From a virus, in IMG/VR virus record IMGVR_UViG_3300032157_000035, positions 1-35,678 of that record: DNA of 35,678 nt. One strand, given 5' to 3'. Under the pieces are notes generated by a model. The model was not told the DNA's origin, did not search any database, and saw only the letters and a program-made list of their open reading frames with translations. Both the position numbers and the translations under genes were made by a program. This document shows positions 1-35,678 of this stretch, piece after piece (positions within the stretch are counted from its first letter, which is position 1; the number at the start of each line of letters is the position of its first letter).

Positions 1-1537
1 TGTATGCTTGCTTAGTATAATCACTCATCTGCTGGTCTATCGTAGTAGACGGTGAGTTTAGAAAGCGATTAGCCTTCTCATACTCAATAGCCTCTAGTTC
101 GCCAAAATCATTGTTCCGATACTTAACACGAACAGTACGAGTAGGGTTAAGCTGATGCTCAGCAAACTTGGCATCATAACTAATGATCTGCTCAAGCTGT
201 TTGTTAAGTTTAGCTCTTTGTAACAGAAGATCGACGTTGTTCCCAGTGCCCTGCGCTATGTTCTGGTCGATCAGGTCGATGTAACCCTCTATCTCTTTAC
301 GAGACGGAAGGTCTTTAGTAACAAACTCGATATCTACTTCAGCAACAAACCCATCCGCTAGCTGTTCCTTGACCCTGGCCCTTCCTGCAAATTGATTGAG
401 GTACTTAGTATTGGCCGCTGCGACTTCCTCAGGAGTCCAGTAGGACCTCTGCATAAGAAATGCGGGATCATGCAACGGCTTCATGATATTAGCCGTCTCA
501 ACCTGTCGAGCAGCTATAATTGCCTGAGTATCGGCAGCTAATGCATCCGTTACATCTGGATCAAGCCCTTCGCCACCAAAAGGAGAGGTAGACTGGGCCG
601 CATCTATCTGGGTAGTACGAGCTGCTCTAGCAACTGCGCCGTCCGATAATGCGGCGGCATTAAGTTCTGCTGCACGCTTGGTTTGACCAGCATCCCGAAG
701 AATCTTTACTGGGGTATTGGCTGCACGAGTAAACTTAGTAAGCTTCATTACCTTGGTAACACCAAGAGTAGTAGCTAAGTCCACAACGTCCATAGCAAAC
801 AGCGTCTTTAAATACCCGATATCATTAGGATCGAGGTAGGCTTGCATGCGTTCCATGAACATGAATGGATTATCTCCACTCATCTTCATAACCTCGTCCA
901 TAGCATCCGGCAGTGCTGCAAGGAACTCTTCGTCACTCAGACGATGGAGTTGTTCTACACTATACTTGAGGGAGAAATCTCCGGTCGTAAGCTCTTGATG
1001 AGTTCTACGACCCGGAATCATCTGGGTCCAGAACTCTTTGTTCTTCCAACCCAAGGTCTCAGGATCGAAGCCTGCTTCCTCTAACTTAGTCTGGAGCAGC
1101 AGTGCAGCATACTGTCTACGCGCAACCTCGCGTGCGGGCGTGTATGGCTGGAACCTACTGAGGAATTCGGCCGATGCTCCTGCTAACTTACGGACATTAG
1201 TCTCCTCTCCAGCAGCATCATCTATCTGAGCAAGACGTTTGACACCCTCGTCAATCGCGCCTATATTGGCGTAGTGATCGAGCACATCTACTTTAACATC
1301 GTTGAAGGCTTTGGTTGCTGTACCTTCCACATACGAGAGTAGCTGGGTATTGTCCAGCATGCTGACGTTGGCCTGTGCAATATTCAAATTGCGCAGCAAA
1401 TCATCGTCGTCTGACATCAATGCAACGCGGTCACTGATGAAGTCGTCGATAGATTTAAATCCAGACCCACGAGCATTGTTCGGCTGAAAGACTTCAGGCT
1501 CTTGAGGTTCTTGGAAGATTGCTTGAGGTTCGCTCAT
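1..1537 (-). CDS. Internal virion (ejection) protein, partial
   Basis: The reading frame starts with ATG at 1537 and stays open for 512 codons to the left edge, so the C-terminus is missing. The protein begins MSEPQAIFQEPQEPEVF and is mostly hydrophilic and alpha-helical, rich in Ala, Asp, Glu and Gln, with no signal peptide, no membrane segment and no lytic motif in the visible part. Large helical proteins directly after the tail tubular B gene in short-tailed phages are usually internal virion proteins, which leave the capsid at infection and extend the tail through the cell envelope. That role is inferred from position. The ATG overlaps the stop of the preceding gene as TAATG, so translation is probably coupled. 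I cannot tell whether the missing part carries a transglycosylase or another enzyme. Confidence 0.6.
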   Translation of the reverse strand, partial: MSEPQAIFQEPQEPEVFQPNNARGSGFKSIDDFISDRVALMSDDDDLLRNLNIAQANVSMLDNTQLLSYVEGTATKAFNDVKVDVLDHYANIGAIDEGVKRLAQIDDAAGEETNVRKLAGASAEFLSRFQPYTPAREVARRQYAALLLQTKLEEAGFDPETLGWKNKEFWTQMIPGRRTHQELTTGDFSLKYSVEQLHRLSDEEFLAALPDAMDEVMKMSGDNPFMFMERMQAYLDPNDIGYLKTLFAMDVVDLATTLGVTKVMKLTKFTRAANTPVKILRDAGQTKRAAELNAAALSDGAVARAARTTQIDAAQSTSPFGGEGLDPDVTDALAADTQAIIAARQVETANIMKPLHDPAFLMQRSYWTPEEVAAANTKYLNQFAGRARVKEQLADGFVAEVDIEFVTKDLPSRKEIEGYIDLIDQNIAQGTGNNVDLLLQRAKLNKQLEQIISYDAKFAEHQLNPTRTVRVKYRNNDFGELEAIEYEKANRFLNSPSTTIDQQMSDYTKQAY

Positions 1538-2100
1538 TATTGTCCCGGATAGCCCATATCAACTTGGAAGGGTCCGCCTTTAGGCGCAGGTCCACCCAGT
1601 CCTCCACTAGGAGCAGGCTTCTTTTTACCAAACTTGAACGAAACCCCTGACGAAGCTACTTCATCAAGAAGGCCACTAATTGTATTGGCCGTATCCTGAG
1701 CTTTGCCAGCTTTCTTCAAGTAGTACTGTTGATTCTTTTGAAGCGTGACTAAATTTTCGAATAGTCTAGAGTTGGCGACACCTTGAGTGGAGACGCTGGA
1801 TAGAACGCCTTGTACACCAGAACTTTCTAGACCTCCCGTCTCTTGGCTAGCTCCCGCAGCTAAAGCCTCTCCTCGTGCTAAGAACATCGCACGGACCAAA
1901 TCTCTGCGCTGCCTAGCTTGCTGGAGATCAACACCCTTCTGTTCCTCCGCAGATGCCAGTCTACGATACCGCTTTGCTTTATCGGCAGAGCGTCCACCGA
2001 ACAGACCGGCTAAGCCGCCAATGACCGCCCCAATAGGACCGCCTACGGCAAAGCCTTTAGCTGCTCCGCCTAATGCACCACTAACTGCGCTGCTTGCCAT
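1537..2100 (-). CDS. Small internal virion protein, gp14-like by position
   Basis: This 187-residue protein has a glycine/alanine-rich hydrophobic N-terminus (residues 5-37, with repeated GGxxG spacing) that could insert in a membrane. A charged helical stretch with many Ala, Gln and Arg residues follows, and the C-terminal tail is rich in Gly, Pro and Lys. The layout resembles small internal virion proteins of podoviruses such as T7 gp14, which form the outer-membrane part of the ejection channel; this is a resemblance in build and position, not a proven homology. The start forms TAATG with the tail tubular B stop, and its own stop forms TAATG with the next ejection protein, giving a tightly coupled trio. 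An opposite-strand frame here has no ribosome binding site and was left out. Confidence 0.55.
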   Translation of the reverse strand: MASSAVSGALGGAAKGFAVGGPIGAVIGGLAGLFGGRSADKAKRYRRLASAEEQKGVDLQQARQRRDLVRAMFLARGEALAAGASQETGGLESSGVQGVLSSVSTQGVANSRLFENLVTLQKNQQYYLKKAGKAQDTANTISGLLDEVASSGVSFKFGKKKPAPSGGLGGPAPKGGPFQVDMGYPGQ

Positions 2101-4493
2101 TAGCCCTCTACCTGACTGAAGTTAGTCTTCCAACCCATTAAAAAGGAATCTGATCCAGACCCGGCGGTAAATTTGAGTTGGAGAACTCTACCTTTTCCAC
2201 GCAATTTGTTTTTGGTGACAACCACTGGAACTCCGTCGTCGAAGGTGTCCGAACTATCGACAGGAGTGTATACCCGTTGATGCCTGTAAACTTCCTGTTC
2301 TCGTCCCCATCGTCCAGCGGAAGCGGCATCTGCCCACTCCCACCTTGCTTGCATTCGGGTAGAACTTGGTCTAATTGGTTCAAAAGATTCGTCATATCCC
2401 TGCTCCGTTTTTCTAGAGAAGACCCATACCATGGGGATGTATTTAAAATCGGCGGGAGAACGGAAGGAATCAAATCCTGTAACAAGAAAACATTCGGGCT
2501 CACTAATCCCGAAATCGGTATAATCATCATAGTTATTTGCTTCTCCGACAATCAACTCGCCATCAATGACTCCGAGATACTTTACCTTTGACACCTCTCC
2601 GGCTTCCTTGAGTAGCATGATGCCACCAAGATAATCATCGTCTGAGTAGGCAAAGGTGAAGGGAATGAAAGCTTTCATTCGAGCATCGAAGATCAATGCT
2701 CTGTCATAGGCGTAGTCGTTATTGTCTTCGCTAGAGCTATATAACCAGATCAAACGCTTACTAAGATCATCGTATACCCCTACGCTCTGACGGCGTGTAG
2801 CCAACGGTATTGCGTTATAGAAGGTGTTTATAACCCGCTCTGACAGATTGGATACTTCGAGATATCCGGTCTGAGGATTGGGAGCTATTCCATAGATATC
2901 AGTGACTCCCCAATATACGGGAAGGTTATCCATGAGTATGACCGAGCCTGCCGAGACTGTTCCGGAATCGGACACTTTTCTAACGGAATACGAGGACGCT
3001 GCAAAATATCCCAAGTCTCCTGGACCGACTTCCCAAACTCCATTGGATGCGAATACAAGTAAGCTGGAGTTGTAAGGCACAAGTTTAAGGACATTAGAAG
3101 CCTCCGGTATTACAATCACACCACCATCAGCTGGGGTAATATCGGAGATACGCTCATCTGTAGGGTCGGCTACTTGGTAGCACTTTGCATATTGCGAGTC
3201 GTTCTCGATTACCTGGCTGAAGTAGATTCGGCCAGTAAGTCTAGCAGTGTCGATCCCGGCATACCAAGCACGGCCGGCGAAGAAGGCTCCTGCCTTAGGT
3301 CTGAAGTCAACGACGTTACCAGAGGGATTGGAAACAAATGTAGTATAGACAGTTCCCAACTGCAAGTACTGGATATACCACCCTTCGAAGGGATACGCAC
3401 TGGGGAATTCGACCACGCAGGAAAACTCACTTGCACCTCCAACGGCAGTAACCGTGACAAGTTGGTTGACATAGAAATCTGGTGTAATCGGATACAGGTC
3501 AGTCGTTGAGTACAGCCCGAGCAACTCGGATATAAACACTTCATCAGTTGGTGCCAGACCGTGAGGGGCAGACGTAGTCACTGTCAGTGTCTGAGGGCCC
3601 GGAACTTCGTTGATTACCCAGCTAGTGATTGCAATTCCGGCACCAAGATCGTAGTCCGTATTGGCCGTAGTACCTGAGAACGGAGTCTTGATGAAGTGCC
3701 CCGAAGGAGCTGATGCATCTTGGAACAACTCAGCAACCAGCTTATCAGGACTGAAAGTTCTGACACCATCTTGATCGTAGTTATCAGATGCAGTGAGGGT
3801 ACGTGCCAATCCAAGCCACGGAATCATAGCTTTAGACGGCTGCTTGCCCTGATCTGATTGGAAGGCAGATAGCATAGCATCTGTCCAACCTCTATTCTTC
3901 AGATTGTACGTATGGCTATCAGTGGCTGACGTCGGTTGGGCTGTATTGTCGTAGGCATCCGTGGCACCCACAAAGTCCCGCTCGGTGATGTTGATCTGAT
4001 ACAAAGCGAATGTAGCAGTATCAGGATTATACTCGATGTAAATCGGATTAGTATACTTACCAAACAGGAACAAGTGTCCGCGCCCGAAAGCAGCCTCTAA
4101 AGGCCACGTAGATACTTGGGTATCAGTAGCCTCATCTACGGCATATGGCCTGATGTCAAGTACGATTGTCTTGAGCGTAGGAGAACACGGATTATCGTCG
4201 TCCATGATATACAGATTGTACCCAACCTGTACCACAATCATATTGATAGTAGGTATACCGGCTACGTTCTCCCAGTCGAAGGAGCGTATAACATCTCCTT
4301 GAACATAGGACGGTATCGCGATAGCTTCACCATCCGTCTCAATACCAAGGCCAAGACGACGTCTCCGCTCTCCCTTAATGGTCAACTCATAGTTCTGTTC
4401 ATCTGTAGTGAACCCATCAGGGAAATTGATTAGGGGAGCCTCTGTGTTGAGGCCCCTCTGCATAGCGAAATATGTCTTAGCTGCTTGCGCCAT
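2100..4493 (-). CDS. Tail tubular protein B-like (tail nozzle)
   Basis: This is a 797-residue, beta-rich protein without signal peptide or membrane segments. The N-terminus (MQRGLNTEAPLINFPDGF, then a short basic run ERRRRLGLG) has the form typical of podovirus nozzle and tail-stabilisation proteins, which bind the tail at a conserved loop and then build a propeller-like body. Size, position just after the tail tubular A gene and position just before the internal virion proteins agree with T7 gp12-type proteins. The product would close the distal tail tube and guide DNA release. Start and stop are both shared with neighbours as TAATG. The family call is from fold-type features and synteny; a structural prediction would be decisive. 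Confidence 0.65.
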   Translation of the reverse strand: MAQAAKTYFAMQRGLNTEAPLINFPDGFTTDEQNYELTIKGERRRRLGLGIETDGEAIAIPSYVQGDVIRSFDWENVAGIPTINMIVVQVGYNLYIMDDDNPCSPTLKTIVLDIRPYAVDEATDTQVSTWPLEAAFGRGHLFLFGKYTNPIYIEYNPDTATFALYQINITERDFVGATDAYDNTAQPTSATDSHTYNLKNRGWTDAMLSAFQSDQGKQPSKAMIPWLGLARTLTASDNYDQDGVRTFSPDKLVAELFQDASAPSGHFIKTPFSGTTANTDYDLGAGIAITSWVINEVPGPQTLTVTTSAPHGLAPTDEVFISELLGLYSTTDLYPITPDFYVNQLVTVTAVGGASEFSCVVEFPSAYPFEGWYIQYLQLGTVYTTFVSNPSGNVVDFRPKAGAFFAGRAWYAGIDTARLTGRIYFSQVIENDSQYAKCYQVADPTDERISDITPADGGVIVIPEASNVLKLVPYNSSLLVFASNGVWEVGPGDLGYFAASSYSVRKVSDSGTVSAGSVILMDNLPVYWGVTDIYGIAPNPQTGYLEVSNLSERVINTFYNAIPLATRRQSVGVYDDLSKRLIWLYSSSEDNNDYAYDRALIFDARMKAFIPFTFAYSDDDYLGGIMLLKEAGEVSKVKYLGVIDGELIVGEANNYDDYTDFGISEPECFLVTGFDSFRSPADFKYIPMVWVFSRKTEQGYDESFEPIRPSSTRMQARWEWADAASAGRWGREQEVYRHQRVYTPVDSSDTFDDGVPVVVTKNKLRGKGRVLQLKFTAGSGSDSFLMGWKTNFSQVEG

Positions 4494-4765
4494 TAGGCGA
4501 TCTTCTCTCGCTTAACTCGATTCTTGTCAGCTACTTCGTCAGACTCATTCCAACGATCAGTAAGGAACTTGGTTAGTGTGCTTTGCGCACGAGCGGCTGA
4601 AGTAAAGTGTCCGGACAACTCCAGAACTTCGAAGCCAGGTTTATTCACAGATCGAATGCGGTACAAAGCATTGTTCGAGGGCCATGGTTCCACAACATAC
4701 TTGGTGCCCGTAGGCGAGATGTTATCGAAAAGTCCTTTGGCGCGGGTCAAAATTTCTTGGGTCAT
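4493..4765 (-). CDS. Small virion-operon protein of unknown function
   Basis: The protein has 90 residues and starts MTQEILTRAKGLF; I do not recognise it. It is soluble, mixed alpha/beta, with a basic, highly charged C-terminus (NRVKREKIA). The ATG lies a few bases after the tail tubular A stop, with a good GGAAGA Shine-Dalgarno sequence that overlaps that stop. The gene's own stop forms TAATG with the tail tubular B gene. Lying between two tail tube genes, it may be a minor tail or head completion protein, but nothing in the sequence proves it. Confidence 0.7.
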   Translation of the reverse strand: MTQEILTRAKGLFDNISPTGTKYVVEPWPSNNALYRIRSVNKPGFEVLELSGHFTSAARAQSTLTKFLTDRWNESDEVADKNRVKREKIA

Positions 4766-4768
4766 TTG

Positions 4769-5515
4769 TTATCTTCCATACTTGGGGTCGGTGTATTTCT
4801 GACGTCCCTGTTTCCATTTGTTTCGCTGAACACGCACGCGGCCACGGGACTCTTGTCGCTGCGTGATAGGATTCACTTTCTCGTCAGTACCAAGGTATCG
4901 ATTCAACGTCTGAATATACAGCACGTTCTCGATATTCTCTGGCAGTTCAGGTGTAAACTCATCTTCAATATAGAATCTAGGTCTAGTCTCTGCATAGAAG
5001 ATGCTCTTCGAACTTTGCAATGTCGAATCGATGTCGGCATTGTAAGAATCAAAGACAATGTAATTGTCGTCAAAGCTGGTCCAGTACGTAGGACCTTTGG
5101 TCTTGTTGATGATTAGAGGGATATTGGCCTCGTACATAACAGTAAGATAGTTGTCCGTATCAGTACTAGGATTGTTGTTAACTAGCGTAACGAACTCGTC
5201 CGGAGCCATGTACTGGATGTCCGAATAAAACTTATTGCCAGCCACATCAAGACGATTGTCATACTTGATCCACTTGATATCGTACGACTCGTCAGGAATC
5301 TGCATGAAGTTAGGACGATCAGTGTCGCCTAATCCACTTAACGCTTGCAAAGTCTTTGTAGACGGAAGACTGAACTCATCAATCATCTCGTTGTAGACTT
5401 GCCGCATGATTGTAGCAATGTCAAGCGCTTCTTGAGTATCCTCTATAGAATTGATCTCATCTCCACCAGTTTCAGAGAGGATGTCTTGGACAAGTTCTAG
5501 TACAGTACGCTGCAT
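4769..5515 (-). CDS. Tail tubular protein A-like (head-tail adaptor)
   Basis: The protein has 248 residues. The N-terminus is helical (MQRTVLELVQDILSETGGDE, then a long amphipathic stretch ending near residue 50). A beta-rich centre includes NKTKGPTYWTSFDDNYIVFD, and the C-terminus is very basic, with VRVQRNKWKQGRQ near residue 235. This helix-then-beta build with a late positively charged tail is typical of podovirus gatekeeper or adaptor proteins (T7 gp11 class), which join the portal to the tail nozzle. Position between the capsid genes and the tail tubular B gene supports this. A strong hairpin lies just upstream, between this gene and the decoration-like gene. Confidence 0.65.
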   Translation of the reverse strand: MQRTVLELVQDILSETGGDEINSIEDTQEALDIATIMRQVYNEMIDEFSLPSTKTLQALSGLGDTDRPNFMQIPDESYDIKWIKYDNRLDVAGNKFYSDIQYMAPDEFVTLVNNNPSTDTDNYLTVMYEANIPLIINKTKGPTYWTSFDDNYIVFDSYNADIDSTLQSSKSIFYAETRPRFYIEDEFTPELPENIENVLYIQTLNRYLGTDEKVNPITQRQESRGRVRVQRNKWKQGRQKYTDPKYGR

Positions 5516-5531
5516 ATTATTCCTAAAGGTT

Positions 5532-5549
5532 CGGGGGCTTGCGCCCCCG
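5532..5549 (-). terminator. GC-rich hairpin between capsid and tail genes
   Basis: A perfect 7-bp stem (CGGGGGC/GCCCCCG) with a 4-base loop sits in the 48-base gap between the decoration-like gene and the tail tubular A gene. On the minus strand no run of T follows, so it is not a textbook intrinsic terminator. It may slow polymerase, stop transcription partly, or protect the capsid mRNA 3' end, so that capsid protein is made in excess over tail proteins. Confidence 0.4.
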
Positions 5550-5563
5550 TTCCTAGTTGGCTA

Positions 5564-6049
5564 TTAAGCCGGGGTCAGATCATCAAACTCGACAGTGATG
5601 CGTGCACGACCGGCCGACGTGATCGTCGGAGTCGTTCCGCCCAAGGCGATATTCAAAGTCGTGTCAGCAGCAACTGGCGTATTAGCCGCCAGCGTGCCAG
5701 CACCCGCACCGTTGTAGACACCAACTGCTTCGGCTTGCGCCTCAGACAACTGGACCACACGGTTGGTAGCCTCGGAGCCCGACGTACCGACGTTAAGAGT
5801 CGGGGTCGTGCCACCAAGAGCAAACGCTTCAAACACTTCGACCAGCGCAGTGCGCCACGTGAAGCCCGCCTTGACCACTACCGTAGGACCAGTGTAAACA
5901 CCAGCCGTAAAGTCTGTGCCCTTGACGTCAATCACCAGCGACTTGCGAGGACCAACGTCACCGTTGGTTCCGAAGTTTGCCTCATCACCGGCACGTCGCG
6001 TGCCATAATGGACGCGAAGTCCATCAGCATTAGACTGAACAGTACCCAT
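5564..6049 (-). CDS. Capsid decoration or head-fibre candidate
   Basis: This 161-residue protein is rich in Gly, Thr, Ala and Val, beta-rich and almost without lysine in its C-terminal half. The motif ALGGTTPT occurs twice (about residues 77 and 136), each time followed by a short beta-type segment, as in small jelly-roll or Ig-like head decoration proteins. It follows the major capsid gene directly (10-base gap), the usual place for a head-stabilising protein. I recognise no specific family, so the role is inferred from composition and place. Confidence 0.55.
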   Translation of the reverse strand: MGTVQSNADGLRVHYGTRRAGDEANFGTNGDVGPRKSLVIDVKGTDFTAGVYTGPTVVVKAGFTWRTALVEVFEAFALGGTTPTLNVGTSGSEATNRVVQLSEAQAEAVGVYNGAGAGTLAANTPVAADTTLNIALGGTTPTITSAGRARITVEFDDLTPA

Positions 6050-6059
6050 AGATTACTCC

Positions 6060-7022
6060 TTAGGAAACCTGATCGGTATCGGTGAGAACCACTACGAGGT
6101 TTTCCGGTCGGTAGACCTTCAAACCATAACGCGCCGTAGTGAGAAACTCTTCGCGCTGGAAGTCCTTTTTGTACTCCGACTCAACCGTCGGCATCTGACG
6201 CCACGCGCCCACGAAGGGTGCGAGGTCCGGAGCCGCTGCCGAGAAGAAGATGTTCGCAACACCAGCCGCAGTCGTACGAGTCTGAATCGTCTCGTTCTGG
6301 CTAGTCGGGAGGTAGTTGCTAGTATACACGTCGAAGCCGTAGATGTTCTTGACGAACCGACGACCCGTAGCGATACCGGAAGTAATAATACCTTCCCACA
6401 TCGGGTTGTTCGACACGTTCGTAAGATTCGTCAGGGTGTTGAGCGTGTACTCAACGGACGGATCAACAAACGCAACGAGATTCGTATCCGGAACATTGGC
6501 CTTCTTCAGTGCAAACAACGCACGAGCAAAGTCAGCGACAGAGATGACCTCGTTGGTACCGGCACCAACCCAGCGATGGGCTGCACCGTTAATCAAGTTC
6601 GGGTCACTGCCAGTCTGACCGCCCGATGCGCCTGCCGCACCAAGAGCCCAGATATCCGTTTCGACCTTTTCTGCGAGCGCACGAGCCTGTTTCGGCACAA
6701 ACGAAGACATAAGCTGGGACGCATAGTACATGTCCTGCTTAGCCTTGTTCGTGATATAAGTACCGCTTGCCACGTATTCGGTGATGGTAAACGTAAAGTT
6801 ACCAGTATCCAGCGAATCATAAATAGCCTGAGAGTTCTCAGCGTAGTTACGAATCGGGAGTTCACCGATGGACGGGATATTGAAAGTATCGCCATCCGGG
6901 AACCCAGTCAGCCAATTTACATACGGCTGGGCCTGAAGTTCGTCGAGCAAGATGTCCTTAAGGTCCTGCGACCACGTGTTAGTCCGACGCAACTGCGTCG
7001 TATTACCAGTAGTATGAGACAT
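6060..7022 (-). CDS. Major capsid protein
   Basis: The protein has 320 residues and the features of an HK97-fold capsid protein. An N-terminal arm (residues 1-30) is followed by an extended E-loop-like region around GDTFNIPSIGELPIRNY, a helical spine with many Ala (about residues 100-130), and beta-rich P and A domain segments ending in a conserved-looking YGLKVYRPENLVVV. It lies between scaffold and decoration-like genes, exactly where a capsid gene belongs. There is no sign of a propeptide, in agreement with a separate scaffold gene. It forms the icosahedral shell. Confidence 0.85.
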   Translation of the reverse strand: MSHTTGNTTQLRRTNTWSQDLKDILLDELQAQPYVNWLTGFPDGDTFNIPSIGELPIRNYAENSQAIYDSLDTGNFTFTITEYVASGTYITNKAKQDMYYASQLMSSFVPKQARALAEKVETDIWALGAAGASGGQTGSDPNLINGAAHRWVGAGTNEVISVADFARALFALKKANVPDTNLVAFVDPSVEYTLNTLTNLTNVSNNPMWEGIITSGIATGRRFVKNIYGFDVYTSNYLPTSQNETIQTRTTAAGVANIFFSAAAPDLAPFVGAWRQMPTVESEYKKDFQREEFLTTARYGLKVYRPENLVVVLTDTDQVS

Positions 7023-7045
7023 TTAAGAAATCCTTTGATTTAGTA

Positions 7046-7762
7046 TTAAGAGTCCCACGCATCTCCAAGGATGTCGATCTGCCGATAACGTTCAGCTTGC
7101 AGGTTCTTATCGTTGATAAACGCACGGATACCCATCTTCTTTTTCAAGTCCTCATAATACTTGTTGTTCTTGACGGGCTCGTTTGAATTAACTGCACTCT
7201 GTCGATTGCCGACATAACCAGTACCTTGGGTACGTGGATTTGGATCAATACCGATCATGTTGAAGAAAGCACGAGGGGAGCGTACAGCAGTCGCGACTAA
7301 TTCGTCCGTACTGATACCAAGCTCTGCTGCCTTCTGCACAAGGAATCCCTTGGCATCAGCACCAAACACTTTAGTAAGCACGTTGTCCACTTCACGCTTA
7401 TTGTTCTCAGCTCTCTGCTTCAATTCACGGTTTTCAACCACCTTAACGACATCTTCCTCAGACAGTCCTACAACCTTGGGTTCCGGTTGCTGGTTATTCG
7501 TCTGACTACTGTTGTCATCAGTATTATCAGATTGATTTGCGTTCAGGCGTTCAAGAATGGACGTCTTGTTCTTCAGAGTATTCAGCTCATTGATCGCACT
7601 AGTCAACTCAGTTCTGAGAGTCTTAGTCTCATCCTCAAGTCTCGTAATATGCGTGTCTGCTTTAATCTTACCAGCGGCGAGGTCTTCGACACTAGCGAAC
7701 TTCTTTCCATCACCAACTAAGCTATCCAAAGCCGAGGTCTGGTTTTGAGTAGTCTGGGTCAT
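7046..7762 (-). CDS. Capsid scaffolding protein
   Basis: I start this at ATG 7762 (MTQTTQNQTSAL) because a clear GGAG lies 7 bases upstream; a TTG 12 bases further up would overlap that site. The 238-residue product is very hydrophilic and rich in Asn, Gln, Lys and Glu. A predicted coiled coil spans about residues 40-75, a low-complexity Asn/Gln linker follows, and a helical region comes after it. The C-terminus is basic then acidic. Such coiled-coil proteins between portal and capsid genes are assembly scaffolds that direct capsid shell growth and leave the prohead before packaging. No protease is visible in the window. Confidence 0.75.
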   Translation of the reverse strand: MTQTTQNQTSALDSLVGDGKKFASVEDLAAGKIKADTHITRLEDETKTLRTELTSAINELNTLKNKTSILERLNANQSDNTDDNSSQTNNQQPEPKVVGLSEEDVVKVVENRELKQRAENNKREVDNVLTKVFGADAKGFLVQKAAELGISTDELVATAVRSPRAFFNMIGIDPNPRTQGTGYVGNRQSAVNSNEPVKNNKYYEDLKKKMGIRAFINDKNLQAERYRQIDILGDAWDS

Positions 7763-7763
7763 T

Positions 7764-7982
7764 TTATTCTCCAATTACAGGGGTCAATAAAGTCAACAGG
7801 TCGTTGATCTTTTTCTTTTGCCCATTGTCGAGGGCAATTTCGTATTGCCACGCTGGAGAGGTATAATCAACCTTCTTATCCAGAGTAGCCAAATCTTTCT
7901 TTAGTATAGACTGAAGAATGCGAAGCACATGCTCAGAAGCAAGAACAGTCTGCTCTCGCTCAGTCTTCTCTGAGTCGCTCAT
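7764..7982 (-). CDS. Small unknown protein between portal and scaffold
   Basis: The product has 72 residues from ATG 7982 (MSDSEKTEREQTV); an upstream in-frame ATG at 8033 would overlap the portal gene by about 35 bases and is less likely. The protein is helical and charged, with a central stretch LRILQSILKKDLATLD likely to form a helix. I know no family. Genes of this size between portal and scaffold are common in podoviruses and may help scaffold or portal assembly, but here that is only positional. Confidence 0.6.
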   Translation of the reverse strand: MSDSEKTEREQTVLASEHVLRILQSILKKDLATLDKKVDYTSPAWQYEIALDNGQKKKINDLLTLLTPVIGE

Positions 7983-7998
7983 CCCGGGATCGAACCAA

Positions 7999-9816
7999 TT
8001 AAGGTGTAAACGGCGCTTGCGGCTCATTCTCATCCTCTACGATTGCGGGCTCAGCATCTTCAATAGGAGTGATAGCATTGACAGCCAACTCCTCTTGAGC
8101 TTGATTAGCGAGCTGTTGAGTCTCCATCTGTTCGGTCACACGGACGTTCTCTCCGTACACGTTGTATCGCGTAAGGTTCAGAGCATCGACCAGAAGCTTG
8201 GCCATGGCCTTAGAACTAAGGTGAGCAGAAACAGCCGGGTCTTGGTAGATACCAGTGTTCGACAAACTTACGATATTTTGTACAAGCTGGGCCTGTGCTG
8301 CGAAGTGTCGCGCACCCATAGGAGCCAGCTTACCCTTACCCATAAGATCAGAACGGGTAATGTTCAGGAACTCCCTGATACCCAAATCATCCGACACGGT
8401 GGACACGAGTACATCGTTGTCAAGATTCCGGCGGCAAGTCTCGAAGAATCTGTTCATCAAGGGTTCAAGGAAGAACTGCTCGAAGTACGTGATCTTAGAT
8501 TGGAACAGTCGTCCCGAAGCATTGTCCAGAGTCTGCACTTCGAAGGCGGTCTTCTCTCCTGGAGTTCTGATACCCATTGCTTGACGAGGAGCGCCAGCCA
8601 TATCTTCCATGGTCTGCTCGATGAACTGGATTTGCATATCCGCGTTCAGGGCAGTAACATCAGGATGTAGAGGCTCAACTTCCGCATCTTGTTCCATGTA
8701 GATGCGTTCACCAGGGTTATCATCCCACTCTTCGACGTACCCCTTGACCTTATATTTAGGCCAAGCAATCTGATCGAAGACGTCTGCCTTCAAGTTCTCA
8801 AGATGATCCAACCGATACTGAAGCCCAACAAGATTATCAAGAGGCCCCATCGCCCAAGAATTATCTGGACGAAGGCGCCAACCACAATGCTGAAGAGAAC
8901 GAGTCCCAACCCAATTCTGAATAGGCTTGTTATACACCACATAAGCGCGGTCGAGTATAATGATGCGATGATTCTCGTAAAGCTTTTTAGCATCGAAGTC
9001 GTAGAGGTCGCCCTCAAACTCTAGGATTTCTACTGCACCCGACTGATAATAGTCTGGTAATGATGCAAAACCATCGGCTGTTAATCTGTCCGCCTTGTCT
9101 TGATCTCTCTTAGCTACGGAGCCGTTCCCACTAACCTGTGCTCTGGTCTCCTGCATCTTGCCTAAGATGGCTTCCGAGACTTCAGCGTACTCAGGCATCG
9201 TAGCCTTCATCTTATACAACTGGCCAATAGATACGATACTGCGCTTGATACTTGGAGCATCTTGGAATGAGTCTGCTGTGACATCAAACACGATATCCAA
9301 CGGACTGATTCGAACAAGCTTTGGGCCTACATAGATAGATTGCGTAGTACCGTCATCAAGCTTCTTAAGTTCCGTAATAGCATTCACATCAGCGAAGCAA
9401 TTGCCATAATCAATCCAATCTTGCAGCAACTGGCCGATAGTATACTGGAAGCGAGCCTCTCGAAACTGGTGGCGTAGATATGCCTCTACTGCTAACTTCT
9501 TTTCCTTGGTAGCAGCTTCCTGATCTCCCGGCTCCCATACAAACCAGTTTTCATTAGGGAAGAGAGCAGCCATGTAGTTGGCGTAAAGATTATCTCTGAT
9601 CTGACAGAGCTTGGGTCTGGTAGTGCTGTTGCTCCAAGGGAGCTTTGAATTCGTCGTAGTTCGTGTATCCGTTGCGAATACATAGTTCAGTACTTCCTTG
9701 GAGGACGTCTCTTTGTTCTTACGAGAAGACTTCCATGACCTGTAACGATCCGAAATCTGGAGTGCCAGATTCTCTGGTTGGATAATAGTGTCTAAGTCTA
9801 GTGTACGTTTAGGCAT
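7999..9816 (-). CDS. Portal protein (head-tail connector)
   Basis: The start ATG at 9816 overlaps the large terminase stop as TAATG, which favours it over the in-frame TTG two codons earlier. The 605-residue product has the usual length of podovirus portals and their features: an N-terminal helical wing, a central part with repeated aromatic and Asp/Asn-rich segments (for example FPNENWFVWEPGD near residue 90), a long helical stem-like region around MAGAPRQAMGIRTPGEKT (residues 410-430), and a helical, Gln/Ala/Glu-rich crown at the C-terminus. The APRQAMGIRTPGEKTA segment is typical of this portal group. It forms the dodecameric ring through which DNA is packed and released. Confidence 0.85.
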   Translation of the reverse strand: MPKRTLDLDTIIQPENLALQISDRYRSWKSSRKNKETSSKEVLNYVFATDTRTTTNSKLPWSNSTTRPKLCQIRDNLYANYMAALFPNENWFVWEPGDQEAATKEKKLAVEAYLRHQFREARFQYTIGQLLQDWIDYGNCFADVNAITELKKLDDGTTQSIYVGPKLVRISPLDIVFDVTADSFQDAPSIKRSIVSIGQLYKMKATMPEYAEVSEAILGKMQETRAQVSGNGSVAKRDQDKADRLTADGFASLPDYYQSGAVEILEFEGDLYDFDAKKLYENHRIIILDRAYVVYNKPIQNWVGTRSLQHCGWRLRPDNSWAMGPLDNLVGLQYRLDHLENLKADVFDQIAWPKYKVKGYVEEWDDNPGERIYMEQDAEVEPLHPDVTALNADMQIQFIEQTMEDMAGAPRQAMGIRTPGEKTAFEVQTLDNASGRLFQSKITYFEQFFLEPLMNRFFETCRRNLDNDVLVSTVSDDLGIREFLNITRSDLMGKGKLAPMGARHFAAQAQLVQNIVSLSNTGIYQDPAVSAHLSSKAMAKLLVDALNLTRYNVYGENVRVTEQMETQQLANQAQEELAVNAITPIEDAEPAIVEDENEPQAPFTP

Positions 9817-11366
9817 TACCAACCACCAAATCTGGAACCAGCTTGAATAACATTGCCCATCGTAGGCGTGTTAAAATCTCTACGCTTGCGTGCATCACGT
9901 GGTGCTACTGCAATCTCTACTGCCATACTAAGAGCATCCTTGACGTCATCGTGCCTAGGGTGTTTCTGTAACAGCTCTTCTTCAAGAACTTGGCAGTTAC
10001 CACCCTTGTAGTGCCACATGAACATATTCTTGTAACGAGCATCCAGCACTGCGCCAATACGCTCTTCTTTCGTACCTTCATGGGCTGTATGTGCTCTATC
10101 CTCAATACTCAGAGAGAGATTGGCAGGACGAAGATAGATATCTTTCATACCACGCACAACCGCTTTCTGAGAACTGCCGGACTCGACAACCACTTTGCGG
10201 AAGCCCCACTTGACGTACGCATCTCGAAGATGTTCGAACATAACGGAGATATCTTCTGTCTTAAATCGATCAATGTCGACTACGTACAGTCTACCTTCGG
10301 AGTCAATACCAACGACAACGATAGCCGAATAGTCTGACCGTCTATCCTCCGAATACGCGAGGTCCATTGCCGCGAATAGATTAACGGGGTTGCCCCGAAT
10401 AAACCAGCGACCTCGTTCATTAACAACTTGGCTCCGATCAAAGTATTGAAACTTATCGGTAGTGATTGCTGACTCGTCGTATCTACTCGGATTGTTATAG
10501 TACTGCGCATAGAACTGGGTCTTGTCTAGATACTTAGCCTTCTTCTGAGCTAGAATCTGCTGGTTAAAGCCGAACCATTTACCATCGTAGCGCTGCTGGC
10601 GAGGCCAGAGGTACTCACCTGAGCCGTCTCCCTTATCCTCTACCTGTCGTTCCATAACCTCGTAGACTGGGGTACGCGAGACTATGATACCACTCTTGTC
10701 GACGATCTCGATCTCCATCTCTTGCATAGAGTGGTAAAGATCGTCTGGATGATATCTAGTACCTACCACCCATTCCAGAGCTTCACCACCTTCGATAGAC
10801 GAGAAGAGAGAATATTGTGTACGAACCTTCTCACGTCCTTCCTCAGTGTACGCGTTCTCTTGGACGACCACGTCGTCAAGTACTCCGATGTCACAATGCA
10901 GGCCAGTGAGAGACTTAGTAAGACCAGCAGCAAGACAAGTAGGGTCACGGATACCTTCCTGTTTACGGAGAGGGTGATCTACGGAAAACTCTGTCTCCGT
11001 CCACTTCTCTCGGTCGTGCTCGTTTTCAAGAATCATCTCCGGCCAGTACCGTCTATAAATCTTGGAGGTTAGGATGTCCTTGATGAACTTTAGCTGTTTA
11101 GCTGCAAGATTCAGAGTCGAAGACATATACATAACCCGGATAGCAGGATTCTTTGTGATACGATGCGCTACCCTGTAAGCCATCAATGCTGACTTCATAT
11201 GGTCACGAGGCATCAACAGAAGCTGATGAGACTTGGCATCCTCACGCTCCCACCACGAGATAATCTCTTCGTGGATGGCGCCGAGTACACGGTGCGGAGC
11301 TACCAACTTGATAAAGGTCAGTAGACTTGCTTCAGCAGCTTGTCGTACTTGCGCAACTTGGCCCAT
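9816..11366 (-). CDS. Terminase large subunit (packaging ATPase-nuclease)
   Basis: I start this at ATG 11366, two bases after the tailspike stop, rather than at an in-frame ATG 72 bases upstream inside the tailspike gene; this gives 516 residues. The ATPase domain carries the phage-type Walker A variant MPRDHMKS (about residues 52-59), a hydrophobic strand ending in LDD (Walker B, residues 163-165), and the strand SSTLN. The RNase H-like nuclease domain shows FAAMDLAYSEDRRSDYSA (first Asp near 335), the strand KVVVESG, and the late HDDVKDAL acidic pair. It cuts concatemeric DNA and drives it through the portal. The small subunit is two genes upstream. Confidence 0.92.
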   Translation of the reverse strand: MGQVAQVRQAAEASLLTFIKLVAPHRVLGAIHEEIISWWEREDAKSHQLLLMPRDHMKSALMAYRVAHRITKNPAIRVMYMSSTLNLAAKQLKFIKDILTSKIYRRYWPEMILENEHDREKWTETEFSVDHPLRKQEGIRDPTCLAAGLTKSLTGLHCDIGVLDDVVVQENAYTEEGREKVRTQYSLFSSIEGGEALEWVVGTRYHPDDLYHSMQEMEIEIVDKSGIIVSRTPVYEVMERQVEDKGDGSGEYLWPRQQRYDGKWFGFNQQILAQKKAKYLDKTQFYAQYYNNPSRYDESAITTDKFQYFDRSQVVNERGRWFIRGNPVNLFAAMDLAYSEDRRSDYSAIVVVGIDSEGRLYVVDIDRFKTEDISVMFEHLRDAYVKWGFRKVVVESGSSQKAVVRGMKDIYLRPANLSLSIEDRAHTAHEGTKEERIGAVLDARYKNMFMWHYKGGNCQVLEEELLQKHPRHDDVKDALSMAVEIAVAPRDARKRRDFNTPTMGNVIQAGSRFGGW

Positions 11367-11367
11367 C

Positions 11368-12948
11368 TTACTTGGCAGCCCATCCGGTATTGCCTGAGCC
11401 TGTCTCCTTGACGTACAAGGTAGTACCGGCTCCTCCATCGGTACGAGTATACAAAGAGCCTACCGTACCAGTGACCGCGCCTTCTGGAGAACCGGAGCCT
11501 GAAGCCCACTTGACACCTGACGGCATCTCAAGATAATTCCTATCTGGTGCTGAGTCTGCTCCAGAGTTACCACAAGCAAATCGGAACTTACGAGTAGGAG
11601 TTCCACCTGCAATACGGGAATCTCCACGAGTAATGTCTACGGTACCAAGAGCAGCACTGCCGTCATACAAATTGAAAATGTGGGAGTAATACGCTTCACG
11701 ATCCCATACACCATTTAGGTGCCGTTCCATGAACCAACGATTAGAGCTTCCGTTGGCTCCGCCACGGTACGTCGTTCCAGCAGGATGGGCTACAATTTCG
11801 CCGTTCCACGAAGCTCCTAGTAACGGCTCATTAGAGGTATTACCTTCAATGTCGACATAACAAGATATGCCAAAACCGCCATCAGCAATCTCGATGGGAG
11901 CCTCGAAACCTTCGATGGTACCGCCAAATATTACTGATCCAACTCCGTTCGTAGTGGAATCAAATCTGATGCCACGACTACCAGCTACTACACCTGCTCC
12001 AGGGCCGATGATGAACACTTGGCTACCAATAACGGTCGTCCAAGTCTTGAATCCAAGTTCGAAGCAATTTGCATCGATGCCGTACTTATATCCGAGCAGA
12101 TACAACTGCTCCATAAGTAGGTTGCCAGAGAACGTAGTTGCTGCATTGGTAGTCGACAATACCAGACCAGTACCAGTGCGAGATGCAGCAGTACCAGTAT
12201 TTTGAACAGTTACTCTACGAAGAATGTTTCGTCTAGAGTCATTGCCCATCGAGATGCCACTAGCCGCCGGATTGGTAGTGGTGATATACATGTTCTCAAT
12301 GCCTGATCCGAACCCAGAGATTACAAAGGCCGTACCTGCCCCCGTATACTCTACAGCCCCGGTCTCGCACGCATCCCCTCGTAGAACTACGTTGGCAGGG
12401 ATGGTGATCTGAGTAGCACCAATAAAATACTTGCCACCAACAGGGGTAGGCATCTCTACGATACCACCATCAACCGCCTTAACGTTGATGGCATTTTGGA
12501 TAGCCGTCGCATCGCTGGTGACACCGTCTCCGGTAGCCCCGTATCGAAGAACGTTACCCTCAATCTTCGAAGTCGAGATTGCAGTGATTGCTAAAGAAGC
12601 TTCGGCTGGAGTCTGTCCAATGTACGGGGTCTCTCGCCACACAGCCACGGAACCATCCGTGAACAGAGCCTTGTCCTCATTACCAGTCATAGCTGGGGCT
12701 GCTATATTAGTAACATCAACCAGATCAGTTACATCCACCCAGCGTGCTGCTGAGGTACTGTTAACTGGGGAGCCTACGTTGATAACAGGCTTCGAGTTCA
12801 TATCCAACGGAACAAGCATCCCATTGGGGGTGGAACCATCTCTACTGAGAGTATTCGAGAATGCTTCTTCTATGAAATCATTGTTGTTGTTGACAACCGT
12901 TTGCAGGTTGTAGCCACTGCCTATATCCTGTAAAATCACTTTAGACAT
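11368..12948 (-). CDS. Tailspike with pectate-lyase-like beta-helix
   Basis: This is a 526-residue protein. The N-terminal 120 residues look like a virion-attachment region (SKVILQDIGSGYNLQ onward). The motif VLRYGATGDGVTSDATAIQ near residue 135 follows; it is the hallmark entry to the pectate-lyase-type right-handed beta-helix of phage tailspikes. Gly/Asn/Thr-rich repeats fill residues 160-400, and the C-terminus contains GSLYTRTDGGAGTTLYVKE, common at the end of phage fibre proteins. Such proteins bind or cut surface polysaccharide and set host range. The gene sits between the small and large terminase genes, an unusual place that suggests it was swapped in. Catalytic residues cannot be assigned by eye. 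Confidence 0.82.
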   Translation of the reverse strand: MSKVILQDIGSGYNLQTVVNNNNDFIEEAFSNTLSRDGSTPNGMLVPLDMNSKPVINVGSPVNSTSAARWVDVTDLVDVTNIAAPAMTGNEDKALFTDGSVAVWRETPYIGQTPAEASLAITAISTSKIEGNVLRYGATGDGVTSDATAIQNAINVKAVDGGIVEMPTPVGGKYFIGATQITIPANVVLRGDACETGAVEYTGAGTAFVISGFGSGIENMYITTTNPAASGISMGNDSRRNILRRVTVQNTGTAASRTGTGLVLSTTNAATTFSGNLLMEQLYLLGYKYGIDANCFELGFKTWTTVIGSQVFIIGPGAGVVAGSRGIRFDSTTNGVGSVIFGGTIEGFEAPIEIADGGFGISCYVDIEGNTSNEPLLGASWNGEIVAHPAGTTYRGGANGSSNRWFMERHLNGVWDREAYYSHIFNLYDGSAALGTVDITRGDSRIAGGTPTRKFRFACGNSGADSAPDRNYLEMPSGVKWASGSGSPEGAVTGTVGSLYTRTDGGAGTTLYVKETGSGNTGWAAK

Positions 12949-13002
12949 ACAAAATCCTTAGAAGTGATTTATAGCGTAGCTGGAGTACAACATTACTCAT
13001 AC

Positions 13003-13188
13003 TTAGTCTACCATCGAGTCAATTTTCTTGCGCCGACGTTCGCCACCGATGCCCGTGGCCCCTTGGCCAGAGCCTAGTGGGAACTTCTTCTGTTTGTAGC
13101 GTACCTTGCCGATAGCCGGTTTATCCGAGACTGTGCCCGGATTCTTCATGGCATGGACCACTGATTGGAAAAGAACTTTAACTGACAT
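13003..13188 (-). CDS. Small basic protein of unknown function
   Basis: The product has 61 residues, is very basic (many Lys and Arg, including GERRRKKID near the end) and has a glycine-rich stretch GSGQGATGIGG. The start overlaps the small terminase stop by 11 bases and has a GAGG Shine-Dalgarno sequence inside that gene, so it is probably translated with it. I do not recognise it. A basic small protein next to the terminase could bind DNA or be a small virion component. Confidence 0.6.
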   Translation of the reverse strand: MSVKVLFQSVVHAMKNPGTVSDKPAIGKVRYKQKKFPLGSGQGATGIGGERRRKKIDSMVD

Positions 13189-13741
13189 TTAGATTCAACC
13201 TCTCTAAGTCCTCTTTAAGCTCTTTGGCTTCCGAAGACTGCCTCTTTAGTTCCCCGTCTACCTCGGCCTTGGAAGGTCGTCCTCGCTTGGTGTGGGGTCT
13301 GATTTGATCGTACAGCCACTTGGCTGCTTGGAGAGATTGGGGTCCAACTCCCGCCTTGATAGTCTGCTTGGCCAGCTCTACTACTTCTGATTCCAACTTA
13401 ACCTTTAGAGCTTCCTTCATCAGCTTGTAGGTTGGCTGGAAGAAGTCACACTCCCTCAACTGTCGCCAGTGTTCCCAAGAACCGAACACCCTCATGGCAA
13501 ACTTGTACTCTGAGGGATCGGCTATGTCCACATATTCCAAGTAAATGGAACGACAACGATTACACCCTTCCGGGTTGTAAACAACTGAGTCAGTCGGGAT
13601 ATCGTGATCCCGAAGTTTAAGGGTGTAGACTGGAGGAAAGTCGAAGTCTTTGTTACAACCGGTCTCGTAGAATAGAGATCGAAGTTGGTAATTTCCGTGG
13701 TTTAACGGAAATGGTAGTGTGTGCTCTTGGTGTCGAAACAT
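13178..13741 (-). CDS. Terminase small subunit
   Basis: This 187-residue protein has a middle section DPSEYKFAMRVFGSWEHWRQL followed by FFQPTYKLMKEALKVKL, which is characteristic of a family of phage small terminases. A helical, Lys/Glu-rich C-terminal part contains KRGRPSKAEV, an AT-hook-like basic element. Two cysteines in EGCNRCRS (near residue 60) could hold a metal. It is the first gene of the leftward morphogenesis operon and would recognise the packaging start in concatemeric DNA and pass it to the large subunit. The AT-rich tract upstream of it is a candidate promoter or recognition region. Confidence 0.75.
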   Translation of the reverse strand: MFRHQEHTLPFPLNHGNYQLRSLFYETGCNKDFDFPPVYTLKLRDHDIPTDSVVYNPEGCNRCRSIYLEYVDIADPSEYKFAMRVFGSWEHWRQLRECDFFQPTYKLMKEALKVKLESEVVELAKQTIKAGVGPQSLQAAKWLYDQIRPHTKRGRPSKAEVDGELKRQSSEAKELKEDLERLNLNVS

Positions 13742-13831
13742 GTAGTAATCGAAGATTACGGCAAACAGTCCATACTGGAACTGTTAACACCCGAAACTCG
13801 GGTAGACCCCCACTAAAAAGGATAAGCTATT

Positions 13832-13911
13832 CTAAGTATTTGTTTTTATTAGCTTTATTAAGTTTATACTCAAAGAGCTTATAAAACTTAATATTTCTAA
13901 TATCCTTAGAC
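13832..13911. repeat. AT-rich nested inverted repeats (potential cruciform)
   Basis: A perfect 10-bp inverted repeat (TATTAAGTTT at 13856-13865 and AAACTTAATA at 13884-13893, 18-base spacer) lies inside a weaker outer pair (CTAAG at about 13832 with CTTAG at about 13907). The tract has very low GC compared with its flanks. AT-rich inverted repeats between divergent arms are typical of origins or regulated promoters; which one applies here cannot be settled from sequence. Confidence 0.55.
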
Positions 13912-14095
13912 AGTTCAAAATGTAAATAGTTCCCCAAAACTACAGGTATTTGTAAAATATATTTTGTAGTGGTAGTTTTCCGAGGATATCCTATCCCTCG
14001 GTACCCTAGGTTCCGGAATTTCTGTGTCAAAACTTGAGGGTGGGATTCCCCGCGCGACAGCCGCCCCGGCTCCCCCGCTCCCCCGGATCGGTTTT

Positions 14096-14114
14096 GCGAA
14101 TGAGAATCGTCTGC
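14096..14114. promoter_or_regulatory. Weak Fur-box-like sequence
   Basis: By my comparison this 19-base site agrees with the classical Fur consensus GATAATGATAATCATTATC at 12 positions, with the conserved AATGAGAATC core. The right half is poor. It lies in the GC-rich stretch that differs in base use from the phage around it, 50 bases from a better site. Confidence 0.3.
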
Positions 14115-14152
14115 AATCGTCGGCCATCGTCTTAGAACGTGTCCAATTTGCA

Positions 14153-14219
14153 AAGGGGATGAAAATGAGAGTCATTCTCATGCACCCCAATGTGTCAAGG
14201 AACCTTTACATATCCCCTT
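14153..14219. promoter_or_regulatory. Fur-box-like palindrome inside an inverted repeat
   Basis: Positions 14161-14179 match the Fur consensus at 15 of 19 bases by my count. The centre is a perfect palindrome, ATGAGA (14165-14170) and TCTCAT (14176-14181). It is nested in a second perfect inverted repeat, AAGGGGAT (14153-14160) and ATCCCCTT (14212-14219). It could be an operator bound by host Fur or another dimeric regulator, or the DNA of a structured RNA. Confidence 0.4.
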
Positions 14220-14241
14220 GTTAAGCAAAACTTAATCGAAG

Positions 14242-14270
14242 TTAAGAAATGCTTACTGGATTATTATAAT
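14242..14270 (+). promoter_or_regulatory. Rightward sigma-70-type promoter
   Basis: The -35 element TTAAGA (14242-14247) is followed by a 17-base spacer and a perfect -10 element TATAAT (14265-14270). The -10 lies inside the near-palindrome TTATTATAATAA (14261-14272), which recurs twice downstream inside small genes, so a dimeric regulator could cover it. The predicted start of transcription is near 14277, about 100 bases before the first gene, leaving room for the boxB/boxA-like leader. Confidence 0.6.
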
Positions 14271-14290
14271 AACCTCAGGCATAGTGCTGA

Positions 14291-14325
14291 CACTGATAGC
14301 TAGCCTATTCAGTGTTCTTTAACAA
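14291..14325 (+). promoter_or_regulatory. boxB/boxA-like antitermination leader
   Basis: TGTTCTTTAACAA at 14313-14325 differs at one base from the E. coli rrn boxA (TGCTCTTTAACAA), which binds NusB and S10. Just upstream a hairpin forms from CACTGA (14291-14296) with TCAGTG (14309-14314), extended by TAG/CTA around a CTAGC loop with one bulge. The order hairpin then boxA matches rRNA leaders and not lambda nut sites. It lies about 35 bases after the predicted transcript start. Confidence 0.5.
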
Positions 14326-14351
14326 CTTACTCTCCGATACCTAGGGCTTCC

Positions 14352-14376
14352 ATAGGCTCCCTTTAGGAGTGCCTAT
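14352..14376 (+). promoter_or_regulatory. Hairpin enclosing the ribosome binding site
   Basis: ATAGGC plus TCC (14352-14360) pairs with GGA and GCCTAT (14366-14368 and 14371-14376) around a CTTTA loop, with a 2-base bulge. The Shine-Dalgarno AGGAG (14365-14369) is inside the stem, and the stem ends directly before the ATG at 14377. Folding would block initiation, so the first early gene may be regulated at translation. Confidence 0.5.
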
Positions 14377-14511
14377 ATGAATGCAATGACCCGAAGCCTT
14401 GTGATCTATGCCATGAAACGTGCCAGTCTCAGGGGTTATGACCCCTACAATTCGCACAGTGCTCAAGACAGAGAATTCCGAATCGCCGCACACTGGTTAC
14501 TTCCCCGCTAA
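14377..14511 (+). CDS. Small early protein of unknown function
   Basis: The product has 44 residues and begins MNAMTRSLVIYAMKRASLRG. It has AGGAG with a 7-base spacer before the ATG, a near-ideal start. It is the first gene of the rightward early transcript and its ribosome binding site lies in a hairpin. The protein is basic and probably helical with an amphipathic C-terminus (FRIAAHWLLPR). I know no family; small early phage proteins often bind and redirect host enzymes, but this is only an analogy. Confidence 0.6.
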   Translation: MNAMTRSLVIYAMKRASLRGYDPYNSHSAQDREFRIAAHWLLPR

Positions 14512-14581
14512 CGAATCCAAACCGGGAGCCTTTGAAAGCCTTAGGAGTAGGAGAGAAACACACCAACGTAACGAGGTATAT

Positions 14582-15226
14582 ATGTCCAAGCAAGAAACCA
14601 CCCTGCTTACCAATGAGCAGGAAAAGCTGGCAGACAAGGCAATCAAGGCTTTTGCCAGTGAGCAGAGCAAATCGGCGGAGGCGATGGGGAACATGTCCAA
14701 ACATGTCCTGTCTCTGGCTGTCGAGGCTCAGAAAGGAGACGTGACACGGGAACGGGCAATGGAGATTTTCGATGCCCTTTGCCGCCACGCGGAGCGCACG
14801 TTCAAGGCGTCCCATCTGGATGCCAAGAACAAGGAGCAGCCGATCAAGAAGTTGCTTCCGTTCTGGCCGGTGGTCAAGTCCCAGACTTTGGCCGGACTCA
14901 AGGCGGACTTGAAGATCAGCAAGTACAAGTCTGTCTACGAGGTAGTCAAAGAGACTCCGACGGCGGCGCGCAAGCCTCAGACCGACGGCAAGCGTGACAC
15001 CAAGGTCACCATGCCGAACGAACTTGCCCCACTGTGGGAGAGACTCAATGCCGTACTCAAGGAGGTGGTCGTCAACCGTAAGACGCTGATTACGGCAACG
15101 GCAACGGCACTCACGGAACTGGTTGAGGAACTAGAAGAGATGGTGCACATTGACACGCAGTCCGCGACCAAGGGGGAAGCCCCGACCACGGGAACTGTCG
15201 GTATGCCCGGCACCAAGGCGGCCTGA
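14582..15226 (+). CDS. Early protein, helical, unknown function
   Basis: I start this at ATG 14582 (MSKQETTLLTNEQEKLADKA), with GAGG 7 bases upstream. In-frame codons extend further left but overlap the small gene at 14377-14511. The 214-residue product is strongly helical and rich in Lys, Glu, Ala and Thr. It has a central segment HLDAKNKEQPIKKLLPFW, a second helical part around residues 140-180 ending in ALTELVEELEEM, and a flexible Gly/Thr tail. No enzyme motif is visible. A strong terminator directly follows, so it ends the first early transcript. The place and abundant-type expression signals suggest an early host-interacting or DNA-associated protein. Confidence 0.75.
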   Translation: MSKQETTLLTNEQEKLADKAIKAFASEQSKSAEAMGNMSKHVLSLAVEAQKGDVTRERAMEIFDALCRHAERTFKASHLDAKNKEQPIKKLLPFWPVVKSQTLAGLKADLKISKYKSVYEVVKETPTAARKPQTDGKRDTKVTMPNELAPLWERLNAVLKEVVVNRKTLITATATALTELVEELEEMVHIDTQSATKGEAPTTGTVGMPGTKAA

Positions 15227-15232
15227 AGCCTT

Positions 15233-15264
15233 ACACCCCTCCTAGAAATGGGAGGGGTGTTTTT
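15233..15264 (+). terminator. Intrinsic terminator
   Basis: A perfect 10-bp stem (ACACCCCTCC at 15233-15242 with GGAGGGGTGT at 15251-15260), an 8-base loop and a T run (15260-15264) follow the stop of the 214-residue early gene by 6 bases. This is a textbook rho-independent terminator. Genes further right have their own promoter just after it, and may also be reached by read-through if the upstream boxA-like leader promotes antitermination. Confidence 0.9.
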
Positions 15265-15271
15265 ACATCTA

Positions 15272-15300
15272 TTGACTTAAGGTTTTACATCCCTTAAGAT
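15272..15300 (+). promoter_or_regulatory. Strong sigma-70 promoter abutting a start codon
   Basis: TTGACT (15272-15277), a 17-base spacer and TAAGAT (15295-15300) make a near-consensus promoter. The next ATG is at 15308, so transcription should start within a base or two of it and the mRNA would be almost leaderless. Confidence 0.75.
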
Positions 15301-15307
15301 GGGCGCT

Positions 15308-15439
15308 ATGAACGATCAAGATACCAATGAGAGGGACAACCAGCCCAAAGGTTATTATAATAACCTCGAAGCATGGTTAGACGCCTTAGGTTTCTTGGTC
15401 TGTGTATATCTGATGGTGTGTTTGTACGCGTGGGCGTGA
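15308..15439 (+). CDS. Small membrane protein, unknown function
   Basis: The product has 43 residues (MNDQDTNERDNQPKGYYNNL and on). A polar N-terminus is followed by one hydrophobic segment (about residues 27-43, ending VCLYAWA) long enough to span a membrane. There is no Shine-Dalgarno site; the promoter just upstream predicts a leaderless mRNA starting at this ATG. The stretch coding GYYNNL is a perfect 16-base palindrome that recurs at 16203. A structured element follows 7 bases after the stop. Confidence 0.5.
   Translation: MNDQDTNERDNQPKGYYNNLEAWLDALGFLVCVYLMVCLYAWA
15350..15365. repeat. 16-base perfect palindrome, copy 2
   Basis: GGTTATTATAATAACC is a perfect palindrome within the small gene at 15308-15439. 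It contains TATAAT with GGGACA 17 bases upstream, so it could also be a weak promoter. Related sequences lie at 14258-14276 (GGATTATTATAATAACCTC) and 16203-16218, all followed by TC. Confidence 0.6.
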
Positions 15440-15445
15440 GGTAAT

Positions 15446-15556
15446 ATTCGCATACGCTGTAGTGAACTACGTAGACGTACCGCATGGTTCACGTAAGCCG
15501 AGTTCTGATCCGGTGTACAGTGGAATCAGTACCAACTGTATACAGCGTAGCCGAAT
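15446..15556 (+). ncRNA. Structured element A (candidate noncoding RNA)
   Basis: This 111-base segment without open frame is closed by ATTCG (15446-15450) with CGAAT (15552-15556), a 2x2 internal loop CA/GC, and TACGCTGTA (15453-15461) with TACAGCGTA (15541-15549). Inside, GTGAAC pairs with GTTCAC, enclosing a small TACG/CGTA hairpin, and CTGAT pairs with ATCAG. The same closing stem with the same internal loop recurs at 16594-16680, although the interiors differ. No family is recognised. It lies between the leaderless gene and the next promoter, so it could be the 3' part of that transcript, or act as DNA. Confidence 0.5.
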
Positions 15557-15571
15557 GATACTTTACTCCCC

Positions 15572-15600
15572 TTGACTTAGTGTTATCACTGTGTCATAAT
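15572..15600 (+). promoter_or_regulatory. Strong sigma-70 promoter abutting a start codon
   Basis: TTGACT (15572-15577), a 17-base spacer and CATAAT (15595-15600) make a near-consensus promoter, the best in the window apart from the one at 15272. The next ATG is at 15610, again so close that the mRNA would have no room for a ribosome binding site. Confidence 0.75.
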
Positions 15601-15609
15601 AGAGCCACA

Positions 15610-15735
15610 ATGGAAGTAACGGAACACAATGAATGGCCGGACAGTGCATGGTTCTTTCAGGAGTGGCAGTGGTGTTGGATAAACCAGCCGGGACATAGAG
15701 ATTACAGTTTATATCGCACGTATGATGGTATCTAA
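15610..15735 (+). CDS. Small early protein rich in tryptophan
   Basis: The product has 41 residues and six tryptophans (for example AWFFQEWQWCWINQPGHRDY). It is acidic at the N-terminus. No Shine-Dalgarno site is present and the promoter predicts a transcript starting about 2 bases before the ATG, so leaderless initiation is likely. The density of aromatic residues suggests a compact protein-binding or membrane-surface peptide. I know no family. It overlaps the next gene by 11 bases. Confidence 0.5.
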   Translation: MEVTEHNEWPDSAWFFQEWQWCWINQPGHRDYSLYRTYDGI

Positions 15736-15838
15736 ACACAAGGGGTATGTGTTGCATTGGTCGCGTACCTTTTATGTTTGGAATCCACGCTTGTATGACA
15801 GGTACATGAGGCGGTATGGCCGACAATTCGCACGCTAA
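15725..15838 (+). CDS. Small basic early protein
   Basis: The product has 37 residues and is basic and aromatic (MVSKHKGYVLHWSRTFYVWN, then MRRYGRQFAR). It overlaps the preceding gene by 11 bases and the next by 23, which suggests coupled translation. The build is compatible with an RNA- or DNA-binding peptide, but no family is recognised and the evidence is limited to an open frame in a packed gene series. Confidence 0.4.
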   Translation: MVSKHKGYVLHWSRTFYVWNPRLYDRYMRRYGRQFAR

Positions 15839-16025
15839 CAGACAGGTAGCCAAGCGATTGCTCACCCCTCCCGCTGATGGTAATCAGTGTGACGGATGCA
15901 GAGCCGGACTTGTATTGCGAAACGGAATCCATTACGATATGGTAAGGCTGGATGTTCGCTCTGCTTTCAGTAAGATAGAGGAACAAGCCGTCATGGGATG
16001 TACGCGTGACAGATACAAGGCGTAA
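15816..16025 (+). CDS. Small protein with CxxC pair
   Basis: The product has 69 residues (MADNSHANRQVAKRLLTPPA). It has a CDGC pair in the middle (NQCDGCRAGL) and a third cysteine near the end (VMGCTRD), which might bind one metal ion incompletely or in a dimer. GAGG stands 5 bases before the ATG. It belongs to the run of overlapping small early genes. Function is unknown. Confidence 0.55.
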   Translation: MADNSHANRQVAKRLLTPPADGNQCDGCRAGLVLRNGIHYDMVRLDVRSAFSKIEEQAVMGCTRDRYKA

Positions 16026-16200
16026 GGTTTCGGCACATGCGGCGCGGCTTCGGCTGCGACCAGTGCCTTTTTATTCACAGTCCGATGCTATAGTGGCGTC
16101 GGATCAATGGCGTGAGCACGCAGTACTTGACTTAGTGTCCGGCGATATGCCACACTACAGGCTGAGTGATACGTCCGATGGTGAGCGAGAGCCCGAATGA
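16006..16200 (+). CDS. Small protein, probable GTG start
   Basis: The product has 64 residues from GTG 16006, with a GGGA-type site upstream inside the preceding gene. The N-terminal half is basic (RRKVSAHAARLRLRPVP), and the C-terminus is acidic (SDTSDGEREPE). It overlaps the CxxC gene by 20 bases. I recognise nothing. A TTGACTTAGTG sequence within it resembles the -35 region of the promoter at 15572 but lacks a -10 element at the right distance. Confidence 0.45.
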   Translation: MTDTRRKVSAHAARLRLRPVPFYSQSDAIVASDQWREHAVLDLVSGDMPHYRLSDTSDGEREPE

Positions 16201-16202
16201 AA

Positions 16203-16218
16203 GGTTATTATGATAACC
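16203..16218. repeat. Near-palindrome, copy 3
   Basis: GGTTATTATGATAACC differs from the copy at 15350-15365 by one base. That base creates the ATG start codon (16210-16212) of the next small gene, with AAAGG at 16201-16204 as its ribosome binding site. The TATAAT-like core becomes TATGAT. Confidence 0.6.
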
Positions 16219-16389
16219 TCAACCGAACAACTGATAAGGGTGATACGGGAGAATAGGGACACTAACCTTGAGACTGCCCGCACTATGCAAGAGAGGGGCG
16301 CTCGACCTGAATTGATACGCACCTACGTGCACAAGGCACGAGGCTGGAACCACGAACTGATTCGACTGGCTAAAGAATCGAGGCACTAA
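16210..16389 (+). CDS. Small helical protein, unknown function
   Basis: The product has 59 residues (MITSTEQLIRVIRENRDTNL). It is basic and strongly helical, with a layout ETARTMQERGARPELIRTY followed by a second helix around NHELIRLAKE. A helix-turn-helix cannot be claimed by eye. AAAGG lies 5 bases before the ATG, and the start codon sits in the third copy of the repeated palindrome. The stop forms TAATG with the next gene. Confidence 0.55.
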   Translation: MITSTEQLIRVIRENRDTNLETARTMQERGARPELIRTYVHKARGWNHELIRLAKESRH

Positions 16390-16583
16390 TGCCCCTAGTT
16401 AATACATCCCGTATCAATCCGCCTAAGTACTACTGTACCCGAGGTAAGAAGGGTGACACGGGCCAGCACGAAGAGCGCAAGAGTATAAGCAAGGAACAAT
16501 GGGATCAGGATGGGATGTGCTCCGATTGTGCGGAGTATGTGTGGGAGGAGATAGCTACTACAATAGCAGAGGTAATGTCATGA
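16389..16583 (+). CDS. Small zinc-ribbon-like protein
   Basis: The product has 64 residues. Cysteines occur at YYCTRGKKGDTGQHEERK (one Cys and one His) and at MCSDCAEYVWEE, the spacing of a small zinc-binding fold with one CxxC knuckle. The start is coupled to the previous stop as TAATG. The C-terminus is acidic and helical. Metal binding is inferred from residue spacing; function is unknown. Confidence 0.55.
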   Translation: MPLVNTSRINPPKYYCTRGKKGDTGQHEERKSISKEQWDQDGMCSDCAEYVWEEIATTIAEVMS

Positions 16584-16593
16584 CCAGCTAGTT

Positions 16594-16680
16594 AATTCGC
16601 ATACGCTCTAGCCTAGAACATCGCAGCAAATGTACAGTCTGTGGGTGGCGGGTAAATGTACATGAGGGCGTAGCCGAATT
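16594..16680 (+). ncRNA. Structured element B (candidate noncoding RNA)
   Basis: AATTCG (16594-16599) pairs with CGAATT (16675-16680), then the internal loop CA/GC, then TACGC (16602-16606) with GCGTA (16668-16672), which is the same closing stem as at 15446-15556. The interior holds ATGTACA and TGTACAT, which can form a 7-bp stem. There is no open frame. The two elements share their ends and internal loop but not the inside, which suggests the stem is the recognised part. Confidence 0.5.
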
Positions 16681-16707
16681 GATTAGTGAACACATGGGAG
16701 ATGCGTC

Positions 16708-16848
16708 ATGTTCAAAGGTGCACAGATCGGGGCCATCGTGTATGGTTCCGGCATCAATCATCGAGACTACATCGATGACGCGAAGCGTCGGGGATTGGTA
16801 GTAGTACTCTGTGATGGGTACTGCGAGGTGTGGACCCCGGCCAAGTAA
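16708..16848 (+). CDS. Small protein of unknown function
   Basis: The product has 46 residues (MFKGAQIGAIVYGSGINHRD). It is beta-like and ends in YCEVWTPAK. GGGAG precedes the ATG by 7 bases, a good start. It stands alone between structured element B and another structured noncoding stretch. No family is recognised. Confidence 0.6.
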   Translation: MFKGAQIGAIVYGSGINHRDYIDDAKRRGLVVVLCDGYCEVWTPAK

Positions 16849-17121
16849 TCAGATTATCGCCCGAGCCGTGGCGTTAGCTAAGTAACCGGAGTGCAACCGG
16901 AACGGCCAGTGTAAATGTGCGGGTAGTACACACCAACCTATCGCACTGCCTCCTGCATATGGACGGTTCGCTAGCTTCCCGTAAACAGCTAGCATCTATT
17001 CTATAGCACGCCCCTTGCTTAAAGGGGTATCGAGTGGTAGCCGTAAGCTACCGACAGTCCGCCCTTACGGGGGTGACTACGAGACAGCATGCCGCCATAA
17101 GGTATGCTTGAGGTATAACAA
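16849..17121 (+). ncRNA. Hairpin-rich noncoding stretch
   Basis: No gene-like frame is present in these 273 bases. Several stems follow each other: GCTAGC (16970-16975) with GCTAGC (16988-16993); CCCCTT (17011-17016) with AAGGGG (17022-17027); GGTAGC (17036-17041) with GCTACC (17047-17052); and GTC..CCC with GGG..GAC around 17057-17075. None is followed by a T run, so they are not ordinary terminators. The stretch may be a long structured leader of the gene at 17122 or an independent RNA. Confidence 0.4.
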
Positions 17122-17412
17122 ATGCGTAGTGTTACGCCTTGGGTACACAAGGGACGTGTACTCGACCAAGTTTACATAGACAAGGCAGTCAAAGCACGGG
17201 TACCAAGCGGATTATTCAAGTCCGTGTTCGATGCTCCCCGTGTCCACGGTGGTACGCGCAAGTCGAAAGACTCTCCGCCCCTGCCCACCCCTCTCCAAGT
17301 CAAGGCTGATCCCAAGCAACAGCGCCAGCGAGCACGCAAGCGGCGCATCTTGGAGCGCATCATCAATCCCACCCCCACATTCCGCACCATCGGTGCATTC
17401 AAGGTCTACTGA
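17122..17412 (+). CDS. Basic early protein, unknown function
   Basis: The product has 96 residues. The N-terminal half is mixed (MRSVTPWVHKGRVLDQVYID), then come a Pro-rich segment (SPPLPTPLQ) and a very basic helix with QRQRARKRRILERI, and a short end FRTIGAFKVY. The basic helix would suit nucleic acid binding. GAGG lies 8 bases before the ATG. The gene leads a run of short genes with 1- to 4-base spacing up to 18305. Confidence 0.6.
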   Translation: MRSVTPWVHKGRVLDQVYIDKAVKARVPSGLFKSVFDAPRVHGGTRKSKDSPPLPTPLQVKADPKQQRQRARKRRILERIINPTPTFRTIGAFKVY

Positions 17413-17413
17413 T

Positions 17414-17566
17414 ATGACCAAGGTATTACCGTGTAACTGTAAGTCGGAGCAACAAGACAAGTTGCACGGCACGAGCAGGCGAGTGCACAACTACGGCACC
17501 AAGAAAAAGATTTGGCGGTGCACTGTGTGCAAGAGCGAGAAGGAAGAGTCGCGCAAAGGGTACTGA
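17414..17566 (+). CDS. Small zinc-ribbon protein
   Basis: This 50-residue protein contains PCNCKSEQQ near the start and WRCTVCKSEK near the end, two CxC/CxxC knuckles about 27 residues apart with basic residues between them. The WRCTVC type ending is common in small phage zinc-ribbon proteins. It starts at ATG 17414, two bases after the preceding stop. It probably binds zinc and perhaps nucleic acid; its role is unknown. Confidence 0.65.
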   Translation: MTKVLPCNCKSEQQDKLHGTSRRVHNYGTKKKIWRCTVCKSEKEESRKGY

Positions 17567-17567
17567 T

Positions 17568-17834
17568 ATGCAGTTCACTGCAACACAGATGTACATACAA
17601 TCACGTAATGTACTCTATAACGAAGTACAGAGTACCAAGGACACGGTGATGGCATATGTACAGACGGCTGCTTCACAAGGTCTGTTCACGACAAGTGTAT
17701 CTCTGTCGTTATGTATTTGCAGGTCAAGGGACGCACAGGACTCGTTGATCCGATGGGCGAGTGGTGCCGGCTTTAAGGCACGATGCACGACGTTCGAACG
17801 TGTGGAACTAGTGCTAGACTGGGACAAGGAATAA
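17568..17834 (+). CDS. Conserved-looking hypothetical protein
   Basis: This 88-residue protein (MQFTATQMYIQSRNVLYNEV) is soluble with a helical N-terminal half and a beta-alpha-beta-like second half (FKARCTTFERVELVLDWD), which could be a small ferredoxin-like fold. It is spaced one base from the zinc-ribbon gene. I recognise no family. Confidence 0.65.
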   Translation: MQFTATQMYIQSRNVLYNEVQSTKDTVMAYVQTAASQGLFTTSVSLSLCICRSRDAQDSLIRWASGAGFKARCTTFERVELVLDWDKE

Positions 17835-17836
17835 GT

Positions 17837-18112
17837 ATGCGTCGGGAAGAAGGCCAGTTCTACGTAAAGCGCCGCCATACAGGCGACGTCTTGTCCGTGT
17901 ACATGAGGGTGGAGCAGACTCCTATGCTCATCTTATCTGGAGTACCGGGTAATCAGATCGCTGCCTTGCGACAAGCAAGGATGGTAGGAAAGGTCATGGA
18001 CCTCACCCCTCCAAGTAACGTGTTGGTTGATACTGCATACGTAGCCACATGGACACGCATCAAGTACTCCGAGATTCCTCGTCACTTGTACAACATTCTG
18101 CTAGAGGCATAA
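17837..18112 (+). CDS. Hypothetical protein
   Basis: I start this at ATG 17837 (MRREEGQFYVKRRHTGDVLS), with AAGGA 6 bases upstream; a farther ATG at 17783 lies inside the previous gene. The product has 91 residues, is basic and mixed alpha/beta, with a hydrophobic middle (PMLILSGVPGNQIAALRQ). No catalytic motif is visible. Confidence 0.65.
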   Translation: MRREEGQFYVKRRHTGDVLSVYMRVEQTPMLILSGVPGNQIAALRQARMVGKVMDLTPPSNVLVDTAYVATWTRIKYSEIPRHLYNILLEA

Positions 18113-18116
18113 AACC

Positions 18117-18305
18117 ATGAGTCCGGGTGACGCTCTATTTATCCTATTCTTTGTCGGAGTAGTGTTCATCTGGTTAGGCGTCTCATTCCTAACAATAAAC
18201 GATAACAAGGGCGGCTGGCTAGGAGTAGGGCTTGGTGTCATCACTTGGAGCCCCCTGCTTTGGAAGCTTGTCAAGTTGTGGCTTGATGTCTGGTCCCTTA
18301 TTTAA
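18117..18305 (+). CDS. Small protein with two membrane segments
   Basis: The product has 62 residues. Hydrophobic segments lie at residues 6-27 (ALFILFFVGVVFIWLGVSF) and about 34-58, separated by a short polar NDNKGG turn. It is holin-like in size and topology, but lysis genes normally lie elsewhere and no endolysin is nearby. It could equally be an early inner-membrane protein, for example for superinfection exclusion. Confidence 0.6.
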   Translation: MSPGDALFILFFVGVVFIWLGVSFLTINDNKGGWLGVGLGVITWSPLLWKLVKLWLDVWSLI

Positions 18306-18326
18306 CTACGGAGATACAAGTTTAAT

Positions 18327-18701
18327 GCACGAATAGTTTAAGACAGTGCTGGGTCACACGTGAGTGTGATGCTGAGGGAATTTCCCCTGTCACTGTAGCA
18401 TATCCTTGCACTGTTCACGTGAGTGTACGTGTACGCATCTAGCTTTTCCAACCAGCTAGCCACGTGCAAATTGGACAGTCGAAGCTAAGGCTATGCTTGG
18501 GCTAAAACTAGGTGGTGTCGGCGCACTATCCACTGGGAGACTCAGTGGTGTGTGCGACGATGAATGTTACTGTGTCATGCTGCCCATCACCCATTGTGGT
18601 GATGCCAAGAACTACCACGCCTGTCGTTTACAGGTCTGGGTGCTGATGCGTGTGCCTCTTCATTCTGCCTGTTCCCGGTTCGAGTCCGGGTTCGTGCGCC
18701 A
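18327..18701 (+). ncRNA. Hairpin-rich element ending in a tRNA T-arm and GCCA
   Basis: A perfect tRNA T-arm is present: CCCGG (18674-18678), loop TTCGAGT with all conserved positions, and CCGGG (18686-18690). It is followed by seven acceptor-like bases and GCCA at 18698-18701. No normal tRNA body precedes it. Two partners for the 3' strand exist: GGCGCAC (18520-18526) pairs perfectly with GTGCGCC (18694-18700), closing 181 bases; GCACGAA (18327-18333), followed by a tRNA-like TAGTTTAA, pairs perfectly with TTCGTGC (18691-18697), closing 365 bases plus GCCA. Between them lie stems TCACAC/GTGTGA, ACAGTG/CACTGT, CTAGCT/AGCTAG, CCACTG/CAGTGG, CATCACC/GGTGATG and CCTGT/ACAGG. The tmRNA signature near the 5' end is absent. 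Confidence 0.45.
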
Positions 18702-18717
18702 TCTAAGGAGTACACGC

Positions 18718-19056
18718 ATGTGTCTGACTAATATCAAGAAGCTTAAGAAAGCACCTCGCCGCCGCAAGGCGTGGAAGGTAGTATGTAAAGATAGGCGGCC
18801 ACTTGCATATACGTGGGCAGTTAGCTGTGGCTATAAAAAAGGGATGGTGTATGCTAAGGTAGATATAGTGGGACGCCAAGATGCACTAGGATACCATGTA
18901 TTCACAGACAGGATGGAAGCACGTCATGAAGCCTATAGATGTCGCGCTGCCAGATTGATAACCGTTGAGGTTGATCCTCGTGACTGGGTAGCCGATGGGC
19001 TGAACAACGGTGACACAAAGGGTGCTATCTACCGAGTGATACGCATCCTGACTTGA
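18718..19056 (+). CDS. Phage protein of unknown function, basic N-terminus
   Basis: The ATG at 18718 follows AAGGAG by 7 bases, a near-perfect start. An in-frame ATG at 18493 would run through the structured element and was rejected. The 112-residue product begins MCLTNIKKLKKAPRRRKAWK, then has a beta-rich body with GYHVFTDRMEARHEAYRC and a second part ending in a beta strand. The pattern of a cysteine-containing GYHVF domain resembles a widespread small phage protein, but I cannot name it. It lies between the two tRNA-like elements. Confidence 0.65.
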   Translation: MCLTNIKKLKKAPRRRKAWKVVCKDRRPLAYTWAVSCGYKKGMVYAKVDIVGRQDALGYHVFTDRMEARHEAYRCRAARLITVEVDPRDWVADGLNNGDTKGAIYRVIRILT

Positions 19057-19064
19057 AGAACAGC

Positions 19065-19269
19065 GGGAGGTTGATTGATTCGATAGACTGACGGTTGCAG
19101 TTGAGGCACGTTAGAGGTGTTGAGCACGTAGGTAGAGCACCAGTTTACTGGGGGTCGCAGGTTCGAGTCCTGCCACATCTATATCAAAAGATGTGTAGCT
19201 CAGGTATGTCAGCATAGCTAATGAAAGTAAATACAGTACCCGTACTAATCTATCTTCGATCAACCTCCC
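19065..19269 (+). ncRNA. Permuted, anticodon-less tRNA-like element
   Basis: Outer stems: GGGAGGTTGAT (19065-19075) with ATCAACCTCCC (19259-19269), GATAG (19082-19086) with CTATC (19250-19254), CTGAC (19088-19092) with GTCAG (19208-19212). Inside are the tRNA arms in permuted order: D-stem GAGC (19135-19138) with GCTC (19198-19201); CCAG/CTGG (19140-19151) in the place of the anticodon arm with only a TTTA loop; T-arm GCAGG, TTCGAGT, CCTGC (19157-19173); acceptor CACATCT (19174-19180), loop ATATCAAA, AGATGTG (19189-19195) followed by TA and GCTCAGG. All stems pair perfectly in this order. Read linearly, the copy starting at 19113 has an acceptor mismatch and no D-stem. No CCA is encoded. Five anticodon-loop bases are missing, so it cannot decode. 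It could also be a decayed tandem tRNA pair. Confidence 0.55.
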
Positions 19270-19294
19270 TCCATATGTAGAACATGAGGCGAGT

Positions 19295-20230
19295 ATGAAG
19301 AAGATTCACACCTACACCTTGGGTGCTGACCCTGAAATGTTTGTCCGTAGCATAGGTGGGGACATTGTACCTGTGTGTGGTACAGTGGGGGGTACCAAGG
19401 CACGGCCGATGCCATTCTCTGAAGCTTTGACTCGGACGTTGAAGGACGGGACAAAAGTACCAAGAACCATCCAGTCTCAGTACGCTTTCCAAGAAGATGG
19501 TGTTGCCTTTGAGTTCAACATCAGACCAGCATTGGATTACGGACAGTTCGAAGAGAACATCAACTACACGCTGGGCTTATCAAACGAGGTGTTGGGCAGA
19601 GCTAAGCTAACGTATGACACAACGCTTTCCTCTCACAGGTTCAGCGAACAAAGCTTGCAGCATCCGGGTGCAATGACTATTGGGTGTGATCCGGACTTCT
19701 GTGCGTACGGCCCCAACTACAAACCTATCGAGCGAGAGCCCTTTGGAATCAAGGACTTAGGACTATGGCGTCACACAGGCGGGCACCTACACTTCGGCTA
19801 TAACAAAGAACTGATACCAGACTATGCGTTTATCCAGTTGGTGGATGCGTTGGTGTACCTGCCAGTGCTAACAAAGGACAAGCAACGAGGACGGCGCAAA
19901 CTGTACGGCTTGGCAGGTCTGTATAGACCGAAGCCTTACGGTGTGGAGTACCGCACGCCGTCTAACTTCTGGTTGAACGATATCCGTCTAGTATCGGCAC
20001 CGTCATTCAATCTTCTGTTCGATGTGCACGTGCGGACAGATGAGATTAACTCAGCATACATGCAGTTACCCATCGATGATATCAAAGCGTGCATCGATGC
20101 TGGCGGCAACGACGATACAACCCGTCTAATTAAGACTGTGAAAGAGATATGCGCGGCCAACCATCTTGAATGCGTCAACAACTTCCAGTCTAAGAAGGCT
20201 CACTATCTCCAGACATGGGCACAAGGATGA
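19295..20230 (+). CDS. COOH-NH2 ligase-type amidoligase
   Basis: The product has 311 residues. The opening YTLGADPEMFVR is the signature of the phage COOH-NH2 ligase family related to glutamine synthetase and gamma-glutamylcysteine synthetase. It is followed by GVAFEFNIRPA (residues 69-79, catalytic Glu in the first part of the active site), GCDPDFCAYG (residues about 128-137), HTGGHLHFGY (about 159-168) and GVEYRTPSNFWL near residue 215, all placed as expected for the metal and ATP sites. These enzymes join a carboxylate to an amine with ATP. The substrate is unknown. It is the first gene of the peptide-ligase operon, begins 25 bases after the tRNA-like element, and has GAGG before the ATG. 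Its stop overlaps the next start as ATGA. Confidence 0.88.
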   Translation: MKKIHTYTLGADPEMFVRSIGGDIVPVCGTVGGTKARPMPFSEALTRTLKDGTKVPRTIQSQYAFQEDGVAFEFNIRPALDYGQFEENINYTLGLSNEVLGRAKLTYDTTLSSHRFSEQSLQHPGAMTIGCDPDFCAYGPNYKPIEREPFGIKDLGLWRHTGGHLHFGYNKELIPDYAFIQLVDALVYLPVLTKDKQRGRRKLYGLAGLYRPKPYGVEYRTPSNFWLNDIRLVSAPSFNLLFDVHVRTDEINSAYMQLPIDDIKACIDAGGNDDTTRLIKTVKEICAANHLECVNNFQSKKAHYLQTWAQG

Positions 20231-20859
20231 TAGAAACATCTGACATCGAAGACATCGGTGACGTTGGTCGATTCGCACAGACGAATTGGTACGCGTGGAC
20301 CCGACAAGATGACGGTACTGTGACAAGGGCTGCGTTCATCACGGCTACGTCAGGTCCTGCTATCCTCGTACGTCTGTACGACTTGGATGGATCGTATATA
20401 GACGACATCATAACATTGGACAAGTTCCTAAAACTCGAACAGGGATACTACAAATCTCGCTTCGTCGAATACAATGGCAGTATCGTGTACGTTCGTAACA
20501 CAGGTGCAAACGAGGGAACACGAAACCACGGATTCAACACTTCTGCATATGAGTTAGCCCATGTGCATCCACTACTTACCCACAGCTTGTCTGAACAATT
20601 GGCGTATATCGTAGCCATTACTGCGCTATCAAAAAAGCGTACCGCATTCAGCGACGCACTATCTATTCTGGACAGAGGAGAGGCAGTAGGCTGTGCACTA
20701 TCTGACAACTATGGACTTATCACTACGGATAAATCAGACGCCATTCAAATCGTAAGAAGGTCTCGTACCATAGGGGAGATACGGTACGGCATGCCTTCAG
20801 TATACCCACAGTACAAACAGTATACCTTCACGGTGACAAAGTTATGCCGACGTTCATAG
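20227..20859 (+). CDS. Unknown protein of the amidoligase operon
   Basis: I place the start at ATG 20227, which forms ATGA with the ligase stop; another in-frame ATG lies 12 bases upstream. The 210-residue product begins MIETSDIEDIGDVGRF. The N-terminal half is beta-rich (WYAWTRQDDGTVTRAAF). The C-terminal half is helical, then ends with a basic strand. It has no recognised catalytic motif. It lies between two amidoligase genes, so it may carry substrate, or regulate or modify the product, but this is inference from position. Confidence 0.7.
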   Translation: MIETSDIEDIGDVGRFAQTNWYAWTRQDDGTVTRAAFITATSGPAILVRLYDLDGSYIDDIITLDKFLKLEQGYYKSRFVEYNGSIVYVRNTGANEGTRNHGFNTSAYELAHVHPLLTHSLSEQLAYIVAITALSKKRTAFSDALSILDRGEAVGCALSDNYGLITTDKSDAIQIVRRSRTIGEIRYGMPSVYPQYKQYTFTVTKLCRRS

Positions 20860-21863
20860 AATCTCTTCATATACCGGCAATGGTATACGACATGAACGAG
20901 CAACCAGCATCAGTTCCTAACGCAGCAGGTCGTAAGAACATGCGTGTACGAGAATTGTGGCTACCTCAACGTTCATGGGTTAAACCTGTCGGAGTGTCTT
21001 CGTCCTTGCTAGAGGACAACCTCACGATGTGTGGCGTGGAGATAGAATTAGAGGGATACCCTGTCAAAATAGAGGGCGCTATCCACACCCTGTGTAATGG
21101 AATAGTGCTACCAGCGTCAGTGTCCGCCCATCACGACGGCAGCTTGCGCAACGGTCCTATCGAATTCGTTACGACCCCTTGTCGAGGTAAGGACTTGATA
21201 TCCAACCTCGATGTGATCCAGGCCACAGCAACCACGTTGAAGCTTAAGACTAGCAATAGGGCTGGCGTACACATACACGTTGACTGCCAACAGCTCCGAC
21301 CTGAGAACGTGATGAACATACTCAAGTTGTACACCTTGTTGGAACCTATAGTCTTTGCACAGGTGGCACGCCACAGATCAGGATCGCTGTACTGCAAGTC
21401 ATGGTTCGAGGGTACTGACAATGCAGAGCTGGCTAATGCGCTGACGCAACTAGATAGCGGAATGGCATGGAGAATGCGAAGCCGTTACCATGGGTTGAAT
21501 ATAAATTCTTTGCTTAAGCATGGTACATTGGAGTGGCGTCACTTACAGAGTACCTACAACAGCAAGGACATCGTGTCGTGGATCAATTTCATCACACGTA
21601 TCTATAACCACGCCCAAAATCTTCCGCCAATTACTGATGAGATGGTAGTTAATATGACTCCGGACAGTCTTGTACGGTCCGTGTTCGGCAGTTCGTACGT
21701 TACTGTGCCATACGATTACCCATCTCAATTCTGGCAGAACTGTGTGCCGTTGTGGTTCGAGTTGTTCGGACCACCAGCACCTGTCAGCACTCTGTCATGG
21801 GATAGGAGTGCGCCCCCCAAGGTACATCCGGGTTACACCAAATTCATTTCGCGTAAGAAGTAA
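20844..21863 (+). CDS. Putative amidoligase (second, Amidoligase_2-like)
   Basis: This 339-residue protein has MCGVEIELEGYP near residue 62, HHDGSLRNGPIEFVTTP around residue 95, and AGVHIHVDCQQL around 140, in the order and spacing of the putative amidoligase family (glutamine synthetase-like fold). The GVEIE and DGSL..EFVT parts supply metal- and substrate-binding acidic residues, and HIHV gives the nucleotide-side histidines. A later HGTLEWRHLQST (about 225) completes the fold. Two different amidoligases in one operon suggest two successive or alternative bonds. It overlaps the preceding gene by 16 bases. Confidence 0.83.
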   Translation: MPTFIESLHIPAMVYDMNEQPASVPNAAGRKNMRVRELWLPQRSWVKPVGVSSSLLEDNLTMCGVEIELEGYPVKIEGAIHTLCNGIVLPASVSAHHDGSLRNGPIEFVTTPCRGKDLISNLDVIQATATTLKLKTSNRAGVHIHVDCQQLRPENVMNILKLYTLLEPIVFAQVARHRSGSLYCKSWFEGTDNAELANALTQLDSGMAWRMRSRYHGLNINSLLKHGTLEWRHLQSTYNSKDIVSWINFITRIYNHAQNLPPITDEMVVNMTPDSLVRSVFGSSYVTVPYDYPSQFWQNCVPLWFELFGPPAPVSTLSWDRSAPPKVHPGYTKFISRKK

Positions 21864-21881
21864 CACAAGGCAGCCTCTCAA

Positions 21882-23279
21882 ATGTGTGGTATCGTAGGCT
21901 ATATCCAGCAGGGCAATGTCGACGCCCATTGGGATGACAAGTATCGAGGAGCTTTGAGCGATCTCATCTTCATGGACACACTCCGTGGGTACGACAGTAC
22001 TGGTATCTTGGTGGTTCCGAAACACAAGCCCAAGGATACTTTCATCCTAAAGAAGGCTATACCCGGCCCAATGTTCCTTGAGCTAGAGGCATACAAGCGT
22101 GTGCTAGAGGCTCAACGACAGCCCGGTATATACTTAGCCCACAACCGAGCAGCTACCAGAGGCGCAGTGTCTGATGACAATGCGCACCCCTTCAAGGTAG
22201 GGCACATTCATCTGGTGCACAATGGATCAGTCAACCACCATGTCTTGCGAACGGGCATCGATCACAAGGTAGACTCTGCTCACATAGCGCACGCCATATA
22301 CACGTTGGGCGCTGCATCTGCACTGCCTCAAGTAGATGGGCCGGCAGTGTTGGTGTGGTGGGATTCTAAAGAGAACTCGATGAATGTTGCGCGTACTAAA
22401 GATCGCAACATCTACTGGATATTCGATGAGAAGGGTACGTGTTGGTTCGCATCTGAACGAGAGATGATATGGGCTGCGGCAGTGCGCAACCACATAGGTC
22501 TTATCGGAGAGTTCTACAATCCTCCTGAGTATCACCATTTCAAATGGATGCTAGGACAATCGGATAACAAGCTTGGACAAATCATCAAGAATAAGTTCGA
22601 CGAGTACAAGTATGTACCTCCTCCGCACAATCCGTTATGGGACAGAAAGGAGCAAGTCGTATTGGGGGAAGCCCTCCAGCGGGACTTAGCGAAGAAGAAG
22701 GAGCAGCATGGTGGGACTGGGTATTGTCCGGCCGGGACGCCGACGACTGAGAATCCTATCAAACGTCACGAGGTATTCGGGAAACGCAAGATCAAGAAAG
22801 TTGGCGGAGAGTTGGAACGCTACGGCCTTGTCTTAGGACAAGAGATCGAAGTAACCCAAGTCAAGTGGCAGGCTGACAAGGTAGACAAATTGATGGGTGA
22901 CATCGAATGTCTGTGGCCTGCGAAGGGTATGAAGGTGTTACTTCCTGATGTTCCTGTGTCTTTGTTTCATAGGAACGCTAGTGGCAAGCATACCGTACAA
23001 GTGTATAACGTTATCAAGACGTTGGTTCCTAAGGAAGGTAGGCACGAACCTGTACTTTATGCTAAGTCCATACCTTACTCAATGTCCGATCTGGTACAAG
23101 GGCCGAAAGGCAAGCTCATACCAAAGGATGAGTTCATCCGGCTAGCACAGCCGGGGTGTGGATACTGTGGCCGTGAGGTACAGGTAGACGCCCACGAAAC
23201 TATCAGTTGGCTACAGGGGGACAGACCTCTGTGCCGCATATGCAGTGTTACTAAAGAACGAGTGGAGAATTTACCGTGA
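21882..23279 (+). CDS. Class II glutamine amidotransferase with C-terminal extension
   Basis: The product has 465 residues. The N-terminus MCGIVGYIQQ puts the nucleophile at Cys2 after Met removal. RGYDSTG (about residue 35), AHNRAATRGAV (about 86) and HLVHNGSV (about 110) are the glutamine-site motifs of the PurF/GlmS/AsnB-type domain, which covers about residues 1-210. It releases ammonia from glutamine, presumably for one of the neighbouring ligases. The rest has no synthase domain: a Lys-rich beta part, then a CxxC pair CGYCGREVQ and a CRIC near the end, a zinc ribbon. Thus the acceptor enzyme must be another gene of the operon. It overlaps the next gene by 4 bases. Confidence 0.85.
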   Translation: MCGIVGYIQQGNVDAHWDDKYRGALSDLIFMDTLRGYDSTGILVVPKHKPKDTFILKKAIPGPMFLELEAYKRVLEAQRQPGIYLAHNRAATRGAVSDDNAHPFKVGHIHLVHNGSVNHHVLRTGIDHKVDSAHIAHAIYTLGAASALPQVDGPAVLVWWDSKENSMNVARTKDRNIYWIFDEKGTCWFASEREMIWAAAVRNHIGLIGEFYNPPEYHHFKWMLGQSDNKLGQIIKNKFDEYKYVPPPHNPLWDRKEQVVLGEALQRDLAKKKEQHGGTGYCPAGTPTTENPIKRHEVFGKRKIKKVGGELERYGLVLGQEIEVTQVKWQADKVDKLMGDIECLWPAKGMKVLLPDVPVSLFHRNASGKHTVQVYNVIKTLVPKEGRHEPVLYAKSIPYSMSDLVQGPKGKLIPKDEFIRLAQPGCGYCGREVQVDAHETISWLQGDRPLCRICSVTKERVENLP

Positions 23280-23995
23280 ACAAACTTGCAGTGTACGGTA
23301 CCCTGAAGGCAGGGCATCACAACCACTGGCGTATCGAGAACGGGGTGTACAAATACCTAGGCGCTACATGGTTGGAGGACTTGGCCATCAAGGATGAGGG
23401 ACAGTACCCGTCCTTGTTCCGCTTCCCAGGTAAACGGGCGTACTGTGAAGTCTATGAGGTAGACGACAAGATTCTGGAACAGTGCGACATCCTTGAAGGG
23501 GTGAAGCATGGATGGTATCTACGTGATACCGTAGCCACACGATACGGAAACGTATTCGTGTATACCCGTACTCATGCTGTGCTCGATAGCGAGAAGGACT
23601 TCTGGTATCCGGACGGTATCTGGGACAAGGATGCCTATCGCACTCGGTGGCTGGGGTGGGAGGAAGAGACCAAGATTCTGGTGAAGCTTCAACCACATGC
23701 AGCAAGACAAGCGGCAGCCGAAAAGCGAGCGTCGCGCCCGGAATCTGGCGGCACTATCATCTTGCCTGAGGAGATGACCCCAGAAGAGAAAGAGAAGTAT
23801 GAGTACAACGCATCTACGGATACATACTCCCCTCCTCCACGGCAGACGGGACGATGCTACAAATCCGTGGATGAGGATGGTAATGTGGAGTACATTCCTA
23901 TTGCCGTCCGAGCAGAGCAGAACAAGAAGGCAAGCGAGATGGTACAAGATGCCATCACTACCAATCCCAAGATGCCTGAGGTAAAGCAAGCATGA
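23276..23995 (+). CDS. Gamma-glutamylcyclotransferase-like protein
   Basis: The product has 239 residues from GTG 23276, overlapping the previous stop as GTGA. NKLAVYGTLKAGHHNH is the YGTL-type nucleotide-sized pocket of the cyclotransferase/AIG2-like fold, followed by GRAYCEV-type strand AYCEVYEVDDKILEQCD and GWYLRDTV. The catalytic acid would be among the Glu residues of that middle part. Residues 130-239 are a charged, helical and Pro-rich extension. Such enzymes cleave or transfer gamma-glutamyl amines, so this one may remove or rearrange a gamma-glutamyl group made by the ligases. Confidence 0.75.
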   Translation: MNKLAVYGTLKAGHHNHWRIENGVYKYLGATWLEDLAIKDEGQYPSLFRFPGKRAYCEVYEVDDKILEQCDILEGVKHGWYLRDTVATRYGNVFVYTRTHAVLDSEKDFWYPDGIWDKDAYRTRWLGWEEETKILVKLQPHAARQAAAEKRASRPESGGTIILPEEMTPEEKEKYEYNASTDTYSPPPRQTGRCYKSVDEDGNVEYIPIAVRAEQNKKASEMVQDAITTNPKMPEVKQA

Positions 23996-24882
23996 AAAAG
24001 CTGGGTATAATCTACGCCCCTCGCCTATCGGCGTCGGCTGCTGCGCTGGCCTCAGCCGTCCCGCTGTACCGAGTAGGGCCTGAAGGATTCAAGTCCAAAG
24101 CTGGTGAACGGTTCCACGACAAGAACATTGACAATTTCACTATGATTAATTGGGGAGCCAGCGCCGGGCCATGGGAGCTGGGTCCCCACGGCGGTATGAG
24201 TGACGCTGTGGACGAGTGGACCAACACCCGAAACGCAGTCAAGACCGCTCTGTCCAAACTCAAGACCTTAACCATCCTCAAGGAAGCTGGCGTGCCTGCA
24301 CTTGAGGCCACAGGAGATACGAGTGTTGCCGAGCAATGGTATAACGAGGGGTTACTGGTACTGGCCCGCAGAGACGGTCTAAGTGGCGGCAGAGGGATAA
24401 CCAAGCTGCACAAAGATACACCGACTACTGGGTTCCCCATCGTAGATTTCTTTGTCAAGTACTGGAAGAAAACGCACGAGTACCGAGTCCATGTGTTCCG
24501 TCGGCCGGACAGTGATGGTTGGCAGGGGCCGAGTACTCCGCTGCCGTCACACAATGTGATCGACATTCAACAGAAGCGTAGGCGTACCAACTGGGACGGT
24601 CCGTACGACCCCATGATTCGCAACTTCGACAACGGGTGGGTGTTCTGCCATGACAATATCAAGGGAACAGAGACCGAACTTGAATCTATCAAGACTACAG
24701 CGAGACAAGCTGTTGCTGCACTTGGGCTCGACTTTGGGGCTGTCGATATTCTCGCTAGATTCAATGAGGCGGGGACTCTACGGAAGCATGTGGTGTGTGA
24801 GATCAACACCGCTCCGGGTCTCGAAGGTAAAACTCTAGACTGTTACGTACAAGCAATTCGAGGTTATATCAATGGCTTATAA
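23992..24882 (+). CDS. ATP-grasp ligase
   Basis: This is a 296-residue protein. Residues 1-70 look like a pre-ATP-grasp Rossmann domain (KKLGIIYAPRLSASAAALAS). Then follow TLTILKEAGVP (typical lead into the first ATP-grasp lobe), VLARRDGLSGGRGI (the glycine-rich, Lys/Arg-containing flexible loop), HEYRVHVFRR, and the metal-site segment LDFGAVDIL..VCEINTAPGL at about 244-280, whose Glu and Asn bind magnesium. ATP-grasp enzymes form amide bonds through an acyl-phosphate. It shares ATGA with the previous gene. Together with the amidotransferase and amidoligases it makes a full set for building or editing a peptide-like bond. Confidence 0.88.
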   Translation: MKKLGIIYAPRLSASAAALASAVPLYRVGPEGFKSKAGERFHDKNIDNFTMINWGASAGPWELGPHGGMSDAVDEWTNTRNAVKTALSKLKTLTILKEAGVPALEATGDTSVAEQWYNEGLLVLARRDGLSGGRGITKLHKDTPTTGFPIVDFFVKYWKKTHEYRVHVFRRPDSDGWQGPSTPLPSHNVIDIQQKRRRTNWDGPYDPMIRNFDNGWVFCHDNIKGTETELESIKTTARQAVAALGLDFGAVDILARFNEAGTLRKHVVCEINTAPGLEGKTLDCYVQAIRGYINGL

Positions 24883-25624
24883 GCACGCACTTGTCGTCAC
24901 TCCTCCCATCGATGTGGATGGCTGGCGGCTCTCCTTCGGTTGGAGGGAGTCTACTGGCGGAGTACCTAACTCTGCTAACCAGTACGACTCAGTCAACTTC
25001 ACATGTGCATCGGCTGTGATGTGGAACGTCAACTTCACACGCATCTCCGACAACTACAACATGTACTCGCATGCCGGTACTACGCTGGTACCTGACGAAG
25101 TAAGGCACAAGGCGTACGACCAACTGGTTGAACGCTTCAAAGACAACACATACATGGTACAGTTGGTGGGTGTGGTAAACGGAGGAACTCCGGCACGAGA
25201 GCTGCACTATCTCCACAGCGAGAACAAGCATGGATACCACACCTATGACTTTGCCAACTATCTGATTTCCAAGAAGATTGGTGTGGTGGTGGAATCTCCC
25301 GTGTTCGTCAATACCTATCACAAGTGGGAGGGACCAAGCATCTGCCAAGCATGGTTCTGGTTCTCCCCATCCATCATCAATGAATGCGCTCTGGTGCAGG
25401 ATACGGGCGGCATCCACGGACTAGAGAATGTCAAGAAATTCTTGCACGATTCTCCAATCAACAAGAAAGCTATCGGCAGTTTCGATAATCTGCTCGCTGC
25501 TCCATTGGTAGTGGAGCCCCGCTTCCAGAGTGCTGCGGATAAATGGAATGCTTCGATGAAGAAACAACAGATAGACTTGTCGCCTACTAAAGATCAACGC
25601 TTCGCTCAATGGGTGCGTAAATGA
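24872..25624 (+). CDS. Unknown protein, paralogue A of the ligase operon
   Basis: The product has 250 residues, starting inside the ATP-grasp gene (11-base overlap). The segment DFANYLISKKIGVVVESPVF followed by ICQAWFWFSPSI (about residues 125-170) has a clear counterpart in the next gene, so the two are paralogues. The protein is soluble, aromatic-rich and mixed alpha/beta. It has no catalytic motif I recognise. Its place at the end of the operon suggests a partner for the ligases, for example a peptide- or carrier-binding protein. Confidence 0.75.
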   Translation: MAYKHALVVTPPIDVDGWRLSFGWRESTGGVPNSANQYDSVNFTCASAVMWNVNFTRISDNYNMYSHAGTTLVPDEVRHKAYDQLVERFKDNTYMVQLVGVVNGGTPARELHYLHSENKHGYHTYDFANYLISKKIGVVVESPVFVNTYHKWEGPSICQAWFWFSPSIINECALVQDTGGIHGLENVKKFLHDSPINKKAIGSFDNLLAAPLVVEPRFQSAADKWNASMKKQQIDLSPTKDQRFAQWVRK

Positions 25625-26196
25625 CCGAGTACGTATTCAAATACTCTGAGGATATTGTTGCACGTATCCAACAGTATGATCTCAACTGTTGCGGCATGCA
25701 TCTGCTCTGTGATCTGCATGCCTACAACAGACGAACTGGTAATAACATCGCTGCCAAGGATGTACGAGAAAAAGTATTCGACGAGTTTTACACCAAGTAC
25801 TTCAAAGGTACCTCCAAAGCGTATGTACTGGTATCCCCCATCAATTACAACTCTAGAGACAGAGCAAAGGAATACTGCACTGCTGAGTTTGTCGATTGGC
25901 TTATACAAAACAAGTACGGCATGATCGTCTCCAGTCCGATGTTTGCCAATCCCAGCTACAGTTATGGCTACTCTATGCTACAGGCGTGGTTCTGGTACAC
26001 GTCTAATATGTGCGAGTCCGGGCTAGTAGCTCCGGCCGCACTACACGTATCGTTACCGGAGAATTGGACTCCGGCTAAACAGACGGGCGACGTCACCACA
26101 AAAGCTATACTTAACGAGAACTTGATTGATAAGCCACAGTACAAAAGACTTGTCGATACGTGGAAAAAAGGTTATAAAGAAGGGAACTTCTCTTAG
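25621..26196 (+). CDS. Unknown protein, paralogue B of the ligase operon
   Basis: The product has 191 residues, start forming ATGA with paralogue A. EFVDWLIQNKYGMIVSSPMF followed by MLQAWFWYTSNM matches the same region of paralogue A, including the QAWFW core; the N-terminal region is shorter and has NCCGMHLLCDLH, which is absent there. The pair probably arose by tandem duplication and then diverged. A terminator-like hairpin follows, so this ends the operon. Confidence 0.75.
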   Translation: MTEYVFKYSEDIVARIQQYDLNCCGMHLLCDLHAYNRRTGNNIAAKDVREKVFDEFYTKYFKGTSKAYVLVSPINYNSRDRAKEYCTAEFVDWLIQNKYGMIVSSPMFANPSYSYGYSMLQAWFWYTSNMCESGLVAPAALHVSLPENWTPAKQTGDVTTKAILNENLIDKPQYKRLVDTWKKGYKEGNFS

Positions 26197-26220
26197 TTTC
26201 AGTTGTCTAAGGAAGCTTTG

Positions 26221-26250
26221 CTTATCCTTAAAGATAAGATTTTGTTTTTA
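26221..26250 (+). terminator. Terminator-like hairpin
   Basis: CTTATC (26221-26226) pairs with GATAAG (26233-26238) around a 6-base loop, followed by ATTTTGTTTTTA. The stem is short and AT-rich, but the T tract is good, and it lies 24 bases after the end of the peptide-ligase operon. Confidence 0.5.
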
Positions 26251-26282
26251 GGTTCATACTCCTACTGCTTAATAGGTGAGAT

Positions 26283-26726
26283 ATGAGATTTGATCTGACA
26301 TGGGGTTCATGTGGGACGGTGGAATGCCACGAATTGGAAAGACAGAACACGGGGCCTACCCGTGGCGAAAAGCTTTACGACAGCTTCTCATTCGAGAAGT
26401 TCATAGACGCATTCATCGAGTACTCCAAGAAACGGAAGAATTTTGCTTTCGTGTGGCTGTCTCACAACACAATAAATATGGCTATGCTCGATGCTGTCGA
26501 ACAAGGTGTAGTATCTAACGGACTAGGCAAGGTGTACAGGACCGATGCACATAGGAATCCAAACTCTGGGTATGACATCATCAATCTCACATGGGCAGTG
26601 AACTGGGCTGCCTTGGAAGCATATGCCAAATACCGCAGTGACGAACGGAAAGCTGTTAAATACTTTTATCACACGTTGATGACCAGCCAAGACTACCCAC
26701 TAATCAAGAGTGCTAACTATGGATAA
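26283..26726 (+). CDS. Hypothetical protein, possible distant relative of paralogues A and B
   Basis: The product has 147 residues (MRFDLTWGSCGTVECHELER). The helix SFEKFIDAFIEYSKKRKNF and the later GYDIINLTWAVNWAALEAYA roughly follow the layout of the QAWFW region in the two preceding paralogues, but the match is weak and may be chance. AGGTGAG stands before the ATG. The first part contains two cysteines. The gene overlaps the next by 8 bases. Confidence 0.6.
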   Translation: MRFDLTWGSCGTVECHELERQNTGPTRGEKLYDSFSFEKFIDAFIEYSKKRKNFAFVWLSHNTINMAMLDAVEQGVVSNGLGKVYRTDAHRNPNSGYDIINLTWAVNWAALEAYAKYRSDERKAVKYFYHTLMTSQDYPLIKSANYG

Positions 26727-27312
26727 TACTCCGCTCTCGCCCGCTGAGATCGCCGAGATAGAGGCGCGGGATGCTGGCTATGACGAGTGCCATGCGTATG
26801 AAAATGAATCGTGGCAAGACTGTGCCGACGACCGCCGCGCCCTTCTCGCCCACCTGCGCGCCTTGGAGAGCCGCCCCTCCCCTGTCGTAGCTGCCACAAC
26901 GGAAGAGGTGGAGGCGCTGGACTACGCCGCTGATTTAATCGACAGGTGGGTCAATAAGGACTTCGGTGTAGCACAGCGTCGCGTCAAATTACTTCGCGCC
27001 CTCGCCTCCCGTGCGCCGTCCACCAGAGAAGGAGAAGCCGTGAGAGAGTTTCACACATGCCCATCATGCAAGAACGGTTTCTTAAAGCCGTTTGTTTGCA
27101 TCACCTGCGGCGCGGAGAAACTGTACGACTCGACGGTCACGTCATTGCAGGCCCGCGTCGCCGCGCTCACGGATGCGCTGGAGAAGGCGCGAAACAAGCT
27201 CAATGACTGGCCGTATCTCAACAGCCGTGATTACGCTGAGTCCATTCGTGACGACTTAGACGCCGCCATCGGCGGGGAGAAAGCCCCACGACATCCCCGG
27301 CGTCGAGGGTGA
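26719..27312 (+). CDS. GC-rich acquired protein with zinc ribbon and coiled coils
   Basis: I start this at ATG 26719 (MDNTPLSPAEIAEIEARDAG); a GTG 9 bases upstream is possible. The 197-residue product has helical Ala/Leu/Arg-rich repeats (DDRRALLAHLRALESRP, LDYAADLIDRW), a four-cysteine ribbon CPSCKNGFLKPFVCITCG (about residues 113-130) and a coiled coil SLQARVAALTDALEKARN. The GC content is clearly above that of both neighbours and codon choice leans to G/C at third positions. Such mosaic proteins are common in phages of GC-rich hosts, so recent transfer is likely. Function is unknown. Confidence 0.7.
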   Translation: MDNTPLSPAEIAEIEARDAGYDECHAYENESWQDCADDRRALLAHLRALESRPSPVVAATTEEVEALDYAADLIDRWVNKDFGVAQRRVKLLRALASRAPSTREGEAVREFHTCPSCKNGFLKPFVCITCGAEKLYDSTVTSLQARVAALTDALEKARNKLNDWPYLNSRDYAESIRDDLDAAIGGEKAPRHPRRRG

Positions 27313-27362
27313 GCGATGAGCAGTTACGTGAACTGAGGACAAGTAATTAAAAGGAGACTCCA

Positions 27363-27572
27363 ATGGAAAGATTGTTGACCGACGATGAAAACGAATACGA
27401 AGAGTTCGACAAGGACTCGGACAAGGATGTCTCATTCAACCGATTCAACCGTGACGAGGATCGCATTTATGAATCAATCGAACAAGAGATTGGGGACGAG
27501 CTCGACACCTACGAACTTGAAGAGTTCGAGGACCTCGTTGCCGATGAACTCAACGATGCACCAGGTGGCTAA
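27363..27572 (+). CDS. Very acidic small protein
   Basis: The 69-residue product has about half of its residues Asp or Glu (for example DDENEYEEFDKDSDKD and TYELEEFEDLVADEL) and few basic residues. AAAAGGAG before the ATG is one of the strongest ribosome binding sites in the window, suggesting high expression. Highly acidic small phage proteins may mimic DNA and block host restriction or other DNA-binding proteins, as Ocr of T7 does. There is no sequence identity claim; the analogy rests on charge and expression only. Confidence 0.65.
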   Translation: MERLLTDDENEYEEFDKDSDKDVSFNRFNRDEDRIYESIEQEIGDELDTYELEEFEDLVADELNDAPGG

Positions 27573-27660
27573 ATGCCAGGCCAAAACGCCGTGCAAGGAC
27601 TGGTCTAAGTGCGATCCATGGGATTGTCCGTTCGCCAAGTTCGGAAACGGAGGGTGGTAA
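27544..27660 (+). CDS. Small cysteine-rich protein
   Basis: The 38-residue product overlaps the end of the acidic gene in another frame. Start could be ATG 27544 or 27556. KCQAKTPCKDWSKCDPWDCP has four cysteines with spacings of 4, 5 and 3 residues, as in a compact zinc-binding knuckle. A ribosome binding site is not obvious, so translation would depend on the gene upstream. Reported because of the regular cysteines; otherwise weak. Confidence 0.4.
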   Translation: MNSTMHQVAKCQAKTPCKDWSKCDPWDCPFAKFGNGGW

Positions 27661-27663
27661 TAT

Positions 27664-27816
27664 ATGGGCCCGCAATCTTTAATCGACGAGCTGCGGGCTA
27701 GAGTTGTGCAGTTGAGTAACATCATCGTGCACACCAAAGAGATGATCGACCCGCATGTAATTAGCGACGACGATTACGAACTGGCAAAAGAGAACGCAAC
27801 AAACTCAACTTGGTGA
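27664..27816 (+). CDS. Small helical protein, unknown function
   Basis: The 50-residue product (MGPQSLIDELRARVVQLSN) has GGAGG before the ATG, a strong start. It has one amphipathic helix followed by an acidic stretch (VISDDDYELAKEN) and ends at Trp. Three bases separate it from the primase start, so it is in the same operon. It may assist the primase, but this is only positional. Confidence 0.6.
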   Translation: MGPQSLIDELRARVVQLSNIIVHTKEMIDPHVISDDDYELAKENATNSTW

Positions 27817-27819
27817 TAT

Positions 27820-28644
27820 GTGAGTGATCTTGAAAAACTTATTCTGATACAAGCCGGGGTCAAGGACCTCGCAAGAGGGAGGACCAGCAATGATGTACCT
27901 TGCCCATGGTGTGGAAAGGATAAAAGCTTTTCGGTCACTAAGACTCTTAAAGGCGATATTCTCTTTCTATGTCACCGTGCCCGTTGTGGTGAGAGCGGGT
28001 ACATCCGATGCTACGGGAGTGGTGATACTTCCGCAACGCAAGAGCCGGAGTTCTGTCCAAGAGTGTACGATTCTCCCACTAGATTCCTGGAAGGAGAACG
28101 GCTGTCCCAGCTATTGGATACCTACCACCTGCGTCAAGGAGAGGTTGATTGGGCAGGCTTCCTCTATAATCCTAGTCGCGATTCTCTTGTTATGCCAGTG
28201 TATTGTCCATACGGGACGCGTCGAGGTACTGTTACCAAAGCATTTGACTCAACTATCATTCCTAAAACCATCAACTACAAAGAGGTGGATGAGAATTGGC
28301 TGGGCTGGTACATACGAGAAGGTGTGTGTTCAGCGAACAAGGAAGGTAAGTTTGACATCGTTGTCGTGGTGGAAGATGCTATCTCTGCTGTCAAGGCTAG
28401 TCGTTATGTCCCGAGTGTAGCGTTGTACGGAACCAATCTTAATCCTGACGCTATAGATGAGCTACGCTCGAACGGCCACAAAACATACCTCGCTTTCGAC
28501 AAGGATGCTACTGCCAAGGCATATCACTATGTAAAAGAATACGGTCTCTTAGGGAACTTTAGGCTACTTCCATTGTCTAAAGACCTTAAGGATATGGATG
28601 ACCATGAACTAACCGTGTGGTCGCAAAGATTAAACAGGGGTTAA
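27820..28644 (+). CDS. DNA primase with zinc and Toprim domains
   Basis: The 274-residue product starts with GTG 27820. The zinc-binding domain has CPWC (Cys28 and Cys31) and a second pair at LFLCHRARCGES (about 51 and 56), as in T7 gp4-like and DnaG-like primases. The Toprim core shows VVVVEDAISAVKA (Glu185) and TYLAFDKDATAKA (Asp227 and Asp229). It is a stand-alone primase; the helicase is encoded separately two genes later. It makes RNA primers for lagging-strand synthesis. Confidence 0.85.
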   Translation: MSDLEKLILIQAGVKDLARGRTSNDVPCPWCGKDKSFSVTKTLKGDILFLCHRARCGESGYIRCYGSGDTSATQEPEFCPRVYDSPTRFLEGERLSQLLDTYHLRQGEVDWAGFLYNPSRDSLVMPVYCPYGTRRGTVTKAFDSTIIPKTINYKEVDENWLGWYIREGVCSANKEGKFDIVVVVEDAISAVKASRYVPSVALYGTNLNPDAIDELRSNGHKTYLAFDKDATAKAYHYVKEYGLLGNFRLLPLSKDLKDMDDHELTVWSQRLNRG

Positions 28645-28652
28645 AACTATAA

Positions 28653-28910
28653 GTGAACGACTTTGAGAGTCCGTTCATAATTGAACGGAACCCATTCGTC
28701 GATGTGTACATGGAAGCTCTAGAAGCTCTGGCTGCATGCGGAGTTATTATAGGGTTCAGACAACGTATACCTATCTTCAAGCTGTATACTGAGTTACAAA
28801 AGAGACAGCAAACCGACGATGTAGTGTACGCACTCGGACGATTGGATTTGATACGGGTACTCATGGCTCGTGGATTAGAGCCTGAGCATAAGAATAATAC
28901 ATATACCTGA
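28653..28910 (+). CDS. Hypothetical protein between primase and helicase
   Basis: The 85-residue product begins with GTG 28653. It is helical and mixed charge (MNDFESPFIIERNPFVDVYM, then LAACGVIIGFRQRIPIF). Eight bases after the primase stop, in the replication operon. It might be a small helicase-loading or primase partner, which is inference. Confidence 0.55.
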   Translation: MNDFESPFIIERNPFVDVYMEALEALAACGVIIGFRQRIPIFKLYTELQKRQQTDDVVYALGRLDLIRVLMARGLEPEHKNNTYT

Positions 28911-28924
28911 CTCAATGGTTTACA

Positions 28925-30124
28925 TTGGAACAAAAGATATTAGCTACTGCACTAAACAGTGTTCGAGATTACAACTACTTAACAGAGGTAATTGATACAG
29001 CCAACATATCCCTTCACGGACAGCAACTACTCAAGCTGGTAGGAGAGTACTACGCTACTGATCCTGATGCTGTAGCAGTTGATCGAGAGCTACTGATACA
29101 AAGTCTTGACAGGAAACTGTCGAGTCCTAAGGTAGCTGCCATGATTGCTAGTGTAATCAGAGCACTTCCGAAAGATGTTTCGAGTGCTAATGTAGTAAAG
29201 GAAGTACGGGAGTACAAGCTACGTGTTATCGGAGAAAGGCTTGCAACAGCTCTTACCAGTAATAGTACTGGTGATCTGGCTGGTTTGTTGGAGAATTATC
29301 AAAACCTTCTGGCCTCGAAAGAAGATCAAGATAAACCAATAGGAGAGGAAGAGTACACTGGGACCAAGCTGGCTGACTTAGCAAAACAAAGCTTCGATCC
29401 CAAAGAGTTGATTCAGATATGGCCGAAAGAACTAAACGATCAGATCGATGGTGGTGCCCGAAGGGGACATCACGTATTGATCTTCGCACCGACGGAGATG
29501 GGCAAAACTTTGTTTGCTATCAATGCGGTGGCCGGATTTCTGGCGCAGAACTTGAAGGTGCTTTATATCGGGAACGAGGACCCGGCACCGGATATTATCA
29601 TGAGGCTTGCTACCAACCTTTTGGGGAGGACGAAGCACGATGTTCTGGTTGATCCTTGTGCTGCTGATACTGGTCTTAGTAAGCTACGCTGGGACCGTTT
29701 CACTCTGGCCTCGATGGCACCCGGTACGTTTAGTCGTATCAATCGTCTATGCACCAGCGGTGCTTATGATGTTGTTGTTATTGACCAATTGCGTAACGTA
29801 GATGTCAAGTCAGGAAATAGGACTGAGGGTCTGGAACGTGCCGCTACGGAAGCTAGGAACCTCGCTCGTAAGGCGAACGTCCTCGTTGTCTCCGTTACGC
29901 AGGCTGCTGATAGTGCTTCAGGTAAGCTCGTGCTTACTCGCGGAGATGTTGACTCTAGTAATGTTGGCATACCAGGTCAGTGTGATTTGATGATCGGGCT
30001 TGGTGCCACTGCTCAGATGGAAGAGATGAATCAAAGAATGATTAGCTTGCCTAAGAACAAGCTGTCGGGCAATCATTCTCCAATTCCAATTCGTATTGAC
30101 CCGACTACAAGCAAGGTGTTGTAA
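28925..30124 (+). CDS. DnaB-like replicative helicase
   Basis: The 399-residue product starts with TTG 28925 (MEQKILATALNSVRDYNYL), the only start consistent with the N-terminal DnaB-type helical domain; it has no evident Shine-Dalgarno sequence. The RecA-like motor has Walker A FAPTEMGKT (residues 188-195), the strand VLYIGNED, Walker B YDVVVIDQL (Asp287) and the VVSVTQAADSA segment (motif H3). It unwinds DNA ahead of the polymerase with the primase supplied in trans. Confidence 0.87.
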   Translation: MEQKILATALNSVRDYNYLTEVIDTANISLHGQQLLKLVGEYYATDPDAVAVDRELLIQSLDRKLSSPKVAAMIASVIRALPKDVSSANVVKEVREYKLRVIGERLATALTSNSTGDLAGLLENYQNLLASKEDQDKPIGEEEYTGTKLADLAKQSFDPKELIQIWPKELNDQIDGGARRGHHVLIFAPTEMGKTLFAINAVAGFLAQNLKVLYIGNEDPAPDIIMRLATNLLGRTKHDVLVDPCAADTGLSKLRWDRFTLASMAPGTFSRINRLCTSGAYDVVVIDQLRNVDVKSGNRTEGLERAATEARNLARKANVLVVSVTQAADSASGKLVLTRGDVDSSNVGIPGQCDLMIGLGATAQMEEMNQRMISLPKNKLSGNHSPIPIRIDPTTSKVL

Positions 30125-30149
30125 TCATGGCTAAGAAGAAGGTTGCTAA

Positions 30150-30380
30150 GTGAAGCGATATCTATTATTTGGTGGCGATCATTACTATCCAGAAGGCGGT
30201 ATATATGATTACGTTGGAGAGTTCGACACCTTGGAAGAGGCGCTAGCTGTCGGAATGGCTGCACATCCGCCCGAGCATTATTGCTGGAAACCAGATAATG
30301 TTAAGTGGTGTGGAAAAACGGCGTACGATTGGTATCATGTAGTAGATTCAACTACCACGACTAAGATAGCAGGAGTGTAG
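30150..30380 (+). CDS. Small protein of unknown function
   Basis: The 76-residue product (MKRYLLFGGDHYYPEGGIYD) starts at GTG 30150, overlapping the stop of an 8-codon mini-frame (ATG 30127, product MAKKKVAK) that carries its AAGAAGG ribosome binding site. The product is acidic and aromatic with WKPDNVKWCGKTAYDWYHVVD in the middle. The small size and single-domain form resemble several phage proteins of unknown role. No motif points to a function. Confidence 0.6.
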   Translation: MKRYLLFGGDHYYPEGGIYDYVGEFDTLEEALAVGMAAHPPEHYCWKPDNVKWCGKTAYDWYHVVDSTTTTKIAGV

Positions 30381-30381
30381 T

Positions 30382-30612
30382 ATGCCCACCATTAAGGCTG
30401 GTACGATCAAAAGGATTCACATCAATGGAGCGCTCCTTAGACGAAAGCTTAAGGCTTCCAAACCTATCAGTGTTCGAGCTGGCGGCAAGGTACGCCGCGC
30501 TTCGGACGTCCTTGTACGAGGCTTTAGCCGGCTCGTGTATCGACCGCACAAACCACTCTCAAGTGGGGCTATATTATGGATTGAGACCACGGGGGACGTA
30601 TGGTATTGCTAA
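30382..30612 (+). CDS. Conserved phage protein of unknown function
   Basis: The 76-residue product begins MPTIKAGTIKRIHINGALL. The pattern KRIH..RR near the start and VYRPHKPLSSGAILWIET near the end recalls a small protein seen in many phages close to replication genes, but I cannot assign a role. It is beta-rich, basic in the first half, and has one base between it and the previous gene. It overlaps the next gene by 13 bases. Confidence 0.65.
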   Translation: MPTIKAGTIKRIHINGALLRRKLKASKPISVRAGGKVRRASDVLVRGFSRLVYRPHKPLSSGAILWIETTGDVWYC

Positions 30613-30773
30613 GTAGCATTACTTACGAACAAGCCCGGAAGATACTGGACTCGTGGTCTAACCGTCTGAATGGTTGTTACGATACAGACGAGTACGCAGC
30701 CGTTGCTCGACAAATAGAAAAAGAATTAGACGACCTTGCAAAACTCCTTAGACCAGCAACAGACGAACGATAA
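30600..30773 (+). CDS. Small helical protein upstream of DNA polymerase
   Basis: The 57-residue product (MVLLSSITYEQARKILDSWS) has GGGGGA as a good ribosome binding site. It is helical and charged, with a second helix ending in LDDLAKLLRP. It overlaps the polymerase start by 38 bases in a different frame, which would tie polymerase translation to it. No family is recognised. Confidence 0.6.
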   Translation: MVLLSSITYEQARKILDSWSNRLNGCYDTDEYAAVARQIEKELDDLAKLLRPATDER

Positions 30774-32628
30774 CTATGGACGACTTCCTTCTTTTGTTAG
30801 CGATCCTTGTCCTGACATATATCGTTATGGGAACTACGTCGTCCTTGATTTTGAAACTACTAATGTGGACTTCGGCAATCCTCTGGTTGATACTAATCGT
30901 ATTGTCACGGCACATTGGTTCGTAAACGGAAAGGAGTGGAAGAGTTGGACAGAGCATGGTTATGACACTCTTGTTGCTGACCTTGATAAGTGTGACTTTG
31001 TTGTTTGTCACCACGCTAAGTTCGAATTTGGTTGGCTCCGACGTCTGGGTTACACGACTCCAAAACTTATCTATGACACTTTGCTTGCTGAGTATTGTAT
31101 TGCTGGAAACCGACGCTGGCCTCTTGATCTTGAGTCAGTAAGTACTAAGTATACAGGTACCGGTAAGGAATCTAATGTTAAGAAACTTCTTGACGAAGGC
31201 GTGTGCCCAAGCACTATTCCTCTTGTCGACTTGGACAATTACTGCAAGGTTGACGTTGAGAGAACTGAAGAGACGTTCCACGCCCAGCTTCGAGTCGCTG
31301 ACGACCTTGGACTGCTGCCTAGTATTTATACTAGGTGCTTGCTGGTTCCTGTGCTTGTTGTGCTGGAGTCTAATGGTGTTTGTCTTGATCGTAAGGTAGT
31401 ACGTAAGACATACGAGGAGTATAATGGAAAGCTCAAACAACTTGTACAACAGCTCAACGCCCTCACTGGAGGGATCAACCTCAACAGTCCCAAGCAGTTG
31501 GCAGGGTATCTATACGATACACTCGGATTTGCTGAGCTTACTAAACAAGGTGGAACACCAGATAGAACAGACGCCGGAGGACGCCGTACGGATGCAGATA
31601 CTGTTGCGCGACTTAAGGCAGTGTCTAAGCCACAGCAGGAATTTGTCCGACTCTTTGAAGACTATGGTTCCCTAAAGGTAAATACTAAAGCACTGGAGAA
31701 GATGTGGCAGTGCTGTCTTGATACACCTGAAGATAAGGTACCAATACTATATGCGCGATACAACCAGTCAGTTACTCAAACACATAGACTCTCTAGTTCT
31801 GGCGCTAAGTACAAACTCCAGTTCCACAACTTTAATCGTGCCTTCAAAGGGCTGTTCTGTGCAAGAACTGAACTTTGGCTGGTCGGTGAGGGCGATGGTG
31901 CGCAACTTGAGTTCCGTGTTGCGGTACATCTCGGACGGGATGTACAAGGAGGAAAGGACATCCGCGATCCCACATTTGATGCACACTATCAGACGGCAAC
32001 GATTCTGCTTAGAAAGGACCGGTCTCAAGTCACTAAGGGGGAACGCCAAGATGCTAAGCCTCTTACGTTTAAGCCTACATATGGCGGACAAAGTGGAACA
32101 AAAGCTCAGAGAGAGTATTTTAAATTCTTCCAGAGACGCTACAACGGCCTATACGCGACTCAAACAGGCTGGACTTACACAGTCGCACAGCATAAAGAGC
32201 TTGTTACAGAAACAGGGTTGAGATTCTATTGGCCGGATACAAAGGTACAAGCAGATGGTTACATCACGAATAAAACTGCGATCTTTAATTACCCTGTACA
32301 GTCGCTTGCTACTGCTGACATTATACCTATCGGTCTTGTGTGCTGTTACTATCGCATGCTTGATCTGGGGCTGCATTCTTTTCTTGTAAACACTATTCAT
32401 GATTCGATCATTGGAGAAATACATCCGGATGAGGAGTCCATCTTCCGACGGTTGGTGGAGTTGTCTCTTACTAGAGATACTTTTAGCTATCTGTGGAAGT
32501 GCTACGGCATACGGTTTACTGTGCCTCTTGGCTGCGAATCTAAAGTAGGGACTCATTGGGGTACTGGCAAAGAAGAAAAATTTGATCTCGATCCACTCGA
32601 ATATCCGGAAATATTCGAGCCTAGTTAA
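30736..32628 (+). CDS. Family A DNA polymerase with 3'-5' exonuclease
   Basis: The 630-residue product starts with TTG 30736, the only usable start after an in-frame stop. The exonuclease domain has VVLDFETTN (Asp38, Glu40), HHAKFEFGWL, where Glu replaces the usual Asp of motif II, and YCKVDVERT. The polymerase domain has motif A EGDGAQLEFR (Asp387), motif B DAKPLTFKPTYGGQSGT (Lys441 in the O helix) and motif C TIHDSI (Asp556). The DGAQLEFR and TFKPxYGG forms recall polymerases of Z-genome phages (DpoZ group), though they also occur elsewhere. It replicates the phage genome. The stop is followed by two hairpins. Confidence 0.92.
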   Translation: MQNSLDQQQTNDNYGRLPSFVSDPCPDIYRYGNYVVLDFETTNVDFGNPLVDTNRIVTAHWFVNGKEWKSWTEHGYDTLVADLDKCDFVVCHHAKFEFGWLRRLGYTTPKLIYDTLLAEYCIAGNRRWPLDLESVSTKYTGTGKESNVKKLLDEGVCPSTIPLVDLDNYCKVDVERTEETFHAQLRVADDLGLLPSIYTRCLLVPVLVVLESNGVCLDRKVVRKTYEEYNGKLKQLVQQLNALTGGINLNSPKQLAGYLYDTLGFAELTKQGGTPDRTDAGGRRTDADTVARLKAVSKPQQEFVRLFEDYGSLKVNTKALEKMWQCCLDTPEDKVPILYARYNQSVTQTHRLSSSGAKYKLQFHNFNRAFKGLFCARTELWLVGEGDGAQLEFRVAVHLGRDVQGGKDIRDPTFDAHYQTATILLRKDRSQVTKGERQDAKPLTFKPTYGGQSGTKAQREYFKFFQRRYNGLYATQTGWTYTVAQHKELVTETGLRFYWPDTKVQADGYITNKTAIFNYPVQSLATADIIPIGLVCCYYRMLDLGLHSFLVNTIHDSIIGEIHPDEESIFRRLVELSLTRDTFSYLWKCYGIRFTVPLGCESKVGTHWGTGKEEKFDLDPLEYPEIFEPS

Positions 32629-32646
32629 AGACTAGGGGAACTTTTT
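32596..32646 (+). terminator. Two hairpins at the end of the polymerase gene
   Basis: A perfect 9-bp stem (CTCGAATAT at 32596-32604 with ATATTCGAG at 32611-32619) uses the last codons of the gene, and CCTAGT (32620-32625) pairs with ACTAGG (32631-32636) over the stop codon. The sequence GGAACTTTTTCC follows. The tandem stems with a T run may stop or slow transcription between polymerase and the next operon, or protect the message. Confidence 0.45.
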
Positions 32647-32721
32647 CCGGAATTGTTTGTCTAAGGTAAGTACAAAATAATAAGAGCGGTCATCAAGCCG
32701 CCATTTTCATAAGGTAAATCA

Positions 32722-33201
32722 ATGTCTCAATACAGCGGCGTCGTCCGCAAAATCTTTCCCAAGTCCTCTTGGGGTACACAATCCTTTGTGATTGATTCCG
32801 TTGATAAGACGTACTTCAATCTTGGCAAGGTGCCTCCCATCTTTACTGAAGGTCAGTCCATCTCTTTTGATGGTCGAGAGGGCAAGCGTGCCGGTAATGT
32901 GGACGTTGATGTTAATAGCATCGTGATTAACACGGATGTTGTTGTAAAGTCTGAGGATTATAGTATGGCTAAGCAGGGTGCTAAGCGTACCGGTGAATAC
33001 GTTGACAAGGATGTGTACTGGAAGAATCGGGAAGAGAACGACAAGGTTACCCAGAAGCGTATCGAGATTCAGGCTGCTCGCAATGCAGCTATCGCGGTAC
33101 TTGGCCCTGCTCGTGACGCTCTTGAAGACGAGGCTTACATGACCAGTCTGGATCAGCTTACTGATAAATTCCTTGCAGACAACGAGAAGCGCCTTGCCTA
33201 A
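32722..33201 (+). CDS. Putative single-stranded DNA-binding protein (OB-fold-like)
   Basis: The 159-residue product begins MSQYSGVVRKIFPKSSWG. The N-terminal 90 residues are beta-rich with aromatic residues spaced as in OB folds (WGTQSFVIDSVDKTYFNLG, then QSISFDG). A basic linker (KQGAKRTGEY) and a helical, acidic C-terminal half follow, as is common in phage SSBs. It lies between polymerase and exonuclease, the usual place. The fold is inferred from pattern, not from a matched motif. An AAGG site precedes the ATG. Confidence 0.55.
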   Translation: MSQYSGVVRKIFPKSSWGTQSFVIDSVDKTYFNLGKVPPIFTEGQSISFDGREGKRAGNVDVDVNSIVINTDVVVKSEDYSMAKQGAKRTGEYVDKDVYWKNREENDKVTQKRIEIQAARNAAIAVLGPARDALEDEAYMTSLDQLTDKFLADNEKRLA

Positions 33202-34048
33202 TAGTAGCACGAACGATGCTAGCCGTGCTACGGCGCTAACGGATGGGGCGGCGCTACCGCCCTTTCCATTCAAGCCAGTACTACTGGTAGATGGGGACAT
33301 CGTAGCCTACCGATGTGCAGCAGCATGCGAAAAGATGTATTATGCTTGTGATATGTCTGGTACTATTAGCTATCACGACAACTATCGAGACGCTAAAAAA
33401 CGGTACGATAATGTTTTGACTGATCCAGAGATTGAGTGGATCTGGTCTCGCAAAGAGTTGCAGCCTGTAGAGAATGCGCTCAATAATACGAATACTACAA
33501 TGTCTGCTATTGCTAAGCGTTTCGATAGCGCTGCTGTTCAGACATACATAAGTGGCGAAAGGAACTTCCGTGACACGGTCTGGCAAACAAAGAAGTACAA
33601 AGGCAACCGTGACCAACCTAAGCCAAAACATCTTGAAGCGGTTCGGCAATATCTCGTTAGTCGGTGGGATGCTGTGGTGTCCCAAAACCAAGAAGCTGAT
33701 GACGATATCGGAATTGCGTCAGACACTGGGACTGTAGTCGTATCGACAGATAAAGACCTAGACCAGATTCCGGGCTGGCATTACAACTGGGTGTCAGGCG
33801 AAGTGTACTACGTCAAGCCAGAGGATGCAGAAACATTCTTCTGGGAACAGGTAATCTCTGGCGATCCTACGGATAATATTCCTGGATTGCCTGGGTATGG
33901 TCCTGTCAAAGCCCGGCAATACGTCGAGGCTGTGAATAACGGTTTGTATGCTGATGCGGTGTACGAACTGTATAGGAAAGAAGGTTTCGATTACGGATAT
34001 TTCCATGAGCAGCGTACTCTGCTCTATATACTGAGGAGTCCACGATGA
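33194..34048 (+). CDS. 5'-3' exonuclease (flap endonuclease-like)
   Basis: The start is uncertain: TTG 33194 (near a GAGAAG site) is most likely, and an earlier TTG at 33173 is possible; both overlap the upstream gene. Motifs of the FEN/T7 gp6 family are clear: LLVDGDIVAYR near the start (the first metal Asp), YKGNRDQPKP, EADDDIGIAS (metal ligands), VVSTDKDLDQIPG, and the helix-three-turn-helix GDPTDNIPGLPGYGPVKA. It removes RNA primers and degrades DNA 5' ends during replication. The next gene starts at its stop (ATGA). Confidence 0.88.
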   Translation: MPNSSTNDASRATALTDGAALPPFPFKPVLLVDGDIVAYRCAAACEKMYYACDMSGTISYHDNYRDAKKRYDNVLTDPEIEWIWSRKELQPVENALNNTNTTMSAIAKRFDSAAVQTYISGERNFRDTVWQTKKYKGNRDQPKPKHLEAVRQYLVSRWDAVVSQNQEADDDIGIASDTGTVVVSTDKDLDQIPGWHYNWVSGEVYYVKPEDAETFFWEQVISGDPTDNIPGLPGYGPVKARQYVEAVNNGLYADAVYELYRKEGFDYGYFHEQRTLLYILRSPR

Positions 34049-34251
34049 TCTGGTTCGCAGGTGCTGTACTTCTATTCGGAGTATTCAGCGCAGTAGTGGG
34101 AGGCTGGACTAGATCACATCTGTGGTTAGCTACGTCCCTCCTATGTATTTTCTTTACGCTATCTCTACTGATTAATGATGTAGTTGTGATGGGCAAAGTC
34201 CTTAACTGGTTGATCGGTGTTGTCGGTACTCAGAGGGGTATGACTGTATGA
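34045..34251 (+). CDS. Small protein with two membrane segments
   Basis: The 68-residue product has hydrophobic segments at about 2-22 (IWFAGAVLLFGVFSAVVGGW) and 27-60 (a long stretch that may contain two). It is coupled to the exonuclease by ATGA and to the HD gene by its stop. Topology is like small phage inner-membrane proteins; a lysis or exclusion role cannot be told from sequence. Confidence 0.6.
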   Translation: MIWFAGAVLLFGVFSAVVGGWTRSHLWLATSLLCIFFTLSLLINDVVVMGKVLNWLIGVVGTQRGMTV

Positions 34252-34817
34252 TGGATACGTATATTTTAACCGGTAGTGGCAAACGGTTTTATCCAAGCAA
34301 GCCCGAGTTCGACATCACTGATATCGCATCAGCTTTATCCAAGCAGTGCCGGTTCGGAGGCCATACCACGCGCTTCTATTCTGTTGCTGAGCATTCCGTT
34401 CTAGTGCGAAACATCATGGTCTACTTCGACCTTGGCAATCCTTTTGAAGGGTTGATGCACGATGCTCACGAAGCGTACGTCAGTGATATGGTCTCCCCTT
34501 GGAAGGCTATATTACCTGATTACAGGGCACTTGAGGCCTCGGTGATGGTGCCACTAAGGGTCTGGCAAGACCTTCCAGAAGAGACTACAGACGGTTGTAA
34601 GACGGCTGATTGGATTGCTCTGATCCTTGAGGCACGTAAGTTGACTGCGACATTAGGAAAGGACCTTTGGCTACCGGAACGTTTCAGTAAAGACATCGTG
34701 TCCAAGGCTAGAGAGTATGAGGACAAGCTTCGATACAAGCTTGGATGGTCGCCCAACGAGGCGTATAACAGATTCTTGGAGACATACTACAATGCCAAAG
34801 AAGTCGTATCGCTCTAA
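34248..34817 (+). CDS. datZ: HD-domain phosphohydrolase, DatZ-like
   Basis: The 189-residue product (MMDTYILTGSGKRFYPSKP) has RFGGHTTRFYSVAEHSVLV (His39, His49), LMHDAHEAYVSDM (His71, Asp72, Glu75) and KTADWIALILEAR (Asp121), the metal-binding set of HD enzymes with the spacing of phage DatZ. In Z-genome phages DatZ removes the triphosphate from dATP, so that only dZTP is used. Related HD enzymes in other phages are 5'-nucleotidases without a link to Z, so the assignment rests on the neighbouring MazZ-like gene and the polymerase type. The symbol is tentative. Confidence 0.7.
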   Translation: MMDTYILTGSGKRFYPSKPEFDITDIASALSKQCRFGGHTTRFYSVAEHSVLVRNIMVYFDLGNPFEGLMHDAHEAYVSDMVSPWKAILPDYRALEASVMVPLRVWQDLPEETTDGCKTADWIALILEARKLTATLGKDLWLPERFSKDIVSKAREYEDKLRYKLGWSPNEAYNRFLETYYNAKEVVSL

Positions 34818-35226
34818 GCTAGAAGAACTTACAGCTAAGCTATTAACAGATGCCGGATACAAATTCAAATATGAACACACTAAGCTCAGGTTTAAAGTAC
34901 CAGTACGACAAGGAAGATGTGAGAGTTGTGGAGCTAAAGGTAAGTTCATCGTTAAGTGGCGAACCTATCTTGCTGATTTTCTCGTCGGCCCCAAGCTTAT
35001 ACTTGAGTCAAAAGGCATACTCGGAGCTTCTGAACGAGCCAAATTCTTGGCTATTAAAGCTTCTAATCCGGAGTGGACTGTCGCCTTCGTCTTTGGAGCA
35101 GACAACAAACTCAACAAACGAAAAGAAAAGCGATACAGTGATTGGTGTAGAGAACATGACTTCGAGTATGGAATCAAACAATTACCAGCCTGTTTACTCA
35201 GCGACGGACCGACCTCAGAATCTTGA
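34792..35226 (+). CDS. Endonuclease I-like Holliday junction resolvase
   Basis: The 144-residue product starts at ATG 34792 inside the HD gene. RSKLEELTAKLL..YKFKYE, then YLADFLVGPKLILESKG, ERAKFLAIKASNPEWTVAFVFG, and SDWCREHDFEY follow T7 endonuclease I in order. The catalytic set is visible as Glu11, Asp62, Glu72 and Lys74. An inserted CESCG knuckle (Cys43 and Cys46) between the first and second parts is not in T7 gp3 and may bind zinc. It resolves branched DNA before packaging and degrades host DNA. Confidence 0.87.
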   Translation: MPKKSYRSKLEELTAKLLTDAGYKFKYEHTKLRFKVPVRQGRCESCGAKGKFIVKWRTYLADFLVGPKLILESKGILGASERAKFLAIKASNPEWTVAFVFGADNKLNKRKEKRYSDWCREHDFEYGIKQLPACLLSDGPTSES

Positions 35227-35509
35227 GACTGTTATCTTTTACTGGCCTAACGCATTAGCCGCATTGGCGGAACTTAACCGACAAGGTAACATCCAGCACT
35301 ACGGTAATGCAGACAAGATCAGATGGAAGTGGAAAGTGAGCCCTAACCATGCCGGTAAACTTCTTAACCACCTCGTGGATTCGGGTACTGTGGACACGGA
35401 CGGGATTCGCCACTCAACTAAAGTTGCTTGGCGGGCTCTGGCTCTCTTGGAGAATGAACTTATAGCCGCCGGTGCTACGCCCGGTCGGTACAGGATTGAT
35501 GACGAATGA
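35156..35509 (+). CDS. mazZ: MazZ-like dATP/dGTP diphosphohydrolase
   Basis: I use ATG 35156 (117 residues); ATG 35168 is also possible. YWPNALAALAELNRQGN, then QHYG..KWKVSPNHAGKLLNHL, and GTVDTDGIRHSTKVAWRALALL match the all-helical dATP/dGTP diphosphohydrolase domain found in phages of the Z-genome group and others. It is thought to convert dGTP (and dATP) to the monophosphate, giving dGMP as the precursor used by PurZ. It overlaps the resolvase gene by 71 bases and the next by 4 bases. The symbol is tentative. Confidence 0.7.
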   Translation: MTSSMESNNYQPVYSATDRPQNLETVIFYWPNALAALAELNRQGNIQHYGNADKIRWKWKVSPNHAGKLLNHLVDSGTVDTDGIRHSTKVAWRALALLENELIAAGATPGRYRIDDE

Positions 35510-35678
35510 AGCTAACTGACGCAGAACTGGGTCACATCCGGTTCTTGACTGAGGAACTGTTGTTCCGACTACGAGATGACGAAGCATTTGTTATCTCTGA
35601 CCTAGAAGATACTATCAAGATCGTAGCCGAAATAGTCGGTGTCGATCCTAACATTGAGAAGGAAGATACTGATACGTA
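35506..35678 (+). CDS. Unknown protein, partial
   Basis: The start ATG at 35506 forms ATGA with the MazZ-like stop, and the frame is open for 57 codons to the right edge. The visible part (MKLTDAELGHIRFLTEELLF) is acidic and helical, followed by VISDLEDTIKIVAEIVGVD. No enzyme motif is visible; it does not resemble the start of a PurZ-type adenylosuccinate synthetase. Confidence 0.6.
   Translation, partial: MKLTDAELGHIRFLTEELLFRLRDDEAFVISDLEDTIKIVAEIVGVDPNIEKEDTDT

What the first reader, a model, noticed from the sequence alone, without database searches (positions are those of the whole stretch)
19065..19269. Candidate circularly permuted, anticodon-less tRNA-like RNA upstream of the ligase operon
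The 3' half of a tRNA (D-stem 3' strand, reduced anticodon arm, T-arm, acceptor 3' strand) lies upstream of its matching 5' half (acceptor 5' strand, TA, GCTCAGG). In this order all arms pair perfectly: acceptor 7/7, D-stem 4/4, T-stem 5/5 and CCAG/CTGG. In the linear reading from 19113 the acceptor has a mismatch and the D-stem fails. The acceptor is closed by an 8-base loop and the whole is nested in three more stems, including a perfect 11-bp one. Five anticodon-loop bases are missing, so it cannot decode. Permuted tRNA genes are known from some algae and archaea; I know of none described in a phage. Possible roles: a decoy for tRNA-processing or tRNA-cutting defence enzymes, an RNase P/RNase Z mRNA processing site, or a leader that senses aminoacyl-tRNA supply for the peptide-ligase operon starting 25 bases later. 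The rival explanation is a decayed tandem tRNA pair.
Basis: partly seen in the sequence, partly recalled or inferred. Interest (0 to 1): 0.82.

Follow-up and report, generated by a model that had tools for sequence, protein, structure and literature searches.

The report
Phage Y RNA mimicking permuted tRNA
Just ahead of a peptide-ligase operon, this small phage carries a hairpin RNA whose tip imitates a tRNA cut open at an unusual point; it belongs to a so far undescribed subtype of the bacterial Y RNAs that normally sit beside the Ro60 and RtcB RNA-repair genes, but here no such gene is in sight.

Summary
Window 19065-19269 folds into one long hairpin whose head is a tRNA permuted at the D-loop, with a 4-bp anticodon stub. 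It is not a decayed tRNA pair. Nine further RNAs with the same permutation were found in bacteria and phages. A covariance model built from five of them, without the window, finds the window at 67.2 bits (E about 1e-15); other Y RNAs and tandem tRNAs score at most 38 with it. All seven unpinned acceptor pairs change on both sides. All nine relatives lie beside a Ro60 (Rsr) gene, most in rsr-Y-rtcB RNA-repair operons that also hold canonical YrlA Y RNAs. The element is therefore best read as a phage Y RNA. YrlA is already known as a circularly permuted tRNA mimic, and Y RNAs are already reported from phages. What is new is the D-loop break point, the anticodon stub, and an orphan copy: neither this contig nor 29 related phage contigs hold Ro60. 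Most likely it works through the host's Rsr, or blunts the tRNA-damage response; that step is inferred. A Ro60-binding site in the stem was not demonstrated. New variant of a known kind.

The parts
19065..19087 (+). 5' arm of the outer stem (GGGAGGTTGATTGA, bulge TTC, GATAGA)
   Evidence: MFE pairing and shuffles; pairs with 19249-19269
19091..19130 (+). 5' arm of the middle and inner stems (ACGG 19091-19094; CGTTAG 19109-19114; GTGTTGA 19117-19123; CGTA 19127-19130)
   Evidence: MFE; pairs with CCGT 19240-19243, CTAATG 19218-19223, TCAGCAT 19209-19215, TATG 19205-19208
19131..19138 (+). D-loop end GGTA plus D-stem 3' strand GAGC (19135-19138): the tRNA is broken in the D-loop
   Evidence: conserved in all ten members
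19140..19151 (+). anticodon stub: 4-bp stem CCAG/CTGG with tetraloop TTTA
   Evidence: the same stub with GCAA, GAAA or TTCG loops in L409/L411, L410, L145
19157..19173 (+). T-arm, GCAGG-TTCGAGT-CCTGC
19174..19195 (+). acceptor stem as a closed hairpin: CACATCT, loop ATATCAAA (19181-19188), AGATGTG; no CCA
   Evidence: all seven pairs show two-sided changes across members
19196..19201 (+). TA plus D-stem 5' strand GCTC (19198-19201), pairs back with 19135-19138
19202..19269 (+). 3' arm of inner, middle and outer stems, ending with the perfect 11-mer ATCAACCTCCC 19259-19269
19124..19215 (+). match to the leave-one-out covariance model R2 of D-loop-permuted Y RNAs
   Evidence: 67.2 bits, E 1.4e-15, filters off; next best place in the window 12.6 bits
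19295..20230 (+). first gene of the downstream operon, phiEco32-like COOH-NH2 ligase; the RNA fills the gap between it and the gene ending at 19056
   Evidence: PF14395, ORFs; neighbour, not part of the RNA

Best explanation
It is a phage-borne Y RNA of a D-loop-permuted subtype. A long double-stranded stem, which in known Y RNAs is where the ring protein Ro60/Rsr binds, carries a tRNA-like head: D-stem, 4-bp anticodon stub, T-arm, and an acceptor stem closed into a hairpin so that it has no free ends and cannot be charged or decode. Shown here: structure, homology to a family, covariation, and Ro60 linkage of all other members. Inferred: it is transcribed with the downstream operon and probably cut out of, or left in, that transcript as a roughly 205-nt hairpin; it binds the Rsr (or PNPase and tRNA-handling enzymes) of the host and so occupies or redirects the host's Rsr/RtcB RNA-repair and RNA-decay system, which is switched on by cut tRNAs (shown in Salmonella after DNA damage, PMC7790460). 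Identity as this Y-RNA class about 0.88; host-Rsr mechanism about 0.4.
For: A model of five other sequences scores the window at 67.2 bits, E 1.4e-15, while other Y RNAs and tandem tRNAs reach at most 38.1 with it. Ten-sequence covariation: 95.5% of cells paired, 11 of 20 pairs with two-sided change, 0/500 shuffles, slid controls at most 42%. All nine other members lie beside Ro60: L409/L411 in RtcR | Ro60 - Y array - RtcB-like order; L417-L419 between Ro60 and an RtcB relative and L420 beside Ro60; L410 beside Ro60; phage L195/L293 directly upstream of Ro60; phage G001 as Y, D-loop Y, Ro60, RtcB. In Rhodobacteraceae the five genomes with model hits above 50 bits are all among the 24 of 390 that have Ro60 (p = 6e-7). 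Canonical YrlA above the Rfam cut-off lies in the same arrays. Rfam YrlA itself touches the window core (23.6 bits). Eighteen of 26 phage contigs picked only for permuted tRNA-like RNAs encode Ro60. Isolated relatives of this phage infect Rhodobacteraceae.
Against: No Ro60 (PF05731, PF25045) in the window or in 29 related phage contigs; the window is a fragment. The outer stem is longer than in the relatives and does not match the Ro60-binding part of Rfam YrlA (match limited to model 27-81). The host is unknown, and only about 6% of Rhodobacteraceae genomes have Ro60. No close phage relative carries the RNA. No expression data.
Confidence: 0.7

Rival explanations
1. A decayed tandem tRNA pair: the first tRNA lost its anticodon and 5' half, the second lost its 3' half; the pairing between them is left over.
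For: The linear reading still scores 33.4 bits with Rfam tRNA; the upstream stretch 19113-19130 is 13/18 identical to the downstream 5' half 19189-19206, p about 0.004, a trace of tandem duplication; related phages carry ordinary tRNAs.
Against: Nine further RNAs share the same permutation and mostly a shortened or capped anticodon arm next to Ro60, with compensated acceptor changes. The outer arms pair far beyond chance. The linear fold is 14 kcal/mol worse. No relative has an intact tandem pair at this site.
Confidence: 0.04
2. A cis-acting element of the ligase operon: the long hairpin and tRNA-like head are cut by RNase III, RNase P or RNase Z to mature the mRNA or set its translation, with no Ro60 involved.
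For: It fills the 238-nt gap between two co-directional genes and ends 25 nt before the start codon of the ligase gene; no promoter-like or terminator-like site of its own was found; the long perfect stem is a natural RNase III target (general knowledge).
Against: Relatives of the RNA are Ro60-linked and not tied to ligase genes; phages with the same operon lack the RNA. The acceptor is closed and has no CCA, so RNase P/Z maturation is not expected.
Confidence: 0.17
3. A tRNA decoy or inhibitor against host tRNA-cutting defences, acting by itself.
For: PMC7790460 reports that Salmonella YrlA is not cut by the anticodon nuclease and suggests it could act as a competitive inhibitor; the head here keeps the D, T and acceptor helices.
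Against: The anticodon loop that most such nucleases recognise is missing; no defence or counter-defence gene family was seen beside it in the proteins scanned.
Confidence: 0.12

Closest known systems
YrlA bacterial Y RNA (Rfam RF02553; Salmonella rsr-yrlBA-rtcBA, PDB 6CU1)
   Same: Long basal stem plus a tRNA-like head that is a circularly permuted tRNA with a closed acceptor hairpin (PMC11472068, PMC8394870); occurs with Ro60/Rsr and RtcB; same T-arm, acceptor hairpin and TAGCTC order.
   Different: In YrlA the D-arm is a local hairpin and the break lies towards the anticodon stem; here the break is in the D-loop, the D-stem is closed by the two distant halves, and an anticodon stub is present. 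Rfam YrlA scores only 23.6 bits on the window and 29-48 on the bacterial relatives, below its cut-off of 69.
Phage Y RNAs next to Ro-like RNA-binding protein genes (e.g. Streptomyces phage Quantum, Xanthomonas phage Olaya, Streptomyces phage BRock)
   Same: Phage-borne permuted tRNA-like RNA in an intergenic gap.
   Different: Those have a local D-arm and a nearby Ro60 gene; this one has a D-loop break and no Ro60 in the contig.
Permuted tRNA genes of red and green algae and some archaea
   Same: 3' half upstream of 5' half (general knowledge).
   Different: Those are processed into working tRNAs with an anticodon; this RNA has no anticodon, no CCA and a closed acceptor loop, and its homologues are Y RNAs.
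Rfam tRNA (RF00005), linear
   Same: 33.4 bits in the linear reading of 19115-19181.
   Different: 14 kcal/mol less stable than the permuted fold, not called by ARAGORN.

Membership tests
Bacterial Y RNA (broad class) | tRNA-like module joined to a long stem formed by the RNA's two ends | tested here: met
Bacterial Y RNA (broad class) | circularly permuted order with closed acceptor hairpin | tested here: met
   leave-one-out model
Bacterial Y RNA (broad class) | genetic linkage of this RNA subtype to Ro60/Rsr | tested here: met
   Met for all nine other members of the subtype
Bacterial Y RNA (broad class) | a Ro60/Rsr gene in the same genome as this particular copy | tested here: inconclusive
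   None in this contig, but the contig is a fragment and the host is unknown
Bacterial Y RNA (broad class) | Ro60-binding sequence in the basal stem | tested here: inconclusive
   Bacterial relatives carry GGCGAATGC / CTTGTCGCC; the window stem has only a loose resemblance (TTCGAT / ATCTTCGATC) and Rfam YrlA does not extend into it
Bacterial Y RNA (broad class) | binds Ro60 and is expressed | not testable with these tools
   needs binding assay and RNA-seq
YrlA (RF02553) | reaches the Rfam gathering score of 69 bits | tested here: not met
   23.6 bits, model 27-81 only
YrlA (RF02553) | local D-arm downstream of the acceptor hairpin | tested here: not met
   local D costs 7 kcal/mol and has pair probability 0
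Functional tRNA (linear or permuted) | 7-base anticodon loop and a processable acceptor end | tested here: not met
   4-base loop, closed acceptor, no CCA
Decayed tandem tRNA pair | relatives with intact linear tRNAs at the site, no covariation between halves | tested here: not met

The most novel reading that the evidence does not exclude
A small phage carries a Y RNA of a previously undescribed D-loop-permuted class without any Ro60 gene, and uses it to seize the host's Rsr/RtcB RNA-repair system, or to act alone as a tRNA-shaped inhibitor of tRNA-damage signalling.
Probability: 0.35. Interest if true: 0.75.

Novelty: new variant of a known kind. Interest (0 to 1): 0.58.

Why it matters
It shows that Y RNAs reached tRNA mimicry with at least two different cut points, D-loop and anticodon side, often side by side in one rsr-Y-rtcB array, which suggests that the tRNA shape, not a particular topology, is what is selected. 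It gives a covariance model that finds a class below the Rfam cut-off. The orphan copy in a phage makes it possible to ask directly what phages gain from Y RNAs when they do not bring Ro60.

Tried and rejected
Linear tRNA reading (33.4 bits, 14 kcal/mol worse). Canonical YrlA fold with local D-arm (7 kcal/mol worse). Decayed tandem pair (covariation and nine homologues). Ro60 in the window or in related phages, with two Pfam models (none). Direct nucleotide homologues in known phages: only short tRNA-like matches, although four of the listed hits fall in Streptomyces phages of the Quantum/Kradal group at an unannotated spot just upstream of a Ro-like gene. RNA upstream of the amidoligase in related phages: absent in L003 and the other contigs inspected. 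Ro60 consensus in the window stem: suggestive at best. Many model R1 hits in Rhodobacteraceae at 42-46 bits are about 115-145 nt long and were taken to be tandem linear tRNAs; they were set aside.

Full report
What is there. The window is one IMG/VR virus record of 35,678 bases. Its terminase is about 54-57% identical to those of phages isolated on Lentibacter, Celeribacter and Roseobacter (Rhodobacteraceae), and up to 67% identical to uncultured contigs; it has podovirus-type structural and replication genes. Between a gene ending at 19056 and a phiEco32-like COOH-NH2 ligase starting at 19295 lies a 205-nt inverted structure. The region folds at -84 kcal/mol, z = -4.3; the outer arms alone pair far beyond 1,000 shuffles, and the perfect 11-bp repeat is the only one of its kind in the window. 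Forced folds rank permuted (-80.1) above YrlA-like (-73.1) and linear (-66.3).

First lead. A sensitive Rfam scan gave two weak readings: a linear tRNA (33.4 bits) and, over T-arm, acceptor hairpin and D-strand, YrlA, the bacterial Y RNA (23.6 bits). YrlA is known to be a circularly permuted tRNA mimic (PMC11472068) with a Ro60-binding basal stem (PMC8394870), and lies in rsr-yrlBA-rtcBA operons switched on by cut tRNAs (PMC7790460).

Phage Y RNAs. A pattern scan for T-arm, short gap, TAGCTCAG in viral contigs, followed by a structural filter, brought up many permuted tRNA-like RNAs. Eighteen of 26 such contigs encode Ro60 (TROVE). In annotated phages, a permuted tRNA-like RNA lies within about 1 kb of the Ro-like gene, usually just upstream, in eight or nine of twelve examined. 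These have a local D-arm, as in YrlA. The window differs: its D-stem is closed between the two halves, so the break lies in the D-loop. Only two viral contigs shared this break, L145 and L195. In L195 (L293) the RNA is directly upstream of Ro60; in L145 (L292) the order is Y RNA, D-loop-break RNA, Ro60, RtcB.

Bacterial relatives. The single scan of bacterial genomes with the D-loop-break pattern returned four stretches; three fold exactly like the window core. L409 (Natronohydrobacter MAG) and L411 (Rhodobacteraceae MAG) lie in the order RtcR | Ro60 - array of about six Y RNAs - RtcB relative; the RtcB call rests on similarity to L417, which Pfam recognises as RtcB. L410 (Acidobacteriaceae MAG) lies beside a TROVE protein. 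A search of 395 Rhodobacteraceae genomes with model R1 gave five matches above 50 bits, all beside Ro60, 122-208 nt away in the four new ones; only 24 of 390 genomes of the family have Ro60, so the coincidence has p = 6e-7. The same arrays hold canonical YrlA above the Rfam cut-off.

Is the window a member? A covariance model from the five other sequences (A2, R2) was run over the whole window with filters off: 19124-19215 scores 67.2 bits, E 1.4e-15, and the next place 12.6 bits. The same model over 51 loci gives 46.9-87.8 bits to D-loop-break members and at most 38.1 to anything else, including YrlA-type Y RNAs and tandem tRNAs. The E-values are rough because calibration is short, but the bit gap is wide. 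On ten sequences 95.5% of cells pair, 11 of 20 pairs have two-sided changes, all seven acceptor pairs among them; 0/500 shuffles reach this and slid controls pair at most 42%. Caution: the D-stem and the T-loop were partly fixed by the search pattern, so the D-stem cannot show covariation; the acceptor and most of the anticodon stub were not fixed. Five of the other nine also have a four-base loop on the stub, so the short anticodon arm is a feature, not a deletion scar.

What is not shown. No Ro60 gene lies in the window (PF05731, PF25045) or in 29 related contigs (PF25045 was run on 28 or 29 of the same contigs). The window is probably incomplete (longer relatives run to about 45-51 kb), so Ro60 may be missing from the assembly, or the RNA may use the host's Rsr. 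The Ro60-binding sequence seen in bacterial relatives (GGCGAATGC / CTTGTCGCC) is not clearly present in the window's longer stem. Related phages with the ligase operon lack the RNA, so it is a lineage-specific acquisition and not a conserved leader of that operon. No separate promoter or terminator was seen.

Mechanism. Most likely a Y RNA: stem for a ring protein, head as a tRNA look-alike that cannot be charged or decode. In bacteria Rsr-Y RNA links to PNPase or serves RNA repair (PMC8394870, PMC7790460). A phage version would occupy or redirect the host's Rsr system, or blunt signalling by cut tRNAs. The identity rests on tests here; the mechanism is inference. The cis-processing and decoy readings remain open rivals.

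Novelty. YrlA as a permuted tRNA and Y RNAs in phages are known (PMC11472068; PMC12282133, which cites Chen et al. 2014, a paper not held here). I found no description of the D-loop-permuted subtype in the papers I could read, but several Y-RNA papers are not held. New variant of a known kind.

Noticed in passing
L151:5198-5264, L160:2832-2892, L164:2084-2151, L167:645-710, L173:7355-7412, L407:506-568: Tandem chains of D-arm, short anticodon stub, T-arm, acceptor hairpin, D-arm in viral contigs, as if several permuted tRNA mimics were strung together; none has a normal anticodon arm.
   Followed up: no
L393:2478, L395:2047, L396:2839, L397:2687, L399:2364, L403:2477, L404:4935: Unannotated Y-like permuted tRNA RNAs close to Ro-like genes in named phages (BRock, CcrColossus, Olaya, Quantum, Marchewka, LuckySocke, Atuin).
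   Followed up: partly
G010, G011, G017, G018, G019, G020, G022, G024 (loci L071, L073, L098, L102, L111, L113, L120, L034): Eight of 26 contigs with Y-like RNAs show no Ro60 by TROVE or vWA_Ro60, including contigs of 200-241 kb: Ro60-less phage Y RNAs may be common.
   Followed up: partly
L409:1980-2860: One rsr-rtcB gap holds about six different Y RNAs, some with a local D-arm, one or two with a D-loop break, some without a clear tRNA head; most share GGCGAATGC / CTTGTCGCC ends.
   Followed up: partly
L409:356-1993: Pfam TROVE misses this alphaproteobacterial Ro60, while vWA_Ro60 (PF25045) and NCBIfam Rsr find it; surveys with PF05731 alone undercount.
   Followed up: yes
window 19113-19130 and 19189-19206: 13 of 18 bases identical, p about 0.004: a trace that the permuted RNA may have arisen by tandem duplication of a tRNA-like unit.
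   Followed up: partly
window 19295-24882: Operon of COOH-NH2 ligase, Amidoligase_2, class II glutamine amidotransferase, gamma-glutamyl cyclotransferase and a ligase matching the PHROG for ribosomal protein S6 glutaminyl transferase.
   Followed up: no
L378:1386-1461: A related phage (G034) has an ordinary tRNA-Trp about 1.1 kb upstream of its amidoligase gene, unrelated in sequence to the window RNA.
   Followed up: yes
L102:9181-9694: A GOLLD RNA in a large tRNA array that also holds at least two Y-like permuted RNAs.
   Followed up: no
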